In this document: positions 1-64,000 of the stretch, piece after piece
Position numbering within the stretch: the first letter of the stretch is position 1
Layout of the letters: each line of letters starts with the position of its first letter
Assembly: GCF_027214005.1 (NCBI RefSeq)
Contig: NZ_JAPWGY010000003.1
Location: 248,001 to 312,000 of the forward strand
From: Kiloniella laminariae
GTDB lineage: Bacteria > Pseudomonadota > Alphaproteobacteria > Kiloniellales > Kiloniellaceae
Reading direction: 5' to 3'
Length of the DNA: 64,000 nucleotides
The notes under the pieces: model-generated
What the model saw: only the letters and a program-made list of their open reading frames with translations
What the model was told of the DNA's origin: nothing
Database searches by the model: none
Translations under genes and position numbers: made by a program

Positions 1-1
1 G

Positions 2-76
2 GACATCGCTCTGGATATGAAGGGTGCGGAAAAATCCACTTCCTTCATCAAAGAACTGATTCAGAAACAAGGCTGA
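2..76 (+). CDS. 3' end of an unidentified gene (partial)
   Basis: An open frame enters from the left edge and stops at TGA 74-76. Only 24 residues are visible, rich in Lys/Glu and ending in KELIQKQG. This is too little to identify a family. The next gene starts 2 bases after the stop, and its probable ribosome binding site (AAGG) lies inside this frame, so the two are probably translationally coupled. Confidence 0.5.
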   Translation, partial: DIALDMKGAEKSTSFIKELIQKQG

Positions 77-78
77 TT

Positions 79-684
79 ATGGAAACCGTTACCCCACAGA
101 CCCTCCGCTATCCTCTTTTTGATATTATCTGGGATTATCTGAAAGCCCTTACAGGTGTGCTGATCGGTATAACGGGCCTGTTTTATGGAGCGGAAAACCT
201 GTTTTCCCAAATTCTTTTTGGCAGTATTTTTCTGCTGTTCGGATTTTACGGGATTCAGAACTACAAACAACAGATCACCAGAATCCTGATCGATCAAGAG
301 GGTGTGGAAATACGCGCTTTCTCTCGCCACAAGCTTCGCTGGAATGACATTGAAGAAATTGATCTGCGGTATTATGGACGCCCTTCAAAGAAAACGGAAG
401 CAACCGCAGAAACAGAGCGGGAAAAGCATCTAAGTTCATCCCGGAAAGAAAAAGGAATACTCCGCCTTGTTTTAAAAGGGAAAAATGGGAAAATTTCCTG
501 TGACTCAGGGCTTTATGGATTTCGATATCTGGTTTGGTGCAGTACTCAGATTGTGAAACATCACAAACCCCTGCTTGACCCCCACACCGTTGGTAATATG
601 CTAGATATGGGATTTGATCCGGAAGGACAGAGCCGAAAACCGGATACGCTTGAATCCGGCTTTTTAAAACCCGGGCAAAAATGA
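79..684 (+). CDS. Small membrane protein with PH-like cytosolic domain
   Basis: A 201-residue protein of unknown function. Residues about 20-60 form two closely spaced hydrophobic segments (a helical hairpin). They are followed by a soluble region with alternating strands (ILIDQEGVEIRAF, HKLRWNDIEEIDL) that resembles bacterial PH-like domains sitting behind a two-helix anchor. A charged Lys/Glu/Arg/Ser linker near 105-125 interrupts the domain. The tail is polar. It lies 2 bases after the preceding stop, so it is probably in the same operon. The PH-like reading is a judgement from the residue pattern only, and no catalytic motif is visible. Confidence 0.65.
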   Translation: METVTPQTLRYPLFDIIWDYLKALTGVLIGITGLFYGAENLFSQILFGSIFLLFGFYGIQNYKQQITRILIDQEGVEIRAFSRHKLRWNDIEEIDLRYYGRPSKKTEATAETEREKHLSSSRKEKGILRLVLKGKNGKISCDSGLYGFRYLVWCSTQIVKHHKPLLDPHTVGNMLDMGFDPEGQSRKPDTLESGFLKPGQK

Positions 685-749
685 AATAAACCAAAAGCAG
701 ATAAAGCTCGGGGATACGGGGAATTAACAGTGGGGCCAGGTTTCAAACC

Positions 750-2663
750 GTGAATGATTTGCTGAGAATCAAGAACCTTCGGGTTTCTTTCAGGTTGCCC
801 GAAGGCGAACTGAATGCTGTCAGGGGGGTGTCCTTTCGCATCCCAAAGGGAAAAACTGTAGCACTGGTAGGTGAATCGGGTTCTGGTAAATCTGTTGTCA
901 GCCAGGCCATCATGGGGATTCTCCCCCGGGCAGCGCGAATCTCAGACGGCGAAATCCTTTTTGCCGACCCACAAACGCCAGGCACAATCATCGACCTTGC
1001 CAAACTTGATCCTGACGGTACCCAGATGCGACAAATCCGGGGGGGGCGGATATCCATGGTTTTCCAGGAACCCATGACTTCGCTTTCCCCTGTCCATACT
1101 GTTGGTAACCAGATCTGTGAAGCTCTGGAACTTCACCGTGCCGTCAACAGAACCCAAGGGATGGCACTTACTACTGATATCTTAAAACTGGTAGGTTTTC
1201 CCAATCCCGAACGGGCTGCCAAAACCTTTCCCTTTGAACTTTCTGGTGGCCTGCGACAGCGTGCTGTCATCGCGATGGCTCTCGTTTGCCATCCGGTTCT
1301 CTTGATTGCCGATGAACCGACCACTGCCCTGGATGTCACAATACAGGCACAGATACTAAAGCTGATCAAGGACCTGCAGATTGAGCTTGAAATGTCTGTC
1401 CTGATGATCACGCACGATCTGGGTGTCGTTGCCAATATGGCTGATGAAGTTGTGGTGATGTATCACGGCGAGATCATGGAAAGCGGTACTGCAGAAGATA
1501 TCTTCCGAAACCCGAAACACCCCTATCTCAAAGCATTACTGGAAGCTGTCCCCCGTTTTGATATGAAACCGGATGAGCGACTGAAACCCATCCGCGAAAT
1601 TAAACACCATCCGGATAACCCGATTCTCACGGCAAAGCGGGACCGGAGAGTAATCTGTGATGACGATCCGCCGCTGCTTGAGGTGAAAAATATCAGCAAG
1701 GCTTTTTCGATTAAAAAGGGAGGCATGTTTTCCCGAAGTACAGAAGAAAAAGTTCTTGCTGTTGATGATATCAGTTTTTTTGTCCGTCGCGGCGAATGTC
1801 TGGGACTGGTTGGGGAAAGTGGTTGTGGCAAAACGACCTTGTCAAAAATCATCATGCGGGCACTTAAACCTGATACAGGGTCGATCACCTTCAGGGAACA
1901 GGATAACAGTCTGACCGATGTTTTGGCGCTCGAAAAAGATGCGCTTTTCAAATTCCGGGAACGGGTCCAATTCATGTTTCAGGACCCTTACAGCTCGCTC
2001 AACCCCAGAATGACAGTTCAGGAACTTATTGGCGAACCTCTCTTTATCCACGGCATGAAAGACAAGGCTCAACGCCGGGACATGGTAGAAAAATTGATGG
2101 ATGTCGTCGGCTTGGCTCCGATGCACATCAACAGATACCCCCATTCCTTCTCTGGCGGGCAACGACAGAGAATTGGTATTGCGCGGGCCTTGGCGCTGCA
2201 GCCTGACCTGCTGATCTGCGACGAGCCCGTATCCGCACTCGACGTTTCAATTCAGGCCCAGGTCCTCAATCTTCTCAAGGATTTGAAGGAAGCCCTGGGC
2301 CTGACCTACATCTTTATCAGCCATAATCTGGCTGTGATTGATTATGTGGCCGACCGGATCATGGTCATGTGTCAGGGCAGACTGGTTGAAACTGCTCCCA
2401 AGCAACTGCTGTTTAAAAATCCTGTCCATCCCTATACCCGCGCCCTGCTGTCTGCAGTACCCGAGCCCGACCTTGATCATCCCCTGGATCTGCGGGATCT
2501 GATGGAGGGCAAAGCTTCCAACCCCGCAGACTGGCCTGAACCCTATACCGAAAATCGCGATAACCAGATGGCGATGATCCATCTCGGTCAGGGGCACTAT
2601 GTCAGGGCGTTCAAAGGGGCTGAAACCCTGCTGCAATCCCATAAAGAAACGGAGATGGTGTAA
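750..2663 (+). CDS. Peptide-type ABC transporter, fused double ATPase (YejF/DppDF-like)
   Basis: The 637-residue protein carries two complete nucleotide-binding domains in tandem and energises uptake of oligopeptides or similar solutes. NBD1 has Walker A GESGSGKS at 41-48, a Q-loop in MVFQEPMTSLSP, signature LSGGLRQR, Walker B LLIADEPTTALD and the H-loop ITHDLGV. NBD2 repeats this with GESGCGKT, MFQDPYSSLNP, FSGGQRQR, LLICDEPVSALD and ISHNLAV. Each NBD ends in the oligopeptide/dipeptide C-terminal segment (HPYLKALLEAVP, HPYTRALLSAVP). The start is GTG with GGGGCCAGG upstream. The stop overlaps the permease start (TAATG), so the genes are coupled. The true substrate is unknown; nickel or opine-like solutes are possible alternatives to peptides. 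Confidence 0.93.
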   Translation: MNDLLRIKNLRVSFRLPEGELNAVRGVSFRIPKGKTVALVGESGSGKSVVSQAIMGILPRAARISDGEILFADPQTPGTIIDLAKLDPDGTQMRQIRGGRISMVFQEPMTSLSPVHTVGNQICEALELHRAVNRTQGMALTTDILKLVGFPNPERAAKTFPFELSGGLRQRAVIAMALVCHPVLLIADEPTTALDVTIQAQILKLIKDLQIELEMSVLMITHDLGVVANMADEVVVMYHGEIMESGTAEDIFRNPKHPYLKALLEAVPRFDMKPDERLKPIREIKHHPDNPILTAKRDRRVICDDDPPLLEVKNISKAFSIKKGGMFSRSTEEKVLAVDDISFFVRRGECLGLVGESGCGKTTLSKIIMRALKPDTGSITFREQDNSLTDVLALEKDALFKFRERVQFMFQDPYSSLNPRMTVQELIGEPLFIHGMKDKAQRRDMVEKLMDVVGLAPMHINRYPHSFSGGQRQRIGIARALALQPDLLICDEPVSALDVSIQAQVLNLLKDLKEALGLTYIFISHNLAVIDYVADRIMVMCQGRLVETAPKQLLFKNPVHPYTRALLSAVPEPDLDHPLDLRDLMEGKASNPADWPEPYTENRDNQMAMIHLGQGHYVRAFKGAETLLQSHKETEMV

Positions 2664-3661
2664 TGCTAGGTTATATCATCAATCGTCTTCTCGCGATGAT
2701 TCCGACCCTGCTTGTGATCTCTGTGATTATCTTTACTCTGATCCAGCTTCCTCCTGGGGATTTTCTGGAAACCCAGATTGCTGAAATGCAGGCACAGGGA
2801 GAGAATGTCGATCAGGCAAAAATCGAATATCTGCGTCAGGAATATGGACTGGATAAGCCAGTATACCTCCAGTATCTGAGCTGGGTTACCGGGTTATTAC
2901 AAGGCGATCTGGGGTACTCTTTCGAGCATGAATTACCCGTAACCGAAGTCATCGGGGACCGGATAACCCTGACCATTATTCTCGCCTTTGCCGCAACCCT
3001 CTTTACCTACGTCATGTCTTTTCCGATAGGGATCTATACCGCCGTAAAACAGTACTCTCTCGGTGACTATGTATTCAGTTTTGTCGGCTTTATCGGCCTT
3101 GCCACTCCAAACTTTCTTCTGGCTTTGATTCTGCTCTATTTCGCCAACGTCTGGTTCGGCACCTCTATCGGGGGATTGATGGATCCCCAGTACATAGGTC
3201 AGCCCTGGAGTCTCGACAAACTCCTCTCAGTATTGGAACACCTCTGGGTACCGGTTGTGGTCATTGGAACTTCGGGGACGGCCGGAATGATCCGCCGGCT
3301 TAGAGCCAACATGCTTGATGAGCTCCAGAAGCAATATGTTATTACTGCCAAAGCCAAAGGGCTTTCTCCCTTGAAAATCCTGATTAAGTATCCGCTCAGA
3401 CTGGCAATAAATCCCTTTATTGCTGATATCGGCTCCATTCTGCCGGATCTGTTATCCGGCTCGGTTCTCGTTGCAGTCGTTATGGGGCTGGAGACAACAG
3501 GACCTATGTTGGTCAATGCCCTGCTCAGTCAGGATATGTATCTTGCTGGATCTTTTCTGATCATAGAATCCAGCCTGGTCGTTCTTGGTGTCTTCCTGTC
3601 TGATCTGATACTCGCCGCCATTGATCCCAGGATCAGACTTGGAGGAGGAGCTGTAAAATGA
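2663..3661 (+). CDS. ABC transporter permease, DppB/YejB type
   Basis: A 332-residue inner-membrane permease that forms half of the translocation channel. It has an N-terminal helix (about 8-30) and a periplasmic loop containing the family pattern RQEYGLDKPVYLQYLSW. A BPD_transp_1 domain follows with about five further helices. The EAA loop that docks on the ATPase is visible as ITAKAKGLSPLKILIKYPLRLA (about 227-250). Its length is typical for DppB. The first base of its start is the last base of the ATPase stop, and its end overlaps the next permease by 4 bases (ATGA). This is a compact operon. Confidence 0.93.
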   Translation: MLGYIINRLLAMIPTLLVISVIIFTLIQLPPGDFLETQIAEMQAQGENVDQAKIEYLRQEYGLDKPVYLQYLSWVTGLLQGDLGYSFEHELPVTEVIGDRITLTIILAFAATLFTYVMSFPIGIYTAVKQYSLGDYVFSFVGFIGLATPNFLLALILLYFANVWFGTSIGGLMDPQYIGQPWSLDKLLSVLEHLWVPVVVIGTSGTAGMIRRLRANMLDELQKQYVITAKAKGLSPLKILIKYPLRLAINPFIADIGSILPDLLSGSVLVAVVMGLETTGPMLVNALLSQDMYLAGSFLIIESSLVVLGVFLSDLILAAIDPRIRLGGGAVK

Positions 3662-4827
3662 CCAGTAATCCAAACAAATCCCTGGAGCATTTTGTCAGCT
3701 CGGCAGATTTTGATCCGCAGACAGTGAGCAAGCTCACTCCACAGCAAGAGCGTTATTACACAGCATCACAGTGGCAAATCATGTGGTGGAAATTCCGCAA
3801 ACATAAACTGGCGCTCTATTCCGGTATCATTCTGGTCTGCATGTATATCGTGGCTCTTCTGGCTGAGCTGGTTGCCCCCTATAGCTTGCATAACAGGGAA
3901 ATTGATCACATCTATGCTCCGCCACAGGTGGTTCACCTGTTTCACGAAGGCGATTTTATTGGACCCTTTGTCTACGGCTTCGATTACCAGCTCAATATGG
4001 AAAATCTGAAGCGGGAGTACACACCCAACCCGGCTAAAATCCAAAAATTACAGTTCTTTTGCCAGAGCGAGCAGGATTATGAATTCTGGGGTCTGATTGA
4101 GGGAAATTTCCATTTTATTTGTCCAGATGAAGGCGGCACTCTGTTTCTCTGGGGCACGGATCGGCTGGGACGCGATGTTTTCAGCCGGATTATTTATGGC
4201 TCAAGAATTTCCCTGACCATCGGTTTGATCGGTGTGACGATTTCTTTTGTACTTGGTACTTTTTTTGGTGGTCTGGCCGGTTATTTCGGCGGGATAGTGG
4301 ACAATCTTGTTTTGCGGGCTGTCGAAATCCTGAAATCCTTCCCCAGTCTGCCCCTCTTCATGACGCTTTCGGCTTTACTGCCAGTGACCTGGAGCCCACT
4401 GGGTGTTTTCTTTGGTATCTCGATCATTCAGGGGTTCCTTGACTGGCCCGGATTGGCGCGTGCAGTTCGCTCAAAACTCCTCAGCCTCCGTGAAGAGGAC
4501 TTCACTACTGCTGCACAGCTGATGGGAGCCTCTCATGCGCGGGTAATCGGTCGCCACCTTCTTCCCTCGTTCAGCAGTCACCTGATTGCCTCGGCCACAC
4601 TCGCGGTTCCCATGATGATCCTGGGCGAAACCAGTCTTTCCTTCCTTGGGCTGGGACTGCGAGCGCCAATTACCTCCTGGGGTGTTCTGCTAAACGAAGC
4701 CCAGAACATTAACTCGGTCGTTCTCTATCCCTGGCTGTTACTTCCGGTTCAACCCGTCATACTGGTCGTACTTTGTTATAACTTTCTGGGGGATGGTCTG
4801 CGCGACGCTGCGGATCCGTATAAATAA
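3658..4827 (+). CDS. ABC transporter permease, DppC/YejE type
   Basis: A 389-residue second permease, the partner of the DppB-like protein. An N-terminal OppC-type segment (FRKHKLALYSGIILVCMYIVALLAELVAPYSL) leads into a long periplasmic loop. The conserved GTDRLGRDVFSRIIYGSRISLTIGL follows at about 160-185, then the transmembrane domain with the docking loop TAAQLMGASHARVIGRHLLPS. At 389 residues it is longer than typical OppC (about 300) because of the enlarged first loop. This is known in YejE-like and some alphaproteobacterial members. It is the last gene of the cluster. No substrate-binding protein gene adjoins it in the window, and the only candidate is at 43.5-45.1 kb. Confidence 0.92.
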   Translation: MTSNPNKSLEHFVSSADFDPQTVSKLTPQQERYYTASQWQIMWWKFRKHKLALYSGIILVCMYIVALLAELVAPYSLHNREIDHIYAPPQVVHLFHEGDFIGPFVYGFDYQLNMENLKREYTPNPAKIQKLQFFCQSEQDYEFWGLIEGNFHFICPDEGGTLFLWGTDRLGRDVFSRIIYGSRISLTIGLIGVTISFVLGTFFGGLAGYFGGIVDNLVLRAVEILKSFPSLPLFMTLSALLPVTWSPLGVFFGISIIQGFLDWPGLARAVRSKLLSLREEDFTTAAQLMGASHARVIGRHLLPSFSSHLIASATLAVPMMILGETSLSFLGLGLRAPITSWGVLLNEAQNINSVVLYPWLLLPVQPVILVVLCYNFLGDGLRDAADPYK

Positions 4828-4846
4828 GACAGTTCAGGACAAGAAT

Positions 4847-6169
4847 TTAATCAGCAAGCACAACGAGAGACAGGTTTTGTGAAAGGCCTTCAACCTCGTT
4901 GTGCCTGATCTGCCGTCGCTGCAGAGGAGGCTGATATCCCTGTGCCAAGGCACGGTCAAAAGCCCCTTGATCTGCCAGCGCCCTGACACCTATCTCCTTG
5001 TTGTGCTTTTCAAGCTTCGCAGAAATATTCACAGCATCACCAATCACAGTGTATTCAAGCCGGGTATCGTCGCCGACAGCGCCAAAAAGAACAGTGCCAA
5101 CCGCAACAGAACCATTGACCAGCGGAACGTCCTTTTTTCCGGACTGACGCCATTGCAAAGTCGTCTCCATCACTTCATCCATCGCTCTCAGGGCATCGGC
5201 AGCATATGTTTCTGAAACTTCAGAAGCACCGAAAGTCGCCATAATGCCGTCTCCCATGAACTTGTCGATACTGCCGCCATGTTTTTGAATAATCGGTACA
5301 CAAAGTTGTTGGTATTCCGCCAGGGTACTCATAACAACTTCCGGGGTTTCTTTCCCGGCAAGGCGGGTAAAGCCCCGCATATCCAGATTCAGAATTGCTG
5401 CTTCACGACGTTCGGCACTTCCAACCACGATCTTGTCAGCCGAGTGGGTAATCCGGGCAGCAACTTCGGGAGAAAAAAACCGTGAAAGCTCAGCTGCGGC
5501 CTGTTTTTCAGCAACAGAGTTTATCAACAGACGACGGGCTCTCGTTAACGCCAGAGCAAGAATAAAAGTCACAATCAAGATGGAAATGATTTTGTCAAAC
5601 TCTGCCCCCAGCAAGATGGAATTCGACGTCATGTAGTGAACGTAATCCCGTGTGATCATTGAATCCATAGAATCAATCATGGTGACATAGAGGATCATGA
5701 TCCCCCAGCCAACAGCCGCCAGAATCCCGGCAATAATTACAAATTTCGCCTCAAACCGTAACGCCCGGATCGCAATAAAAATAAAGACATAAAGCAGGGT
5801 CGGTGCCTTGAGATAGAAACTTGGGGGTTGAGCATACTGGATGTGAAAACTCCAGATCAGCACCATCAGCAATGTCATGTCAAAAAAAGCTGAAATAGTC
5901 AGAGACCAGTCAGGAAGATGATACTTATAGGCCCAGACAATACGGATAAGCGTCAATCCAAGGTATATTCCCAGAGCCCAGGGTACTGGCGCAAAAGTAA
6001 CATCTGCATTAAAGGTTTTCGGAGAAACCAGATAAAGACTGCCAAAAATCGATACAATCACCAGCTGGATCCAGCCGATCAGTCGTTCGGTCTGATCTTC
6101 CTGCTCATGAATTGCCGCAAGGACACGTTCTGGCAAGGCTGTTTCATTGACGGAACTGAACCATTTCAT
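4847..6169 (-). CDS. Membrane-anchored class III adenylate/guanylate cyclase
   Basis: A 440-residue protein that should make cAMP (or cGMP) from ATP (or GTP). Residues about 30-205 hold roughly six transmembrane helices. A linker with the common FFSPEVAARI motif follows (about 231-240), then the cyclase homology domain. Metal-binding Asp263 is in NLDMRGFTRL and a second Asp is in KFMGDGIMATFG. The pattern EYTVIGDAVNISAKLE includes the substrate and catalytic region. The position four residues after the conserved Asn, usually an Arg that stabilises the transition state, is Lys here. This variant occurs in related proteobacterial cyclases, so activity is likely but not certain. It converges on the ABC operon, only about 20 bases away. 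Confidence 0.9.
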   Translation of the reverse strand: MKWFSSVNETALPERVLAAIHEQEDQTERLIGWIQLVIVSIFGSLYLVSPKTFNADVTFAPVPWALGIYLGLTLIRIVWAYKYHLPDWSLTISAFFDMTLLMVLIWSFHIQYAQPPSFYLKAPTLLYVFIFIAIRALRFEAKFVIIAGILAAVGWGIMILYVTMIDSMDSMITRDYVHYMTSNSILLGAEFDKIISILIVTFILALALTRARRLLINSVAEKQAAAELSRFFSPEVAARITHSADKIVVGSAERREAAILNLDMRGFTRLAGKETPEVVMSTLAEYQQLCVPIIQKHGGSIDKFMGDGIMATFGASEVSETYAADALRAMDEVMETTLQWRQSGKKDVPLVNGSVAVGTVLFGAVGDDTRLEYTVIGDAVNISAKLEKHNKEIGVRALADQGAFDRALAQGYQPPLQRRQIRHNEVEGLSQNLSLVVLAD

Positions 6170-6320
6170 CTATTCGGAACCTCTGACACCATTCTCTGTA
6201 CCTCAGCTAGAGGTTTTGCCAGTTCAAGTCTATACCTCTGACGCGTAAGGGACTGTCAGTTTTCCGTGATCAGGATTTGAACGGGGTAAAATAACAAACC
6301 CGCCCCAGCAATGGGAGCAG

Positions 6321-7160
6321 TCAAAGATTTAGGACCAGTCCCTCATGCGCAAATACAGTTCCTGGGCGCATTGACTCGGCTTTTTCTGCCTGCGCATCCA
6401 GAAAAGAATCGTCATGGCAAGGATCATGATGGAAGGCAACCAGCTGTTTCACCCCGGCCAGGTCACATAAACGAACACCTTCCTGCCAGGTCGAATGTCC
6501 CCAGTCCTTGAAGCGGGGGAATTCCTCATCGGTGTAGCTGCTGTCGTAAATCATGCAATCGGCCCCGGCAATCAGCTCCAGTATCTGGCGATCCGGCCGC
6601 CCCGGAACATGTTCAGTATCCGTCACATAACAAAGTGAACGACCATCATAATCCAGGCGATAGGCGGTGGCGCCATTAGGGTGATTCAAAGGAGTCGTTC
6701 TGATCTTCAACCCGGGATAAGGTTCAAGTATTTCCCCTGCATGGAAATCATGGAACGTCACATTTGCCGAAAATATCTTGGGTGGAACAGGAAATAACGG
6801 CTCCGCCATATAGCGACAGAGGATTTCATGAAGATTACTTCCCTGATCCAGCAAATGCCCGGCCCAGAGCCTCACTTTGTTTTTGGGAAAAAAATTCGGT
6901 CCAAAAAACGGCATCCCCATAATGTGATCGTGGTGTGTATGGGAAAAGAACACATCTACCTGCTGATGGTCCCCGCCGCAGCAGATATTATGCCCCAGTG
7001 AACGGATGCCTGTACCTGCATCAAAGATAAAGTGGCGGTCTCCGCATTTTACCTCAACGCAGGAAGTATTACCTCCATACCGGCTATGGCTGCTCTCGGG
7101 GCAGGGTATAGATCCTCTGACACCCCAGAAGCGCACTGAAAAATCGTTCTTTTCACTCAA
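6321..7160 (-). CDS. MBL-fold metallo-hydrolase (PhnP/RNase Z-like group)
   Basis: A 279-residue metallo-beta-lactamase-fold enzyme. The N-terminus VRFWGVRGSIPCPES and YGGNTSCVEV is typical of the COG1235-like branch. The metal motif is HTHHDH (SHTHHDHIMGMPFFG), with further ligands likely in NHPNGATAYRL, YVTDTEH, YDSSYTDEEF and AFHHDP. Members act as phosphodiesterases or hydrolases on cyclic phosphate or other ester substrates; the exact substrate is not readable. It starts at TTG with AGGAG about ten bases upstream. It lies just upstream of the cyclase gene on the same strand, which invites the idea of a cyclic-nucleotide phosphodiesterase, but that is inference. Confidence 0.88.
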   Translation of the reverse strand: MSEKNDFSVRFWGVRGSIPCPESSHSRYGGNTSCVEVKCGDRHFIFDAGTGIRSLGHNICCGGDHQQVDVFFSHTHHDHIMGMPFFGPNFFPKNKVRLWAGHLLDQGSNLHEILCRYMAEPLFPVPPKIFSANVTFHDFHAGEILEPYPGLKIRTTPLNHPNGATAYRLDYDGRSLCYVTDTEHVPGRPDRQILELIAGADCMIYDSSYTDEEFPRFKDWGHSTWQEGVRLCDLAGVKQLVAFHHDPCHDDSFLDAQAEKAESMRPGTVFAHEGLVLNL

Positions 7161-7250
7161 GCCGTGTCATCTCCTGCCCCACAACTCTATTCCCAGGGTC
7201 ACCGGATCCAAAGCATCTGGCTGTTTCCAGAAGGCTTAGCATCAGATGAG

Positions 7251-7946
7251 CTAGGGAACCAACCGATAGCCACCTGTTTCGGTTACTAATAATTGAGCAT
7301 TCGATGGATCAATTTCAATCTTTTGCCGCAATCTATAGACATGAGTCTCAAGTGTATGGGTGGTAACGCCAGCATTATAGCCCCAAACTTCATTTAAAAG
7401 CATATCTCTGCCAACAACTTGAGATCCTTTTCTATAGAGGAACTTTAGAATCGAGGTTTCTTTTTCTGTAAGACGAATCTTTTTCTGACTCTCGCCCTCG
7501 ATCAGGACCTTTCCACTCGGCTGAAAGGTATAAGGCCCGATAGTGAAGACCGCGTCTTCGCTCTGTTCGTGTTGACGCAGTTGTGCCCGCAGACGGGCCA
7601 GCAGGACACCTAGACGAAAAGGCTTGGTAATGTAATCGTTGGCTCCAGCATCAAGCCCAAGGATCGTATCCGCATCGGATTCAGCCGCGGTCAACATGAT
7701 GATGGGGCTTTTTACCGCGGCACGGCGCATAAGGCGACACACTTCCCGGCCATCCATGTCCGGCAGCCCGACATCAAGCAAGATGGCATCATAGTAGTCA
7801 TCCTTGGCTTTCTGAAGGCCTTCCATACCATTGATCGCTTCTGTCGTTTCAAACTCTTCATGCAAACGCAGCTGTTCACTCAACGATGAGCGAAGCGCAT
7901 CATCATCATCCACAAGCAGAATTTTACGACCTGTTACTGCTGTCAT
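7251..7946 (-). CDS. OmpR/PhoB-family response regulator
   Basis: A 231-residue two-component regulator. The receiver domain (about 8-120) has the acidic pocket VDDDD, phospho-acceptor Asp58 in AILLDVGLPDMDG, Thr in MLTAAES and Lys in YITKPFRL. A C-terminal winged helix (about 140-230) follows with RLTEKETSILKFLYRKG, a recognition helix region TTHTLETHVYRLRQKIE and the final wing VTETGGYRLVP. I chose the ATG preceding TAVTGRK because AAGGGG lies nine bases upstream; the frame stays open 14 codons further. No sensor kinase gene adjoins it, so it is an orphan regulator here. Confidence 0.92.
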   Translation of the reverse strand: MTAVTGRKILLVDDDDALRSSLSEQLRLHEEFETTEAINGMEGLQKAKDDYYDAILLDVGLPDMDGREVCRLMRRAAVKSPIIMLTAAESDADTILGLDAGANDYITKPFRLGVLLARLRAQLRQHEQSEDAVFTIGPYTFQPSGKVLIEGESQKKIRLTEKETSILKFLYRKGSQVVGRDMLLNEVWGYNAGVTTHTLETHVYRLRQKIEIDPSNAQLLVTETGGYRLVP

Positions 7947-8095
7947 CCGATAGGCCCCTTGATTGTTCTTCTGGTAGATCATCACCAATAACAGTAGCTT
8001 TTCCAGCTTTGCGCATTTCCGGCGTCTTCTCTTTTAAATAACATTCGATATGCCCTCATTCAAGATAAGCTGCCTCAAGTCTTGACGAAGTTAAA

Positions 8096-8989
8096 TTATA
8101 ACTGCGAGATCAAGCCCTGTAACTGGGGTGAAGACAGTTCCTTGAACAAATCAAGAATGGTGAAATGGTTATGGCCCTCGACCTGCTGAAACACACCGCT
8201 GTTGCCCAGACCAGCCCAGGCTGCAGCCAGTTCTTGCTGCTGAAGTTTGAACTCTTGAGGCTCTCCTTCTCCAACCAAACAAAACAGGGGTGTCGCATTA
8301 GGTTGAAGTTGTCGGAGCGGACTGCAGCTCTCAACTATTTCAGCCGTAATACAGAGAATATCCCGATGCAGACAAAGACGCGCTGCTTCCAGATCATAAA
8401 GGCCGGATAGGGACAAAACCGATTTAAAAGGTATCGCGGAATATCCATGCGAAGACCAGTCGTGCAACAGGGTCATCAAAGCCAGGTGTCCACCCGCAGA
8501 ATGTCCTGATAGCAACAGCCTGTCTGGATCAAGTTGCCAGTTTTTTGCATGATCAAGAAAACAGGCCAGTGCCTTACGTACCTGCGCAACAATCACATCA
8601 ATCGACACATTCGGTGCCAGATCATAATCAATTGAAACAAAGGCAATTCCCTGTTTCAGGAATGCTTCCGCCAAAAAGGAAAAATCTGCTTTCTCAAAAG
8701 ACTTCCAGTAGCCTCCATGAATAAAAACAACCGCAGGAAACGCTTCGCCTCGCTTTTGTTTCTTCGGGAGATAAAGATCAAAGGACTGACGTTCACTGGA
8801 ACCATAACTGAAAGAAATAGATGGGGGGTTTTGGGAAGAATACTCCTTTCCTTTTACAATCCACCCTTCAGTAATAATCATGCTGTCAGGCGTATAACTT
8901 CGCAGATCCATCTGAAAATCCAAACTCTCCTGATCCAGATGACGGTATATTATTTTCGATGTTTCTGGTTCTGACTGTGGATTTTTCAA
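8096..8989 (-). CDS. Alpha/beta hydrolase (esterase / kynurenine formamidase-like)
   Basis: A 297-residue alpha/beta hydrolase. The oxyanion motif HGGYWKSFEKADF and nucleophile elbow GHSAGGHLAL are clear. Later residues LVGEGEPQEFK and VEGHNHFTILD supply the likely Asp/Glu and His of the triad. The order resembles the BD-FAE / kynurenine formamidase-like esterase group. The start is TTG with GGAAG five bases upstream. It has no operon partner on its strand within 100 bases, and the substrate is unknown. The region from here to 9246 (257 bases) holds no convincing gene or riboswitch. Confidence 0.85.
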   Translation of the reverse strand: MKNPQSEPETSKIIYRHLDQESLDFQMDLRSYTPDSMIITEGWIVKGKEYSSQNPPSISFSYGSSERQSFDLYLPKKQKRGEAFPAVVFIHGGYWKSFEKADFSFLAEAFLKQGIAFVSIDYDLAPNVSIDVIVAQVRKALACFLDHAKNWQLDPDRLLLSGHSAGGHLALMTLLHDWSSHGYSAIPFKSVLSLSGLYDLEAARLCLHRDILCITAEIVESCSPLRQLQPNATPLFCLVGEGEPQEFKLQQQELAAAWAGLGNSGVFQQVEGHNHFTILDLFKELSSPQLQGLISQL

Positions 8990-9246
8990 AAAACTTCCAA
9001 TCCTTCAAGACTCTTCGGGCTGTCGACAAGACATGATAAAGTGATTTGAAGAGTACTGGATTACAATAAATATCCTTAGCCCAAAAAGCAGGCTGCCATC
9101 GTCGCAAAATCAGGCTCTTGCTTCGCAATTTCACTCTTTCCAACCCAAAGGCTTTGCTATAAGGACCAGAAAGTATTTAGATATCTGACCAGTTCCGACT
9201 GGAATGTTCGAGAGATCTTACCTAAATACATCAGGCGATATCCATA

Positions 9247-10428
9247 TTGATACCTGCAAACCGGAATAAACGAGCCCGACAAGAGAGTAAGGCAGTGCCA
9301 GCATTAGAAACCAATGCCGCAAGGATACTACCCGCTGTTGAGCGTGCAATTGCAGAGTTGCGCCGGGGAGCAGCTGTTATTATCCAGCGTGGTGGAGGTC
9401 ATGCCGCTTTGATACAGGCTTCAGAGACTGCCTCTCCGCAAGCTCTTGGCAATCTGCGGCTCATCGGCAATGCAGAACCCTGTTTGCTCCTGACTGCCAG
9501 ACGGGCTGCCGCAATCGGAATCAAGGAAGCTACGCCTCTTATTGATACAACCGAAGTAATTGCTTTTGCACTTGATGACATGTCTCCGGATGCTGTGAGC
9601 TATCTGGCTGACCCTGTCCACGATCCCTTGGGCATAAATCTGCGCCACGACAATTTCCTCACAACAGATGTTCCAGAGGTTCTTGCCAGAAATGCGGTGG
9701 CTTTGACCAAGCTTTCCAGCCTTCTTCCTGCAGCACTTTTTGTGAACCTGCCTGACGACAGCTGTGATCAAATAGCAAAAGAGCACAATCTTCTGATCGT
9801 TTCTGCCGAAGATATTGCCAGCTATCGCAGTACAGCAGCCTATAGCCTGAAAAAAGTTGCCTCGGCCCGGATCCCGCTTGAAGTTGCAGAAAAAACCACT
9901 GTTGTCGCCTTTCGACCCCGCGAAGGGGGCGTCGAGCATCTCGCGCTTGTCATCGGTGATCCGGAAGCAGGAAAGCCCGTGCTGGTCCGCCTGCATTCAG
10001 AATGTTTTACCGGGGATTTATTGGGAAGCCTGCGCTGTGATTGTGGAGACCAGTTACGAGGCGCGATCAAACTCATGGACGAAACGGGTGGCGGCATTCT
10101 TCTGTACCTGTCACAGGAAGGTCGCGGTATCGGACTTATGAACAAGCTGCGGGCCTATGAACTGCAGGACAGGGGTGCAGATACTTCCGACGCCAACGAA
10201 CTGGTTGGATTTGATCCGGACGAGCGGATCTATACCCCTGCGGCAGAAATGTTGCGCCAGCTCGGGTTTGGTGAAGTCAGGCTTCTTACAAATAACCCGG
10301 AAAAGGTAACTGCTTTGATCGAAAGTGGCATTGAAGTTATAGAAACAGTGCCACACCATTTTCCATCAAATGGTCATAACGATTTTTATCTGAAAACCAA
10401 GGCCCGGCGCTTTGGTCACACTCTTTAG
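9247..10428 (+). CDS. ribA: GTP cyclohydrolase II with degenerate DHBP-synthase-like N-domain
   Basis: The 393-residue enzyme opens the imidazole ring of GTP in the first committed step of riboflavin synthesis. The C-terminal half (about 200-393) is a full GTP cyclohydrolase II. It has the zinc cysteines in SECFTGDLLGSLRCDCGDQL, catalytic region LYLSQEGRGIGLMNKLRAYELQD and LLTNNPEKV. The N-terminal ~190 residues resemble RibB only loosely. The acidic DEDRENEGD-type metal motif of DHBP synthase is absent, so this half is probably non-catalytic, as in other alphaproteobacterial RibA proteins of this length. The start is TTG, with a weak AGG upstream. No FMN riboswitch is apparent in the preceding 250 bases. 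Confidence 0.9.
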   Translation: MIPANRNKRARQESKAVPALETNAARILPAVERAIAELRRGAAVIIQRGGGHAALIQASETASPQALGNLRLIGNAEPCLLLTARRAAAIGIKEATPLIDTTEVIAFALDDMSPDAVSYLADPVHDPLGINLRHDNFLTTDVPEVLARNAVALTKLSSLLPAALFVNLPDDSCDQIAKEHNLLIVSAEDIASYRSTAAYSLKKVASARIPLEVAEKTTVVAFRPREGGVEHLALVIGDPEAGKPVLVRLHSECFTGDLLGSLRCDCGDQLRGAIKLMDETGGGILLYLSQEGRGIGLMNKLRAYELQDRGADTSDANELVGFDPDERIYTPAAEMLRQLGFGEVRLLTNNPEKVTALIESGIEVIETVPHHFPSNGHNDFYLKTKARRFGHTL

Positions 10429-10537
10429 GCCCCAGCAATCACATTTTCCAGGAACTCTGGTCAGTAACTTTGATCTAAGGCAATTGGTCGGTCGACAAGA
10501 TTGATAGGCAGAGAGTTTCTCCCTGATACCAAACTCC

Positions 10538-10558
10538 GGCAATTATTGCCTTCTTTTT
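10538..10558 (+). terminator. Probable terminator after ribA
   Basis: The sequence GGCAATTATTGCC forms a five-pair stem with a three-base loop and is followed by TTCTTTTT. It lies about 110 bases after the ribA stop and before the next gene on the same strand. The stem is short, so the call is moderate. Confidence 0.4.
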
Positions 10559-10705
10559 ACTGTGACTAATTACAAAAACAGAAAACATATACTTAACACA
10601 TTGAAATATATTAATTTTAATCACGAAAGAGTAAAAACAATTTCTGGCCTGAATATTGCTTAATTAACAACGCTTCCGTTTGTTGTTCATGAAAGTGCCA
10701 GTACC

Positions 10706-11782
10706 ATGATGGATCAGCTCTATGCCCAGCAGGGGATAAAATCAGTTCGGGAAATCCCGACTGCTGCGCAAGCTGTTACCGCATCAACGAACAGAAACCC
10801 TCTTCCGGACAAATTCACACAAAATCCAGCTTCCGATCATAACTTCGCAAACCAGCTCTCAGCTTTCAGTTCCCCCCAGGAAGATGCCTTGCTCCCGCTC
10901 AATGAGCAGCAGGCTATCGAAGGTGTTACAGAAGAAAAACCCGAGTTCGGGTTTCTAGATTTCCTGGATATCATAAACCCGCTACAACATATTCCTGTGA
11001 TTTCAAGCATATACCGCGAAATTACAGGCGACGAAATTCAGGCTCCTGCCCGTATATTTGGTGGCATGATGTATGGCGGTCCCCTGGGATTTGTCTCGGC
11101 CATCGCCAATGTCATGACGGAAGAGACAACAGGCAAAGACATTGGAGAGAATATCATCGCCTCCCTGATCGGCGATGATACTCAAACACCTTCCCCCCAA
11201 GTCGCTTCTGCCCAAACAACGTCGCTTGCAGCTGATCCCTCTCTTCCTGAAACCAGACTCACAGGTGCTGAAGCCCTGATATTCACTCAACTGGCCGCGG
11301 TTGTCCCTCCGCCACCGGTTCCTCTGACAGGTACAAACCCCGCAAACCCGAAAATACCTGGATCAAACAACAGCGAGAAACTGGAAGGGAAAGCAGCGCT
11401 TTCTGCACTCTTCCATGATCTCAGCGGACAGTCTCCTTCACCAGAAACAGAAGATTCAGTCGCGCCGCAAATTGCCCTCAACACAACACCTCCTCTCCAA
11501 AATTCTGTCGGAAAACCCGGAAAATGGTTTTCACTGACTTCTGGTAATGTCGTCGTCGCCCCACAGATCCAGCCCTATTCCTGGAAATCCTCAGGCGCGG
11601 GAAGTGCACCACCTCCTCCGACCAAACCTGTTGCGAATGAAACGGACATGACACAATTCCTGCCGCAGCCAAAGAAGCCTACTGTTGCGGAAACAGCCAG
11701 GATCAGTACAGAAGCACAGTCCGATATAGCCCAATCCATCCTGCAGGGGCTGGATAAATATCAGGAAATGAAATCCCAATAG
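10706..11782 (+). CDS. Conserved alphaproteobacterial protein of unknown function, Pro/Ser-rich
   Basis: A 358-residue protein with no recognised enzyme motif. A conserved-looking core at about 75-155 reads FLDFLDIINPLQHIPVISSIYREITGDEI, then IFGGMMYGGPLGFVSAIANVM and TGKDIGENI. I recall this core from hypothetical proteins of many alphaproteobacteria. Glycine-rich hydrophobic stretches suggest membrane association or self-assembly. The rest is low complexity, rich in Pro, Ser, Thr, Gln and Ala, with short proline runs (VVPPPPVPL, APPPPTKP). It stands alone between ribA and the transpeptidase gene, in an AT-rich intergenic setting. The function is unknown. Confidence 0.75.
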   Translation: MMDQLYAQQGIKSVREIPTAAQAVTASTNRNPLPDKFTQNPASDHNFANQLSAFSSPQEDALLPLNEQQAIEGVTEEKPEFGFLDFLDIINPLQHIPVISSIYREITGDEIQAPARIFGGMMYGGPLGFVSAIANVMTEETTGKDIGENIIASLIGDDTQTPSPQVASAQTTSLAADPSLPETRLTGAEALIFTQLAAVVPPPPVPLTGTNPANPKIPGSNNSEKLEGKAALSALFHDLSGQSPSPETEDSVAPQIALNTTPPLQNSVGKPGKWFSLTSGNVVVAPQIQPYSWKSSGAGSAPPPPTKPVANETDMTQFLPQPKKPTVAETARISTEAQSDIAQSILQGLDKYQEMKSQ

Positions 11783-11899
11783 AGACTCTGCAAAGAGATC
11801 CTCATGAAATCCTGCTCGACAAGTTCACCTGGATCTGTATCTTTCCGCAATATTCCTCGGAATAATTCTGGACGATAACCAGGTTCTTAAAGAGTAAAA

Positions 11900-12448
11900 A
11901 TGGACATCACTGTAAAACAGACCGCCAAGTCGTGGTCTCTTCATTGCGGCAACCGTTCCTGGCCTTGTGCTATTGGTAAAAATGGCACTGTTCATCCCGA
12001 CCAAAAAGTTGAGGGTGATGGAAAAACACCTGTCGGAAGCTGGAAAGTCAGATCTCTGCTCTTTCGTGCCGATCGTATCACCCAGGAAGAACGCAGCAGT
12101 TTTATTGATAATCTCGTCTGTTCCCCCTTAAATCAGCGAGATGGCTGGTGTGATGACCCACAAGACGCCTATTATAACAGACCCGTCATTATTCCCTACG
12201 ATGCCGGTCATGAATTACTCTGGCGGGACCAGGAAAACGTTTATGATCTCATCATCATTCTTGGATATAATGATGACCCCGTGGTCAAGGGCAAAGGTTC
12301 GGCAATCTTTCTTCATATAGCAAAGCCGGGGCTTACCCCGACCGAAGGCTGTATTGCCCTGGCCCGCGATCATCTGCTTGAGCTATTGCCCCTGATCACT
12401 GACAATTCATCCCTTCACGTTGTTATTGACGGGGTACAACAGGATTAA
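11900..12448 (+). CDS. L,D-transpeptidase / YkuD-fold protein
   Basis: A 182-residue YkuD-type protein. The substrate-binding GDGKTPVGSWKV occurs near residues 38-50. The active-site signature HIAKPGLTPTEGCIALARDHLLELL (about 139-165) contains the family His and the nucleophilic Cys in EGC. Members cross-link or edit peptidoglycan, or attach proteins to it. There is no obvious signal peptide, although most act in the periplasm; the short DUF-type YkuD members of this shape are often annotated without one. The following lipoprotein gene starts 4 bases after its stop, suggesting a cell-envelope pair. Confidence 0.85.
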   Translation: MDITVKQTAKSWSLHCGNRSWPCAIGKNGTVHPDQKVEGDGKTPVGSWKVRSLLFRADRITQEERSSFIDNLVCSPLNQRDGWCDDPQDAYYNRPVIIPYDAGHELLWRDQENVYDLIIILGYNDDPVVKGKGSAIFLHIAKPGLTPTEGCIALARDHLLELLPLITDNSSLHVVIDGVQQD

Positions 12449-12452
12449 AGGC

Positions 12453-13040
12453 ATGATTATCCGATTAAATATCGCGCTTGTTCTTTTATTGATGGTGTCA
12501 TCCTGCAGTTCTGTTGCCGGTTTCACCCATATAAGAACCGCAGAATATGCCGCTTATATGCCCGGTGACGCCCTTCTTGCTGCCAATAATTCACCAATAA
12601 AAATCGTCGTGTTGCCGCAGGCATCATCAGGGGGAGATACAGATCAGCAGGTAGCGGCCTCTGCTGCCGCAATTGTCGCCGGACTCGAGCAATATGGTCC
12701 GCGGTGGTTTGTTGCCCGCTACAGTGCAGCACCTGATTTTGTCGCAAACGAGGATTATGAGCTTCGTTGGGTACTCAACGCGCCGGAAAACAAAAACGAA
12801 GACAGACTCTGTGATCAAGATTACGCCCGGGAAATAACTTTGGCAGAACAGCACACAGGTGTCGTTATCGCCGCTTTCTGCAGAGGAAATACCCGGCTTT
12901 CCAGTATTCGGGCCCGTATATGGGAAAAGCCTGACAGTGAAAAATTCAGGGAAACAGTCGGCCTGATGGGGCGTTACCTGATGCCTGTTCGCAACCCGAA
13001 CAGGATTGAAAATTGCCGTAACCTGGAAGACTGCCTTTAG
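12453..13040 (+). CDS. Envelope lipoprotein of unknown function
   Basis: I chose ATG 12453, 195 residues, because AGGATTAAAGG precedes it and it gives a compact lipoprotein signal (a short basic start, LNIALVLLLMVSSC lipobox). The mature part has a region IKIVVLPQASSGGDTDQQVAASAAAIVAGLEQYGP, four further cysteines and a C-terminal ENCRNLEDCL. The pattern loosely recalls CpaD-type pilus lipoproteins, but no pilus genes are nearby and I do not assign it. It probably forms an operon with the YkuD gene 4 bases upstream. Confidence 0.72.
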   Translation: MIIRLNIALVLLLMVSSCSSVAGFTHIRTAEYAAYMPGDALLAANNSPIKIVVLPQASSGGDTDQQVAASAAAIVAGLEQYGPRWFVARYSAAPDFVANEDYELRWVLNAPENKNEDRLCDQDYAREITLAEQHTGVVIAAFCRGNTRLSSIRARIWEKPDSEKFRETVGLMGRYLMPVRNPNRIENCRNLEDCL

Positions 13041-13045
13041 GAGAA

Positions 13046-13080
13046 AGAAGAGCGGAGTAATGATAATTTCCGCTCTATTC
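13046..13080. terminator. Hairpin between convergent genes
   Basis: AGAGCGGA at 13049-13056 pairs with TCCGCTCT at 13069-13076, and T-rich sequence follows. It lies between the lipoprotein gene (+) and yggS (-) and may end both transcripts. Confidence 0.5.
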
Positions 13081-13110
13081 TTAACCGGTCAGAGAAAAAT
13101 CATCAGAAAT

Positions 13111-13788
13111 TCAGGCCTGTTCCGAGTAATCCCGTTCGCCAAAGATTCCGGATCCGACCCGGACATCCGTCGCCCCGAAACGAATTGCCGTTTCAAAATC
13201 CCCAGTCATGCCCATAGACAACCGGGGCAAGCCATATTCTTCAGCCAGTTTATAGAGAAAAGAAAAGTGCAGGGCAGCTTCCTGATCGACTGGCGGAATA
13301 CACATCAATCCGATAACCGGAAGCTTCACAGATCGGCAATGATCCAGCAATGCCTTTAAATCAGCAGGCATTACCCCGGCTTTCTGACTCTCCTCACCTG
13401 TATTGACCTGGATATAACAGGGGATAAACCGATCCTGCTTTGACATCTCCTTGACCAGAGAATCCGCAAGCTTGATCCGGTCTACTGTTTGAATCACATC
13501 AAAGAGACCAACAGCCTCGCTGCATTTGTTCGTTTGCAGCGGGCCGATAAGGTGCAAGACAATATCAGGCTTCTCTACTTTCAAGGGCTTGAATTTAGCC
13601 AGAGCTTCCTGAACCCTGTTCTCTCCAAAAACCCTCTGTCCAGCCTCATAGGCCTCCAGCACGGCTTCGGCAGGGTTGGCCTTGCTCACAGCAACAAGAG
13701 AAACAGGCCCCTTATTCATCAGGGATACCTCTTGAGCTGCTTTAACCTGTTTTCCAATCTTATCCAGGTTTTCTTTGATAGACACCAT
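13111..13788 (-). CDS. Pyridoxal phosphate homeostasis protein (YggS/PROSC family)
   Basis: A 225-residue single-domain PLP-binding protein of the alanine-racemase-like TIM-barrel fold. Lys36 in SLVAVSKANPAEAV is the expected Schiff-base lysine. Other family marks are FGENRVQEALAKF, HLIGPLQTNK, CYIQVNTGEESQKAG, LMCIPP and LSMGMTGDFETAIRFGATDVRVGSGIFG. It buffers PLP and affects amino-acid and vitamin B6 balance and has no known catalytic turnover. Its length is normal for the family. Confidence 0.95.
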   Translation of the reverse strand: MVSIKENLDKIGKQVKAAQEVSLMNKGPVSLVAVSKANPAEAVLEAYEAGQRVFGENRVQEALAKFKPLKVEKPDIVLHLIGPLQTNKCSEAVGLFDVIQTVDRIKLADSLVKEMSKQDRFIPCYIQVNTGEESQKAGVMPADLKALLDHCRSVKLPVIGLMCIPPVDQEAALHFSFLYKLAEEYGLPRLSMGMTGDFETAIRFGATDVRVGSGIFGERDYSEQA

Positions 13789-13830
13789 GACCTGCTCACT
13801 ATCCCGATTTAATAATCATGTCGATTGCCC

Positions 13831-14646
13831 TTAGAGGTAACCGAATTTCTTCATCTGATGTCCATGGTCTTTTTCAATCTGCTTGACCTGTTTATCTGTC
13901 AGAACCGATTGCCATTGACCTGATTTTCCGGCACGGAAAAATCGCTCACTGTTTTTAGATTTTTCCGTAAAACCTTCTTCTTCTTCAATTGTTTGTAGAA
14001 CTTTAAAAGACGAATGAGTAATCGCGCGCTGGATTCGTGCCTCATCCTTAGTAATACCAAGCTTGCGAGAAATCGCCCCGAAGGTTTCTTCCGGTTTCTC
14101 CAGCATATCTTCATAGCGATAAACCATCAGCGTTTTATGGGGAATCTGCGTCCAGGATTTCACATGATTGGACCAGCTGTTATAGACCTCGTAGATTGGG
14201 CGGTCTGATTTCGTTGATTCTTTGGCCAGGATCTTGATTGCTTTGTCAATTGTCACACCAAAATGGTCAGCAGCAGAAATGGCAACGTCTCTTGGATCTC
14301 TTACTATATAGACTGCGGCACCGGTTGCATCCATCGCAACCAAAGGCTTACCCAGATATTCACCCAGAAAATTATGGGTCTTCAAAATAAGGACGTTTTT
14401 ACTTAATCGGGATATCGCCCTTTGTACATCAACCCGAATATCAGCAATTTCCTGTCTACTGAGTTCTTCCAATGGCTTGTTAAAGACACCATTATACCAT
14501 CGTGTGTTCGCTTCACCTGAACAGATTTCACTGACTTTATTGACAGGCAAGGGTTCTTTGGAATCCGCGATAAGATTGGCCAAAAATGTCCTCATCCAGG
14601 TGTTACCTGATTTTGGATAAGACGCTAACCACAAGATTCCAGGCAT
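13831..14646 (-). CDS. Sulfotransferase-domain protein
   Basis: The 271-residue protein carries the cytosolic sulfotransferase fold, which moves sulfate from PAPS to a hydroxyl or amine acceptor. The 5'-phosphosulfate loop is SYPKSGNTWMRTFLANLI near residues 9-27. The 3'-phosphate region IVRDPRDVAISAADHFG lies at about 115-130. The C-terminal RFFRAGKSGQWQSVLTDKQVKQIEKDHG matches the RxGxxGxW region of the family. The acceptor is unknown; surface glycans or lipids are typical for bacterial members. No PAPS-synthesis genes are nearby. Confidence 0.88.
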   Translation of the reverse strand: MPGILWLASYPKSGNTWMRTFLANLIADSKEPLPVNKVSEICSGEANTRWYNGVFNKPLEELSRQEIADIRVDVQRAISRLSKNVLILKTHNFLGEYLGKPLVAMDATGAAVYIVRDPRDVAISAADHFGVTIDKAIKILAKESTKSDRPIYEVYNSWSNHVKSWTQIPHKTLMVYRYEDMLEKPEETFGAISRKLGITKDEARIQRAITHSSFKVLQTIEEEEGFTEKSKNSERFFRAGKSGQWQSVLTDKQVKQIEKDHGHQMKKFGYL

Positions 14647-14956
14647 AAGGGATATAACTCCGCAAGGTTATTTTCGTATTTTCAAGGTAAAGCAACCCGG
14701 CAGATTTATACGGGTTTCCAAACCAAATTCTGTTATGAAGCATTCTTATCAGTTTATCCTCTGTTGAGGCAACAGCTGAACTTTCCGCAGGAATCCAGTA
14801 TTTCACAATAAAATTGTTGCATAAGTGACACAGTGATACTCCAAAACAACAAACCTTGATCAAGAGCGCTTGAAATAGATAAAAAAAGGGTGTTATCTGG
14901 GCACACTAAATTTGAGGGGGGAATTCCTCTCCTTAGTTAATCTTTTGGAGATCGAA
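14647..14956. other. 310-base intergenic region upstream of the porin
   Basis: The region separates the sulfotransferase gene from the porin, and the two are divergent. It is AT-rich and holds the porin promoter candidate and leader. The frames running through it show no coherent protein. I see no other element. Confidence 0.5.
14870..14898 (+). promoter_or_regulatory. Candidate sigma-70 promoter of the porin gene
   Basis: TTGAAA at 14870-14875 and TTATCT at 14893-14898 are separated by 17 bases. They lie about 58 bases upstream of the porin start, followed by a G-rich leader. Confidence 0.4.
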
Positions 14957-16015
14957 ATGAAAAAAATTCTACTCGCTAGCTCTGCCATCGTTGCAGCTGC
15001 TGCAGTATCCGCTCCAGCTTTTGCTGAAGACGGCGCAATCAACTTCAACGTGTTCACGCAGTTCCATGCTTCTTCTACAGATAGCGATAATAATTCTGTA
15101 GCCACGAACAACGGTCACGATTTCAACACAAACTCTGAAATCAAGGTTTCTGCTTCCAATACCGCAGATAACGGCCTGAAGTATGGTCTGGTTATCGAAC
15201 TGGAAACAGACCAGAGTGCTACAAACAATGTTGATGAAAACTACATCTGGCTCGAAAGCGATTTTGGTCGCGTAGAACTTGGTGACCAGGATGGTGCAGC
15301 AAACAACCTTTTCGTAGGTGGTGCTGATGTTGGCCTGACTTACGGCATGATCGATAACCCGACTGGTTCTTCTGTAACCGGCGCTGGTGCTGATACTGCA
15401 GCTGATGTTTCTGATACAGGTGATTCAACAAAAATCACTTATTACACACCATCTTTCAACGGCTTCAAAGCTGCAGTTTCTTACGCTCCTGATTCCTCAG
15501 AAGGTAACGGTGTAGCTGTTTCCGTTACAGATCTTCGTATGGAACAGGCTGTTGAAGCAGGTTTGAACTATTCTGGTACCTTCAACGACTTCACTCTTGA
15601 CGTTGGTGCTGCTGGTGTATTTGCAGACTCCAATGGATCTGCTCTCGGCGCTGGTGTTGACAGTGACGACAACCAATTCTGGGGTGCTGGCGTTGGTTTC
15701 AATGTTGGTTATGCTGGCTTTAAAGTTGGTGCTGGTTACACTTACGAAGACGGTGACAAAGTATTCGACAACCAGAATTCTGTAGATGCAGGTATCAGCT
15801 ACACAACTGGCCCATGGTTGTTCGCAGTTGCTGGTGTTTGGTCTGAAACAGAATTGAATGGTTCAAGCGAAATTGAAAACCAGGCTATCTCTGCTGGTGT
15901 TCAGTACGAAGTTGCTCCTGGTCTTGCTGTATACGGTTCTGCGATCACTGGTGACTACGAAGGTGGTTCTGGCGATTTCACATCCGCACAGACTGGTGTT
16001 CTCGTAAGCTTCTAA
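14957..16015 (+). CDS. Major outer-membrane porin (gram-negative porin family)
   Basis: The 352-residue precursor starts at ATG 14957, with GGAG six bases upstream. A classic signal peptide, MKKILLASSAIVAAAAVSAP followed by AFA, is cleaved before EDGAINF. The mature protein is acidic, rich in Gly, Asn, Asp and aromatic residues with alternating beta-strand patterns. It contains the porin-type segment NYIWLESDFGRVELGDQDGAANNLF and ends in Phe (VLVSF), as outer-membrane beta-barrels do. Codon use is strikingly uniform and T-rich (GCT, GGT, GTT), unlike its neighbours, as expected for a very highly expressed gene. A strong terminator follows. It is probably a trimeric diffusion porin. Confidence 0.92.
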   Translation: MKKILLASSAIVAAAAVSAPAFAEDGAINFNVFTQFHASSTDSDNNSVATNNGHDFNTNSEIKVSASNTADNGLKYGLVIELETDQSATNNVDENYIWLESDFGRVELGDQDGAANNLFVGGADVGLTYGMIDNPTGSSVTGAGADTAADVSDTGDSTKITYYTPSFNGFKAAVSYAPDSSEGNGVAVSVTDLRMEQAVEAGLNYSGTFNDFTLDVGAAGVFADSNGSALGAGVDSDDNQFWGAGVGFNVGYAGFKVGAGYTYEDGDKVFDNQNSVDAGISYTTGPWLFAVAGVWSETELNGSSEIENQAISAGVQYEVAPGLAVYGSAITGDYEGGSGDFTSAQTGVLVSF

Positions 16016-16050
16016 TTTTTAGAAACTCTACAAGAATATTTAAAAAGATG

Positions 16051-16088
16051 CTGCCGGAGCTAATTTTAGCTTCGGCAGTATTTTTTTG
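16051..16088 (+). terminator. Rho-independent terminator of the porin gene
   Basis: CTGCCGGAGCTAA at 16051 pairs with TTAGCTTCGGCAG ending at 16078 (one G-U pair). The next bases are TATTTTTTT. This is a textbook intrinsic terminator. Confidence 0.88.
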
Positions 16089-16144
16089 CCTGTTTTTTTG
16101 TGTTAGCTATAGTGCCTGTTGAAATCGCTTCGGAAGAAACGTTC

Positions 16145-16675
16145 ATGTCATCCAAGAGTTTTGCTTCTCGATATCTTGCCATTTTTCCTGTACTTTTTGC
16201 TATTTCCGCCTGTGGCTTACAGGGGCAGGATAAAAAAATTGAACATGAATCAGACAAATATTATAAACAGACAGGGGGGTCGCTCCTTGGTGGTGAAGGT
16301 GGCCTGAATATTCTTGGAGGTGATGATAGTAAACCTCAAGACAGCGGTGCCGGAATCGGGGTGAACTCGTTCCTCTGGCGCGCATCCCTTGATACTATTG
16401 CTTTTATGCCCCTGGCCTCCGCAGATCCTTTTGGAGGTGTGATCATCACAGACTGGTATAGCCCCGATGAATCCCAGATAGAACGATTCAAAGTCAATGT
16501 TTTCATCCTTGGCCAGGAACTGCGCGCTGATGGCGTTCGTGCCTCTGTGTTCAAACAGCGCCGGGATGTTACAGGTGGCTGGATTGATGCCAAGGTTGAC
16601 CCCAAAACCGGTAGCGAACTCGAAGATGCTATTCTGACCAGAGCTCGACAGCTGCGTATCGCTTCTAGCGAATAA
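16145..16675 (+). CDS. DUF3576 lipoprotein
   Basis: A 176-residue precursor from ATG 16145. A basic N-terminus (SSKSFASRYL) and hydrophobic stretch lead to the lipobox FAISAC. The mature core NSFLWRASLDTIAFMPLASADPFGGVIITDWY and a strand-rich segment IERFKVNVFILGQELRADGVRASVFKQ are typical of DUF3576, an alphaproteobacterial envelope family of unknown role. It commonly sits next to leuS-lptE-holA, as here, which suggests a link to outer-membrane assembly. The function is unproven. Confidence 0.88.
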   Translation: MSSKSFASRYLAIFPVLFAISACGLQGQDKKIEHESDKYYKQTGGSLLGGEGGLNILGGDDSKPQDSGAGIGVNSFLWRASLDTIAFMPLASADPFGGVIITDWYSPDESQIERFKVNVFILGQELRADGVRASVFKQRRDVTGGWIDAKVDPKTGSELEDAILTRARQLRIASSE

Positions 16676-16718
16676 ATTAGTCCTGCCTTCCTGCAAGGCC
16701 CAGAGGCTCCAAGCTTGA

Positions 16719-16766
16719 AAGGCCACAGTACTGGTTTGATCGTTATCACCAACTGTGGCCTTCTTT
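16719..16766 (+). terminator. Terminator between the DUF3576 gene and leuS
   Basis: AAGGCCACAGT (16719-16729) pairs with ACTGTGGCCTT (16752-16762), and CTTTAA follows. The long loop contains a partial inner stem. Confidence 0.65.
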
Positions 16767-16812
16767 AATTCACGATTCCCTTTTACAGGGCTCTTTAAAG
16801 AAATATTTGAGA

Positions 16813-19383
16813 ATGATGACCCGTTACAACGCCAAGGAAACCGAAACGAAGTGGCAAAAAATCTGGACCGACAAAAACTGTTTTGCCGTACAGGCGGATA
16901 AAAAAAAGCCAAAGTACTACGTACTTGAAATGTTTCCCTATCCTTCTGGGCGAATCCACATGGGACACGTCCGGAACTATACAATTGGTGACGTCATCGC
17001 CCGCTATAAAAGAGCAAAGGGTTTCAACGTTCTCCACCCTATGGGCTGGGATGCTTTTGGTCTGCCGGCAGAAAATGCGGCCATGGCCCGAGGTGTCCAT
17101 CCGGGAAAGTGGACCTACGAAAATATCGCGGTGATGCGTGAACAGTTGAAATCCATGGGCCTGTCTATCGATTGGGACCGTGAAATTGCGACCTGCCATC
17201 CGCAATACTACAAACATGAACAGAAGATGTTTCTCGATTTTCTCAAGGCTGGTCTGGTTGAACGCAAGGAATCCTGGGTCAACTGGGACCCCGTTGACCA
17301 GACGGTTCTCGCCAATGAACAGGTTATTGACGGTAAAGGCTGGCGTTCAGGTGCAGAGGTTGAAAAACGCAAACTAAGTCAGTGGTTCTTCAAGATTACC
17401 GACTTTGCTGACGATCTGCTGGAGGGACTTGAAACCCTTGATCGCTGGCCGGAAAAAGTCCGGACAATGCAGCATAACTGGATTGGTCGTTCCGAAGGGG
17501 CCAGAGTTTTTTTCAAGCTTAAAGATAATACTCCAGCAGAGTCTATCGAGGTTTATACAACCCGCCCGGATACCCTTTTTGGTGCTTCTTTCTGTGCGCT
17601 GTCGCCAAACCATCCCCTTGCCGATCAGCTGACCGCAACAAATCCTGAACTGAAACAGTTTATTGCCGAGTGCAATAAGATGGGAACCAGTGAAGAAGCT
17701 GTTGAGAAGGCTGAAAAGAAAGGTTTTGATAGTGGCCTGAGGGTCCTTCACCCCTTCGATTCAACAATCGAACTTCCTGTTTATATCGCAAACTTCGTCT
17801 TGATGGACTATGGCACCGGGGCAATCTTTGGCTGTCCAGCTCACGATCAACGAGATCTTGATTTCGCTCACAAATACAACCTGTCCGTCACACCGGTTGT
17901 CTTGCCTGACAACCAGTTAATCGACCAATTCAAAATTGTTGATGAAGCCTATACTGGCAATGGCACGATCATCAATTCCCGTTTTCTTGATGGCAAAGAC
18001 ATTGATTCTGCCAAAAAATCAGCCATCCAGGAGCTAGAGAAAACTGAACAGGGTAAAGGTACCGTTCAATTCCGACTCAGGGACTGGGGTGTATCAAGAC
18101 AGCGCTATTGGGGCTGTCCGATCCCGATCATCTACTGTCAGGACTGTGGTGCGGTTCCAGTACCCGAGGAAAGCCTCCCGATCGAGCTGCCAGAGGATGT
18201 CTCTTTTGATAAACCCGGCAACCCCATCGCCCATCACCCAACTTGGAAACACACCACTTGTCCTTCCTGTGGAAAAGCAGCAGAGCGGGAAACCGATACC
18301 TTTGATACCTTCATGGAATCTTCGTGGTATTTCGCCCGTTTCTGTTCCCCCCGTGACGAAGATGCTTTTACCCGGGAAGAAGTGGATTACTGGCTACCTG
18401 TAGACCAGTATATTGGCGGAATTGAACATGCCGTTCTTCACCTGCTTTACTCCCGTTTTTTCACCCGTGGCCTGAACAAATGCGGTTACCTTGGTGTCAA
18501 AGAACCCTTCAAGGGCCTCTTTACCCAAGGAATGATTTGTCATGAAACCTATCAGAATTCTGAAGGGAAATGGCTGTCACCAGAAGAAATAGAAAAAAAC
18601 GATCAGGGTGAATTTGAAACACTTGATGGAAAACCTGTAATCGTCGGGCCATCGATCAAAATGAGTAAATCCAAGAAAAACACGATTGATCCTGCAGATA
18701 TACTAAGCAGTTATGGCTCAGATACCGCAAGATTTTTCATGCTTTCTGACAGTCCACCTGACCGGGATATGGAATGGACAGAATCTGGAATTGAGGGATC
18801 CTGGCGCTTCACCCAAAGGTTATGGCGTCTGGTTATCGGACAGATAGAACAGCTCCCCACGGTAGGTTCCCCCCAGCCAGAGAAGTTTTCAGATACTGCT
18901 CTAGAGTTACATCGGACGTTACATAAAGCTATCGCTGCGATCAGTGAAAATATCGAATCTTTCCGCTTTAACGCAGCTGTTGCAAAGATCTATGAACTTA
19001 CCAATACCATCAGTCAGTTCAAAACAGCGGATCTGTCTGACAAATGGGTGATGCGGGATGCCCTGGAGACTCTGGTAAGCCTGGTTTCACCAATGATGCC
19101 ACATCTGGCAGAAGAACTGTGGCAACAGTTAGGGCACACAGGAATGATCGTTGACAAAGCCTGGCCTGAATTTGATCCGGCCTTGATCCAGGACCAGAGC
19201 ATCAAACTTCCGGTACAGGTGAACGGCAAGCTCAGGGCAACGATTAACATTGCAACTGATGCCAATGATGACACAATAAAAGAAATTGCACTGGCTGAAG
19301 ACGCCGTCATCAGATCAATTGGTGACAAGCAGGTTCGCAAGGTCATTATTGTAAAAAATCGGATTGTTAATATTGTCGTATAA
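16813..19383 (+). CDS. leuS: Leucyl-tRNA synthetase
   Basis: A class I aminoacyl-tRNA synthetase charging tRNA-Leu, about 856 residues. The HIGH-equivalent is HMGH in FPYPSGRIHMGHVRNY, and KMSKS occurs in SIKMSKSKKNTIDP. The editing domain carries TRPDTLFGASF and GTGAIFGCPAHDQRD. Paired CxxC motifs (YCQDCG, CPSCG) mark the ZN-1 insertion, followed by ESSWYFARFCSP and the anticodon-binding domain. Adjacent ATGs at 16813 and 16816 are both possible; the upstream Shine-Dalgarno sequence is weak. lptE follows with a slight overlap and holA after that, the usual alphaproteobacterial order. Confidence 0.98.
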   Translation: MMTRYNAKETETKWQKIWTDKNCFAVQADKKKPKYYVLEMFPYPSGRIHMGHVRNYTIGDVIARYKRAKGFNVLHPMGWDAFGLPAENAAMARGVHPGKWTYENIAVMREQLKSMGLSIDWDREIATCHPQYYKHEQKMFLDFLKAGLVERKESWVNWDPVDQTVLANEQVIDGKGWRSGAEVEKRKLSQWFFKITDFADDLLEGLETLDRWPEKVRTMQHNWIGRSEGARVFFKLKDNTPAESIEVYTTRPDTLFGASFCALSPNHPLADQLTATNPELKQFIAECNKMGTSEEAVEKAEKKGFDSGLRVLHPFDSTIELPVYIANFVLMDYGTGAIFGCPAHDQRDLDFAHKYNLSVTPVVLPDNQLIDQFKIVDEAYTGNGTIINSRFLDGKDIDSAKKSAIQELEKTEQGKGTVQFRLRDWGVSRQRYWGCPIPIIYCQDCGAVPVPEESLPIELPEDVSFDKPGNPIAHHPTWKHTTCPSCGKAAERETDTFDTFMESSWYFARFCSPRDEDAFTREEVDYWLPVDQYIGGIEHAVLHLLYSRFFTRGLNKCGYLGVKEPFKGLFTQGMICHETYQNSEGKWLSPEEIEKNDQGEFETLDGKPVIVGPSIKMSKSKKNTIDPADILSSYGSDTARFFMLSDSPPDRDMEWTESGIEGSWRFTQRLWRLVIGQIEQLPTVGSPQPEKFSDTALELHRTLHKAIAAISENIESFRFNAAVAKIYELTNTISQFKTADLSDKWVMRDALETLVSLVSPMMPHLAEELWQQLGHTGMIVDKAWPEFDPALIQDQSIKLPVQVNGKLRATINIATDANDDTIKEIALAEDAVIRSIGDKQVRKVIIVKNRIVNIVV

Positions 19384-19924
19384 ACAGATATTTTCCAACA
19401 GCCAAAGGTCATTCTGGCGAAGAGGCCTGATCTCTTTCGGGCTGATAAATCTTCTGCTCTGGTTATCCGCCTGCGGTTTTCAGCCAATATATCGCAAGGA
19501 TAATACAACAGGCGATTCTGCTTATCAGCAGTTGCAGACTGTTCGTATTGATCCCCTGCCGGACCGGCCCGGACAAATCCTACATAACCTGCTGCGGGAT
19601 CGTATGAACCCGCTAGGACAACCAAGAGAGCCACTGTACAGCCTTAAGGCAATAATTACTGAATCAGAGAAAGATCTAGCTGTACGGCTGGATAATACCG
19701 CTTCCAGAACAAATCTCGCGATTACCGTCCAGTACTATCTGGTTGAAATCTCCAGCGGCAAGACTGTTCTCAGTGCAAAAGCCCGATCAACCGGAAGCTA
19801 TGACAAACTCAATGACCCCTATGCGACACTGGTTGCTGAAGATACAACACGCAAGCGTGTCTTGCGGCAGATCTCGAATGATATGGCCTTGCAGATCGGT
19901 GCCTATTTAAACAAGGCACAATAA
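19364..19924 (+). CDS. lptE: LPS-assembly lipoprotein LptE
   Basis: A 186-residue lipoprotein that plugs LptD and delivers LPS to the outer leaflet. The signal FWRRGLISFGLINLLLWLSAC ends in a lipobox. The mature start GFQPIYRKD and the pattern DPLPDRPGQILHNLLRDRMNP are typical of alphaproteobacterial LptE/RlpB. The exact start is unclear; a TTG at 19364 overlaps the leuS end by 20 bases and other near-cognate codons follow. No ATG is available upstream of the signal peptide. The position between leuS and holA supports the call. Confidence 0.88.
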   Translation: MLILSYKQIFSNSQRSFWRRGLISFGLINLLLWLSACGFQPIYRKDNTTGDSAYQQLQTVRIDPLPDRPGQILHNLLRDRMNPLGQPREPLYSLKAIITESEKDLAVRLDNTASRTNLAITVQYYLVEISSGKTVLSAKARSTGSYDKLNDPYATLVAEDTTRKRVLRQISNDMALQIGAYLNKAQ

Positions 19925-19973
19925 ACCCCGCAGTTTCATAACAACTTCCACCACGCGAAGCAGGACAAAAAGA

Positions 19974-21005
19974 TTGAAGGTGACGGCAAACAGGGCTGAT
20001 GCTTTTTCCAGATCTCCGGACCCTGTCTGCCAGGCAGTTCTGGTCTATGGTCCGGATGAAGGACTAGTTCAGGAACGCTGCCTCAATCTTCTCAAAAGTG
20101 TCGTGGAAGATCCAAGAGATCCCTTTCGGGTTGTTGATCTGGAAAATGACCAGCTCAAAAAAGATCCGGCTCTGCTAAGCGATGAAGCTGCAGCGCTCTC
20201 GATGATGGGCGGCAGGAAAGTGATCCGAGTAAAATCCGCCGGCGACCTCTTGGCCAATCTTTTCAAGGACTATTTTCAGAACCCGGTGGGCGATGCGTTA
20301 ATTGTTGTGGAGGGCGGGGATTTGCCTGGCCGCTCCAGGCTCCGGAAAGTTTTTGAGGACAGCAAACAGGGAGCTGCCCTGCCCTGCTACAAGGACGATG
20401 AAAAAAGCCTGCCTGGACTGATTCGTCAAATCATTGAAAAAGAAGGATTATTTATTGAAAATGACGCTCTCGCCTTCCTCGTGGGAAATCTTGGTACTGA
20501 TCGACGTTTAACGCGACGAGAAGTCGAAAAATTATGCCTCTATAAAGGAATAAATTCCGGGAAAATTTCACTGCAAGATGTTGTTGTTTGTGTGGGGGAT
20601 ACTGCCAGTCTTACACTGGATGATCTTGCCGCGGCAGTTGCAGCGGGAAAAACAGACGAGCTTGAAAAACAGCTGTTGCGTGCCCAGCAGGAACATCAGA
20701 ACCCAATCACGATTCTCAGAGCGGTCTCAAGATATTTTCAACGACTTCATCTCGTCTCCGGCCTGACCGCGCAATCTGTTCCCCTGGATAAGGCCCTTGG
20801 CACCCTCCGCCCGCCTCTCTTCTGGAAAGCGGCCGACGCATTTAAACTGCAGGTCCGGAAATGGTCTCCCCTGGCCCTGACAAAAGCCTTGTCCCAGCTG
20901 ATGGAAACAGAAGCTGCCTGTAAAAAAACCGGGGCTCCCTCGGAAACACTCTGCGCCCGCACCCTGCTGGAACTTACTGCCAAATCACCAGCCCGCGCCC
21001 GTTAA
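19974..21005 (+). CDS. holA: DNA polymerase III subunit delta
   Basis: The 343-residue clamp-loader subunit opens the sliding clamp. The N-terminal pattern VLVYGPDEGLVQERCLNLLKSVVEDPRDPFRV is typical of the family. Later family patterns are ALSMMGGRKVIRVK, NLGTDRRLTRREVEKLCLY and the C-terminal domain HQNPITILRAVSRYFQRLHLV. The start is TTG (or GTG two codons on). It is the last gene of leuS-lptE-holA and converges with parB across 267 bases, in which I see no clear terminator. Confidence 0.92.
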   Translation: MKVTANRADAFSRSPDPVCQAVLVYGPDEGLVQERCLNLLKSVVEDPRDPFRVVDLENDQLKKDPALLSDEAAALSMMGGRKVIRVKSAGDLLANLFKDYFQNPVGDALIVVEGGDLPGRSRLRKVFEDSKQGAALPCYKDDEKSLPGLIRQIIEKEGLFIENDALAFLVGNLGTDRRLTRREVEKLCLYKGINSGKISLQDVVVCVGDTASLTLDDLAAAVAAGKTDELEKQLLRAQQEHQNPITILRAVSRYFQRLHLVSGLTAQSVPLDKALGTLRPPLFWKAADAFKLQVRKWSPLALTKALSQLMETEAACKKTGAPSETLCARTLLELTAKSPARAR

Positions 21006-21272
21006 ACGAACGCCCTTGGACCAAAATGATGACTTGATGTCATCAACATTCCAACACCAGTTCCAAAAAAGAACGCGCTAAAAAACAAAAGCACCCACTT
21101 TTTAAATCCAGCGAGTACCAGATTTAATCAGGGCCTCTTTACAATCTGACAGGCAAAACCGGATTCGACGTTCCGGCAAAAATTCCACCCAGCCCCTGAT
21201 TTTTATAATCTGGGCAAGAAAGCCAAGCGCTTAAAAAGACACAAAAAAGCAGATCCGCACAAAACCGGAGAA

Positions 21273-22208
21273 TTATTTCCCAGCAGAAGCCTGGGTCAGG
21301 CGGTGCAGGACATCATCAAGCTGTTCCAAGGTGTCATAGGCGATCTTGAGAGACCCACCCTGCCCGTGGAAATCAATCGAGACTGTCAGCCCCAGCATAT
21401 TGGAGAGATCCCTCTCCAGAGCCAGCGTATCAGCATCCTTGTCGCTTCCCGAACTTGTCCTTGGCTTCAGGGAACCAGCAATGCTTTTCTGCGCCGGGGC
21501 AGCTGTGGGACCGGAAAGCTCTTTTTTCATAGCCTTGGCCAGGCGCTCGGTTTCACGGACAGAAAGCTCGCGCGAGGTGATCTGTTCTGCAAGATGAGTT
21601 GGATCTTCAGCGCCAACAAGAGCTCTGGCATGGCCCGCGCTCAAATCCCCCTTCTCGAGCAAGTCCTGTACATCCTCGGGAAGCGTGAGCAAACGAAGCA
21701 TATTGGCTATATGGCTCCGGCTTTTACCAATGATCTTGGCCACATCATCCTGTTTGTGACCAAATTCATCCATAAGACGGCGGTAACTGGTCGCCTCTTC
21801 TATGGGGGTAAGATCCTGACGCTGAACGTTCTCGATAATCGCAACCTGGAGAACTTCCGCATCGTTGAAGTCCCGGATAACCACCGGCACTTCATGCAGT
21901 TTGGCCTGTTGAGAAGCCCGCCAGCGGCGTTCACCGGCAACAATCTCATATTCGGCATTATGAACAGGATGGCGACGCACCAGAATCGGCTGCAACAAAC
22001 CGGATTGGGAAATGGAGTCAGCCAGAGACGTCAGTGCCTCCGCGTCAAAATGTCGGCGCGGCTGCTTGGTGTTGGGGTGAATATGCTCGATCGGCACCTG
22101 TTTAGTTGAACGAACCTTATCCAAAGATGCGTAATCTTCTGTCTCATCACCAAAAAGAGCAGCAAGTCCGCGGCCAAGATTAGTCCGTTTTTCCTGTTGA
22201 TCAACCAA
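21273..22208 (-). CDS. parB: Chromosome partitioning protein ParB
   Basis: The 311-residue parS-binding CTPase loads the partition complex and SMC. The N-terminal RGLAALFGDE motif contacts ParA. The ParB/Srx core has PNTKQPRRHFD and the CTP-binding GERRWRASQQAKL and ENVQRQDLTPIEEA. The helix-turn-helix KIIGKSRSHIANMLRLLTLPEDV binds parS. The C-terminal dimerisation domain (LGLTVSIDFHGQGGSLKIAYDTLEQLDDVL) is intact. It is downstream of parA with 89 bases between them, and four parS sites lie 1.2-5.6 kb upstream. Confidence 0.97.
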   Translation of the reverse strand: MVDQQEKRTNLGRGLAALFGDETEDYASLDKVRSTKQVPIEHIHPNTKQPRRHFDAEALTSLADSISQSGLLQPILVRRHPVHNAEYEIVAGERRWRASQQAKLHEVPVVIRDFNDAEVLQVAIIENVQRQDLTPIEEATSYRRLMDEFGHKQDDVAKIIGKSRSHIANMLRLLTLPEDVQDLLEKGDLSAGHARALVGAEDPTHLAEQITSRELSVRETERLAKAMKKELSGPTAAPAQKSIAGSLKPRTSSGSDKDADTLALERDLSNMLGLTVSIDFHGQGGSLKIAYDTLEQLDDVLHRLTQASAGK

Positions 22209-22297
22209 GACTCTACCCTCTCATAACCACCGTCATTTTTACCTGTTTCCAGGCCCCTGATAAAAAGGGAAACAACGGCTGAATACCATAAAATTTA

Positions 22298-23128
22298 TCA
22301 GGCAACAGCAGCTTCAGCTGCCCGTTCCTTTTTGAGAATTTCACCAGCCAGCTTGATATAGGCCTGAGAACCTGCACAGGCAACATCATACAACAAGACC
22401 GGTTTGCCATGTGATGGAGCTTCGGAAACCCGGACGTTCCGGGGAATCACTGTTGTAAAAACCTTTTCACCAAGAAAAGCCCGAACGTCAGCAGCAACCA
22501 TTTCACACAAGTTGTTGCGGCGATCATACATTGTCAATACAACCCCTTGAATTTCCAAACGACGATTCAAGCCCCGCTTCACCCGGTCAATTGTCCGGAG
22601 AAGATGGGAAAGTCCTTCAAGCGCATAGAACTCGGTCTGCAAAGGCACCAATACCGCATCAGAAGCCACCAGAGCATTCAGGGTCAACAACCCGAGAGCT
22701 GGGGGACAGTCGATCAGAATATAGTCGAATATATCCAGTAGCGGGCCAATCGCGTTGGCCAAGCGGAATTCCCGTTCAGAAGCATTGACCAGTTCCAGCT
22801 CGGCACCTGACAGTTCTACGCCAGAGGTAATCACATGCATCCGCGGTACATCCGTTGAATGTATCGCTTGTTGAATCGGCAAACCTTCAATCATGACCTG
22901 GTAGATGCTCTGTTTCCTGGCATCAACCTTTACACCAAGTCCTGTGCTGGCATTTCCCTGTGGATCGAGATCAATGATCAAGACCTTCTTCTTGCAGGCA
23001 GCCAAAGCCGTAGCAAGATTGACAGTCGTCGTGGTTTTCCCGACACCACCCTTCTGGTTTGCAATGGCCCAAATTTTGGCTTTGGTATTTTTCTGTACTG
23101 AAATTGAGTCCATATCTAGTACTGACAC
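22298..23128 (-). CDS. parA: Chromosome partitioning ATPase ParA (Soj)
   Basis: The deviant Walker A ATPase forms the gradient that moves ParB-parS complexes poleward. KGGVGKTTTTVNLATALA holds the P-loop with the signature lysine. IDLDPQGNASTGLG is the A' motif and ILIDCPPALGLLTLNAL is Walker B. The C-terminal VIPRNVRVSEAPSHGKPVLLYD is typical of chromosomal Soj. I chose GTG at 23128 because GGGGGGA lies about six bases upstream; an ATG five codons later is the alternative. It belongs to the mnmG-rsmG-parA-parB run, 16 bases after rsmG. Confidence 0.96.
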   Translation of the reverse strand: MSVLDMDSISVQKNTKAKIWAIANQKGGVGKTTTTVNLATALAACKKKVLIIDLDPQGNASTGLGVKVDARKQSIYQVMIEGLPIQQAIHSTDVPRMHVITSGVELSGAELELVNASEREFRLANAIGPLLDIFDYILIDCPPALGLLTLNALVASDAVLVPLQTEFYALEGLSHLLRTIDRVKRGLNRRLEIQGVVLTMYDRRNNLCEMVAADVRAFLGEKVFTTVIPRNVRVSEAPSHGKPVLLYDVACAGSQAYIKLAGEILKKERAAEAAVA

Positions 23129-23144
23129 GGTCAATCCCCCCAAT

Positions 23145-23792
23145 TTATAGAAGTTTGAGGCGTAATATCGTTGCTTCTGAATCAGACAAAGATGTGTACC
23201 TCGACAAATTCATACTCCACTTTTTCTCCGCTTCGGTCAATTCCTGATCCACTGACCGGCCCTTCAAAAGCAGGAACTCTGGGGGGGTGTCCCGCGAAGA
23301 AACTTCGATAAAGGGTTGAGCAAATTCGATAATCTTATCAAGGGATGCAAAAGCCCGAGCTGTAAAATAATTTGCTGCAAATGGGGTGATTTTTTCTATT
23401 CGCTGATTATGGACTGTTAAAGGCGTATTTGTTTCACGTGAAACTTCACGGAGGAAGGTAGATTTTTTGATATCAGATTCCATCGCATGAACCTCACCCA
23501 CCCCAAGAATTGCCAATATTATTGCAGGAAATCCAGCACCACTGCCGAAATCAATAATAACTGGTTTTGAGTTATTCTGTTCTCCCGAGAATTCCGGGAT
23601 GTATTTTACTAATTGAGCTGAATCTAAAAAATGGCGTCGCCAAAGATCTGGTATCGTATCACGGCCAACCAGATTTATCGCCTTGTTCCACTTTACCAAC
23701 AGCTCGGCATAACATTTCAACTTGTCCTCTGTTTCACGTGAAACAGGAATAAACTTTTTAAAATCTTCAAAATCAAATTTTTCACGCGACAT
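23145..23792 (-). CDS. rsmG: 16S rRNA (guanine527-N7) methyltransferase RsmG
   Basis: A 215-residue SAM-dependent methyltransferase that modifies G527 of 16S rRNA. The fold is shown by [31 protein letters not shown] (SAM loop), [20 protein letters not shown] and [18 protein letters not shown]. It overlaps the end of mnmG by 11 bases. Two parS sites are embedded in its coding sequence, each encoding the pentapeptide VSRET, once near the N-terminus and once in the methyltransferase core. Confidence 0.96.
23430..23445. promoter_or_regulatory. parS site 1 (inside rsmG)
   Basis: TGTTTCACGTGAAACT matches the parS consensus TGTTTCACGTGAAACA at 15 of 16 positions. It binds ParB by homology. It lies within rsmG. 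Confidence 0.88.
23730..23745. promoter_or_regulatory. parS site 2 (inside rsmG)
   Basis: TGTTTCACGTGAAACA is a perfect 16-base parS palindrome, starting exactly 300 bases from site 1, in the rsmG 5' coding region. Confidence 0.95.
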
Positions 23793-25650
23793 CTGAATTA
23801 TCCATACGTCTCACATATTTCAGGAGGGCAACAATTGCAGCTGGAGTGACACCCGAAATTCTTGCCGCCGCCCCTAATGTCTCAGGACGAGACTGGGTCA
23901 GCTTCTGAATAATTTCTGTCGAGAGGCTTGGAACCGAGGCATAATTAAAATCACGGGGCAGTTTCAAAGCTTCATCTTTGCGAAAAGCCCTGATGTCAGC
24001 ATCCTGTCTTTCAATATAGCCGGCATAACTGGCATCAATTTCCAATTGCTCGATCACAGCCGGGTCGTACCCAGAAAGTTCAGGCCAAATCACTGACAAG
24101 CGAGCAAGTGTCACATCGGGATAGCGAAGCAGATCAAAAACGCTGCGACGTTGACCATCCATATTTACTGTAATGCCATAAGACTTGAGTTCATTTGGCG
24201 TAGCCGCATGTGTCTCGGCAAAAAGGCGAGCCTCCATCAATTTCTTGTTCTTTTCAGCGAAAGCTTCCTGTCTTTCCGGACCAATACAACCGATAGAGTT
24301 ACCAATATCTGTCAAACGTTGATCTGCATTATCCGCCCGGAGTTTCAGACGATATTCTGCCCTGCTGGTAAACATACGGTAAGGCTCTGTCACTCCCAGA
24401 CTAACCAGATCGTCAATCATCACTCCCATATAGGCGTCAGCACGATCAAGAACAAATTCCCGTTCTGATCCAGATGATCTAAGAGCAGCGTTAATCCCGG
24501 CAAGTAGTCCCTGTGCCCCCGCCTCTTCATAACCAGTGGTTCCATTAATCTGTCCGGCAAAAAACAGACCCGGAATTTTCAGGGTTTCCAAAGTGGGCCT
24601 CAGTTCACGGGGATCAACATAATCATATTCGATGGCATAACCTGGCTGAAGAATAACCGCCTTCTCCAGACCTGGAATGGTTTTTAGAAAAGCCGCCTGT
24701 ACATCCTCGGGCAGAGAGGTCGAGATCCCGTTTGGATAAACATTGATATCATCCAGACCTTCGGGTTCGAGGAAAATTTGATGCCGCTCTCGTTCCTCAA
24801 ATCGTACCACCTTGTCTTCGATGGAAGGACAATAGCGTGGACCCTTGCTTGCAATCTGCCCGGAATACATTGGAGACTGAAGTATATTTTCTTTGATCAC
24901 CGCATGAGTTTGCGGATTTGTATAGGTGATATGGCAGGGTATTTGTGACTGGCTGATTGACTTGGTCAAATAGGAAAAAGGTTCTGGCGGCGTATCCCCT
25001 GCCTGTATTTCCAAAGATGAATAATCAATTGTTCTGGTATCAAGTCTGGCTGGTGTGCCTGTTTTCAAACGTCCCAGCGTAAAACCGAACCTTTCCAGCG
25101 TAGCTGAAAGACCAAGAGCAGGTTCATCCCCTACCCGTCCTGCTGGAATCTGTTTCTTCCCGAGATGAATAAGACCACGTAAAAAAGTGCCTGTTGTCAG
25201 AACAACTGAGCCAGAGTGATAAACTGTTCCATCCGCTGTAATCACACCACAGCAGTGGTTATTCTTATCCAATTGCAGATCTTCAACTGCAGCCTCGATA
25301 ATCGTTAAACCGGATTGTTCGGCGAGAAGATCCTGTATCGCAAGTTTATAGAGCTTTCTGTCAGCCTGCGCTCTTGGCCCGCGAACAGCAGGACCTTTAC
25401 TGCGATTCAAAACCCTAAACTGGATTCCGCCCCGATCAATTGCCTTCCCCATCAATCCGTCCAGAGCATCAATCTCGCGAACAAGATGCCCTTTGCCCAA
25501 TCCACCAATGGCAGGGTTACAAGACATAACACCGATTGTCGATTTTTTATGAGTGAGGAGCAGTGTTCTTGCACCAGTCCGTGCCGCAGAGGCTGCGGCC
25601 TCTGTACCGGCATGACCACCACCAACAACAATCACATCGTAGTTCTGCAT
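23782..25650 (-). CDS. mnmG: tRNA U34 carboxymethylaminomethyl synthesis enzyme MnmG (GidA)
   Basis: The 622-residue FAD enzyme works with MnmE to install cmnm5 at U34 of certain tRNAs. The N-terminal dinucleotide motif is [15 protein letters not shown]. Family motifs include [47 protein letters not shown] and [21 protein letters not shown]. The C-terminal helical domain that binds tRNA and MnmE is intact ([20 protein letters not shown]). It is followed by rsmG with an 11-base overlap. A parS site lies just upstream. Confidence 0.98.
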
Positions 25651-25795
25651 AACAGATCACTTTTCATAGGGCAGTTATTACGGGGTAAACCATATAAAGA
25701 GATAAGGTTATCATCGGAACTGATCGACAATTCCAGATTAACTTCAGGTCTATCTCTTAAGTGCCTGACTCGCCGAATATTTATTTCGTTGCTCA

Positions 25796-25811
25796 TGTTT
25801 CACGTGAAACA
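25796..25811. promoter_or_regulatory. parS site 3 (mnmE-mnmG intergenic)
   Basis: TGTTTCACGTGAAACA is a perfect parS, lying in the 207-base gap between the mnmE end and the mnmG start. Confidence 0.95.
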
Positions 25812-25857
25812 TAGAAGGCCGAGTCAGATAATACCCCAGCTTTTAAGCCATTCTGAC

Positions 25858-27216
25858 TTATTTTCCAATACAAAAATCACGGAAAATGACATCAAGAAGA
25901 TCCTCAACATCAACTTTTCCTGTAATTCTTCCGAGATATCGGGTTGCCAGTCTTAAATCCTCAGCAGCCAATTCCGGTAAAGGGGCAAGAAGACTGCGTG
26001 AAAGAGCATCCAGCGTATCTATTAATGCCTTGCGATGACGCTCTCTCGTTATTCCCACAGAAGAGCCCGTCGTTCCAAGTTTTGAGACTACTTCATCGGT
26101 TAGACGCTTAATCAGAGCATCAATACCAGTTCCTGTTTTGGCAGATATTTTCTGAATTTCAAATTCAGATAACTCCGATGCCAAAGTTGATATGGCTTGA
26201 TCTGATTTGTCGGCCTTGTTCAACACTACCAGGCTGTCTCCCCGTTTCAGGAGATCGAGTGTTTCCAAATCTGGTTTTTGACTAGCGGCAAGATCAAAAA
26301 CAGCCAGTTTGAAATCAGCTGCCTCGGCCTTTGTTCTTGCCCGGCGCATTCCTTCCAGCTCAACATTATTATCATTGGCCTCCTCAAGTTCCCTTAGCCC
26401 TGCTGTATCTGCCAAGGTAACCGGATAGCCCGCAAGATCGAGATGCACCTCTATGATGTCTCTGGTGGTCCCAGCAATATCAGAAACAATGGCAACTTCC
26501 CGACGGGCCAGAGCATTTAACAATGAAGATTTTCCGGCATTTGGTGGGCCAATAATAGCTATAGAAAATCCATCTCGTAATCGTTCAAAACGATGACCAT
26601 CATCCAAATGTTGATTTATTTCTGACTGTAATACCAAAATATTGTTTTTAACCTGATCAGAAATGCCTTCATCCAGTTCCTCATCCGGAAAGTCTATTTC
26701 AGCTTCCAGATAAGCAAGTGTCCGGATCAACTTCTCTCGCCAGTTTCCTATCAAACGGGAAAGTTCACCATCCATCTGCCGGATGGCCTGTTTTCGCTGG
26801 GCTTCAGTTTCTGCAGCAATAAGATCAGAAAGTCCTTCGACCTCGGTAAGATCAAGTTTATCATTGGCAAAGGCACGCCGGGTAAATTCTCCAGCTTCTG
26901 CCGGGCGAAATTCTGGAAGTTTCGCTAGCGCAGAAATGGCACCATTGACCACTGCCCTGCCCCCATGAAGATGAAGTTCCACGACATCCTCACCTGTAAA
27001 ACTGGCAGGGGCTGGAAACCATAAAGCGAGACAGCGATCAATTTCAGAACCATCTGTTGGATCTGACAGCTTTAACAAAGTGGCAATGCGCGGTTCCGGC
27101 TGTCGGGCGGTCATTTTTCCCCAAAGGGTTCCTGCATTCCTGCCTGAAATCCTGATAACAGCAACCCCAGCCTGGCCCGGTGCTGTTGAAAGGGCATAAA
27201 TCGTATCTGATGCCAT
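25858..27216 (-). CDS. mnmE: tRNA modification GTPase MnmE (TrmE)
   Basis: A GTPase partner of MnmG, about 452 residues. The N-terminal folate-binding domain begins DTIYALSTAPGQAGVAVIRISG. The G domain has G1 GPPNAGKSSLLNAL, G2/G3 region GTTRDIIEVHLDLAGYPVTLADTAG and G4 NKAD. The C-terminal active-site motif CIGK closes the protein. I chose the ATG before ASDTIY because family members start there; the frame is open six codons further. It is oriented away from the inferred origin like its neighbours. Confidence 0.97.
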   Translation of the reverse strand: MASDTIYALSTAPGQAGVAVIRISGRNAGTLWGKMTARQPEPRIATLLKLSDPTDGSEIDRCLALWFPAPASFTGEDVVELHLHGGRAVVNGAISALAKLPEFRPAEAGEFTRRAFANDKLDLTEVEGLSDLIAAETEAQRKQAIRQMDGELSRLIGNWREKLIRTLAYLEAEIDFPDEELDEGISDQVKNNILVLQSEINQHLDDGHRFERLRDGFSIAIIGPPNAGKSSLLNALARREVAIVSDIAGTTRDIIEVHLDLAGYPVTLADTAGLRELEEANDNNVELEGMRRARTKAEAADFKLAVFDLAASQKPDLETLDLLKRGDSLVVLNKADKSDQAISTLASELSEFEIQKISAKTGTGIDALIKRLTDEVVSKLGTTGSSVGITRERHRKALIDTLDALSRSLLAPLPELAAEDLRLATRYLGRITGKVDVEDLLDVIFRDFCIGK

Positions 27217-27369
27217 AATGATTAGAATTCCCATAATCCTGAGGGGGCAACATAGGCAAAGAGATTTAAGCCGTCAAAGCCCTTTCCCAGTTATAGACCA
27301 GGTATCGAGAAGTCTTAACCAGCCAATCCATGCTGGCATAGGATTCAATAACTTTCCCTCACTGTAAGG

Positions 27370-27663
27370 TTATGTTTTGTCCTTGGAAGTCTTGCTATCC
27401 TTAGCCTGGGTAAACTGGGACCAGAACATTTTCTGCATCTGGTCAAGACCCGGAATCGTTCCTGTTGCATCTGATATCGAGCCAGGCATCGTCAGAGGCA
27501 TCCAGGCTTTCATGAGACTTTCCGGATCGGATTTTTGGATTGCATCAAGCATACGTTTGCGAATTTCGTTTATCGCTTCTTCCTGGAGTGCGGTCACATC
27601 CGGCAGTCCCAAAAATCTGCGTGCTTCTTCCGGAGTACAGTCAACATCTACTGTGAATTTCAC
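27370..27663 (-). CDS. DUF6489 family protein
   Basis: A 97-residue protein. I chose GTG at 27663 because GGGGAGA sits six bases upstream, giving the start VKFTVDVDCTPEEARRFLGLPDV, which is characteristic of DUF6489. The second half contains LMKAWMPLTMPG, then the C-terminal LDQMQKMFWSQF, followed by a Lys-rich tail. It is a small alphaproteobacterial family of unknown function, often near the mnmE/rho region. Confidence 0.82.
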   Translation of the reverse strand: MKFTVDVDCTPEEARRFLGLPDVTALQEEAINEIRKRMLDAIQKSDPESLMKAWMPLTMPGSISDATGTIPGLDQMQKMFWSQFTQAKDSKTSKDKT

Positions 27664-27815
27664 CAGAATTCTCCCCGTTTTATTCAGACAAAATCCAGAT
27701 GGAAATAACCAGATGGATTGTTCACTGGAATGATACATGAGCAGTCCCGGAACAACGACCTAAAAGCTTCAACAAGGATAAAATTCATTACAAGATCTGT
27801 TCAGAATAAGAAAAT

Positions 27816-27831
27816 TGTTTCCCGTGAAACA
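27816..27831. promoter_or_regulatory. parS site 4 (single mismatch)
   Basis: TGTTTCCCGTGAAACA differs from the parS palindrome at one base (A to C at position 7). It lies in the gap between the DUF6489 gene and the PAP2 gene. Confidence 0.78.
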
Positions 27832-27855
27832 TCAAGTTCTCTTATAAAAAAGCTG

Positions 27856-28602
27856 TCATTGCCAGTTTTGCGTCAGCCGCAAGAATATTTTCAACTTTAG
27901 CAGTCGTGATACTAATCTGCGGATAGCAGCCAACAAAGGCGTGTAAACAGCCCATGAATAAACCATGAGAGATAACAAAACCCCGCCAATCCAGACATCT
28001 CCGAACCAGTGACCACCGCCAACCATCCGCGGCGTGGCATTTACAAGACAGAACAGCAACAGCACCAATCCATAGCGGCGACCAAAGAGATGTCCCATCA
28101 ATAAAAAACAGATAAAAGAAACAGCTGCATGATCACTGGGAAAAGACTTTCTTGTACCGGTTTTCACTTCAATCCAGCTTACGAGCTCGTTTATATTAAT
28201 AAAGGGTTCCACGAGTTGTGAGGGACTGGGATGATGATAATCATTAAATCCCCGGGCAATAACCAGCATGACCAAAGCGACAGAGATAACGATCAGAATG
28301 ACTCTGGATAGCCTTTCTTCGAAGCTGTTTTTCCGGTTTTTAACAAGGTAAAACAAGCAACACCCACCGAGAAAAACAGCGCTGAGGCTATCAAATATCC
28401 GGCTATTGGTAAAAGCCCAGTAATTATTCCATATGACCCTTCCCTCTTGAAGCGAGCCATTCAGAAGCAGAAAAGCTGCTTCATCCCATGGTGTTTTAAA
28501 ATCATGATTTACCAGAAGAAAAAACGCTGTAACAACCACAAGATTACAGAACAGAAACCAGCCAGGATTCCACCCGGTAATATTACAGTCTTTTTTTCTC
28601 AC
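27856..28602 (-). CDS. PAP2-type phosphatase, membrane
   Basis: A 248-residue membrane phosphatase, probably acting on phosphatidic acid, undecaprenyl pyrophosphate or a similar lipid phosphate. About six hydrophobic segments are visible. The PAP2 motifs occur in order: KTGTRKSFPSDHAAVSF (K-R and PSDH part) and GGGHWFGDVWIGG (the catalytic HxxxD). The start is GTG with AAGGA eight bases upstream. A neighbouring parS lies 25 bases beyond its stop. The substrate is unknown. Confidence 0.88.
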   Translation of the reverse strand: MRKKDCNITGWNPGWFLFCNLVVVTAFFLLVNHDFKTPWDEAAFLLLNGSLQEGRVIWNNYWAFTNSRIFDSLSAVFLGGCCLFYLVKNRKNSFEERLSRVILIVISVALVMLVIARGFNDYHHPSPSQLVEPFININELVSWIEVKTGTRKSFPSDHAAVSFICFLLMGHLFGRRYGLVLLLFCLVNATPRMVGGGHWFGDVWIGGVLLSLMVYSWAVYTPLLAAIRRLVSRLLKLKIFLRLTQNWQ

Positions 28603-28757
28603 AGAAATATTCCTTCACGGAAAAGCACGTTCTCACCAGAGAAACAATAATGGGCCCATCTAAATTGTGATACCTTCAGGTTCTGCTTGATTCAACGGCT
28701 AAGCGTGCAAAACTGTAAGAAAAGTGGAAATCGGATTAATTCAGTCGGGATGTGCCT

Positions 28758-29252
28758 ATGCATCAATTGTCGTTTTCTTCACCTCAGGGCTATCTGGATA
28801 TTGCAGAAGAAGACGGGAAGATTGTCTCTCTTACCTGGTTGAACGAGTCAGATGAGCTGCACAGAGATGAAACAGCATTATTGCTTGAATGTGAAAAACA
28901 AATTCTCGAATACTTTCACGGTAAAAGGCAGGGTTTTGACGATATTCCTCTCAATCCAAAAGGAACATCTTTTCAAAAAAATGTCTGGGATGCCCTTTAC
29001 CGTATCCCTTATGCGAGCCTCAAAACCTATGGTGACATTGCCAGGGAAGTAGGTTCTGTTGCCAGAGCAGTCGGGGGCGCCTGTGGAGCAAACCCCATTC
29101 CCATCATAATTCCCTGCCACCGGATTATTGCCGGAAACAAAGGTTTGGGAGGTTTTTCTGGTGGTAAAGGAACCAGCTCAAAACTGGAACTTCTTGCTCT
29201 GGAGGGCGTCAAGATTTTCGAGGAAAACCAGCCGGCCCTTCCCGGATTATGA
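28758..29252 (+). CDS. ogt: Methylated-DNA--protein-cysteine methyltransferase
   Basis: A suicide repair protein that takes alkyl groups from O6-alkylguanine, about 164 residues. The DNA-binding helix is in PKGTSFQKNVWDALYRIPYASLKTYGDIAREVG. Next comes the arginine-finger region ARAVGGACGANPIPIIIPCHRII, with the acceptor Cys in PCHR. GNKGLGGFSGG closes the site. It lacks the Ada metal-binding N-domain, so it is an Ogt type. ATG 28758 is chosen; a GTG two codons earlier is possible. The quinone reductase follows 59 bases downstream. Confidence 0.95.
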   Translation: MHQLSFSSPQGYLDIAEEDGKIVSLTWLNESDELHRDETALLLECEKQILEYFHGKRQGFDDIPLNPKGTSFQKNVWDALYRIPYASLKTYGDIAREVGSVARAVGGACGANPIPIIIPCHRIIAGNKGLGGFSGGKGTSSKLELLALEGVKIFEENQPALPGL

Positions 29253-29311
29253 TAAAGTAAATCAGATCAGAATCATCAATTTAGCCAGAGAAATTAAGGA
29301 ACAGTCAGAAA

Positions 29312-30295
29312 ATGACGAAGGCAATTCGCTTCCACGAATACGGTGGACCAGAAGTTCTTAAATACGAAACTGTTGAAGTTGGCCAGCCAGGTCCAGGAGA
29401 AATCCGGCTGAAGCAAACCGCCATTGGCCTTAACTTTATTGATGTCTATCACCGGACAGGTCTTTATCCACAGGCCAATCTTCCATCCGGTATTGGCCTT
29501 GAAGCGGCAGGGGTCATTGAAGCAGTTGGGGCTGGTGTAAAGGATCTTCATGTTGGAGACCGGGTTGCCTACGGCACCGGGCCAATAGGATCCTATGCTG
29601 AACACCGGTTAATTCCTGCAAGCAAAGTTATCCTTATTCCGGAAAGGATTAGTGATAACCAGGCCGCATCCATGATGTTACAGGGCATGACGACAGAGTA
29701 TCTTATCCGCCGGACCTACTGTGTACAGCCAGGAGATACAGTGCTGTTACACGCTGCAGCTGGAGGGGTGGGATCCATTGCCAGTCAGTGGTTAAACCAT
29801 TTGGGAGCAACGGTTATAGGTACTGTTGGTTCTGAAGAAAAAGCCGAAATTGCCCGTTCTAAAGGATGTCATCATACAATCAATTACAAGACTGAAAATT
29901 TTGTTGAAAGAGTAAAAGAGCTTACTGATGGCAAGGGCGTAAACGTTGTCTATGATTCCGTTGGTAAGGATACCTTCATGGGATCCCTCGATTGTCTGAA
30001 AGTCCGTGGTACCATGGTAACCTTTGGCAATGCTTCCGGTCCTGTTCCACCAATAGAGCCGCTCCTTCTCAATCAGAAAGGCGGGCTGTATCTGACCAGA
30101 CCAAGCCTGGCACATTATACAGGAACCCACAGTGATCTGGTCGCTTCTGCCAAGTCACTTTTTTCGGTTGTATCATCCGGAGTAGTCAAGATTGATATCA
30201 ACCAGAGCTATCCGCTATCCGAAGCAAGCAAGGCTCATCAGGATCTTGAAGCCAGAAAGACGACAGGCTCAACAATTATGATCCCTCACCACTAA
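29312..30295 (+). CDS. NADPH:quinone oxidoreductase, zinc-independent MDR family
   Basis: The 327-residue medium-chain reductase probably reduces quinones or enals with NADPH. The N-terminal catalytic domain reads RFHEYGGPEVLKYETVEVG and LKQTAIGLNFIDVYHRTGLYP; the latter is the QOR signature, lacking the zinc-binding Cys/His. The Rossmann motif is LLHAAAGGVGSIASQWLNHLGA. The C-terminal FDxxNxxxPLS-like region is YPLSEASKAHQDLEARKTTGSTIM. Its length matches E. coli Qor. A strong terminator follows. Confidence 0.93.
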   Translation: MTKAIRFHEYGGPEVLKYETVEVGQPGPGEIRLKQTAIGLNFIDVYHRTGLYPQANLPSGIGLEAAGVIEAVGAGVKDLHVGDRVAYGTGPIGSYAEHRLIPASKVILIPERISDNQAASMMLQGMTTEYLIRRTYCVQPGDTVLLHAAAGGVGSIASQWLNHLGATVIGTVGSEEKAEIARSKGCHHTINYKTENFVERVKELTDGKGVNVVYDSVGKDTFMGSLDCLKVRGTMVTFGNASGPVPPIEPLLLNQKGGLYLTRPSLAHYTGTHSDLVASAKSLFSVVSSGVVKIDINQSYPLSEASKAHQDLEARKTTGSTIMIPHH

Positions 30296-30317
30296 AAGAA
30301 TTCCGGGGTTGAAATAA

Positions 30318-30356
30318 AAAAGGGGACCGTAAAGCACTTTTACGGTCCCCTTTTTT
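30318..30356. terminator. Strong bidirectional terminator between the quinone reductase and rho
   Basis: AAGGGGACCGTAAA pairs with TTTACGGTCCCCTT around a short loop, flanked by A-run and T-run. It lies between convergent genes and should stop both. Confidence 0.9.
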
Positions 30357-30393
30357 AACATAGCCAGAAACTTACGGGAACGCCCCGGTGATC

Positions 30394-31650
30394 CTACTGG
30401 TTCATTGCATCAAAGAAATCAGCATTATTTTTTGAAGTCTTGAGCTTGTCGACCAGGAATTCAACTGAATCAGTAACACCCATTGGCATGAGAATACGGC
30501 GCAGAACCCACATTTTGGAAAGGGTTCCCTTGTCCACAAGCAGTTCTTCCTTACGCGTACCGGATTTACCGATATCAATCGCAGGGAATGTCCGTTTGTC
30601 AGCCAGTTTACGATCGAGAACGATTTCCGAGTTCCCAGTACCTTTGAACTCTTCAAAGATAACCTCGTCCATACGGCTTCCTGTATCGATCAGAGCCGTA
30701 GAGATGATCGTCAGGCTGCCACCTTCTTCGATGTTACGTGCAGCCCCAAAGAAGCGCTTTGGACGCTGTAGCGCGTTCGCATCCACACCACCGGTCAGAA
30801 CCTTGCCAGAGCTTGGAACAACGGTGTTGTAGGCACGCGCGAGACGGGTAATGGAATCAAGAAGGATAACAACATCCTTTTTGTGTTCCACAAGACGTTT
30901 TGCTTTTTCAAGCACCATCTCGGTGACCTGGACATGGCGGTGTGCCGGTTCATCAAAGGTCGAGCTGACAACCTCTCCCTTTACCGAGCGGGCCATATCC
31001 GTAACTTCCTCTGGACGCTCGTCAATCAGAAGAACAATCAGGAATACTTCAGGATGATTTGTAGCAATCGAATGGGCAATATTCTGCATGAGAACCGTTT
31101 TACCGGTCCGTGGAGGCGCAACAATAAGTGCGCGCTGACCTTTGCCCAAAGGTGCAACCAGGTCAATAACCCGGGTTGTCATGTCTTTTTTGGTGGGATC
31201 ATCAATTTCCAGATTGATTTTTTCATCTGGGTAGAGCGGGGTCAGGTTATCAAAGTTGATCCGGTGACGGGAGCTTTCCGGCTGGTCAAAGTTGATCTGG
31301 TTAACTTTCAAAAGAGCAAAATAACGCTCTCCGTCCTTAGGTGCCCGTATCTGGCCTTCAACCGTATCTCCTGTGCGCAATCCGAAACGTCTGACCTGGC
31401 TGGGGCTGACATAAATATCATCCGGGCCTGGTAAATAATTTGATTCCGGTGCGCGGAGGAAACCAAAACCGTCCTGCAAGATTTCAAGAACACCTGAGCC
31501 AAAGATAGGCACATCGTTCTCGGCCATTTGCTTGAGGATAGCGAACATCATGTCCTGCTTGCGCAGGGTACTGGCGTTCTCGATTTCAAGTTCTTCTGCG
31601 AGTTTCAATAGCTCGGCAGGACTTTTAATTTTGAGATCTTGTAGGTTCAT
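30394..31650 (-). CDS. rho: Transcription termination factor Rho
   Basis: The 418-residue hexameric RNA helicase ends transcripts at C-rich sites. The N-terminal helical part begins [21 protein letters not shown]. The RNA-binding cold-shock-like domain includes [35 protein letters not shown]. The Walker A is [14 protein letters not shown], followed by [12 protein letters not shown] and the Q/R-loop region [17 protein letters not shown]. No Shine-Dalgarno sequence is obvious just upstream; the leader is long, structured and C-rich. Confidence 0.98.
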
Positions 31651-31829
31651 GTGACAGAAAAGGTTGGTTCAGTCGTAAAAAAGAACGGGATGATGGGACG
31701 TAACAAACAAGTTGAATAGCGTAAGGAAACCGCCGCATTTGCAGGGGACCTCAACGATCTAATACCATGTCACGTGTAAGGACGGGATAGCGGGCCAAAG
31801 AACTTGCCCGTATTCGTTATGCGGCGTGG
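31651..31829 (-). ncRNA. Structured, C-rich 5' leader of rho
   Basis: Read on the minus strand, the predicted transcript starts near 31823. CGCCGCAT (31826-31819) pairs with ATGCGGCG (31738-31731), enclosing a second hairpin CGGGC (31810-31806) with GCCCG (31795-31791). The 80 bases between that fold and the rho start hold 24 C and 9 G in my count, resembling a Rho loading site. Rho is known to limit its own synthesis in E. coli through its leader. Autoregulation here is inference. Confidence 0.5.
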
Positions 31830-31856
31830 ATTATAGTACCTCAAAAAAGAAGTCAA
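31830..31856 (-). promoter_or_regulatory. Candidate sigma-70 promoter of rho
   Basis: On the minus strand TTGACT (31856-31851) and a perfect TATAAT (31835-31830) are separated by 15 bases. Spacing is short, but both boxes are good. The rest of the gap to 32028 is AT-rich with no gene. Confidence 0.6.
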
Positions 31857-32028
31857 GTAAAAGAATTCCAGTTATTTTCCGTTTTTCACTTTGCTTCTGG
31901 GACTTTTTCTCGGGAATTAAACCTGGAACATCAAAAAACTTGTGAATTCATCTGGAAAAATATTTCCAAGAGAAAACTATAAGTTCCTTTGATAAAGGAC
32001 ATTATGGAAAACAACCATTATTTATTAC

Positions 32029-32472
32029 TTAAAACGGTTTTACCACAGCAAGTATGACAATGGCAATCATCAAGAGAGTCGGGACTTCGTTGGCTAGCCT
32101 GAAAAACTTCTCGCTTTTAACGTTTATATCAGACTGGAAATTTTTCATCCATTTAGATGACATGCCATGAAATGCCTGCATGCCAAGCAGACAAACCAGC
32201 TTGCCGTGGAACCAGCCTTCCCGATAGGCCTCTATATTCAGAACCAGTAAAATACCGAAGATCCAGGTTGCTGCCATGGCGGGCGTCATGATGAAACGAA
32301 AGAGTTTCCGTTCCATCACTTTGAAGATCTCTGAACGTTCTGATCCTGTGGGCACCTGTGTATGGTAGACAAACAGTCTGGGAAGATAGAACAGGCCTGC
32401 CATCCAGGAGATGACAGCCATAATATGTATTGCTTTGACCCAGAGATAGAAATCTCCCAAAAAGCCGCCCAT
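32029..32472 (-). CDS. hemJ: HemJ-type protoporphyrinogen IX oxidase
   Basis: A 147-residue membrane protein of about four helices that oxidises protoporphyrinogen to protoporphyrin in bacteria lacking HemY/HemG. FYLWVKAIHIMAVISWMAGLFYLPRLFVYH carries the conserved His and Arg residues of HemJ (UPF0093/CopD-like). Further family patterns are KVMERKLFRFIMTPAM and W.HGKL (GWFHGKLVCLLGMQAFHG). ATG 32472 gives normal family length; the frame runs open upstream but overlaps hemE. It sits directly downstream of hemE, a heme-pathway pairing. Confidence 0.93.
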   Translation of the reverse strand: MGGFLGDFYLWVKAIHIMAVISWMAGLFYLPRLFVYHTQVPTGSERSEIFKVMERKLFRFIMTPAMAATWIFGILLVLNIEAYREGWFHGKLVCLLGMQAFHGMSSKWMKNFQSDINVKSEKFFRLANEVPTLLMIAIVILAVVKPF

Positions 32473-32500
32473 TTCGATCTTGCCCTGACGTGATTGTTGA

Positions 32501-33532
32501 TTATCCGCGAATACGTTTGAGCATCTGTTCAACATGCCCGATTGGTGTTTGAGGCAAGATGCCATGCCCAAGGTTGAAAATAAAGGGACCATCAGAGAAT
32601 GTTGCAAGAATACTGTCGATCGATTGGTCAAGCATGCTGCCGCCTGCAACAAGCAAAAGCGGATCGAGATTTCCCTGAACTGTGACATGTGACTGGATGT
32701 TGTCTCTGGCCCAGACAGGTGACAGCGTCGTATCGAGACCCAAAGCATCTGCTCCGCTTTCTTTGGCGAAAAGCGGATAGCTGTCGCCTACGCCCCTTGG
32801 AAAGAGAATGACGGGAACTTCGGGGTGAACGGCTTTAATCCCGGCAATAATCTTTTTACAAGGTTCAAGACACCAGCGCTTGAGAGCAAATTCCGGCCAT
32901 ACACCAGCCCAGGAATCAAAGATCTGTACTGTTTCGGCACCACTTTCGATCTGCCGGATCAGATAGCGCGTTGTTGCTTCTGCAACAAGATCAATAATGC
33001 GATCGAACTCTTCCGGTTTTGAATAGGCCCAGGTCTTTGCCCTGGCATAATCCTTGGAGGATCCACCTTCGATCATATAGCTGACCACTGTCCAGGGGGC
33101 ACCGGCAAAGCCGATCAATGTGGTCTCTTTTGGCAGATCTTCGCGCAAGCGACCGATGGTTTCATATACCGGGGAAAGATGGCTGTGCAGTTTGTCAAAA
33201 TTCAGATTTTCGAGATCAGCTATGGACTGTAGCGGTTCAAGCTTTGGCCCAACACCTTCCTCAAACCAGACTTTCTGGCCCAGGGCATGGGGGATGACCA
33301 GGATATCACTGAAAACAATCGAGGCATCGAAGCCGAAACGGCGGATGGGCTGCAGAGTTACTTCAACCGCAAGGTCGGGGCTGTAACAGAGATCCAGAAA
33401 ACCGTCAGCGCTGGCGCGTGTCTTGCGATATTCGGGAAGAAACCGTCCTGCCTGACGCATAAGCCATACGGGTGTGCGTTCGGTTTTCTCGCCTTTCAGG
33501 GCACGGATCATGAGCTTGTTTTCGGTTTTCAC
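32501..33532 (-). CDS. hemE: Uroporphyrinogen decarboxylase
   Basis: The 343-residue enzyme converts uroporphyrinogen III to coproporphyrinogen III. The signature PVWLMRQAGRFLPEYRKTR is at about 21-39. FGFDASIVFSDILVIPHALG, GFAGAPWTVVSYMIEGG, ETVQIFDSWAG and LGHGILPQTPIGHVEQML are all present. The start is GTG (VKTENKLM). The gene heads away from the inferred origin. hemE next to oriC is the arrangement reported for Caulobacter and Rickettsia. Confidence 0.98.
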   Translation of the reverse strand: MKTENKLMIRALKGEKTERTPVWLMRQAGRFLPEYRKTRASADGFLDLCYSPDLAVEVTLQPIRRFGFDASIVFSDILVIPHALGQKVWFEEGVGPKLEPLQSIADLENLNFDKLHSHLSPVYETIGRLREDLPKETTLIGFAGAPWTVVSYMIEGGSSKDYARAKTWAYSKPEEFDRIIDLVAEATTRYLIRQIESGAETVQIFDSWAGVWPEFALKRWCLEPCKKIIAGIKAVHPEVPVILFPRGVGDSYPLFAKESGADALGLDTTLSPVWARDNIQSHVTVQGNLDPLLLVAGGSMLDQSIDSILATFSDGPFIFNLGHGILPQTPIGHVEQMLKRIRG

Positions 33533-33910
33533 GGTCTTATTGAACCTCGTGTCTTGGGTTATCTCATAACTATACTTAGTAATAGTAATTATTTGTTGTT
33601 GTTGTAGATCCCTGTGAGTCGTGGGGATTAGTCACTTATTCATAACTTGTCCGCAAGCTTCAAGACATCGTTTGATCAATTTCATTTTTCTGTGAGTCTC
33701 TTTCGGGATGTTTTCGAGCGACTCGTCAGGACTCACCGAGTCATATTCATCCACAAGATTGGGTGAATCATGGGGATAACTTTTTTCCTGCCGGAGTCCT
33801 TTTACAGGTTTTGCACAGCTGTGGGTATTGCTGCGAATTGTCGCATAAAGCAAGGTATCATCAGGGGCACAGCGTGTGTAGAAAAGACGGCCGGGGATAA
33901 ATCGGGATAG

Positions 33911-33919
33911 TTATCCACA
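33911..33919 (+). promoter_or_regulatory. Consensus DnaA box
   Basis: TTATCCACA exactly matches the strong DnaA-binding nonamer. It is the only perfect copy I found in the hemE-ppsR gap. Confidence 0.8.
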
Positions 33920-33993
33920 AAGTTTTCACCTTCGTCCGCAGCTTTATGCACATAAGATATTGATCCTCCTGCGGATCCGGCTGTTGTTTCGAC

Positions 33994-34017
33994 AGTTCAG
34001 GCCAGAGTTCAGGCCAG
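33994..34017 (+). repeat. 12-bp tandem duplication
   Basis: AGTTCAGGCCAG occurs twice head to tail on the ppsR side of the origin region. Perfect copies; the role is unknown. Confidence 0.75.
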
Positions 34018-34132
34018 AGAACACTCCCAGTGAACACCCCTGCCCGAGCTTCTTGGGTTTCCCGATTCCGTCAGAATGTGTATGTATGATCCTGAGACGC
34101 GAAACCTTCAGGTAAACAGCCGGGACCGGATA

Positions 34133-34954
34133 ATGACACAGACCCACCTGCACCTTGTTTCTGATTCGACAGGTGAAACCATCAACTCTGTCGCGCGTGC
34201 CTGTATGGTACAGTTCAAGGTCGAGGAACCGGTCGAACATGTCTGGAGCCTGATCCGGACCAAGGGACAGATGGAAAAGGTGCTGGTCCAGATTCGCGAG
34301 AAACCAGGTCCGGTTCTGTTTACCGTTATAAATCAGGAACTTCGCGATATTCTGATCCGCGAGTGCCGCCGCCTTGGCCTGCCGTCGATCCCGGTACTCG
34401 ACCCGGTGATTCATGCGCTGGCGAGTTATTTCAATCTGGAAATGTCGGGCAAACCCGGGCTGCAGCACGCGCTCGATTCCGAATATTTCAACCGGATCGA
34501 GGCGATGAACTTTGCCCTGAACCACGACGACGGACAGCTGCCGCAGAACCTCAACGAGGCCGAGATTGTTATTCTCGGGGTGTCGCGCACCTCGAAAACC
34601 CCGACCTGTATCTATCTGGCCAATCGCGGTTTCAAGGCGGCCAACGTGCCGGTGGTGCCGGGCTGCCCGCTGCCGGTTGAGCTTAACAGCCTGACCAAAC
34701 CCTTTGTCGTCGGTCTGACCAAGGACCCGGCCAGCCTGGTGCAGATCCGCCGCACCCGTCTGAAGATGATCTCGAACGAGGAAGAAACCGACTATGTCCA
34801 CCTTGAATCGATCAAGGAAGAGGTCAAGATCGCGCGCAAACTCTGTAACGAAAACCGCTGGCCGATCATCGATGTGACCCGGCGGTCGATCGAGGAAACC
34901 GCCGCGACCATTATCAAATATTACCACCGCCATATCGGGATCGGCGATGAGTAA
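34133..34954 (+). CDS. ppsR: PEP synthase / PPDK regulatory kinase-phosphorylase (DUF299)
   Basis: A bifunctional ADP-dependent kinase and Pi-dependent phosphorylase acting on PEP synthase or pyruvate phosphate dikinase, about 273 residues. The N-terminus is THLHLVSDSTGETINSVARACM. The P-loop-like GVSRTSKTPTCIYLANRGFKAANVP is typical of the family. The C-terminal DVTRRSIEETAATIIKYY closes it. I chose ATG 34133; the frame opens 19 codons earlier without conservation. It is the RP001 homologue that flanks oriC in other alphaproteobacteria. maf overlaps its end by 8 bases. Confidence 0.93.
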   Translation: MTQTHLHLVSDSTGETINSVARACMVQFKVEEPVEHVWSLIRTKGQMEKVLVQIREKPGPVLFTVINQELRDILIRECRRLGLPSIPVLDPVIHALASYFNLEMSGKPGLQHALDSEYFNRIEAMNFALNHDDGQLPQNLNEAEIVILGVSRTSKTPTCIYLANRGFKAANVPVVPGCPLPVELNSLTKPFVVGLTKDPASLVQIRRTRLKMISNEEETDYVHLESIKEEVKIARKLCNENRWPIIDVTRRSIEETAATIIKYYHRHIGIGDE

Positions 34955-35744
34955 AAGCATACCTGAAACCGATAGTTCGCCCCGTATTTTATCCAAAACC
35001 CTGTCTGGAACCCCAGGGGGGCGTGCTGACGGCCCCGCTGCTGGAACTTTGCCGGAAAATCCAGGGGAAAATCCAGGGGAAAATCTAAGGCGTAGCCCAC
35101 AGGAAAACCCACAGAAAAAACCGGGGCAAAGCCTGCAGGGGAAAACCCGGACCGGAGTGATTCTGGCCTCGGCCAGCAAGGCGCGACAACAGCTGCTGGA
35201 AAATGCGGGTGTCCCGCTGGCCGGGCTGCTGCCTGCCTTCATCGATGAGGAAGCGGTCAAGGACTCGCTCAGACACGAAGGCGCAAGCGCGCTTCAGGTT
35301 GCGGAAACCCTGGCGGAACTGAAGGCGCGCAAGGTCTCGCTGTCCCATCCCGGCTGTTTTGTCATCGGGGCTGATCAGATGCTGGACTGTAATGGCATCT
35401 GGTTCGACAAACCGGTGGACCGGGATCACGCCGCCGCCCATCTTCAGGCGCTGGCGGGCAAGACCCATCAGCTGCAGTGTTCGGTTTGTGTGGTGAAGGA
35501 CGGCGAACGGCTGTGGCATCACAATGAAACCGCTGCTCTGACAATGCGCGACCTCGACCCCGATTTTATCGCGCGTTATCTTGATGCTGCAGGGGATGAG
35601 GTGCTGGCTTCGGTCGGGGCCTATCAGCTGGAAGGGCTCGGGGCTCAGCTTTTCCACAAGGTCCAGGGCGACTATTTCACCATTCTGGGTCTGCCGCTGC
35701 TGCCGCTTCTGACTTTCCTGCGACATAACGAGGTACTGGCCTGA
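34947..35744 (+). CDS. Maf-family nucleotide pyrophosphatase with repetitive N-terminal extension
   Basis: The 265-residue protein removes pyrophosphate from non-canonical or modified NTPs. The Maf domain begins at about residue 69 (TGVILASASKARQQLLENAGV) and runs to the end, with FIDEEAVKDSLRHEG, SLSHPGCFVIGADQMLDCNG and GAYQLEGLGAQLF. Maf proteins are usually near 200 residues. The first ~68 residues are an extra Pro/Gly/Glu/Asn/Lys-rich tail containing PENPGENPGENL, which comes from a 12-bp tandem repeat. An internal start nearer the domain is possible. It overlaps ppsR (8 bases) and abuts aroE. Confidence 0.88.
   Translation: MSKSIPETDSSPRILSKTLSGTPGGRADGPAAGTLPENPGENPGENLRRSPQENPQKKPGQSLQGKTRTGVILASASKARQQLLENAGVPLAGLLPAFIDEEAVKDSLRHEGASALQVAETLAELKARKVSLSHPGCFVIGADQMLDCNGIWFDKPVDRDHAAAHLQALAGKTHQLQCSVCVVKDGERLWHHNETAALTMRDLDPDFIARYLDAAGDEVLASVGAYQLEGLGAQLFHKVQGDYFTILGLPLLPLLTFLRHNEVLA
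35054..35085 (+). repeat. 12-bp tandem repeat in the maf 5' region
   Basis: GGAAAATCCAGG is repeated about 2.7 times head to tail, encoding ENPG repeats in the N-terminal extension of the Maf protein. Confidence 0.85.
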
Positions 35745-36628
35745 TGATTCTTTCTGGTAAAGCCCGGCTGGCCGGGGTGGTTGGCTGGCCGATATCCCAT
35801 TCAAAATCCCCGCGGCTGCATGGCTATTGGCTGGAACAGCTTGCCATCGACGGGGCCTACCTGCCGCTGGCGATTGCGCCGGAATCTTTTGATCTGGCGC
35901 TCAGGGGCCTGATGGCGGCAGGATTTCAGGGCGTGAATGTCACCGTGCCGCACAAGGAAGCGGCGCTACGGTTCTGCGATGAAATCGATCCCCTCGCCCG
36001 GCGCATTGGTGCGGTCAATACCCTTGTCTTTAAAGACGACAAGGCCTGGGGCAGCAATACGGATGCCTTCGGTTTTATTGAAAACCTGCGCCAGAATACC
36101 GAAAAGCTCGACTTCAGCCGTTCAAGCTGTGTGGTTCTCGGCGCTGGCGGGGCCGCACGCGGCGTGATCGCCGCGTTGCAGGATGCGGGAGTGCCGGAAA
36201 TTTTCCTGCTGAACCGCACCCGGAGCCGGGCCGAAGCGCTGGCTGAAGATCTTTCCCCGGATAACAGCAAAGATGTCACAGGAAAGATCACAGATAATAT
36301 CACGGGGAAAATAACTGTGCTCCCCTGGGAGGAGCGCAGCCGATCCCTTGACCGCGCTGATCTTCTGGTCAATACCACCAGCCTTGGCATGGCCGGACAG
36401 GCCCCGCTGGAACTGGATCTGGCCGCCCTGCCCCGCGACGCTGTGGTCACGGACATCGTCTATGCCCCCTTGATCACGCCCCTGCTGGCGCTGGCCGAAA
36501 AAAACGGCAACCCTATTGTTGACGGTCTGGGCATGCTGCTGCATCAGGCGCGCCCCGGATTTGAGGCCTGGTTTGGCCAAAGGCCCGCTGTCACAGAAGA
36601 ATTGAGGAAATTTGTCCTTGCCAGCTAG
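35744..36628 (+). CDS. aroE: Shikimate dehydrogenase
   Basis: A 294-residue NADPH enzyme reducing 3-dehydroshikimate in aromatic amino-acid synthesis. GVVGWPISHSKSPRLHGYWL binds shikimate. GVNVTVPHKEAAL carries the catalytic Lys, NTLVF and NTDAFGF follow, and VLGAGGAARGV with NRTRSRAE binds NADP. VDGLGMLLHQARPGFEAWFG ends the family pattern. Between LAEDLSP and TVLPWEERS sits an extra segment containing VTGKITDNITGKIT, a duplicated hexapeptide, AT-rich within a GC-rich gene. The stop of maf and the ATG share one base. Confidence 0.95.
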   Translation: MILSGKARLAGVVGWPISHSKSPRLHGYWLEQLAIDGAYLPLAIAPESFDLALRGLMAAGFQGVNVTVPHKEAALRFCDEIDPLARRIGAVNTLVFKDDKAWGSNTDAFGFIENLRQNTEKLDFSRSSCVVLGAGGAARGVIAALQDAGVPEIFLLNRTRSRAEALAEDLSPDNSKDVTGKITDNITGKITVLPWEERSRSLDRADLLVNTTSLGMAGQAPLELDLAALPRDAVVTDIVYAPLITPLLALAEKNGNPIVDGLGMLLHQARPGFEAWFGQRPAVTEELRKFVLAS

Positions 36629-36689
36629 ACTCTCTTTTTCTGATTTGGACCACCGGATTTTCTCTCTTGCCCGGCAAAGGGAAAGCTGA

Positions 36690-37373
36690 ATGTTTATCCT
36701 GGGGCTGACCGGATCCATCGGCATGGGCAAAAGCACCGCAGCGGCGATGTTTCGCCGCCTCGGCGTGCCGCTGCACGACGCAGATGCAGCCGTTCACAGA
36801 CTGATGGATCATAACGGTGCAGCGGTTGCGGCCATTGCCGCCCTTTTCCCCAAGGCTGTCCAGTCGGGCCGGGTCAACCGCAAAGAGCTGGGTGACGAGG
36901 TGCTGGGCAAGCCGGAAAAACTCAGACAGCTGGAACAGATCCTTCACCCGCTGGTCCGGCGCGAGATGCAGGCTTTTCTGGCCCGACAGGCACTTTTGCG
37001 GCGCAAACTGGTGGTGCTGGATATTCCGCTGCTTTATGAAACCGGCGGAGATGGATTTTGTGATGCCGTTCTGGTGGTCAGTTGTCCCGGCTTTTTGCAA
37101 CAGCAGCGGGTTCTGAAGCGACCGGGAATGACCCGGGAAAAGTTCAACTCTATCCGCAATAAACAGATTTCCGATCTGGAAAAACGGGCAAGGGCTGATT
37201 TTGTTGTGCCGACCGGCCTGGGCAAAAGGCTGACACTGCGTTCTATCCGCAATCTGGTTGCTCTGTCGTATAACGGGGCACAGACCGGGTCCAAAATTCC
37301 CGAAGGATTACCGGAACAAAAACAACGTAAGTTCCTGCCCTATCTGTCAAAATCCATTCGTCTGCAGCGTTAA
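36690..37373 (+). CDS. coaE: Dephospho-CoA kinase
   Basis: The 227-residue kinase performs the last step of coenzyme A synthesis. Walker A is GLTGSIGMGKST at 5-16, followed by FRRLGVPLHDADAAVH. HPLVRREMQAFL and LDIPLLYETGGDGFCDAVLVVSCP form the lid and Walker B region, then QQQRVLKRPGMTREKF. The C-terminal tail is about 25 residues longer than typical and basic. It is part of the aroE-coaE-dnaQ run common in alphaproteobacteria. Confidence 0.95.
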   Translation: MFILGLTGSIGMGKSTAAAMFRRLGVPLHDADAAVHRLMDHNGAAVAAIAALFPKAVQSGRVNRKELGDEVLGKPEKLRQLEQILHPLVRREMQAFLARQALLRRKLVVLDIPLLYETGGDGFCDAVLVVSCPGFLQQQRVLKRPGMTREKFNSIRNKQISDLEKRARADFVVPTGLGKRLTLRSIRNLVALSYNGAQTGSKIPEGLPEQKQRKFLPYLSKSIRLQR

Positions 37374-37388
37374 AACGGAAGTTGAGTC

Positions 37389-38084
37389 ATGCGTGAAATT
37401 ATTCTCGATACCGAAACCACCGGATTCAAACCCGAAGAAGGCCACCGGATTGTCGAGATCGGCTGTCTGGAAGTTTATCAGAACCTGCCGACGGGAAAAT
37501 CCCTGCAGCTTTATATCAATCCCGAGCGCGACATGCCGGAAGGCGCCTTCAAGGTCCACGGGATCAGCAGCGAGTTTCTGGCCGACAAGCCGCTGTTTGC
37601 CGATGTGGTGGATGAGTTTCTCGAATTTATCGGTGAAGACCCGCTGGTGATCCACAACGCGCCTTTTGATATGAAGTTCCTCAACAGCGAACTGCGCTGG
37701 GCTGGCAAACCCGCCCTGAAAAACAAGCCGATTGATACGGTTGTAATCGCCCGCGAACTTTTCCCGGGTTCTCCGGTCAACCTCGATGCACTCTGCCGCC
37801 GTTTCGAGATTGATAACTCCAGCCGTACCTACCACGGGGCCTTGCTGGACTGTGAACTGCTGGCAGAAGTCTATCTGGAACTGCGCGGCGGACGCCAACA
37901 CGGGTTTGATCTCGGCGCAAAAAGCCGCAAGGGCCAAAACGTCGGGGCGGGGGGCAGTGCGTCCCTCACCCTGCCCTCAGGCAAAAAAATCCGCGAAGCC
38001 CGCCCGCACCCGATCTCCGAAGAAGAACTGGCAGCCCATGCCGCGATGCTGGAAAAACTGAGCGATCCCCTATGGAAAAAATAA
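37389..38084 (+). CDS. dnaQ: DNA polymerase III epsilon subunit (proofreading exonuclease)
   Basis: A 231-residue DEDDh exonuclease. ExoI is ILDTETTGFKPEEGHRIVEIGC, ExoII HNAPFDMKFLNSEL, and ExoIII YHGALLDCELLAEVYLEL with the catalytic His. The C-terminal ~50 residues would bind the polymerase subunit. The start is ATG, 15 bases after coaE. The core synteny normally continues to secB, but here a 2.4 kb accessory island intervenes. Confidence 0.96.
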   Translation: MREIILDTETTGFKPEEGHRIVEIGCLEVYQNLPTGKSLQLYINPERDMPEGAFKVHGISSEFLADKPLFADVVDEFLEFIGEDPLVIHNAPFDMKFLNSELRWAGKPALKNKPIDTVVIARELFPGSPVNLDALCRRFEIDNSSRTYHGALLDCELLAEVYLELRGGRQHGFDLGAKSRKGQNVGAGGSASLTLPSGKKIREARPHPISEEELAAHAAMLEKLSDPLWKK

Positions 38085-38109
38085 GGCGATTGTATATTTG
38101 AAAAACCGC

Positions 38110-38439
38110 TTATTCGGTGGGCTGCACGTCATTTGACCAAGGCGCGCGCGACAGCAGCGCCCACATAAGCGGATTTTGAAGTGACGCTCTTGCATCAATC
38201 TCAATCAGAAGTTCCATCGTTGCTGATTCACTTGCCCCGACTGATGCAGAGAGTTGGCTTAGGCTTCTCCACTTGAATTTTCCGTCGCTTAACATCCGGA
38301 GAAGTCGCGTCTTTCGCTTTTTGGCGAGCAACCGCGCTCGATGGCCAGACACCCAATCAATCCCTGCACTACCAGCCACGGTAATCAGAGAGCCAACGGC
38401 TGCCCCAATGATCGCAGCCCAAGCAGCATCAAGTACCAT
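38110..38439 (-). CDS. Small membrane-anchored winged-helix-like protein
   Basis: A 109-residue protein. Residues about 3-28 are one hydrophobic helix (AAWAAIIGAAVGSLITVAGSAGI). A basic patch (HRARLLAKKRKTRLLRML) follows, then FKWRSLSQLSASVGASESATMELLIEIDARAS, which reads like a winged helix-turn-helix. The C-terminal part is LMWALLSRAPW. Proteins of this shape occur in mobile and defence-like contexts. AAAGGCG lies upstream of ATG. It is a member of the PIN island, separated from the PIN gene by 106 bases. The function is unknown. Confidence 0.7.
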   Translation of the reverse strand: MVLDAAWAAIIGAAVGSLITVAGSAGIDWVSGHRARLLAKKRKTRLLRMLSDGKFKWRSLSQLSASVGASESATMELLIEIDARASLQNPLMWALLSRAPWSNDVQPTE

Positions 38440-38545
38440 CTTTTTCGCCTTTCGGTTTGTCTTTCACCGGCTTATGCAGCCTTTTCATTGAATCGTTCTT
38501 CATCCTCGACCGCCTTGATCTCGCGGGCGGCTTCTTTAGAAGCGG

Positions 38546-39079
38546 TCAATCTGGGCGTTCTTCTGTGTCATCTTCTTCTCCGTCAAACAATGGTCCTAAC
38601 GGCAGCCCTTCGGATGGTTTGCAAATCTTGAGTGGCTTTCCGTCAAACCCCGGCACCACTCCGTCAAGCTTAAGGATACCACTATCAAATGTGTGCAACT
38701 CTGTCACCTTGGCTCTTATGGCCGATGCAAGATGAATTGAATCGGCAGGCTTCAACGAAACTAGTCCGCTAGCTTGCATATGTTGTGCCCTTCGCCCAAT
38801 CGACATATCTACTGGAACAATGACGATGTAGGATTTTTCAAAGAAACCCGTTAGATTCTCTAACGGGCTGTCTCGTATCTCAGGCTTTTTACATACCTCG
38901 GCCAAAGTGAACGCAGACGTAACGATTTCAAGCTTCTTGTTGTTAGCTCGGTCTAAGACTTCCAGGCATTTTGAGAAGCGATTTTCAACCGTGCCGTCTT
39001 TCAACGCGATCTCTTTTTCCTGATTAATGTACGCAATCCAGGTGCATGCATCCCAATAAACCCAAGGCAGTTTAGCCAT
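38546..39079 (-). CDS. PIN-domain ribonuclease-like protein
   Basis: A 177-residue protein. It has the four acidic residues expected of a PIN nuclease: Asp10 (VYWDACTWIAYI), Glu61 (FTLAEVC), Asp113 (LKPADSIHLASAI) and Asp132 (FDSGI). PIN proteins cleave RNA and are often toxins. At 177 residues it is longer than VapC (about 130), because of a C-terminal tail ending in the acidic GEEDDTEERPD. Its start overlaps the upstream gene by 8 bases, indicating coupling. No VapB-like small antitoxin is adjacent, so a classical VapBC label does not fit. Confidence 0.85.
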   Translation of the reverse strand: MAKLPWVYWDACTWIAYINQEKEIALKDGTVENRFSKCLEVLDRANNKKLEIVTSAFTLAEVCKKPEIRDSPLENLTGFFEKSYIVIVPVDMSIGRRAQHMQASGLVSLKPADSIHLASAIRAKVTELHTFDSGILKLDGVVPGFDGKPLKICKPSEGLPLGPLFDGEEDDTEERPD

Positions 39080-39932
39080 CGCTATGCAGCCTTCTCAAAT
39101 ACTCGCTGGCCTCAACGCCATCAGTAAAGTTGGGAGCTATGATTTCATCGTGATTGGGGAGCTTATTATCGGGTTCAAATACATGAACACCCTCCACTTC
39201 TATAGATGCGATCTGCTCTAGGTCTTTGTAGTGTAGCAAGCCGTGTACACGAACACGTAATCCCTTGAGGACTTCGGAAACCTCAAAGTGGCCAATTCTA
39301 TCCAGGCCTTTCGCGTCGGAAATACATTTCACCAATTGACCGTCCATTCTGGATTTTAACCATACAAGTGGACGCCCAAAACCATCTAGCTCCACTTTGG
39401 ATATGAAGCCTTCTAAAGAACCTAACTCCCGGTGCGCTATCGCTGCTGGGCGCTTAGCTACATCCAGTTTACGTGCTACTTCACGAGCCTTGTCAGGACT
39501 GGCCTCAAAGATTGGCGCATCGTCGTAGCCGCAAAAGTCGACAATAGTTGTTGACAGCCCGTTCGTGACTCTCTCGTAAACCTTTGCAGCACGATCCACT
39601 ACTTGATCAGTGAAATATGCAGGGCGCTCCCCTGTCTCATAGAGTTGCCGAAATCCCTTGGCAGTGGCCTGCACAACCTTTTCGGCCCGCCGATCTACGT
39701 TCATCGCATGTTTTCTTGGAGTAGGTGTAACTTCAAACGTAAGCGGAGAATTCTTGGTTGCATTGGTCACACGCCAAACAATTTCATTGGGTTCCCCGTC
39801 AGAAACTGCGTCTTCAACCCCATGCAAGACAAATACGAAATCTTGAATTTGCGCCAAAAGGTCTTCGACCGTCGGTGCGTCTCCGCCACGGTGGTCTGTC
39901 CCGCTAACTGTGATCTTTATCGGTTTGCTCAT
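39072..39932 (-). CDS. Unknown protein coupled to the PIN gene
   Basis: A 286-residue protein I do not recognise. The N-terminal region has strands (IKITVSGTDHRGGDAPTVEDLLAQIQDFVFVLHGVE) and PLTFEVTPTPR. A helical middle follows (AEKVVQATAKGFRQLYETG), then a strand-rich C-terminal part. No catalytic or HTH motif is evident. AAGAGG precedes ATG. It is the first gene of a two-gene operon with the PIN protein (8-base overlap), so it may be the PIN partner, an inhibitor or a sensor. That role is inference. Confidence 0.7.
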   Translation of the reverse strand: MSKPIKITVSGTDHRGGDAPTVEDLLAQIQDFVFVLHGVEDAVSDGEPNEIVWRVTNATKNSPLTFEVTPTPRKHAMNVDRRAEKVVQATAKGFRQLYETGERPAYFTDQVVDRAAKVYERVTNGLSTTIVDFCGYDDAPIFEASPDKAREVARKLDVAKRPAAIAHRELGSLEGFISKVELDGFGRPLVWLKSRMDGQLVKCISDAKGLDRIGHFEVSEVLKGLRVRVHGLLHYKDLEQIASIEVEGVHVFEPDNKLPNHDEIIAPNFTDGVEASEYLRRLHSDG

Positions 39933-39965
39933 TTTCTGCGCCTCTTGCTAAGATTCTACGCGCCG

Positions 39966-39990
39966 AATGAGTCCCGGTAAAGGACTCGTT
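39966..39990. repeat. Inverted repeat upstream of the PIN operon
   Basis: AATGAGTCC and GGACTCGTT flank seven bases. It lies about 34 bases upstream of the operon start and may be an operator or a hairpin. The role is not known. Confidence 0.45.
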
Positions 39991-40040
39991 TTCCTTCAGC
40001 TTTGCACAGTGCCAGAGAAGCCCTTTCCGAAATGCCAACT

Positions 40041-40438
40041 TAACGTACCGTCACGCATACGCTCGTGGATGTGGGCGGATGTGGTGGGTCAGGAACCATG
40101 CGCTTTTGTAGGTGATACCAGAACACGGTGAAGCTGGTGACTGCTAATGTCCTTCTTGGTGGACACCATCAGGTGAATGGCTTGCAACCATAAGTGCATT
40201 AGCAGGTGGCTTTCCTCAAAAAGCGGACAGTGAACTACTTGCGGCATTTGCGACACTTCCACAAACCATGGCGCTCTTTTCCTTCTGGGTTTTTTGGTAC
40301 GGATGCCTTCCGGTTTGTACGAGTTATCGACCACACCACAATGCGGGCAGACCGGGCCATTAGCCTAAAACATCGCTTCGACATATGGGTGAAGGCTGCT
40401 GCTTCGTCGGGCATGTATGGGGCGGAAAGAACGGACAT
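40041..40438 (-). pseudogene. Decayed IS1595-family transposase (5' part)
   Basis: The reading frame is broken, but the pieces align in order with an IS1595/ISXO2-type transposase. The N-terminus MSVLSAPYMPDEAAAFTHMS is in one frame. CPHCGVVDN (zinc ribbon), WLQAIHLMVSTKKDISSHQL and HRVL continue in a second frame. GITYKSAWFLTHHIR follows in a third, then RMRDGTL. At least three frameshifts occur, and the DDE catalytic part after about residue 120 is missing. It is a dead remnant adjoining the PIN island. Confidence 0.8.
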
Positions 40439-40444
40439 GGCGAA

Positions 40445-40471
40445 AATCTCTAACTTGTTGAATTAGAGATT
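40445..40471. repeat. Inverted repeat beside the transposase remnant
   Basis: AATCTCTAA and TTAGAGATT flank nine bases, just upstream of the remnant start. It could be a promoter-side hairpin or part of the lost element. Confidence 0.4.
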
Positions 40472-40535
40472 AGCTTTTCCCGTGGATTTATTAAGTCTCC
40501 AATATGTAAACTTATTTCAGGACGGGACAGATTAA

Positions 40536-40568
40536 TGAAAAAGGGCGACCCGCAGGACCGCCCTTATA
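40536..40568 (-). terminator. Terminator of secB
   Basis: On the minus strand AAGGGCG pairs with CGCCCTT, followed by a run of T. It lies 20 bases beyond the secB stop. Confidence 0.75.
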
Positions 40569-40587
40569 CTATAAGTAAACAGTGACT

Positions 40588-41088
40588 TTATGCAGTTTCA
40601 GTTGTTTTGTCTGCTGCCATGGCTCCGTTAGCCTGCTGCGCGGCTTCTTCGTTGCGGCGCTGCAGGAACATCTGGTGAAAGTCGATCGGATTCATGATCA
40701 ATGGCGGGAAGCCACCATCCCGGGTAATGTCAGCAACGATGTTTCTGGCGAAGGGGAAGAGATAGCGCGGTGTTTCGACCATCAGCAACAGATCGACGAT
40801 CTGTGGTTCCAGACCTTCGGCCAGGGTAACAATCCCGCCGTAATCAAGCTCAACCATAAAGGCCGTCTTGTCTTCGACCTTGGCCGAACCGCGCACATTG
40901 AGAACAACCTCATAGGCGGTATCTGAAAGCTGGGTCGGGCTGACATCGACCTGGATATCAAGCTGGGGTGCCTTGCCGGACATCATCGGATAGATCATTG
41001 GCGCGTTCGGGTTCTCGAAGGACATGTCCTTGATGAACTGCATTTTAATCGCCAAAGGCTGCTGCTGGGCTGTCGTTTCTTCAGCCAT
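40588..41088 (-). CDS. secB: Protein-export chaperone SecB
   Basis: The 166-residue tetrameric chaperone holds preproteins unfolded and hands them to SecA. FIKDMSFENPNAP opens the SecB core. TAYEVVLNVRGSAKVEDKTAFMVELDYGGIVTL and the signature CPRYLFPF-like ETPRYLFPFARNIVADITRDGGFPPLIMNPIDF follow, with YxxR replaced by FLQRRNEEA at the C-terminus. It stands alone with its own terminator. Confidence 0.97.
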   Translation of the reverse strand: MAEETTAQQQPLAIKMQFIKDMSFENPNAPMIYPMMSGKAPQLDIQVDVSPTQLSDTAYEVVLNVRGSAKVEDKTAFMVELDYGGIVTLAEGLEPQIVDLLLMVETPRYLFPFARNIVADITRDGGFPPLIMNPIDFHQMFLQRRNEEAAQQANGAMAADKTTETA

Positions 41089-41217
41089 AAAGTAATTCTC
41101 CCTATATGTTTGCCTGTTTGGCTAGCATGGATTTAGCGCCTAAACAACCGCAGAATCCAGCGTTTTCCGGTTCTTTTTGTGAAGCTCTTGCTGGTCTGCC
41201 GCCTGTCCGGGCTGCTG

Positions 41218-41766
41218 TCAGGCATCAACAGGAATAACAAGACCAGGCAAATCGATGGCAATCAGACCGCCGTTTTCGATTTCATGACCCGTCAAGCCCC
41301 GGATAAAGGCCCAATGGCTGACAACAAGCGTCTTTGACCAGTCTTCAAGCTCGATCATCTTCTGTTGAAAGAGGTGGCAGCGTTGTTTGACCTGTTGTTC
41401 GGTTTCGTCCAGATCAGGCCACCAGCGTTCATTCAGGTGGGCAAAGTCAAGCTGGGGCCACTGTTGCGAGAGCTTCGAGGCAGGTGAGCCAATATCACAG
41501 GAGAAAAAGGCGTGTTCACGCACCAGGGGTTCGACTTCTATGGGCAAGCTCAGCATATCGGCGACGATCTGCGCTGTTTGCAAGGCCCTGGTATAGGGGC
41601 TGGCAATGATTCTGGTGATGATCTGCTTCCCGGCAAGTTCCTGGCCAGCGATCCGGGCCTGTTCCCTGCCCTCATCCGTTAATTCCGGATCCGGAATGTT
41701 TGGGTCGATCCTGGTTGTGCTATAGCTGGCATTAAACTGGGACTGCCCATGTCTGAGAAGATACAT
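41218..41766 (-). CDS. Histidine phosphatase family protein (phosphoglycerate mutase-like)
   Basis: A 182-residue protein from ATG 41766, preceded by AAGGA. The catalytic RHG motif is in MYLLRHGQSQFN. PELTDEGREQARIAGQELAG, RIIASPYTRALQTAQIVADML and the second histidine in LVVSHWAFIRGLTG complete the family pattern. It is a phosphatase or mutase of unknown substrate. The frame continues 42 codons upstream without conservation. Confidence 0.9.
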   Translation of the reverse strand: MYLLRHGQSQFNASYSTTRIDPNIPDPELTDEGREQARIAGQELAGKQIITRIIASPYTRALQTAQIVADMLSLPIEVEPLVREHAFFSCDIGSPASKLSQQWPQLDFAHLNERWWPDLDETEQQVKQRCHLFQQKMIELEDWSKTLVVSHWAFIRGLTGHEIENGGLIAIDLPGLVIPVDA

Positions 41767-41963
41767 ACGGGTTCCTTGGTTCTTACGGCAATAATGATCC
41801 GGTTGACCCGTCGTCTTCTGGGCAGTGATATCACCGGTTTGTCTTAAGTCAGAATAAGAATATACTTTTGTCTTTCCGGGGAAAACAATCACTTCGATAA
41901 TATTTTTGGTCCATAATATTTTTGGTCGTTACGATTTCCGGATATGACGGATACAAAGGCGGG

Positions 41964-42512
41964 ATGATGCTGTTACAAACACCGATTTGCGATTTTGGCT
42001 GGAAAGCGCCTGATTTTGTTCTCAAGGACCCGGATGGTCAGGTGATGAGCCTTGAACAGATCAGGGGAGACAAGGGCACCCTGATTGCCTTTATCTGTAA
42101 TCACTGTCCCTATGTAAAAGCCGTGATTGCCCAACTGGTCGGGGATGTGAAAATACTTCAGGAAGCCGGAATTGGTGTGGCAGCTGTCATGTCCAATGAT
42201 TTCCACAGCTATCCGGAAGATTCGCCGCAAAATATGAAGATTTTTGCTGCAGAAAACGGGTTTACCTTTCCCTATCTTCTGGACGAAGACCAGTCCGTTG
42301 CCCGGCAATATGATGCTGTTTGTACCCCGGATTTTTTCGGTTTTGATGCCGAACTGGGATTGCAATACCGCGGCCGGCTGGATGCTTCCACTGCCAGAGT
42401 GGTCCCCGGCGCCCGTCGAGAACTGCGTGAAGCCATGCTGGCTGTTGCCAAAACCGGCAAGGGTCCTGAAGCACAAACGGCGTCTATGGGCTGTTCAATC
42501 AAGTGGAAATAG
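41964..42512 (+). CDS. Thioredoxin-fold protein (AhpC/TSA-like)
   Basis: A 182-residue redox-fold protein. CNHCPYVKAVIAQ is a CxxC motif in a thioredoxin fold (TLIAFICNHCPYV), followed by AVMSNDFHSYPEDSPQNMKIFAAE, FTFPYLLDEDQSVARQYDAVCTPDFFGFD. This DUF-like peroxiredoxin-related group is common in proteobacteria; the partner is unknown. AAAGGCGGG precedes paired ATG codons. The last four codons and stop lie in a 15-bp tandem duplication. Confidence 0.88.
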   Translation: MMLLQTPICDFGWKAPDFVLKDPDGQVMSLEQIRGDKGTLIAFICNHCPYVKAVIAQLVGDVKILQEAGIGVAAVMSNDFHSYPEDSPQNMKIFAAENGFTFPYLLDEDQSVARQYDAVCTPDFFGFDAELGLQYRGRLDASTARVVPGARRELREAMLAVAKTGKGPEAQTASMGCSIKWK

Positions 42513-42530
42513 GCCAAGTGGAAATAGGCC
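42501..42530 (+). repeat. 15-bp tandem duplication spanning a stop codon
   Basis: AAGTGGAAATAGGCC is present twice head to tail. The first copy contains the stop codon TAG of the thioredoxin-fold gene; the second is non-coding. Confidence 0.9.
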
Positions 42531-42540
42531 GTAAAATTTT

Positions 42541-43428
42541 CTATAGATCCATGGTCACAAAAAGCGGCTGGTGATCAGAAGCGATCGCCTGGAGGTCGAC
42601 AAAGGTATCTCTTACCCTTTGTCCAAGATTGCTGGTGACAAAGCAGTAATCCAGTCGCATGTCCCGGTCGCATTCAGCATTTTTGGGGTAGGTCGTGCCA
42701 GCGTTGTCACGTCCGTGAATCAGTTCCCAGCAGTCAATCAGGCTGTCTTCGTAGACAACCCGGCCATAAAAAGGGTCTAGCGGCCCTGCCAGCATTTCGT
42801 ATTCAGGGCCAGCAGGTTCAAGGTTGAAATCACCCAAATATACTGCGGCAGTGCTTTGCCCCATCGGGATCTCTCCATTGGACCAGTCGGTTGTGTTGCG
42901 GACCATGGGCGGACCGGTCCAGACGCTGCCGTGCTGGTGTCGGCGTTGGTGAAAATCGAGCAAGGAGCGAATTTGCAGCAGCCGTTCTCTGGTCGAGAGG
43001 GAACTCAGTTGCAGGGAACAGAAGGCGACTGGACCGATATCTGTTTCAACCAGAACCTCAAGTATACCAGTTTCGCTGTTGTAATGGCTAAGCGAGGCGA
43101 TCTTGGGCAGCAGATGCATTCTGCTCGACAGGATCGGACGTTTGGAGAGGATCATGCAGCCGAACTGCCTGCGGTTATGGTGCAGTATTCCGTTCTGATC
43201 TCCATAGTTTGCGCCGACATCAAAGGCAGGATGATAGCTCCAGTAATAGCCTGGCAGCAGTCTTGAAATCTCTTCCGGTTGATTGACCAGTCCGCTGCGT
43301 TTCCAGTTTACCTCGACTTCCTGAAGCGCAATCAGATCCATGTCCCTGATCTGGTCGACGACACGGGAGAGATCAAAAGCTCCATCCCGGCCTTTTCCGT
43401 ATTGAATATTGTAACTTACCAGCTGCAT
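42541..43428 (-). CDS. Endonuclease/exonuclease/phosphatase family protein
   Basis: A 295-residue Mg-dependent phosphoesterase. Family motifs are VSYNIQYGKG near the start, LIALQEVE (metal Glu), YLGDFNLEP (catalytic Asp/Asn), and the C-terminal ASDHQPLFVTM (catalytic His). Substrates in this fold range from DNA to lipids and sugar phosphates; nothing here decides. There is no signal peptide. It converges on the thioredoxin-fold gene. Confidence 0.9.
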   Translation of the reverse strand: MQLVSYNIQYGKGRDGAFDLSRVVDQIRDMDLIALQEVEVNWKRSGLVNQPEEISRLLPGYYWSYHPAFDVGANYGDQNGILHHNRRQFGCMILSKRPILSSRMHLLPKIASLSHYNSETGILEVLVETDIGPVAFCSLQLSSLSTRERLLQIRSLLDFHQRRHQHGSVWTGPPMVRNTTDWSNGEIPMGQSTAAVYLGDFNLEPAGPEYEMLAGPLDPFYGRVVYEDSLIDCWELIHGRDNAGTTYPKNAECDRDMRLDYCFVTSNLGQRVRDTFVDLQAIASDHQPLFVTMDL

Positions 43429-43462
43429 GGAAATCCCGGTTTATCAATAAAATCAATTGTTT

Positions 43463-43500
43463 TTAAAAAATGTCCCCACGGTAAAACCCCGTGGGGACCA
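43463..43500 (-). terminator. Terminator of the peptide-binding protein gene
   Basis: On the minus strand GGTCCCCACGG pairs with CCGTGGGGAC, followed by ATTTTTTAAAA. It lies just past the stop at 43523. Confidence 0.85.
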
Positions 43501-43522
43501 GGCTTGCTGAGGGAGCTGGAGG

Positions 43523-45088
43523 TTAGCTGTCCAGCCATACGCGTTCCCCTGCACGGTCACCACTGAGATGACCATCGGGAGAGCCGGCGTAACCTTTGAC
43601 ATGATCGCGTCCTGCATCAAGGAAATCGGCAAATACCGGAATGATAGCCCCGCCATCGTCATGAATCATTTTTTGCAGATCGTGGTACATTTCGCGCCGC
43701 CGCTGTGTGTCCAGCTCGGCTCGGGCATCGATCAGCAGCTGGTCAAAATCGGCTCTTTTCCAGAAGGTGTCATTCCAGGCAGCATCGGATTTGTAAGCGA
43801 CAGACAGCATACTGTCGGCAGTCGGCCGGCCTGACCAGTAAGAGGTACAGAAGGGTTTTTGCATCCAGACACTGGACCAGTAGCCATCAGCAGGCTCGCG
43901 CTGGACATTGACACTGATCCCTGCTCTTGAGGCGCTTTCCTTGAACAGAACAGCAGAATCAATGGCGCCTTCAAAGGCCGCATCAGAGGTGTGAATGGTG
44001 ATTTCCTGACCCTCCATTCCGGCTTTCTTGAAGTGAAAGGCCGCTTTATCCGGATCGTATGAACGCTGCGGCAGGTCCCCGGCGTGGAAGGGGTCCGTGA
44101 TCGGGATCGGGTGGTCATTGCCAATCTGTCCATAGCCACGAAGGATCGTCTGGAGCATCTGTTCGCGGTCAATGGCGTACTTTAAGGCCAGGCGCAGGTC
44201 GTTGTTTGTATAGGGATCGGTATCGGTACGCATCAGAAACGGCAGGTGGCGCCCGCCCTTGGCGGCAAGAATCCTGACTCCTTTGGCTCTTTTCAACAGG
44301 CCAAGAGTTTTGGGATCAACCTTGTTGATCAGATCAACCTGGCCGGTTTGCAAAGCGGAAGTTCTGGCCGCAACATCTGCGATTCCCAGCGTTTCAATTG
44401 CCTCGACATGGGCGCGACCCTCTTTCCAGTAATTCGGATTTCGGGTGGTCAAGCCGCGAACACCGGGCTCAAATGATTGAAGCTGATAGCCGCCTGTGCC
44501 CTGCCCGTCACTGAAATCAGTGGTGCCGGCCGGGACGATCTGCAGGTGATAGTCGGACAGCAGCGAGGGAAGGTCCGCATTGCCACTTTCCAGTTCGATC
44601 ACAACCTGGTTTGTGCCGTCGGCCTTGATATCCACAATCGAGGTCACCAGTCCCTTGGCCCCGGAGCTGGAGTTTTCCCCCCGATGGTAGTTCAGGGAGT
44701 AGACAACGTCTTCAGCAACAAGCGATTTGCCATTGTGAAATTCTACGCCCTTGCGAAGGTTGAACACCCAGGTCCGGGCCCCGGCTTTGGCATCCCAGCT
44801 TTCAGCCAGTTCCGGAACAGCTTCGCCATCGGGGCTGATTTCGACCAGATTGTTGCGCAGTTGCCAGGTGATATTTGTCGGCATGTGCGAGGTCAGGGTT
44901 GCAGGGTCCAGTGAATCCGTCGTGGCACCTCCTGCCATCCCCAGGCGCAAGGTACCGCCCTTTTTGGGCGCTTCTGCCCGAACCTGTTTTGAGCCCAGTG
45001 TGGAGAGAGCCAGGCCTGCTGCGGCTGTGACAGCACCGGATACGAGCAGATCGCGCCGGGATAGAGTATCATTTCTGTTATCTGACAT
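43523..45088 (-). CDS. Periplasmic peptide-binding protein (SBP family 5), Tat-exported
   Basis: The ~521-residue precursor binds peptides or similar solutes for an ABC importer. The twin-arginine signal SRRDLLVSGAVTAAAGLALS ends near RAEAPKKGG. The mature part has the family 5 patterns LRLGMAGG, LAESWDAKAGARTWVFNLRKGVEFHNG and ALKYAIDREQMLQTILRGYG. I chose ATG 45088 (SDNRND). It has no permease or ATPase neighbours; the fused-ATPase importer at 0.75-4.8 kb lacks a local binding protein and is a possible partner. A pair of palindromes lies 150-200 bases upstream. Confidence 0.92.
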   Translation of the reverse strand: MSDNRNDTLSRRDLLVSGAVTAAAGLALSTLGSKQVRAEAPKKGGTLRLGMAGGATTDSLDPATLTSHMPTNITWQLRNNLVEISPDGEAVPELAESWDAKAGARTWVFNLRKGVEFHNGKSLVAEDVVYSLNYHRGENSSSGAKGLVTSIVDIKADGTNQVVIELESGNADLPSLLSDYHLQIVPAGTTDFSDGQGTGGYQLQSFEPGVRGLTTRNPNYWKEGRAHVEAIETLGIADVAARTSALQTGQVDLINKVDPKTLGLLKRAKGVRILAAKGGRHLPFLMRTDTDPYTNNDLRLALKYAIDREQMLQTILRGYGQIGNDHPIPITDPFHAGDLPQRSYDPDKAAFHFKKAGMEGQEITIHTSDAAFEGAIDSAVLFKESASRAGISVNVQREPADGYWSSVWMQKPFCTSYWSGRPTADSMLSVAYKSDAAWNDTFWKRADFDQLLIDARAELDTQRRREMYHDLQKMIHDDGGAIIPVFADFLDAGRDHVKGYAGSPDGHLSGDRAGERVWLDS

Positions 45089-45398
45089 GTGCATTTCCCA
45101 TTTATCCCTTGATGCCCCGGGTAGCGAACGCAACGGGGCGATAGCCGTGGGGTCTTTTCCGAGTGGTGACCGGTATAATCAATGAACCGTCACGTCTTTA
45201 TTTCTTATGGGATTATCATCGCTGGAAGTCGGTAAAGTTCTCAATGTTCGAAAATCGAAACAGGAAATTCAATGTTCGAAACTCGAAAGAGAGACAGGTT
45301 TTTTTCTCAAACTGCCCCGGTGTAGCAATTGGTGAACCAATTATGGAACATCTACGGAACAAGGCCGGAACGAAGATCAAATTCGAAGAAGCTCAAAT
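45089..45398. other. 310-base intergenic region upstream of the peptide-binding protein gene
   Basis: No gene is seen. It contains the paired TTCGA-N3-TCGAA sites at 45241-45288 and should carry the promoter of the binding-protein gene. The short + strand frame through it shows no coherent protein. Confidence 0.5.
45241..45288. promoter_or_regulatory. Paired operator-like palindromes
   Basis: TCAATGTTCGAAAATCGAAA (45241-45260) and TCAATGTTCGAAACTCGAAA (45269-45288) are direct repeats 28 bases apart. Each holds a TTCGA-N3-TCGAA palindrome. The layout suggests two binding sites for a dimeric regulator, recalling TTTCG-type DeoR/GlpR operators. The cognate protein is unknown. Confidence 0.55.
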
Positions 45399-46241
45399 TC
45401 AGAGGGTCGGTAACAGGATAAGGTCCGGAGAAATGAGTTTTGCCAGCTTTCGGCTGGTCTGTATTGCATGATCGGGATCGGCCACCATGACAGCGCCACA
45501 GGATTGCAGGGCCTTGATCAATTCTGGTTCTGTGGCATCTGGATCAAGGACATAAAGTAGGTTCAGAGTGGATTTTTGCAGTTCAAGCAGGGCGATGTCT
45601 GCGAGATTTCCTCGCCCGACCAGAAGAATTTTCCCCCATTTTTTTGCTTCGGCCTGTTTGACCAGTTCTGCGTACTCCAACCTGATTTCATCAAAGAGGG
45701 AAAGACCATTCTGGAGCAGTGCCTGGATCAACTGGTCCATGTGGCGAGACCCGGTTTCGGTGAGAAAATAGATATAGCCAAAAGTCTTGTGTTGATGCGA
45801 GGTCACTTTTTTGATCCAGCCGCTTTCTGTGGCCAGGGTGAAGTAGCTGTTGATCACACCAATGGAAACCTGGAGCTGGTCTGATATGGCGCGTTGGGAG
45901 ATGGCATGGTTGCTGTCGATCAGTTGCAGGACTCTCAGCATGATTTCCTGCTGCACCTTGTGTTTTGCGTTCCTGATCCGGGGTTTGAATTTCTGTATCA
46001 ACAGCTGTTTTTCGGCCAGGTCAGCCTGTATCTGACGCTCACGGTCTCCGACAATGACGGGGTAGACCTTCAAGGCCCAGATTTTGGCGGCTTCGAGATC
46101 ATGTTGCCGGGTGCTTTTGACAATTGGTCGGCTGCGCCAGGGAATTTTGAACTCGGCCTGCCAGAAGGCCGAAGTCCGGTCCTGTCGCTTGAAAAGCCTG
46201 ATTTCCCGATTTTCCAAAAAACAGCTGTTTGTTGATGCCAT
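45399..46241 (-). CDS. Winged-helix regulator with integrase-like N-terminus and Rossmann-like C-terminus
   Basis: A 280-residue protein with three parts. Residues about 15-65 (TSAFWQAEFKIPWRSRPIVKSTRQHDLEAAKIWALKVYP) resemble the DNA-arm domain of tyrosine integrases. Residues about 95-170 (QEIMLRVLQLIDSNHAISQRAISDQLQVSIGVINSYF and ESGWIKK) are a winged HTH like those of polysaccharide-associated MarR-type regulators. The C-terminal third GKILLVGRGNLADIALLELQKSTLNLLYVLDPD looks like a nucleotide-binding Rossmann fold. No integrase catalytic residues are present. TG-rich repeats flank its start. The role is unknown; it may regulate itself or the surface-sugar genes elsewhere. Confidence 0.75.
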   Translation of the reverse strand: MASTNSCFLENREIRLFKRQDRTSAFWQAEFKIPWRSRPIVKSTRQHDLEAAKIWALKVYPVIVGDRERQIQADLAEKQLLIQKFKPRIRNAKHKVQQEIMLRVLQLIDSNHAISQRAISDQLQVSIGVINSYFTLATESGWIKKVTSHQHKTFGYIYFLTETGSRHMDQLIQALLQNGLSLFDEIRLEYAELVKQAEAKKWGKILLVGRGNLADIALLELQKSTLNLLYVLDPDATEPELIKALQSCGAVMVADPDHAIQTSRKLAKLISPDLILLPTL

Positions 46242-46242
46242 G

Positions 46243-46329
46243 ATGTGTGTGTAGTGTGTGTGAAAAAGAAGATGTCAGCAACATCCTATCACAAAAAAAC
46301 GAAGTGTGTGTGTAAAGTGTGTGTGATAG
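46243..46329. repeat. TG-rich repeat blocks upstream of the regulator gene
   Basis: Two blocks of alternating TG (46243-46262 and 46303-46329), each made of two TGTGTG runs split by a few bases, bracket an A-rich spacer just upstream of ATG 46241. They may be simple-sequence repeats or autoregulatory sites. Confidence 0.6.
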
Positions 46330-46387
46330 CTGGTGAATCAGTTTGAAGATGTGATCCGGCTTCAGGTCGGTAAGCGTTTTGAGGGCA

Positions 46388-46423
46388 AAGCAAAACGCGG
46401 TATCAAAAATATTGACACCGCGT
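46388..46423 (-). terminator. Terminator of fxsA
   Basis: On the minus strand ACGCGGTGTCAA pairs with TTGATACCGCGT (one mismatch) and TTTTGCTTT follows. It lies 42 bases past the fxsA stop. Confidence 0.78.
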
Positions 46424-46464
46424 GACCTGTTTTGACTATTCCGGGTTGCTGGGCTGAAGGCCTG

Positions 46465-46986
46465 TTATTTAAGGCGATCAAGATCCTGTTTTGTATCGTC
46501 TTCAGTCACGTCCTGGAAGTCACCGTCAATCACGGTGTCATCATTCTTGTTCCAGCTGCCGGCCGGATGGCCTGGTTGCGGACCTGGTCGCGGGCCTTGT
46601 CCCTGACGGTAAAAGCTCTGCTGTTGAATACCGGCAAAAATTCTTTGCCCCAGGGTGTTGCGCAGCAGTTCCCGTACCGGAGGAAGCAACAGGCTGAAAC
46701 CAATGCTGTCGGTAACAAATCCGGGGGTGAGCAGCAGGGCACCCGCAGCGAGCAGGCACAGCCCGTCAAACAGTTCCTGTGCAGGTATAGCGCCCTGATT
46801 CAATTGTGTTTGCGCCCGTGCAAGTGTGGCAAGTCCCTGTCGTTTCAGCATCCAGGTCCCGATAACAGCCGTCAGAATGATGAGTCCGATCGTACTCCAG
46901 AGACCGATCTGGTCCCCGACCTGGATCAGGACGGCAATTTCCAACAGCGGAATCCCGATAAAAAGAAAAAGGAAAACAATTCCCAT
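46465..46986 (-). CDS. fxsA: FxsA family membrane protein
   Basis: A 173-residue inner-membrane protein. FLFLFIGIPLLEIAVLIQVGDQIGLWSTIGLIILTAVIG, then RQGLATLARAQTQLNQGAIPAQELFDGLCLLAAGALLLTPGFVTD, is the full FxsA pattern. E. coli FxsA relieves phage T7 exclusion by the F plasmid; the native role is unclear. The C-terminal tail is polar with GQGPRPGPQPG. It is divergent from the Tim44-like gene, and this neighbour pair is conserved in alphaproteobacteria. Confidence 0.93.
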   Translation of the reverse strand: MGIVFLFLFIGIPLLEIAVLIQVGDQIGLWSTIGLIILTAVIGTWMLKRQGLATLARAQTQLNQGAIPAQELFDGLCLLAAGALLLTPGFVTDSIGFSLLLPPVRELLRNTLGQRIFAGIQQQSFYRQGQGPRPGPQPGHPAGSWNKNDDTVIDGDFQDVTEDDTKQDLDRLK

Positions 46987-47101
46987 ACTTGCTCTTTCTT
47001 AAGCAGTTGCTTATTTAAAGTAGGTAAGATGACTGTGAATATAGGGGCTGTACGGGCCTCTAGCCAGTAGTTGGTCAATATTTATTGGAACATAATCACC
47101 T

Positions 47102-47854
47102 ATGGGTAACGGTTTCCCGGTTCTTGAAATAATTCTCCTCGCAGCTGTCGCCGTTTTTCTGGCTTTGCGTCTTCGCAGTACCCTGGGAAAACGCACAGGA
47201 TTTGAAAAGAGACCTGGTCAGGACTCTTTTGTCGATGACAAGTCATCCAAAGACAACGTGGTCAACCTGCCTCCCCGTGACCGTCACCAGGGCAAAGACA
47301 GTCCGTTTGCAGATGATTCCCGAGCAGAACCGGTGAAAGAAGTCCACGCCAGCTCTTTGCATGCGGGCAAAATGGCAGACGATATCCTGCCTGCAGACTC
47401 TGCCCTGGCTGCCGGTTTGTCGGAAATAGAAAAACAGGATCGTGATTTTGATTCAAAAGAGTTCGTCCAGGGCGCGGGTATCGCTTTTGAAATGATCGTC
47501 GCGGCCTATGCATCGGGTGACAAGAATACCCTTCGGGATCTGCTGGCTGATGAGGTCTATCGGGACTTTCAGACGGCGATTGATGACCGGGAAGCGGCAA
47601 ACCAGACCCATGAGACCGTGCTGGTGGGTGTTTCAGATGTGGATATTGTCGATGCCGAAATGCGCGGGCGCTATGCGGTTGTTACCGTGAAGTTTGTATC
47701 CCAGCAGGTCAACGTGACCCGGGATGCCGAAGGCCAGGTTGTTGACGGGGATTCCAATCACACAGCAAAGGTCACAGATATCTGGAGCTTCGCCCGGGAT
47801 ACCCGAAGCAAAAACCCAAATTGGCTACTGGTGGAAACCCGCAGCCCCAACTAG
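47102..47854 (+). CDS. Tim44/TimA-like membrane-anchored protein
   Basis: A 250-residue protein. An N-terminal transmembrane helix (VLEIILLAAVAVFLALRLRSTLG) and charged linker precede a Tim44-like domain from about 130. The domain has FVQGAGIAFEMIVAAYASGDKNTLRDLLADEVYRDFQTAIDDREA, DVDIVDAEMRGRYAVVTVKF and DIWSFARDTRSKNPNWLLVET. It is related to the mitochondrial import motor subunit and thought to aid membrane-protein handling in alphaproteobacteria. The function in bacteria is not settled. It is followed by mltA 51 bases away. Confidence 0.92.
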   Translation: MGNGFPVLEIILLAAVAVFLALRLRSTLGKRTGFEKRPGQDSFVDDKSSKDNVVNLPPRDRHQGKDSPFADDSRAEPVKEVHASSLHAGKMADDILPADSALAAGLSEIEKQDRDFDSKEFVQGAGIAFEMIVAAYASGDKNTLRDLLADEVYRDFQTAIDDREAANQTHETVLVGVSDVDIVDAEMRGRYAVVTVKFVSQQVNVTRDAEGQVVDGDSNHTAKVTDIWSFARDTRSKNPNWLLVETRSPN

Positions 47855-47905
47855 ACTTCCCTGAACTGCTTTTCCAATCGAAACACGAGCACCGGGGGAT
47901 TTCTG

Positions 47906-49180
47906 TTGTCGGCTACTGATCATTCTTCTTTGTCACAATCTGCTATTTCAAAGAAATCCGTCTCCTTGTCCAGCCGTGGATGGCGGATCGGTATGTTGTG
48001 TCTTGTTCTGGGCCTTGCTGCCTGCGAGGGGAAAGACCAGGCAACGCCGCCCCCTTCAGGAACGGCACAGGAAGACAGCCTCTCTCTTTTCCGGGTTGAC
48101 TATGCCGCCCTGCCCGGTTGGCAGAGCGATCAGATGCAAGAAGCCTATCCGGCCCTTGTTCGAAGCTGTGGCAGGTTTCAGAGCTGGCCAGATAGCAAGA
48201 CTGTTGGGCCAGATGCCGTAGCAGGCACCGCCGCAGACTGGAAGCCGCTTTGCCATTCCCTGAATGACTTTATGTCCACGGCTGAAAGCCCCCGGGATAT
48301 TTCGCTCTGGATGGAAGAAAATCTTGTTCCCTATCAGGTTTATAATAACGACAGCAGAGAAGGTACCTTCACCGGGTATTACGAAGCCGAGCTGAAAGGG
48401 TCGCTGGTTCAGGACGCTACTTATAAATACCCGCTTTATGGCGTGCCCCAGGATCTGGTTTCGATCAAGCTGAGCGATTTTGATGAAGAACTCAAAGGAA
48501 CCGTTCTGGCCGGGCGCGTCGAAGGCAACCGGTTGATCCCTTATCATGACCGGAACGAGATTGAGAAAGGTGTCCTGGATAACAAGGCCGTAGAAGTTCT
48601 CTGGGCGGATGATCCGGTTGATGTCTTCTTTCTGCACATTCAGGGGTCGGGTATGGTGACCCTGCCCGATGGGCAGATCATCCGGGTCGGGTATGCGGGC
48701 AATAACGGGCACAAGTTTTATGCGATTGGACGGGCTCTGATTGATGAAAAAGTGCTGCCTAAAGATCAGGTTTCGATGCAGTCGATCCGGGACTGGCTGA
48801 GGGCCAACCCGGACAAGGCCCGCGAGATTATGAACCGGAACAAACGCTTTATCTTTTTCCGCAAGATCGAGGGGGATGGACCGATTGGTGCCATGGGTGT
48901 TCCCCTGACCCCTGCCCGTTCTCTGGCGGTGGATCCGCGGTTTATGCCGCTTGGCGTGCCCCTGTGGCTCGATACGACCTGGCCCGGCTCTGACAGGCCG
49001 TTGCAACGGCTGATGGTCGCACAGGATACCGGCAGCGCCATTCGCGGACCGATCCGGGGTGATTTCTTCTGGGGGCCGGGCGAAGCTGCCCTGGCACAAG
49101 CTGGTGGCATGAAGCAAAAAGGCAGCTATTACCTGTTGTTGCCAAAATCCGTTGCCGCAAAAAGAGATGCAAGCAGCTAA
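47906..49180 (+). CDS. mltA: Membrane-bound lytic murein transglycosylase A
   Basis: The 424-residue enzyme cleaves peptidoglycan to 1,6-anhydromuramyl products. A signal with lipobox GLAAC (about 31-35) suggests a lipoprotein. The MltA domain has FTGYYEAELKGSL, the mid-domain FFLHIQGSGMVTLPDGQIIRVGYAGNNGHKFYAIGRAL and the 3D domain MGVPLTPARSLAVDPRFMPLG and LMVAQDTGSAIRGPIRGDFFWG, with the catalytic Asp in QDTGSAI / RGDFFWG. The start is TTG with GGGGG seven bases upstream. It belongs to timA-mltA-smr. Confidence 0.95.
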   Translation: MSATDHSSLSQSAISKKSVSLSSRGWRIGMLCLVLGLAACEGKDQATPPPSGTAQEDSLSLFRVDYAALPGWQSDQMQEAYPALVRSCGRFQSWPDSKTVGPDAVAGTAADWKPLCHSLNDFMSTAESPRDISLWMEENLVPYQVYNNDSREGTFTGYYEAELKGSLVQDATYKYPLYGVPQDLVSIKLSDFDEELKGTVLAGRVEGNRLIPYHDRNEIEKGVLDNKAVEVLWADDPVDVFFLHIQGSGMVTLPDGQIIRVGYAGNNGHKFYAIGRALIDEKVLPKDQVSMQSIRDWLRANPDKAREIMNRNKRFIFFRKIEGDGPIGAMGVPLTPARSLAVDPRFMPLGVPLWLDTTWPGSDRPLQRLMVAQDTGSAIRGPIRGDFFWGPGEAALAQAGGMKQKGSYYLLLPKSVAAKRDASS

Positions 49181-49436
49181 GAACGCGCACAAGAGTTTAA
49201 GGGGCTTGCCAGCTTTGTGATGATGCGTTGCCGATAAGTTTCTTGCCAAAACAGGTCAAGTTCAGTACCTCGACAACCAAGATAGAGCGCCGTGTCTGTG
49301 GATTTGTTTGAAGAGACGAGTTTCAGGATCGGCCTTTTGTTATGACGATGGAGTGGGAAAAGGCTCTCGGTGCGTAGAGGATTGGTTCGGTAACGAACAA
49401 CGATGTTCTTGCTGAGAAAGCCTTTCGGTAGAACTT

Positions 49437-50159
49437 GTGGCGAGAAAACAGAAATCCAGATCCATAAAGGCAAAGAGCAGCCAGGGGGAATCCCCGGCCT
49501 GGGCGAAGCCTTCTTCGGAACCGGATGGTTTTGTAAAAGTGCCGACAAAAAAACCAGTAAAAAATTCTGTAAAAATTTCAGGGAAACCAGCTGAGGAAAC
49601 CAGCCTTTGGCGCATGGTGTCAAAAACAGTCAAGCCTTTGGAGCAGAGGGATTATTTTGTTTTTGGTCGCACGTTGCCCCAGCCGTGGGTTGATCCGGAT
49701 ACAGGTGATGACGATCCGGAAAACAAGGCTGAAGGTATTCCTTTCAAGGCCTATCGTTCTGCGCCAAATCAGACACGACCCAGCAAATTTCCCAAACAGG
49801 CATCGGCTCTGTCACATGGTCAGGTTCATGATATGGACCGCCGACAGGCCGAACGTTTTACCAAGGGGAAACTGCCGCTGGAGGCCGTGCTGGATCTCCA
49901 TGGACAGACCCAGGCGCAGGCGCAGGCTTCGCTCCAGCGCTTTGTTGCCAGCTGTCGGGCACGTGATCTGCGTAATGTTCTGGTGATTACAGGCAAGGGA
50001 TCCGGCCCGCATTCCGAGGGAGTCCTGAAAGCCATGGTGCCGCGCTGGCTGAACGAAGAACCCAACCGCAGCGCGATTCTTGCCTTCAGTCATGCCAAAC
50101 ATCACCATGGCGGCAGCGGGGCTTTATATGTTCTCTTGAAAAGAACGCGAGAAAGTTAG
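49437..50159 (+). CDS. Smr-domain protein (MutS2-like endonuclease domain)
   Basis: A 240-residue protein. The Smr domain occupies about 155-240: LDLHGQTQAQAQASLQRFVASCRARDLRNVLVITGKG, then HGGSGALYVLLKRT. These are the LDxH and GxG nicking-endonuclease motifs. The first ~60 residues are low complexity and Lys/Ser/Pro-rich (KKPVKNSVKISGKPAEE), including a 13-bp repeat. Smr proteins act on DNA or RNA; recent members are involved in ribosome rescue. The start is GTG and the Shine-Dalgarno sequence is weak. The 256 bases between mltA and this gene hold no convincing gene. Confidence 0.92.
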   Translation: MARKQKSRSIKAKSSQGESPAWAKPSSEPDGFVKVPTKKPVKNSVKISGKPAEETSLWRMVSKTVKPLEQRDYFVFGRTLPQPWVDPDTGDDDPENKAEGIPFKAYRSAPNQTRPSKFPKQASALSHGQVHDMDRRQAERFTKGKLPLEAVLDLHGQTQAQAQASLQRFVASCRARDLRNVLVITGKGSGPHSEGVLKAMVPRWLNEEPNRSAILAFSHAKHHHGGSGALYVLLKRTRES

Positions 50160-50217
50160 AGACTGTCCCTCACCCAAGCTATGGCCTAGCTCGCTGATAA
50201 TATTATGTAATGTTGAT

Positions 50218-50601
50218 ATGACACCCTTTGGACAGAAACTTCGCGAGATTCGTGCACAACGCCAGCTCACCATGAAGGAAATGGCGAAGGGCCTGGGTGT
50301 GTCTTCGGCCTATCTGTCATCGGTCGAGCATGGACATCGCGGGCAACCAAGCAGACGTTTTGTCCACCGGGTTTGCCAGTACCTCAATATTATCTGGGAT
50401 GATGCCGAAGAACTGGAAGAGCTGGCGATACGCTCAGACCCCAAGGTTTCGGTCAATACAGCTGGTTTGACCCCCAAGGCGACTTATCTGGCCAATTGTC
50501 TTGCCGAAAAAATAGCCGGGCTTTCGGATGAACAGATCGAAGCCATGATGAAGATCATGGGGGTAGACGATGACTTTTTACCGGAAGATAACGGGAAGTG
50601 A
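50218..50601 (+). CDS. XRE-family transcriptional regulator
   Basis: A 127-residue DNA-binding protein. The HTH is FGQKLREIRAQRQLTMKEMAKGLGVSSAYLSSVEHGHRG at about 4-42, followed by a conserved RFVHRVCQYLNIIWDDAEELEELAIRSDPKV. The C-terminal helix (ATYLANCLAEKIAGLSDEQIEAMM) probably dimerises. It lies 58 bases after smr. Proteins of this form are common after smr in related genomes. The targets are unknown. Confidence 0.88.
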   Translation: MTPFGQKLREIRAQRQLTMKEMAKGLGVSSAYLSSVEHGHRGQPSRRFVHRVCQYLNIIWDDAEELEELAIRSDPKVSVNTAGLTPKATYLANCLAEKIAGLSDEQIEAMMKIMGVDDDFLPEDNGK

Positions 50602-50653
50602 GTCTGGTTATGGTCGGATCATCTTTTGATCATTTTCTTCTTAAGTAATTGTC

Positions 50654-51547
50654 CTACTTATCATTTTGTTCTATCCGGATGCGATTTTTCAACCACTGTC
50701 GAAATATGCGTCCCGTTTCACTTTGTATGGCGGCAGGCTGTAACAGCAGATGAAATCGTTCCGGGCCCGGAATTTTGATATCAAAAGGGGAAACAAGCCC
50801 GAATTGGGTCAAGGCGAGGTCGGTCAGGGGAGCGCGGGCCAATGCTATGCCACAGCCCGCAGCAGCCATGGAAAAACCCAGAACTGTGTTATCGGCGACA
50901 ATACGTTCGATATCGATACTGTCCTCAACCCCAGTTGCACTGAGATAGTGGCTCCAGCCAACCTTGTGCCCTGAAATCTCGATCAAAGGAAAGGTACCAA
51001 GGTCTCTCGGGTCCTGCAGGCATCCGGCAATGGCGGGAGTGCAGACAGGAAAGATGACCTCGCCAAAGAGTTCTTCGGTACGTTCCGGCGGGTGACTGCC
51101 ACCAAAGATGATCCGAATGTCCGAGCGCTCTTCTACCGAAATTTCGGTGGTATCACTGCACAGCAGCTGGAGTTGAATTTCAGGATAAAGTTCCCGAAAG
51201 TCAGACAGTCTGGGGGAAAGCCAGAAGCAGGCAAAAGCCAAAGAGCAGCGGATTACTAGAGGTTTTTGTCTGTTCTTGCCAAAGACTGCTCCGGTCCCGG
51301 CATTGAGGATCTGCAAGGCTTGCTGCACCACAGGCAAATAATCCCGCCCACTTTTATTGAGTTGGACACCGTGGGCACTGCGGGTAAAGAGTTGCCAGCC
51401 CAGGCGGGATTCGAGCGCCTTGATTTGCTGGCTGATTGCTGAAGGTGTCATGGCCAGCTCGCGGGCCGCCCCGGCAAAGTTCTGCTGCCGGGCTGCTGCT
51501 TCAAAAACACGTAGCCACTGTAGTGGAGGAAGATGGTCAAACTGCAT
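50654..51547 (-). CDS. LysR-family transcriptional regulator (GcvA-like)
   Basis: A 297-residue LysR regulator. The N-terminal winged HTH is PLQWLRVFEAAARQQNFAGAARELAMTPSAISQQIKALESRLGWQLFTR, of the GcvA/AmpR-like class. A periplasmic-binding-fold effector domain follows (PLVIRCSLAFACFWLSPRLSDF onward). It is divergent from the phytanoyl-CoA dioxygenase-like gene with a 109-base gap, the usual arrangement of a LysR regulator and its target. The inducer is unknown. Confidence 0.93.
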   Translation of the reverse strand: MQFDHLPPLQWLRVFEAAARQQNFAGAARELAMTPSAISQQIKALESRLGWQLFTRSAHGVQLNKSGRDYLPVVQQALQILNAGTGAVFGKNRQKPLVIRCSLAFACFWLSPRLSDFRELYPEIQLQLLCSDTTEISVEERSDIRIIFGGSHPPERTEELFGEVIFPVCTPAIAGCLQDPRDLGTFPLIEISGHKVGWSHYLSATGVEDSIDIERIVADNTVLGFSMAAAGCGIALARAPLTDLALTQFGLVSPFDIKIPGPERFHLLLQPAAIQSETGRIFRQWLKNRIRIEQNDK

Positions 51548-51656
51548 TTTTATCCAGCAATAGTTAAACTTGCTCTGAGGCTATAATAATATCATTTTGC
51601 TAATGCTTGGAACAGGCCAATGCTATTCCCTGGACACAGTGTTCATGGGGAATGAA

Positions 51657-52532
51657 ATGAAACATCAGATGGCAGACAAAGATCTGCGCGAGAACTTTGA
51701 ACGGGACGGTTATGTTTTTCCGCTGGAAATCATGACTGCAGAAGAGGCAAGGGCCTGTCGAAAACGGCTGGAAGATCTGGAAGCGGGGGCACATCCTCCG
51801 CTGAAGCGCCCTCTGAATGAGTATCTTCGGGGCACTGCACATTATCTCAGTATGCTGGCGGCAGACTTGTCACAAGATTCAAGAATATTGGGCGCTGTGG
51901 AACAGCTGCTTGGACCAGATCTTCTGGTCTGGAGTTGCGAGTTTTTTATCAAGGAAGCGGGATCGACCCGGATGATTTCCTGGCATCAGGATCTGACCTA
52001 CTGGGGTCTTGGGGAGGAAGCGGAAGAAGTCACAGCGTGGCTGGCTCTTTCCCGTTCAGACCAGGCCAGCGGCTGTATGAAATTTGTTCCGGGCTCTCAC
52101 CAAAACATGATCGTGCCACACAGGGATACGTTCAATGCCAACAATCTGCTTTCACGTGGGCAGGAAATTGCGGTTGAGGTTCATGAGGAAGAAGCTGTTG
52201 CCGTGGAGCTGGAGCCCGGGCAGCTGTCGCTCCATCACGGGCGGATCTTTCATGGATCAGGTGCGAATGCTTCTGGTGACAGACGCATTGGGGTGGCTAT
52301 CCGTTATATCACGCCAAGGGTTCGCCAGCAGGTCGGCGAAAAGGATTATGCGATGCTGGTACGCGGGGTTGATGAATATGGTCATTTTCACCTGATCGCC
52401 CCTCCGGCTCGTGACTTTGGTGTCTATGAGCAAGAACTGTTCGAGCGGGTTTATGCTTCGCAGCTCAATGTTTTTGCCCAAGGGGTTGATCCGAAAATCC
52501 CGCTTTATGCGAGCAATCGTGCCGATAGCTGA
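51657..52532 (+). CDS. Phytanoyl-CoA dioxygenase (PhyH) family oxygenase
   Basis: A 291-residue Fe(II)/2-oxoglutarate oxygenase. The iron site is the HxD in SWHQDLTYWGL and the distal His in LSLHHGRIFHGSGANAS; the Arg for 2-oxoglutarate follows in DRRIGVAIRYITP. NFERDGYVFPLEIM is the typical N-terminus. I chose ATG 51657, with GGGG six bases upstream. It is regulated, by inference, by the divergent LysR protein. The substrate is unknown; sulfonate, ectoine or lipid hydroxylation are all possible. A terminator follows. Confidence 0.9.
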   Translation: MKHQMADKDLRENFERDGYVFPLEIMTAEEARACRKRLEDLEAGAHPPLKRPLNEYLRGTAHYLSMLAADLSQDSRILGAVEQLLGPDLLVWSCEFFIKEAGSTRMISWHQDLTYWGLGEEAEEVTAWLALSRSDQASGCMKFVPGSHQNMIVPHRDTFNANNLLSRGQEIAVEVHEEEAVAVELEPGQLSLHHGRIFHGSGANASGDRRIGVAIRYITPRVRQQVGEKDYAMLVRGVDEYGHFHLIAPPARDFGVYEQELFERVYASQLNVFAQGVDPKIPLYASNRADS

Positions 52533-52575
52533 ACCGGTAATCAGATGCAGGTAAAGAACAGCGTTAGTTCTGTAA

Positions 52576-52609
52576 AAACAGGCGGGTCGAAATGATCCCG
52601 CCTGTTTAC
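52576..52609 (+). terminator. Terminator of the PhyH-family gene
   Basis: AACAGGCGGGTC pairs with GATCCCGCCTGTT around a four-base loop; TTTACG follows. The stem is strong and the T tail short. Confidence 0.7.
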
Positions 52610-52674
52610 GCTGTTGGTGCCGACTCGTTGCACAGAGTGTCAGATCCCTGGACGATGAGCCTTGATGAACAAGA

Positions 52675-52866
52675 CTATGCTGTTTTGGTATCCGAATTCT
52701 TGTCACCAGTGGGCCAGACGACGGCCTGACCACAGATAACCTCTGTTCCGTTGAAGGTCAGCGAAGGCGAACCATAGAGATGATATCCGTCGTTCAGGGC
52801 CTGTGATACCCTTTTGCAAAACTGGTCATCATCCTTGCCGGTGATAAAGCGATAGCGTTGCTTCAT
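52675..52866 (-). CDS. DUF1737 domain protein
   Basis: A 63-residue protein. YRFITGKDDDQFCKRVSQALNDGYHLYGSPSLTFNG followed by ICGQAVVWP is the DUF1737 pattern, a small single-domain family. It probably shares a transcript with hslU, which ends just upstream on the same strand (17-base gap). The function is unknown. Confidence 0.85.
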   Translation of the reverse strand: MKQRYRFITGKDDDQFCKRVSQALNDGYHLYGSPSLTFNGTEVICGQAVVWPTGDKNSDTKTA

Positions 52867-52883
52867 GTATTGCCCCTCCGGAC

Positions 52884-54218
52884 CTAGAGAATGAATTTTG
52901 ACAGATCGGTATCCTTGGCCAGGCCAGAGACCCGTTCAGCAACCAGATCTGCGGTAATGACCACAGTTTCTCCCCCTCTGTCCGTCGCGGTGAAGGAGAT
53001 TTCCTCGAGCAGTTTTTCCAGGACAGTATGAAGACGACGGGCGCCGATATTCTCTACCGAGCTGTTGATCTCGGCGGCAAGATCCGCCAGGGCATCGATC
53101 GATGCGTCCTCGAAGGAAAGTGTCAGATCTTCTGTACCCATCAGGGCAACATATTGTTTGATCAGACTGTTTTCCGGCTCGGTCAGAATCCGTTTCATGT
53201 CATCGCGCGTCAGGGCATTGAGTTCAACCCGGATGGGCAGACGTCCCTGCAGTTCAGGCAGCATGTCCGAGGGCTTGGAGAGATGGAAAGCGCCAGAGGC
53301 AATGAAGAGAATATGGTCGGTTTTGACCGCGCCATGTTTGGTGCTGACCGTGGTGCCTTCGATCAAAGGCAAGAGGTCGCGTTGAACCCCTTCCCGGCTG
53401 ACATCGCCGCCACTGCGTTCCGAGCGAATGGTGATCTTGTCGATCTCGTCGAGGAAGACAATACCGTTCTGTTCAACATTGCGAATGGCTTCGCCAACAA
53501 TACTTTCTTCATCGAGCAGCTTGTCGCTTTCTTCGGCCATGAGCAGATCGTAAGATTCCTCGACCTTGACCCGGCGTTTTTTGGTTTTTTGGCCAAAGCT
53601 CTTGCCAAAAATATCACCAAGATTGAGCATGCCCATGCTTGCTCCGGGCATACCCGGTATATCCATGGTCGGCATCTGCATGCCGCTGTGATCGATGACC
53701 TCGATCTCGATTTCCTTGTCTTTCAGCTGGCCTTCACGCAGCATCTTGCGGAATTTCTGGCGGGTTTCCTCGCTAGCTCCTTCACCAACCAGGGCATCCA
53801 GAACACGATTTTCTGCGTTCAGTTCGGCCTTGGCCACAACAGACTTGCGCTGGTTTTCCCGCGCGAGCAGGATCGAGGTATCTACCAGGTCCCGGATGAT
53901 CTGTTCAACATCGCGTCCGACATAGCCGACTTCAGTGAATTTGGTGGCTTCTACCTTGAGGAAAGGTGCGTTCGCCAACTTGGCAAGACGGCGGGCGATT
54001 TCAGTTTTCCCCACGCCAGTGGGGCCGATCATCAGGATGTTTTTTGGCAGAACTTCCTCGCGCATTTCTTCGGGAAGTTGCTGACGGCGCCAGCGGTTGC
54101 GCAGGGCAATTGCCACGGCGCGTTTGGCCTCATTCTGGCCGACAATATAACGATCCAGCTCCGAAACGATTTCGCGTGGGCTGAAGGCACTGGCGTGCTG
54201 TGGGGCGAGTTCTGTCAT
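52884..54218 (-). CDS. hslU: ATP-dependent protease ATPase subunit HslU
   Basis: The 444-residue AAA+ unfoldase feeds proteins to HslV. Walker A is [31 protein letters not shown] is the pore loop, an I-domain spans about 110-245, and Walker B is [11 protein letters not shown]. Sensor and C-terminal regions are intact ([18 protein letters not shown]), ending in LSKFIL, the tail that inserts into HslV. It is downstream of hslV by 43 bases. Heat-shock control is usual. Confidence 0.98.
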
Positions 54219-54261
54219 AATTTACCGCTCGAATTCTTTGAGGTCGTGGCTTTTAATGGGT

Positions 54262-54825
54262 TTATTTTTCTTTGGTGTCGATGCTTTCAACCGTCAGGTT
54301 GCTGTTGGTATAGACACAGATATCAGCTGCAATACCCAAGGATTTTCTGGCAATTTCTTCGGCTTCAAGGCCATCAATATCAATCAGGGCTCGTGCGGCA
54401 GAGAGGGCGAAAGAGCCGCCGGATCCGATACCCATCAGCCCGTCTTCCGGCTCCAGCACATCGCCGTTACCAGTCAGAATCAACGAGGTATCGGCATCAG
54501 CAACGACCATCATGGCTTCGAGGCGACGAAGATAGCGATCGGTACGCCAATCCTTGGCCAGTTCAACACAGGCCCGGGTCAGTTGGCCCGGATAGGTTTC
54601 AAGCTTGGCTTCGAGGCGTTCGAAAAGGGTGAAAGCATCAGCTGTAGCACCAGCAAAACCAGCGATGACATCGCCTTTTCCCAGTCGTCGGACCTTGCGG
54701 GCATTTGCCTTGATAACGGTGTTGCCAAGGCTTACCTGGCCGTCACCGGCAATAACCACCTTGTTACCTTTGCGGACGGAGAGAATTGTCGTGCCGCGCC
54801 ATTTGATTGGATCGTGTTCAGACAT
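54262..54825 (-). CDS. hslV: ATP-dependent protease peptidase subunit HslV
   Basis: The 187-residue proteasome-like peptidase forms a dodecamer. The N-terminal propeptide [11 protein letters not shown] is cut to expose the catalytic Thr in [41 protein letters not shown] and [16 protein letters not shown] follow. I chose ATG 54825 because other alphaproteobacterial HslV proteins begin similarly; an upstream-open frame of 45 codons exists. No Shine-Dalgarno sequence is visible before ATG, and a sigma-32-like promoter appears directly upstream. Confidence 0.96.
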
Positions 54826-55197
54826 GGTTTTGAAATGGTCCGTTCGTTGTGTCACTTCAAGAGAGGATGCCTTAAAATAGGAATTCTTTTCCGGATTGCG
54901 ATGAAGTTTTTTTCCTTCTCGCTTTCCCTCCTCTGGCATGCTCTTCAATTTCAGTTTCATGTCATACAGATTTGCCCAAGGGATGACAACGGGCGGAAGG
55001 AAGGCTGCTGTTGGGGAAGCATCGGCAAGTTAGTGTGTTCAGGATCAGTATTATTGAATCATCTCTGGAATCGGGGCCGCTGACCTGCTACAAAAGCCGC
55101 GGCTTTTCTGACAAAACAGAAGGTCAGTCGTCTATACAATTCCCGTTTGCGCCCCGGAAAGTGGTGCTTTCGGTCCAGTTATTGGGAAGGACAGCCC
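54826..55197. other. 372-base intergenic region between hslV and hisB
   Basis: It separates the divergent hslV and hisB genes. The hslV side holds the sigma-32-like promoter candidate; I see no gene or attenuator-like his leader in the rest. Confidence 0.5.
54832..54861 (-). promoter_or_regulatory. Candidate heat-shock (sigma-32) promoter of hslVU
   Basis: On the minus strand CTTGAA (54861-54856) and CCATTTC (54838-54832) are 17 bases apart, near the alphaproteobacterial RpoH consensus. The -10 lies only seven bases from the hslV ATG. Confidence 0.35.
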
Positions 55198-55785
55198 GTG
55201 CGGCAGGCAAGCATAGAGCGCAACACCAACGAAACGCAGATTACAGCGACCATTAACCTGGATGGCAGCGGCAAGTACGATGTCGAAACCGGTGTTGGAT
55301 TCCTCGATCATATGATCGAGCAGCTTTCCCGTCATTCCCTGATGGATATTACCCTGCGGGCCAAGGGTGACCTGCACATCGACTTTCATCACACAACAGA
55401 AGATTCAGGGATTGCGCTGGGTCAGGCCTTCAAACAGGCTCTGGGCGACAGAAAAGGCATCAAGCGGTATGGTTCTTGCCTGCTTCCAATGGACGAAGCA
55501 CTGAGCCGGGTGGCGCTGGATCTGTCCAACCGCCCCTATCTGGTCTGGAATGTCGAGTTTGACCGCGATAAGATTGGTGACATGGACACCGAGCTGTTCC
55601 GTGAATGGTTCCAGGCCTTTGCTTTTAACGCCGGTATGACCTTGCATGTCGATCAGCTGCATGGGTTCAACAACCACCATATCATTGAATCCTGCTTCAA
55701 GGCCCTGGCCCGGTCGATCCGTGAAGCGATCGAGATCGATCCGCGTAAAGCTGACGAAGTCCCATCTACCAAAGGTGTGCTCTGA
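55198..55785 (+). CDS. hisB: Imidazoleglycerol-phosphate dehydratase
   Basis: The 195-residue Mn enzyme performs step 6 of histidine synthesis. It has the repeats of [17 protein letters not shown] and [17 protein letters not shown] (metal His) and later [24 protein letters not shown] 55198 is chosen, with GGGAAGGACAG upstream; the frame opens further but without conservation. It is monofunctional, without the phosphatase domain of enteric HisB. It is the first gene of hisB-hisH-GNAT-hisA-hisF-hisE. Confidence 0.96.
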
Positions 55786-55857
55786 TTCTGGTCCGGAAGG
55801 TCTCCGGGCAGAAAAACAGGGCACAAACGAGAGAAAAAACGTGATGAGGTGCATTCC

Positions 55858-56499
55858 ATGACGCTTGCGATCATTGATTATGGATCAGGCAACCTGCGTT
55901 CCGCTGCGAAGGCGTTCGAACGCTCTGCCCGGGAAGCCGGACTGACAACAGCTGTTCAGGTCACAGCTGACCCTGAGAAAGTGCGCCAGGCTGATCATAT
56001 TGTTTTGCCGGGGGTTGGCGCTTTTGCTGACTGCTGGCAGGGCCTTAATGCGGCAGAAGGTATGGTTGAAGTCCTGCGCGAGTCAGTTTTGCAACAGGGT
56101 AAACCCTTTATGGGTGTCTGTGTCGGGATGCAACTGATGGCTTCGGTTGGTCGCGAGTATCGTGATTGTGAGGGTCTGGGCTGGATTCCTGGTGAAGTGG
56201 TGAAAATGGACCCTGAAGACCAGAGCCTGAAGATACCGCATATGGGTTGGAACGAGCTGAATATCCGGCGTCCGCATCCGGTACTGGATGGTCTGGATAA
56301 CGGGACACATGTTTACTTTGTCCACAGCTACCACTATATCCCTGAGAACAATGACCATATCCTGGCCCAGGTTGACTATGGTGATGCGCTCACCGCTGTT
56401 ATTGGCCGCGATAATATGATCGGGACACAGTTTCATCCTGAAAAAAGTCAGTCTGCCGGGCTGAACCTATTTAGCAACTTCCTGAAGTGGAACCCCTGA
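55858..56499 (+). CDS. hisH: Imidazole glycerol phosphate synthase, glutaminase subunit HisH
   Basis: A glutamine amidotransferase that channels ammonia to HisF, about 213 residues. IIDYGSGNLRSAAKAFER opens the fold. LPGVGAFADC is followed by the nucleophile Cys in MGVCVGMQLMASVG, and the His/Glu pair is in IGTQFHPEKSQ. ATG 55858 is three codons inside the open frame. It partners HisF encoded 1.3 kb downstream. Confidence 0.96.
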   Translation: MTLAIIDYGSGNLRSAAKAFERSAREAGLTTAVQVTADPEKVRQADHIVLPGVGAFADCWQGLNAAEGMVEVLRESVLQQGKPFMGVCVGMQLMASVGREYRDCEGLGWIPGEVVKMDPEDQSLKIPHMGWNELNIRRPHPVLDGLDNGTHVYFVHSYHYIPENNDHILAQVDYGDALTAVIGRDNMIGTQFHPEKSQSAGLNLFSNFLKWNP

Positions 56500-57050
56500 A
56501 CGTGACTCCCCAGATGCCGGATCTTGCCCCGACAACCGAGGTAAACGAACTTACTGAATTCCGCGGACCGGATCTTTATGATCTTTGCGATGCGACGGAA
56601 TCTGCAATTGAAGCTGGCGGAGGCTTTGGCTGGTTGCGGGTTCCTGAACGTGAAATCATGGAAAATCACTGGCGCGGAACCCTGCTGGTTCCAGGACGGC
56701 AGATTTTTGTCGCCCGACTTGACGGCACGATCTGCGGATCGGCCCAGTTACATTGTCAGCCGCGCAACAATGAGGCCCAGGCTCATTCAGGTCAGCTTTC
56801 CTCGTTCTTTCTCGCACCTTGGGCACGAGGCCACGGACTGGCAGCCCAGATGGTCAAGGCCGTGGAAAAGGCCGCAATTGACCGGGGCCTGAGCGTGTTG
56901 AATCTTGATGTGCGCGAAACCCAGAAACAGGCGATCCGGGTTTATGAACAGGTTGGCTTTACCCGCTGGGGGACCCAGCACACCTATGCCCGTGTCAATG
57001 ATCAGTGGGTTGCCGGGCATTTCTACAGTAAAATTTTGAATGCTTCCTGA
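56487..57050 (+). CDS. GNAT acetyltransferase inside the his operon
   Basis: A 187-residue GNAT protein. The acetyl-CoA loop region is LSSFFLAPWARGHGLAAQMVKAVEKAA (Q/RxxGxA), followed by LNLDVRETQKQAIRVYEQVGFTRWG. The start is unclear: GTG 56487 would overlap hisH by 13 bases, while GTG 56502 lies just after its stop. Related alphaproteobacteria carry such a gene between hisH and hisA. The acceptor is unknown and histidine synthesis does not need it. Confidence 0.88.
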   Translation: MEPLNVTPQMPDLAPTTEVNELTEFRGPDLYDLCDATESAIEAGGGFGWLRVPEREIMENHWRGTLLVPGRQIFVARLDGTICGSAQLHCQPRNNEAQAHSGQLSSFFLAPWARGHGLAAQMVKAVEKAAIDRGLSVLNLDVRETQKQAIRVYEQVGFTRWGTQHTYARVNDQWVAGHFYSKILNAS

Positions 57051-57062
57051 GGGAGATAAGTT

Positions 57063-57812
57063 GTGATTGTGTTTCCGGCAATTGACCTGAAGGACGGGGA
57101 AGCTGTTCGGCTTCTCAAGGGAGAGATGAATACCGCGACGGTGTTCAATTCCAATCCCGCTGCCCAGGCGAAGGAATTTGAGGACGCTGGTTTTCAGTTT
57201 CTGCATATGGTTGATCTGAATGGCGCTTTTGAGGGCCGTCCGGTCAATCGTGCGGCAGTAGAAAAAATTGTGGCTACGGTTTCCATGCCAACCCAGTTGG
57301 GCGGCGGGATTCGTGACCTGAAAACGATTGAGCAATGGCTTGAAGCGGGTGTGTCCCGGGTTATTCTCGGTACTGTTGCGGTAAAAAATCCGGCGCTGGT
57401 AATCGAGGCCTGCAAGACCTTTCCCGGCAAAATCGTGGTTGGTATTGATGCCCGCGGTGGGATGGTGGCGACAGAAGGCTGGGCCGAAACCAGTGATCTG
57501 GAGGCGACCGAGCTGGCACGGAAGTTTGAAAATGCCGGCGTCAGTGCCATTGTCTATACGGATATTGACCGGGATGGCCTGTTACAGGGCTGTAACGTAG
57601 AGGCAACAGCCAACCTGGCCCGCGCGATATCCATTCCTGTGATTGCTTCGGGCGGGGTCGCCTCGGTCGAGGATATTCGTCAACTCAAGGCGGTTGAAGA
57701 TACCGGGATCGAAGGTGTGATCTGTGGTCGTTCCATCTATGACGGCCGGATTGATCCAAAAGAAGCCTTGTTAATCGCGAATGGATCAACTCCTGCCGGA
57801 TCTGCGGCTTAG
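57063..57812 (+). CDS. hisA: ProFAR isomerase HisA
   Basis: The 249-residue TIM-barrel isomerase performs step 4 of histidine synthesis. The catalytic Asp8 is in [42 protein letters not shown] is the first phosphate site. [15 protein letters not shown] holds the second Asp, and [13 protein letters not shown] the second phosphate site. The start is GTG with GAGGGAGAT upstream. Confidence 0.97.
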
Positions 57813-57827
57813 TTTCTGGAGAATAAC

Positions 57828-58607
57828 ATGCTGAAAGCACGGATTATTCCCTGTCTTGATGTCAAGGATGGGCGCGTCGTCAAGGGGGTCAATTTTGTTG
57901 GCCTGCGCGATGCGGGAGATCCTGTTGAACAGGCGCGTCTCTATGACAAGGCCGGAGCGGACGAGCTTTGTTTTCTGGATATCACCGCCAGCCATGAAAA
58001 ACGCGATATTATGCTGGATGTGGTCTCCCAGACGGCCGAGGAGTGTTTCATGCCCCTGACCGTTGGGGGCGGAATCAGAACGCTTGAGGATATCCGGGCC
58101 CTGTTGCTGGCGGGGGCTGACAAGGTTTCGATTAACACAACAGCCGTGACAAATCCTGAATTTGTGCGTCAAGCCAGCGAAAAATTTGGCAGCCAATGCA
58201 TTGTTGTGGCGATTGATGCCAAGGAAGTTGCCCCGGGAAAGTATGAAATCTTTACCCATGGTGGACGCAAGGAAACCGGGCTGGATGCGGTTGAATGGGC
58301 CCGGAAAATGGAAAGCCTGGGTGCGGGAGAGCTGTTGCTGACCTCGATGGATCGCGATGGCACCAAGCAGGGCTACAATCTGTCTCTAACCCGGGCCATT
58401 GCCGATGCGGTGAGGATACCTGTCATTGCATCAGGCGGTGTTGGCAATCTTGATCATCTGGTTGATGGCGTTCGCGAAGGTCATGCGACAGCGGTTCTGG
58501 CTGCGTCAATTTTTCATTTTGGAACGCACAGCATTGCCGAGGCCAAAGAACACATGGCCAAGGCCGGGGTTGCCGTGCGCCTGACGACGGAGGCTCCCCA
58601 TGTCTGA
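57828..58607 (+). CDS. hisF: Imidazole glycerol phosphate synthase, cyclase subunit HisF
   Basis: A 259-residue TIM-barrel. [19 protein letters not shown] carries the catalytic Asp; [59 protein letters not shown] and [16 protein letters not shown] complete the signature. It forms IGP and AICAR with ammonia from HisH. GGAGAATAAC precedes ATG. hisE overlaps its end by 8 bases. Confidence 0.98.
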
Positions 58608-58947
58608 AGAGCTTGATGAAGATATCTCTGCAGCACTTCTGGATGAACTTTACAAGGTTGTTCTCAGCCGCAAGGGGGATGATCCCGCGCAGTCCCATAC
58701 AGCCAATCTTTTTGCCAAGGGGATTCACAAGATCTCGCAGAAGGTGGGGGAAGAGGCCGTCGAGGTGGTGATTGAGGCTGTTTCCGGCCCGCGCGAAGGA
58801 GTCATTTCTGAATCCGCAGATCTGTTGTATCACCTAATGGTTCTCTGGGCTGAACGAGGCATAAAACCAGCAGAAGTCTGGACGGCGCTTGAAGGGCGCA
58901 AGGGGATCTCGGGAATCGCCGAGAAAGCCTCACGGAAAGTGAAATGA
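58600..58947 (+). CDS. hisE: Phosphoribosyl-ATP pyrophosphatase
   Basis: A 115-residue all-alpha MazG-like enzyme for step 2 of histidine synthesis. The motif [18 protein letters not shown] supplies the Mg-binding acidic residues and [14 protein letters not shown] the second set. It is monofunctional, as usual in alphaproteobacteria. It has an 8-base overlap with hisF and HIT follows after 113 bases. Confidence 0.96.
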
Positions 58948-59060
58948 TTCTGGTTCTTGACCAGAAAGGTATTGATCTGGTTAAGTTATTTTTCTGAGTA
59001 GTTCCTGCCCCGTTTCAGACACTGACAGGCAGATATCCTTACATTAGGGGAAAGCAGACA

Positions 59061-59414
59061 ATGGCATATGATTCGAACAATATTTTTGCAAAGATCCTGC
59101 GCGGCGAAATTCCCTGCACCAAGGTTTTTGAAAACGATCATGTTCTTGCTTTCAACGATATTGCCCCAAAAGCACCGGTACATGTTCTGATCATTCCCAA
59201 GGGAGCCTATGTTTCTTTTGCGGATTTTTCTGCCAATGCCACGGATGAGGAAATTGTTGCTCTTAACCGGGCAGTCGGTGAAATCGCACGGGAAAAGGGG
59301 ATTGACGCAACCGGGTACCGCCTGCTTGCCAATCATGCAGAACACGGCAGACAGGATGTGCCGCATTATCATGTACACCTGCTTGGAGGTGCTGATCTGG
59401 GGCCTTGTTTTTAA
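59061..59414 (+). CDS. HIT-family nucleotide hydrolase (HinT-like)
   Basis: A 117-residue histidine-triad protein. NNIFAKILRGEIPCTKVFENDHVLAFNDIAPKAPVHVLIIPKG opens the HIT fold; the triad HYHVHLLGG (HxHxH) is at the C-terminus. It probably cleaves nucleoside phosphoramidates such as AMP-lysine. It directly follows hisE in many alphaproteobacteria. Confidence 0.95.
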   Translation: MAYDSNNIFAKILRGEIPCTKVFENDHVLAFNDIAPKAPVHVLIIPKGAYVSFADFSANATDEEIVALNRAVGEIAREKGIDATGYRLLANHAEHGRQDVPHYHVHLLGGADLGPCF

Positions 59415-59456
59415 TATCTGACGATCCCCGGTCTGCCGAAGAAATCATTCAGGATG

Positions 59457-61025
59457 TCATCTTAGATATTTCTGCAGCTTTCGATCATTTGGATTGACGG
59501 CAAGGTTTTCCGGAAATCGCAGCACCACGTTGGTACCTTGTCCCGGATTGCTTTTCAGTTGCAATGCGCCTCCACTGATTTCGACCAAAGATTTGGACAA
59601 CGGTAAGCCCAAGCCAATACCGCCGTATTTCCGACCAAGGGAATCATCTATCTGGGCGAAGGGACGGAACGCCTGTTCGATTTCGGCTTTGTTCATGCCA
59701 ATGCCATTGTCTTCTATCCGGATGGTGTAGCCGTTTTTTTCAGAATAATTCACTGCAACCCGGACATTGCCACTGTATTCCGTAAACTTGAAGGCGTTTG
59801 AAATCAGGTTTGCCAGAATTTGCTTCAGGCTATTGGGATCGATTCTGATTGGCGGGCAGTCAGGCTGAATTTGGGTACTCAAGGTGACTTTGTGGTTGGT
59901 GTTTTTGCTTTGAACAAGCCGAAGAGTGTGTTCGATGGTTGAAATCAAATCTACATTTTCGGGTGTTTGATAATATTCTCCTGCTTCGATCATCGTCAGA
60001 TCAAGAATGTCATTGATAACTCTCAGGAGGTGATTGCCACTGGCGTGGATATCATTGACATATTCCTGATAGCGGGCATGGCCGAGGGCGCCGTAAATTT
60101 TTTGGGTCATCGCTTCGGAAAAGCCGATGATGGCATTGAGGGGGGTGCGTAACTCGTGGCTCATGGTTGCCAGAAAAGCTGTTTTTGCCCTGCTGGCTCT
60201 TTCTGCATGATTTTTTGCTTTCCGCAGGGCCCGTTCTACTTTTTTTACCTCGGTCAGGTTGACGTCAATACAGTACATTTCCTGTTCATTCTGGCCATTG
60301 GTCAAGAGAACATGGTTGGAATAGACCGGCACAAGTTTGCCGTCCTTGCGTTTCAGATTGATTTCGCCAGAAGGAATAGGAGGACCGCCCTTGAGCCAGT
60401 GGTTGTGGGCTTTTATTACACTTCGGCGCAGGGTGTCGGGGATTATCAAATCCTCGAGTTTCTGACCAAGGGCTTCATCGGTGGTGTAACCGTACAGGTT
60501 GCTACTGGCATTGTTCCAGTAGATCACCTTGCGATTTTGATCATATCCCTGAACAGCTAGGTTCTGCACCTGATCAAAGATGGAACGAAAGCGTCTTTCA
60601 GGTACCAGTTCGCTGCCTTCGTGTATGGGAGCACAGGCCAGTGCCTCGATATAGCCTTCAATCGCTATTGTTTTCCCTCTTGAATCACGAAGGGTAATAC
60701 AGCTCTCGTTGATCCACTGCACTGAACCGTCAATTTTGTATATCTGGCAGGGTTTTGACCTGGCCTCTCCTTCTTGTTCAAGCTGTCGCAAGAAATTTTT
60801 CCGAGTTTCGGGATCCACAAAAATACTGTGTCCCTGTTTTATCACTCGTTCATAAAAAATGTCAGAATCATCTGTCCCGAAAATGCGCATCAGGGCTGGA
60901 TTGGCGGCCTGAAAAATCCCCTCTGCATCGGCTGAGTACATACCCAGAGGGCTGTGATGAACCAGCCGTTCACAGTTGGCCAAAATTGTCTGGTGTTTAA
61001 GGTTACCGTCGCTTGAGACGCTCAT
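59457..61025 (-). CDS. PAS-domain sensor histidine kinase
   Basis: A 522-residue soluble kinase. Two PAS domains precede the kinase: about 20-130 (HHSPLGMYSADAEGIFQAANPALMRIFG) and 150-265 (GYDQNRKVIYWNNASSNLYGYTTDEALGQKLEDLI). The phospho-acceptor His is in MSHELRTPLNAIIGFSEAM, with N-box NLISNAFKFT and G-boxes EDNGIGM and KYGGIGLGLPLSKSLVE following. It has no transmembrane helix, so it senses a cytosolic signal or works from the membrane face. No response regulator gene adjoins it. The signal is unknown. Confidence 0.93.
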   Translation of the reverse strand: MSVSSDGNLKHQTILANCERLVHHSPLGMYSADAEGIFQAANPALMRIFGTDDSDIFYERVIKQGHSIFVDPETRKNFLRQLEQEGEARSKPCQIYKIDGSVQWINESCITLRDSRGKTIAIEGYIEALACAPIHEGSELVPERRFRSIFDQVQNLAVQGYDQNRKVIYWNNASSNLYGYTTDEALGQKLEDLIIPDTLRRSVIKAHNHWLKGGPPIPSGEINLKRKDGKLVPVYSNHVLLTNGQNEQEMYCIDVNLTEVKKVERALRKAKNHAERASRAKTAFLATMSHELRTPLNAIIGFSEAMTQKIYGALGHARYQEYVNDIHASGNHLLRVINDILDLTMIEAGEYYQTPENVDLISTIEHTLRLVQSKNTNHKVTLSTQIQPDCPPIRIDPNSLKQILANLISNAFKFTEYSGNVRVAVNYSEKNGYTIRIEDNGIGMNKAEIEQAFRPFAQIDDSLGRKYGGIGLGLPLSKSLVEISGGALQLKSNPGQGTNVVLRFPENLAVNPNDRKLQKYLR

Positions 61026-61247
61026 ACCGGGTCCTGTTTACTATTGGGACAGCCGTTTGATTGACCTAGTATACACACATTCTGGTTGTATTATTAATTA
61101 AAAACATAAATTAAACATTACTGTTATGGTTGTTAGTTATTGTAATCATTTGTTATATAGATAAATGCCTGAAACCATAGATCGTATTGTGATGTTTCAG
61201 TTGATGTCTTCCTGACGTAACCGGGCAGAGCAGGAATGAGGGCTATC

Positions 61248-62774
61248 TTACAAAGCCTTGTTTCGGCGATATCTTAAGGCTTCGGCAATGTGGGGCGTGG
61301 CAATTTTTTCGCTGTTCGCGAGATCAGCGATCGTCCGCGATACTTTCAAGACCCGGTGGTATGCCCGGGCTGAAAGCCGGAATTTTTCTGCGGCGTTCTG
61401 CAGCAGACTGGTTTCCTCAGGACCAAGTACCGTGACTTCTTCGAGAATTTTCCCCTCTGCTTCGGCGTTACAATAGGGGCGTAGGTCTTTAGGGAAATGA
61501 GCATAGCGTTTGATCTGGAGATTCCTGGCAGCCTGGACTCTGGCGGCGATTTCCCGGCTGCCTTCACTTGGAGGTGGCAGCGACAGGTCCTGCGCTTTCA
61601 CAGCAGGAACATCATAATAGAGATCTATCCGGTCATAGAGTGGGGCCGAGATACGGGCCTGATATTGCTGGCTACAGCGCTGACCTCTGGCACAGATCTG
61701 GGTGATCGGGTCTACCTCGCCGCAACGGCAGGGGTTCATGGCTGCAACCATCTGTATCCGGGCGGGATAGGTGATGTGGGCTTCGGCTCGGGCGATGGAT
61801 ATATGGCCGCTTTCCAGGGGTTGTCGAAGTGTTTCCAGAACGGATCTATGAAATTCGGGCAGCTCATCAAGAAAAAGAACTCCCCGATGGGCCAGCGAGA
61901 TTTCTCCCGGCCTTGCTTTTTGTCCTCCACCAACAATTGCCGGAGCAGAAGCTGAGTGATGTGGATCGCGGAAGGGGCGCTGATTTTTAAGGGTACCGTT
62001 CTTCAGCAATCCGGCGATGGAGTGAATCATACTGACTTCAAGAATCTCTTCGGGAGTCATTTCCGGCAGTATCGAGGGGAGCCGGGAGGCCAGCATGGAT
62101 TTTCCGGCTCCGGGCGGGCCGTTGAACAGCAGGTTATGTCCGCCAGCCGCGGCGATCTCCAGTACTCTTTTGGCTGTTTCCTGCCCCTTGACGTCTTTCA
62201 GATCCGGCAGATGCGGACGGTCCGTGTTGAGCGATGGCATGTCGGCTTTTGGCGGGCTGAGAATTTGTCTGCCATTGATGTGATTGATCAGCGCCAGGAG
62301 GCTCGCGGGTGCCAGAATATCAAGCTTGTCGATCCAGGCAGCTTCCCTGCCCTGGGCTTGCGGGCAAATCAGGCCGCGCTCCTGTTCCAGGGCATGAAGT
62401 GCGGCCGGTAATACGCCACTGACAGCACGGATGCTGGCATCCAGTGCCAGTTCGCCAAGGATTGTATAGCCTTGTAATTCCGCTTCCGGAATGATTTCCA
62501 TGGCGCAGAGAATGCCCAGAGCAATCGGCAGATCAAAATGACTGCCCTCTTTCTGCAGGTCGGCAGGAGCGAGGTTGACCGTTATTCTTTTGGGAGGAAG
62601 GGCCAGGCCAATGGCCGTCAGGGCTGCGCGTACTCTTTCCCGGCTTTCTGCCACGGCTTTATCCGGCAGACCAACAAGTGTGAAGGTGGGTAATCCGCTG
62701 GAAAACTGGACCTGAACATCAATTGCCCGTACCTCAATGCCTTGAAAAGATACCGTCTTGAGCTGCACTGTCAT
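61248..62774 (-). CDS. YifB/ComM family AAA+ ATPase (Mg-chelatase-like)
   Basis: A 508-residue protein. The N-terminal Lon-like ChlI domain reads GIEVRAIDVQVQFSSGLPTFTLVGLPDKAVAESRERVRAAL. A Mg-chelatase AAA+ domain follows with Walker A NGPPGAGKSMLASRLPSILP and FRDPHHSASAPAIVGGG, LAHRGVLFLDELPEF. CRCGEVDPITQ and LYDRIDLYYDVP end the family pattern. ComM promotes branch migration during natural transformation; this homologue may do so. The upstream 222 bases are AT-rich and hold no gene. Confidence 0.95.
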   Translation of the reverse strand: MTVQLKTVSFQGIEVRAIDVQVQFSSGLPTFTLVGLPDKAVAESRERVRAALTAIGLALPPKRITVNLAPADLQKEGSHFDLPIALGILCAMEIIPEAELQGYTILGELALDASIRAVSGVLPAALHALEQERGLICPQAQGREAAWIDKLDILAPASLLALINHINGRQILSPPKADMPSLNTDRPHLPDLKDVKGQETAKRVLEIAAAGGHNLLFNGPPGAGKSMLASRLPSILPEMTPEEILEVSMIHSIAGLLKNGTLKNQRPFRDPHHSASAPAIVGGGQKARPGEISLAHRGVLFLDELPEFHRSVLETLRQPLESGHISIARAEAHITYPARIQMVAAMNPCRCGEVDPITQICARGQRCSQQYQARISAPLYDRIDLYYDVPAVKAQDLSLPPPSEGSREIAARVQAARNLQIKRYAHFPKDLRPYCNAEAEGKILEEVTVLGPEETSLLQNAAEKFRLSARAYHRVLKVSRTIADLANSEKIATPHIAEALRYRRNKAL

Positions 62775-62927
62775 GTGATTTTATGCCATTTAATATTATA
62801 CCTGGGGAACAAAAAAGGAACATAACTGTAACATCAAGTGTTGTAAGGCAGAAGGTTTTTCAACCGTTGTGAACCGAGATTTTCCTGAGGGGCGAGTTGT
62901 CGAACAGGTTGGTTTGGCGGTTGCGGT

Positions 62928-63419
62928 TTAATTTATCGTCTCGAAATAATGACAGGCTTCTTCGATCTGATCTTCGCTGAACACAGTTATCCCATGGGTG
63001 CGAAGCAGGTCGGTAACCTTGCCTGCCCCCCTGATTTTGTTACCTTTGAACTGTCCATCATAGATAAAACTGCTGCCGCAGGAAGGGCTGTTTTCCTTGA
63101 GAATGGCCATTGTAATTTTTTTGTTCTGACAAAGCTTCAGCGCGATTTCCGCGCCTCTGTCAAAAGTATCTGTCAGGTTCTCGCCCTGGTCTGAGAGAAC
63201 CTGGCCCCGATATATTTCTGCGGGCGGGCGGGGAACAGGCAACCCGGCGGCCATCTCGGGACAGAGCGTAACGATCAAACCTGCAGCCTGTAAATCAAGC
63301 AACCGCTTGTGGCCCCTGCTTGCGTAACGTCCATCATAGCGTACTGCCTGACCCAACAAGCAGGCACTGACGAGTATCTGATGCTTTTGTTTTATTTCCT
63401 GTTCTGAATTTTGAGGCAA
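62928..63419 (-). CDS. DUF523 family protein
   Basis: A 163-residue protein. LVSACLLGQAVRYDGRY, then CPEMAAGLPVPRPPAEI, KENSPSCGSSFIYDG and VTDLLRTHGITVFSEDQI are the DUF523 signature with conserved Cys residues. The function is not established. The start is TTG with GGGAGAAG upstream. It is followed upstream by the GNAT gene on the same strand. Confidence 0.9.
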   Translation of the reverse strand: MPQNSEQEIKQKHQILVSACLLGQAVRYDGRYASRGHKRLLDLQAAGLIVTLCPEMAAGLPVPRPPAEIYRGQVLSDQGENLTDTFDRGAEIALKLCQNKKITMAILKENSPSCGSSFIYDGQFKGNKIRGAGKVTDLLRTHGITVFSEDQIEEACHYFETIN

Positions 63420-63446
63420 TCGTCTTCTCCCGAATATGCTGCCCTG

Positions 63447-63911
63447 CTATAGGAATTTTGACATCAGAACCCGGGGGTGTGCTTCAAAACCAAGCTTTTG
63501 GTAGAGATCCTGCGCTTTATCATTTTTTGTTTCCACCTCAAGAAAAACCCGGGCTGCCCCAAGCTTGCGGGATTCCTGTTCGGCAAAAGCGATTGCCTTG
63601 CGTCCTATACCCTGACCTCTATAGGCTGGAAGAACGTAGATTTCATCAATGCAAAATTCACGACCTCCGGCTTCCAGGGCAAACCCCAGACAGACGCAAA
63701 GATAACCTATCGTGGCCTGGTTGCTTTCAATAACCCAGAGGCGTACCAATGGGTCCCCGCCCAGTACGGCATCAATAGCGGCTGTGATTCTTGGCTGACC
63801 GTAGTGATTGTTATCTTCCCGATAGTAGGCAGATGCCAGGCTAATTACGTTTTTCCGGTCTGATTCTTTTATTAAACGAAACATTAAGCCGGGACTCTCC
63901 AGTGATGCCAT
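63447..63911 (-). CDS. GNAT acetyltransferase
   Basis: A 154-residue GNAT protein. FCIDEIYVLPAYRGQGIGRKAIAFAEQESRKLGAARVFLEVETKNDKAQDLYQKLGFEAHPRVLMSKFL contains the acetyl-CoA loop RGQGIGRKA and the usual LGF end. The N-terminal part is short (FRLIKESDRKNVISLASAYY). The acceptor is unknown. It probably shares a transcript with the DUF523 gene 27 bases downstream. The last 89 bases of the window hold nothing I can call. Confidence 0.9.
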   Translation of the reverse strand: MASLESPGLMFRLIKESDRKNVISLASAYYREDNNHYGQPRITAAIDAVLGGDPLVRLWVIESNQATIGYLCVCLGFALEAGGREFCIDEIYVLPAYRGQGIGRKAIAFAEQESRKLGAARVFLEVETKNDKAQDLYQKLGFEAHPRVLMSKFL

Positions 63912-64000
63912 GATTGTTGGATTTTTGATATCAAATTTTCTACCGCATTTGAAGGCCTGCTCAGTAAATTGGCTCGAGTTTTCTATTTTGGGATAAAGGG

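Follow-up and report, generated by a model that had tools for sequence, protein, structure and literature searches.

In Bacillus subtilis, the bacterial basal unwinding system (BUS) is composed of a DnaA-box, a spacer and DnaA-trios (PMC8287927 and PMC10721633, excerpts). According to the excerpted text of Pelliciari et al. (2021; PMC8287927), its rule requires a DnaA box carrying no more than two mismatches and, optionally, a second one with at most four, then a spacer of 0-16 bp counted from the first box, followed by at least three consecutive trios with a central adenine. The published program found no trios in 15% of origins, and deviant trios, for instance without the middle adenine, were suspected by the same authors (PMC8287927, excerpts). 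In the structure of the B. subtilis DnaA, Asn187 and Glu183 touch the central adenine of the trio, and Arg202 and Glu228 its guanine; a thymine in place of that adenine impairs opening (PMC10721633, excerpts). Another described arrangement, which concerns the borders of the origin, is that of Caulobacter crescentus (Cori) and Rickettsia prowazekii, whose origins lie at a hemE-COG1806 boundary (PMC1914354, excerpts).

The window analysed here, 64,000 nucleotides long, covers bases 248,001-312,000 of contig C33 (701,764 bp) in a draft genome of Kiloniella (61 contigs, 4.38 Mb). The host is a marine bacterium, and we propose, with a probability of about 0.95, that positions 33533-34132 of the window are its chromosomal oriC. 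At this place a 600-bp gap separates the divergent genes hemE and ppsR, as confirmed by the open reading frames and by Pfam matches on both sides. The sequence-only reading had pointed to this gap and to its likeness with the Caulobacter and Rickettsia origins; the flanking genes are indeed the same, and boundary genes, DnaA boxes and AT-rich stretch are alike in the three cases (PMC1914354, excerpts). The gap, its borders and its main boxes are as follows:

33533-34132, no strand: intergenic gap, very probable oriC (skew plateau, densest box cluster on the contig, blocks conserved in the eight Kiloniella aligned)
32501-33532, minus strand: hemE (Pfam URO-D, 397.5 bits)
34133-34954, plus strand: ppsR, kinase-pyrophosphorylase (Pfam PF03618 Kinase-PPPase, 309.5 bits)
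33747-33755, plus strand: DnaA box TCATCCACA, one mismatch, shared in the alignment by the window genome and K. laminariae only
33771-33779, minus strand: DnaA box TTATCCCCA, one mismatch, within the conserved GGGGATAACTT
33809-33828, both strands: inverted pair of weak boxes, TTTTGCACA (plus) and ATACCCACA (minus), from the box scan and the Kiloniella alignment
33875-33900, minus strand: weak boxes at 33875, 33877 and 33892, from the box scan
33911-33919, plus strand: consensus DnaA box TTATCCACA, invariant in the eight Kiloniella aligned
33944-33952, plus strand: DnaA box TTATGCACA, one mismatch, from the box scan and the Kiloniella alignment

The boxes that had been read from the letters are as claimed (33911 exact, 33747 and 33771 with one mismatch each, 33820 on the minus strand with two), and to these are added the box at 33944 and seven others with two mismatches. 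The accompanying remark that box density is low for an origin was not borne out: among all 600-bp windows of C33, the 702-kb contig on which this maximum was tested, the gap holds the most boxes, both with up to one mismatch (four, versus at most two in separate windows) and with up to two (12, versus nine in the next, at 13.8 kb and 63.5 kb). Low density as an anomaly was rejected, as it holds only when exact TTATCCACA is required; there are 28 exact copies in the 4.38-Mb draft, with no pair within 4 kb on one contig. A second exact copy in the window stands at 29464, 4.4 kb left of 33911, in an NADPH:quinone reductase reading frame (29312-30295), and another at C33 65,716, about 1 kb upstream of dnaA. 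The window C33:63506-64105, inside the dnaA reading frame (around 63.1-64.7 kb), has nine weak boxes, which makes it joint second with that at 13.8 kb. In a 200-kb block of K. laminariae the homologous gap also leads, by five to two at one mismatch and 12 to seven at two, and in the block of another congener (G001) it ties with two other windows at one mismatch (three each) and leads by 11 to 10 at two. When compared with dinucleotide shuffles (100 per gap; seven Kiloniella loci present twice, and L033 left out as too long), two-mismatch counts are in excess in 36 of 37 gaps (P 0.03 or less; L030 fails, P 0.16) and one-mismatch counts in 21 of 37 (P 0.05 or less), nine gaps having no such box. 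The AT content of the gap is 53.8%, versus 48.5% for C33 (GC 0.515), in line with the above-genome AT content used as an origin criterion in PMC1914354 (excerpts); a single IHF-like match, with one mismatch, is found in the gap, at 33953.

A ppsR protein scan of named genomes gave 15 loci, eight at 90-100% identity and seven distant. Six of the eight close loci are titled Kiloniella and two Rhodospirillales bacterium, all eight being counted as Kiloniella because of their same genus assignment; the ppsR of K. laminariae DSM 19542 is identical to that of the window. The labels Alphaproteobacteria and Pseudomonadota of other genomes were inferred from kinship to Kiloniella. Alignment of the gap from the eight Kiloniella shows near-identical blocks in its hemE-side two thirds. 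Among the order-level loci (the best 30 of 58 genomes with a ppsR match), 28 of 30 have hemE in divergent orientation next to ppsR; the exceptions are L004, whose 1.7-kb insertion is seen in its longer copy L033, and L031, which starts at a contig end. The same is true of 29/29 class-level loci (the best 29, not counting that of the window, of the 80 genomes among 115 that have a ppsR match; one is the same-order genome G025), and of 17 among 20 genomes of a later test set, in which hemE is divergent and at most 1.2 kb from ppsR; these 20 were taken from the 50 remaining class genomes, four of them chosen for their known DnaA residue. No ppsR match was obtained in 35 of the 115 class genomes sampled, which counts against the proposed reading. 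Of note, the gap of Rhodospirillales bacterium 47_12_T64 contains a GGDEF (diguanylate cyclase) gene (L033:1364-3082), which sits on the ppsR side, past the boxes; an apparent remnant of such a gene was seen by eye in L034, where tblastn with the GGDEF protein gave no match.

Close to hemE, positions 33575-33630 form a conserved module of easily melted DNA and a TTG-TTG-TTG-TTG-TAG repeat, which a short spacer separates from a tandem pair of degenerate DnaA boxes. The module and its surroundings have the following parts:

33551-33611, no strand: probable DNA unwinding element, weakest helix (nearest-neighbour energy of 50-mers)
33577-33588, plus strand: distal triplets TAG TAA TAG TAA, matching the canonical trio 3'-[GA]AT-5'
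33593-33607, plus strand: proximal repeat TTG TTG TTG TTG TAG (TNG type), part of the module in hemE-ppsR gaps across the class
33608-33612, plus strand: spacer ATCCC between triplets and box 1 (sequence, motif fit)
33613-33621, minus strand: degenerate DnaA box 1 CGACTCACA, four mismatches (by eye), with a GANTC site at 33616
33622-33630, minus strand: DnaA box 2 TAATCCCCA, two mismatches, in tandem with box 1
33616-33798, no strand: cluster of seven GANTC (CcrM) sites, the densest 200-bp GANTC window on C33

The AT-rich stretch that had been noticed at 33566-33605 is real: the eight weakest 50-mers by nearest-neighbour energy (starts 33401-34400) all begin at 33551-33562, and 0.04% of the 50-mers of the window (taken every 5 bp) are as weak as or weaker than the weakest of them. 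The distal-triplet part, TAATAGTAATTA, is kept in 8/8 Kiloniella aligned. A motif fit with one site per sequence on 59 gaps, leaving out L003 and L005-L010 (Kiloniella loci repeating named-collection contigs) and L101 (same place as L140), returned the same layout: about 15 A/T-rich bases, then about 15-20 C-poor bases reading TNG-TNG-TNG, a short spacer, and TGTGAATC-like and GGGGATTA-like words, which are two tandem degenerate DnaA boxes facing the triplets. As the fit forces one site on each sequence, its placements were not counted as evidence of presence.

This layout can be set against the BUS rule. Box 2, with two mismatches, adjoins box 1, with four (by eye), and the spacer measures 14 bp from box 2 and 5 bp from box 1, all within the rule; however, only one of the five proximal triplets of the window (TAG) has the central adenine, and the distal TAG TAA TAG TAA is one base out of phase and beyond the BUS spacer limit. 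A one-strand version of the rule made here has hits at the module in 2/50 gaps and anywhere on that strand in 17/50, those of the window being at 33875 and 33877. The module is thus BUS-like in layout and, since one defining test failed, was not filed as a canonical BUS. As far as sequence comparison can tell, the triplet repeat is common to many class relatives and differs from the standard DNA-opening signal.

The periodicity of the triplets was measured in sets of 51 and 50 gaps, from which eight more Kiloniella (L032-L039) and, for the set of 50, L158 (misplaced module) were left out. For the 50 non-duplicate gaps, the mean of the longest TNG run in frame is 2.88, versus 1.32 in shuffled 22-base stretches (z 18.8), a periodicity that is equally writable as NGT (z 18.8), the TNG frame being fixed only by analogy to the BUS. 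Runs of central-A triplets (NAN) are not above shuffles (1.58 versus 1.52, z 0.7), those of canonical [TA]A[GA] triplets are mildly enriched (1.04 versus 0.76, z 3.9), and single triplets reach z 6.1 for TAG alone and z 5.7 for TTG alone. At least three consecutive triplets are found in 27/50 gaps for TNG, 6/50 for NAN and 2/50 for [TA]A[GA]; in the frame richest in TNG, TTG is commonest (80, with TAG 51 and TGG 37).

Because the motif fit might itself favour such stretches, the sites were re-anchored on the box part alone, each locus being left out in turn and its relatives retained. The place was unchanged in 45/51 gaps and moved in 6/51, and the mean TNG run was 2.73 versus 1.25 (1000 shuffles, maximum 1.53), with three or more triplets in 25/51; at 150 box-like control sites elsewhere on C33 it was 0.79, a single site (1/150) reaching three or more. 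A profile built without any Kiloniella finds its best site on C33 at window 33575-33630 (43.8 bits), an overlapping offset scoring 17.7 and the best non-overlapping site 14.9 bits. In the later test set of 20 class genomes the mean TNG run is 2.05 versus 1.04 (shuffle maximum 1.4), with three or more triplets in 6/20 and no excess of central-A triplets (P 0.84); box-only and full-profile placements agree in 13/20 and disagree in 7/20, and several distant members of the class have the module in weak form or lack it. As the genomes are related and the shuffles treat them as separate, the counts in all these comparisons are not independent.

How such a module might work can be sketched as follows. 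DnaA-ATP would load on the exact box at 33911 and on the scattered weaker boxes, and also on the tandem degenerate boxes at 33613-33630 beside hemE; from these, a DnaA filament would pass onto the plus strand of the adjoining weak duplex, bind the TNG triplets at 33593-33607, perhaps also the TAG/TAA triplets at 33577-33588, and so open the helix, after which replication would proceed bidirectionally. We consider the step in which the filament occupies the TNG triplets somewhat more likely than not. The position, the skew change described below, the box cluster, the conserved module, the box-phased triplet periodicity and the change of a DnaA pocket residue were computed; beside them, we infer that DnaA binds the gap, that the triplets act as DnaA-trios, and that a tyrosine at the position of Asn187 goes with the missing central adenine.

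The alternative that survives best accepts the origin and takes the triplets as G/T-rich, C-poor DNA of low stability, owed to strand composition or to a hemE leader and not read in threes, opening being E. coli-like, through TTGT/TTATT-type single-strand motifs. E. coli DnaA does bind such motifs, TTGTT and TTATT strings are present in the Kiloniella copy, and the triplet stretch is strongly C-poor (5.5% C versus 26% at control sites). However, shuffles that keep this composition fall well short of the observed TNG runs in each of the three comparisons above, and the column table of the motif fit shows T and G alternating in register with the boxes for about five triplets. As to a leader, the module lies anywhere between 11 and 185 bp from the start of hemE (341 bp in L168, for which the scan start was set after viewing the sequence; L158 left out), and such a spread is unlike a fixed promoter or leader element. 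We regard this explanation as rather unlikely.

The DnaA protein provides a further view on the reading of the triplets by DnaA. With positions counted from the printed alignment to chain 8btg_A, the DnaA of the window genome has Tyr where B. subtilis has Asn187 and Lys in place of Arg202, whereas Glu183 and Glu228 are both matched by Glu. At the Asn187 position, 30 class genomes including the window's have Tyr (25), Phe (3) or Asn (2), and 15 more class members, out of 17 in a phylum draw, Tyr (6), Trp (3), His (3), Ser (2) or Phe (1), while 25 of 59 phylum genomes outside the class have Ala (8), Thr (6), Gln (5), Asn (2), Ser (2), Leu (1) or Gly (1). Tyr, Phe, Trp or His is thus present in 41/45 class members (38/45 without His) versus 0/25 others, several members of each set sharing a family. 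The idea that Asn187 is universal and lost only in Alphaproteobacteria was rejected, as other phylum members have A, T, Q, N, S, L or G there; the mark of the class is an aromatic residue or His at this position. Arg202 to Lys was likewise rejected as class-specific, 23/25 of the others also having Lys. For a link between pocket residue and triplet type within the class, only four members have Asn or Ser at the pocket, and of the two with Asn, L152 is TAG/TAA-rich and L166 is not. This pattern fits, but does not prove, that DnaA has kept its reading of the guanine and changed that of the adenine. It is a tentative suggestion, which we hold with somewhat more doubt than belief, that Alphaproteobacteria would use a changed single-strand code for oriC opening, 3'-GNT-5' (TTG, TAG, TGG), with the guanine and the T retained, a free middle base and an aromatic or His DnaA pocket.

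The module may also be exposed to DNA methylation. GANTC sites are densest on C33 in a 200-bp window of the gap (seven, versus six in the next), and the whole gap has eight, versus a C33 mean of 1.44 per 600 bp, another 600-bp window holding the maximum of nine; for GATC the figures are five and 4.25. Taken together, the gaps of up to 900 bp of the 50 loci contain 164 GANTC, versus 87 expected from base composition. The genome encodes a GcrA match and a full-length CcrM relative (NF050803; 629 bits with almost the entire profile covered, short of the curated cut-off of 830). As box 1 overlaps GANTC in 9/9 Kiloniella, but in only 15/50 non-duplicate loci, methylation could alter DnaA binding at 33613-33621. 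In C. crescentus, deletion of ccrM left the DNA content profile unchanged, and CcrM was reported as not required for initiation control (PMC3973325, excerpts); given this result, the GANTC cluster is not claimed to be a SeqA-like switch. Control of this origin by CtrA was rejected, as a scan of the gap for TTAA-N7-TTAA CtrA sites that allowed up to one mismatch gave none, and the test for a CtrA-regulated Cori subtype failed.

The place of the origin on the contig is supported by the skew plateau, the box maximum on C33, the conserved hemE-ppsR arrangement and a nearby parABS system, with the following features:

22298-23143, minus strand: parA (Pfam AAA_31/CbiA)
21273-22208, minus strand: parB (NCBIfam TIGR00180, above cut-off)
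23430-27831, no strand: four parS sites, at 23430, 23730, 25796 and 27816 (23730 and 25796 exact, 23430 and 27816 with one mismatch)

These genes and sites had been reported to the left of the gap and are confirmed there, the parS sites lying 5.7-10.1 kb away. The expectation of a GC-skew minimum near 33.7 kb was borne out at the resolution that a draft genome permits. The cumulative skew of C33 is a single V with a flat bottom at 276-288 kb, and this 12-kb plateau spans the gap (281.5-282.1 kb); however, the lowest point is at C33 288,064 (window 40,064). When two segments are fitted, the break falls at 288 kb, which is 6 kb to the right of the gap (mean skew -0.069 before the break and +0.084 after it), and the block-bootstrap interval of -2 to +1 kb leaves the gap out. 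Breaks at 277, 279, 281 and 283 kb fit nearly as well. The lowest point comes just past a two-gene cassette (window 38546-39932), made of two overlapping minus-strand genes between dnaQ and secB that encode a PIN-domain protein and a 286-aa partner without Pfam, NCBIfam or PADLOC match; with the cassette masked, the minimum moves to window 28,677, 5 kb left of the gap. The cassette is possibly toxin-antitoxin-like and may shift the local skew minimum. By tblastn it was not found in the seven other Kiloniella loci that reach secB, in which dnaQ and secB were found; the eighth locus ends before dnaQ and is outside this comparison.

In 200-kb blocks of two congeners the skew minimum falls at 314,610 (G001:C3), about 200 bp from the homologous gap (314,804-315,487), and at 124,479 (K. 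laminariae), 4.9 kb from the gap (129,355-129,987). In G036, a single-contig genome of the same order sampled in 20 stretches, skew turns from negative to positive near ppsR (372.6 kb) and back to negative at 2.32-2.52 Mb, about half a chromosome away. In G025, also single-contig, skew is weak and gives no support to the ppsR placement: it turns positive at 4.10-4.40 Mb, whereas ppsR stands at 29 kb, a further 0.25-0.5 Mb on. Four of the 60 other contigs of the draft were sampled in twenty stretches of 15 kb, in which no second minus-to-plus change was seen, each contig having a single sign (C11, nine samples, C44, three, and C54, one, positive; C22, seven, negative).

The orientation of GGGNAGGG, which we take to be a KOPS-like motif, counts against this placement. 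On C33 all 14 copies between 282 and 354 kb (window 34000-64000 and beyond) are on the minus strand and point towards the oriC, and polarity switches about 72 kb right of the gap. In K. laminariae 10/10 copies are minus at 130-170 kb, and over about 100 kb right of ppsR in G001 five are minus and two plus; the printed sites on C33 have no common flank by eye. As its switches are about 72 and 40 kb off in two genomes, the motif was rejected as an independent origin marker. It is nonetheless part of what would speak for a true origin elsewhere, either at this polarity change or at dnaA (around C33:63-65 kb), together with the nine boxes in a window inside the dnaA frame. Against this, box density is lower and a skew inflection is absent at both places, including at dnaA, about 217 kb from the gap, and a set of 60 polarised 8-mers, selected from outer regions alone, switches its majority strand near 280 kb, though weakly until 400 kb. 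An origin elsewhere is therefore very improbable, and still less credence is due to the gap being merely a double promoter region, kept for the regulation of hemE and ppsR: the two genes on its sides are indeed divergent, but the box maximum, the skew change, the nearby parABS, the same arrangement in distant genera and the lack in the gap of any structured RNA in Rfam at the gathering score are against it. Our confidence in the gap as oriC is retained because the contrary results blur its exact place by a few kilobases and point to no other.

The origin itself is of a known type, and it is the module that bears on the generality of the DnaA-trio mechanism and on what serves in the 15% of origins without detected trios (PMC8287927, excerpts). 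If true, the variant code would be the deviant DnaA-trio without middle adenine suspected by Pelliciari et al. (PMC8287927, excerpts), and its commonest triplet is TTG, though a central thymine impairs opening in B. subtilis (PMC10721633, excerpts). Current BUS rules may miss the unwinding site in Alphaproteobacteria, and the module would give a profile for placing oriC in alphaproteobacterial drafts; with a corresponding change in the DnaA pocket, DNA and protein can be swapped in pairs as a test. In the literature searched, no report joins Kiloniella and a replication origin, nothing on the DnaA pocket residue is among the matches listed, and DnaA-trio and alphaproteobacteria, in these spellings, occur together only in PMC5043019, in unrelated places of the excerpts of that article, so that an earlier description is possible.

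Compared with Caulobacter, whose high-affinity box is TGATCCACA (PMC4285127, excerpts), the Kiloniella gap has TTATCCACA instead. It also lacks, at up to one mismatch, the TTAA-N7-TTAA CtrA sites that are part of the Cori subtype. The E. coli oriC has as its DUE an AT-rich stretch with TTGTT/TTATT strings beside boxes, and the Kiloniella copy is similar in this respect, but its origin sits at hemE-ppsR and is enriched in GANTC rather than GATC. The likeness to the B. subtilis BUS lies in tandem boxes pointing to a short spacer, in-phase triplets in weak duplex, and a guanine at the captured first position of the triplet. Unlike those of the BUS, however, the Kiloniella triplets are of the TNG type (3'-GNT-5'), with T, A or G in the middle and no fixed central adenine, and the Kiloniella DnaA has Tyr at the Asn187 position.
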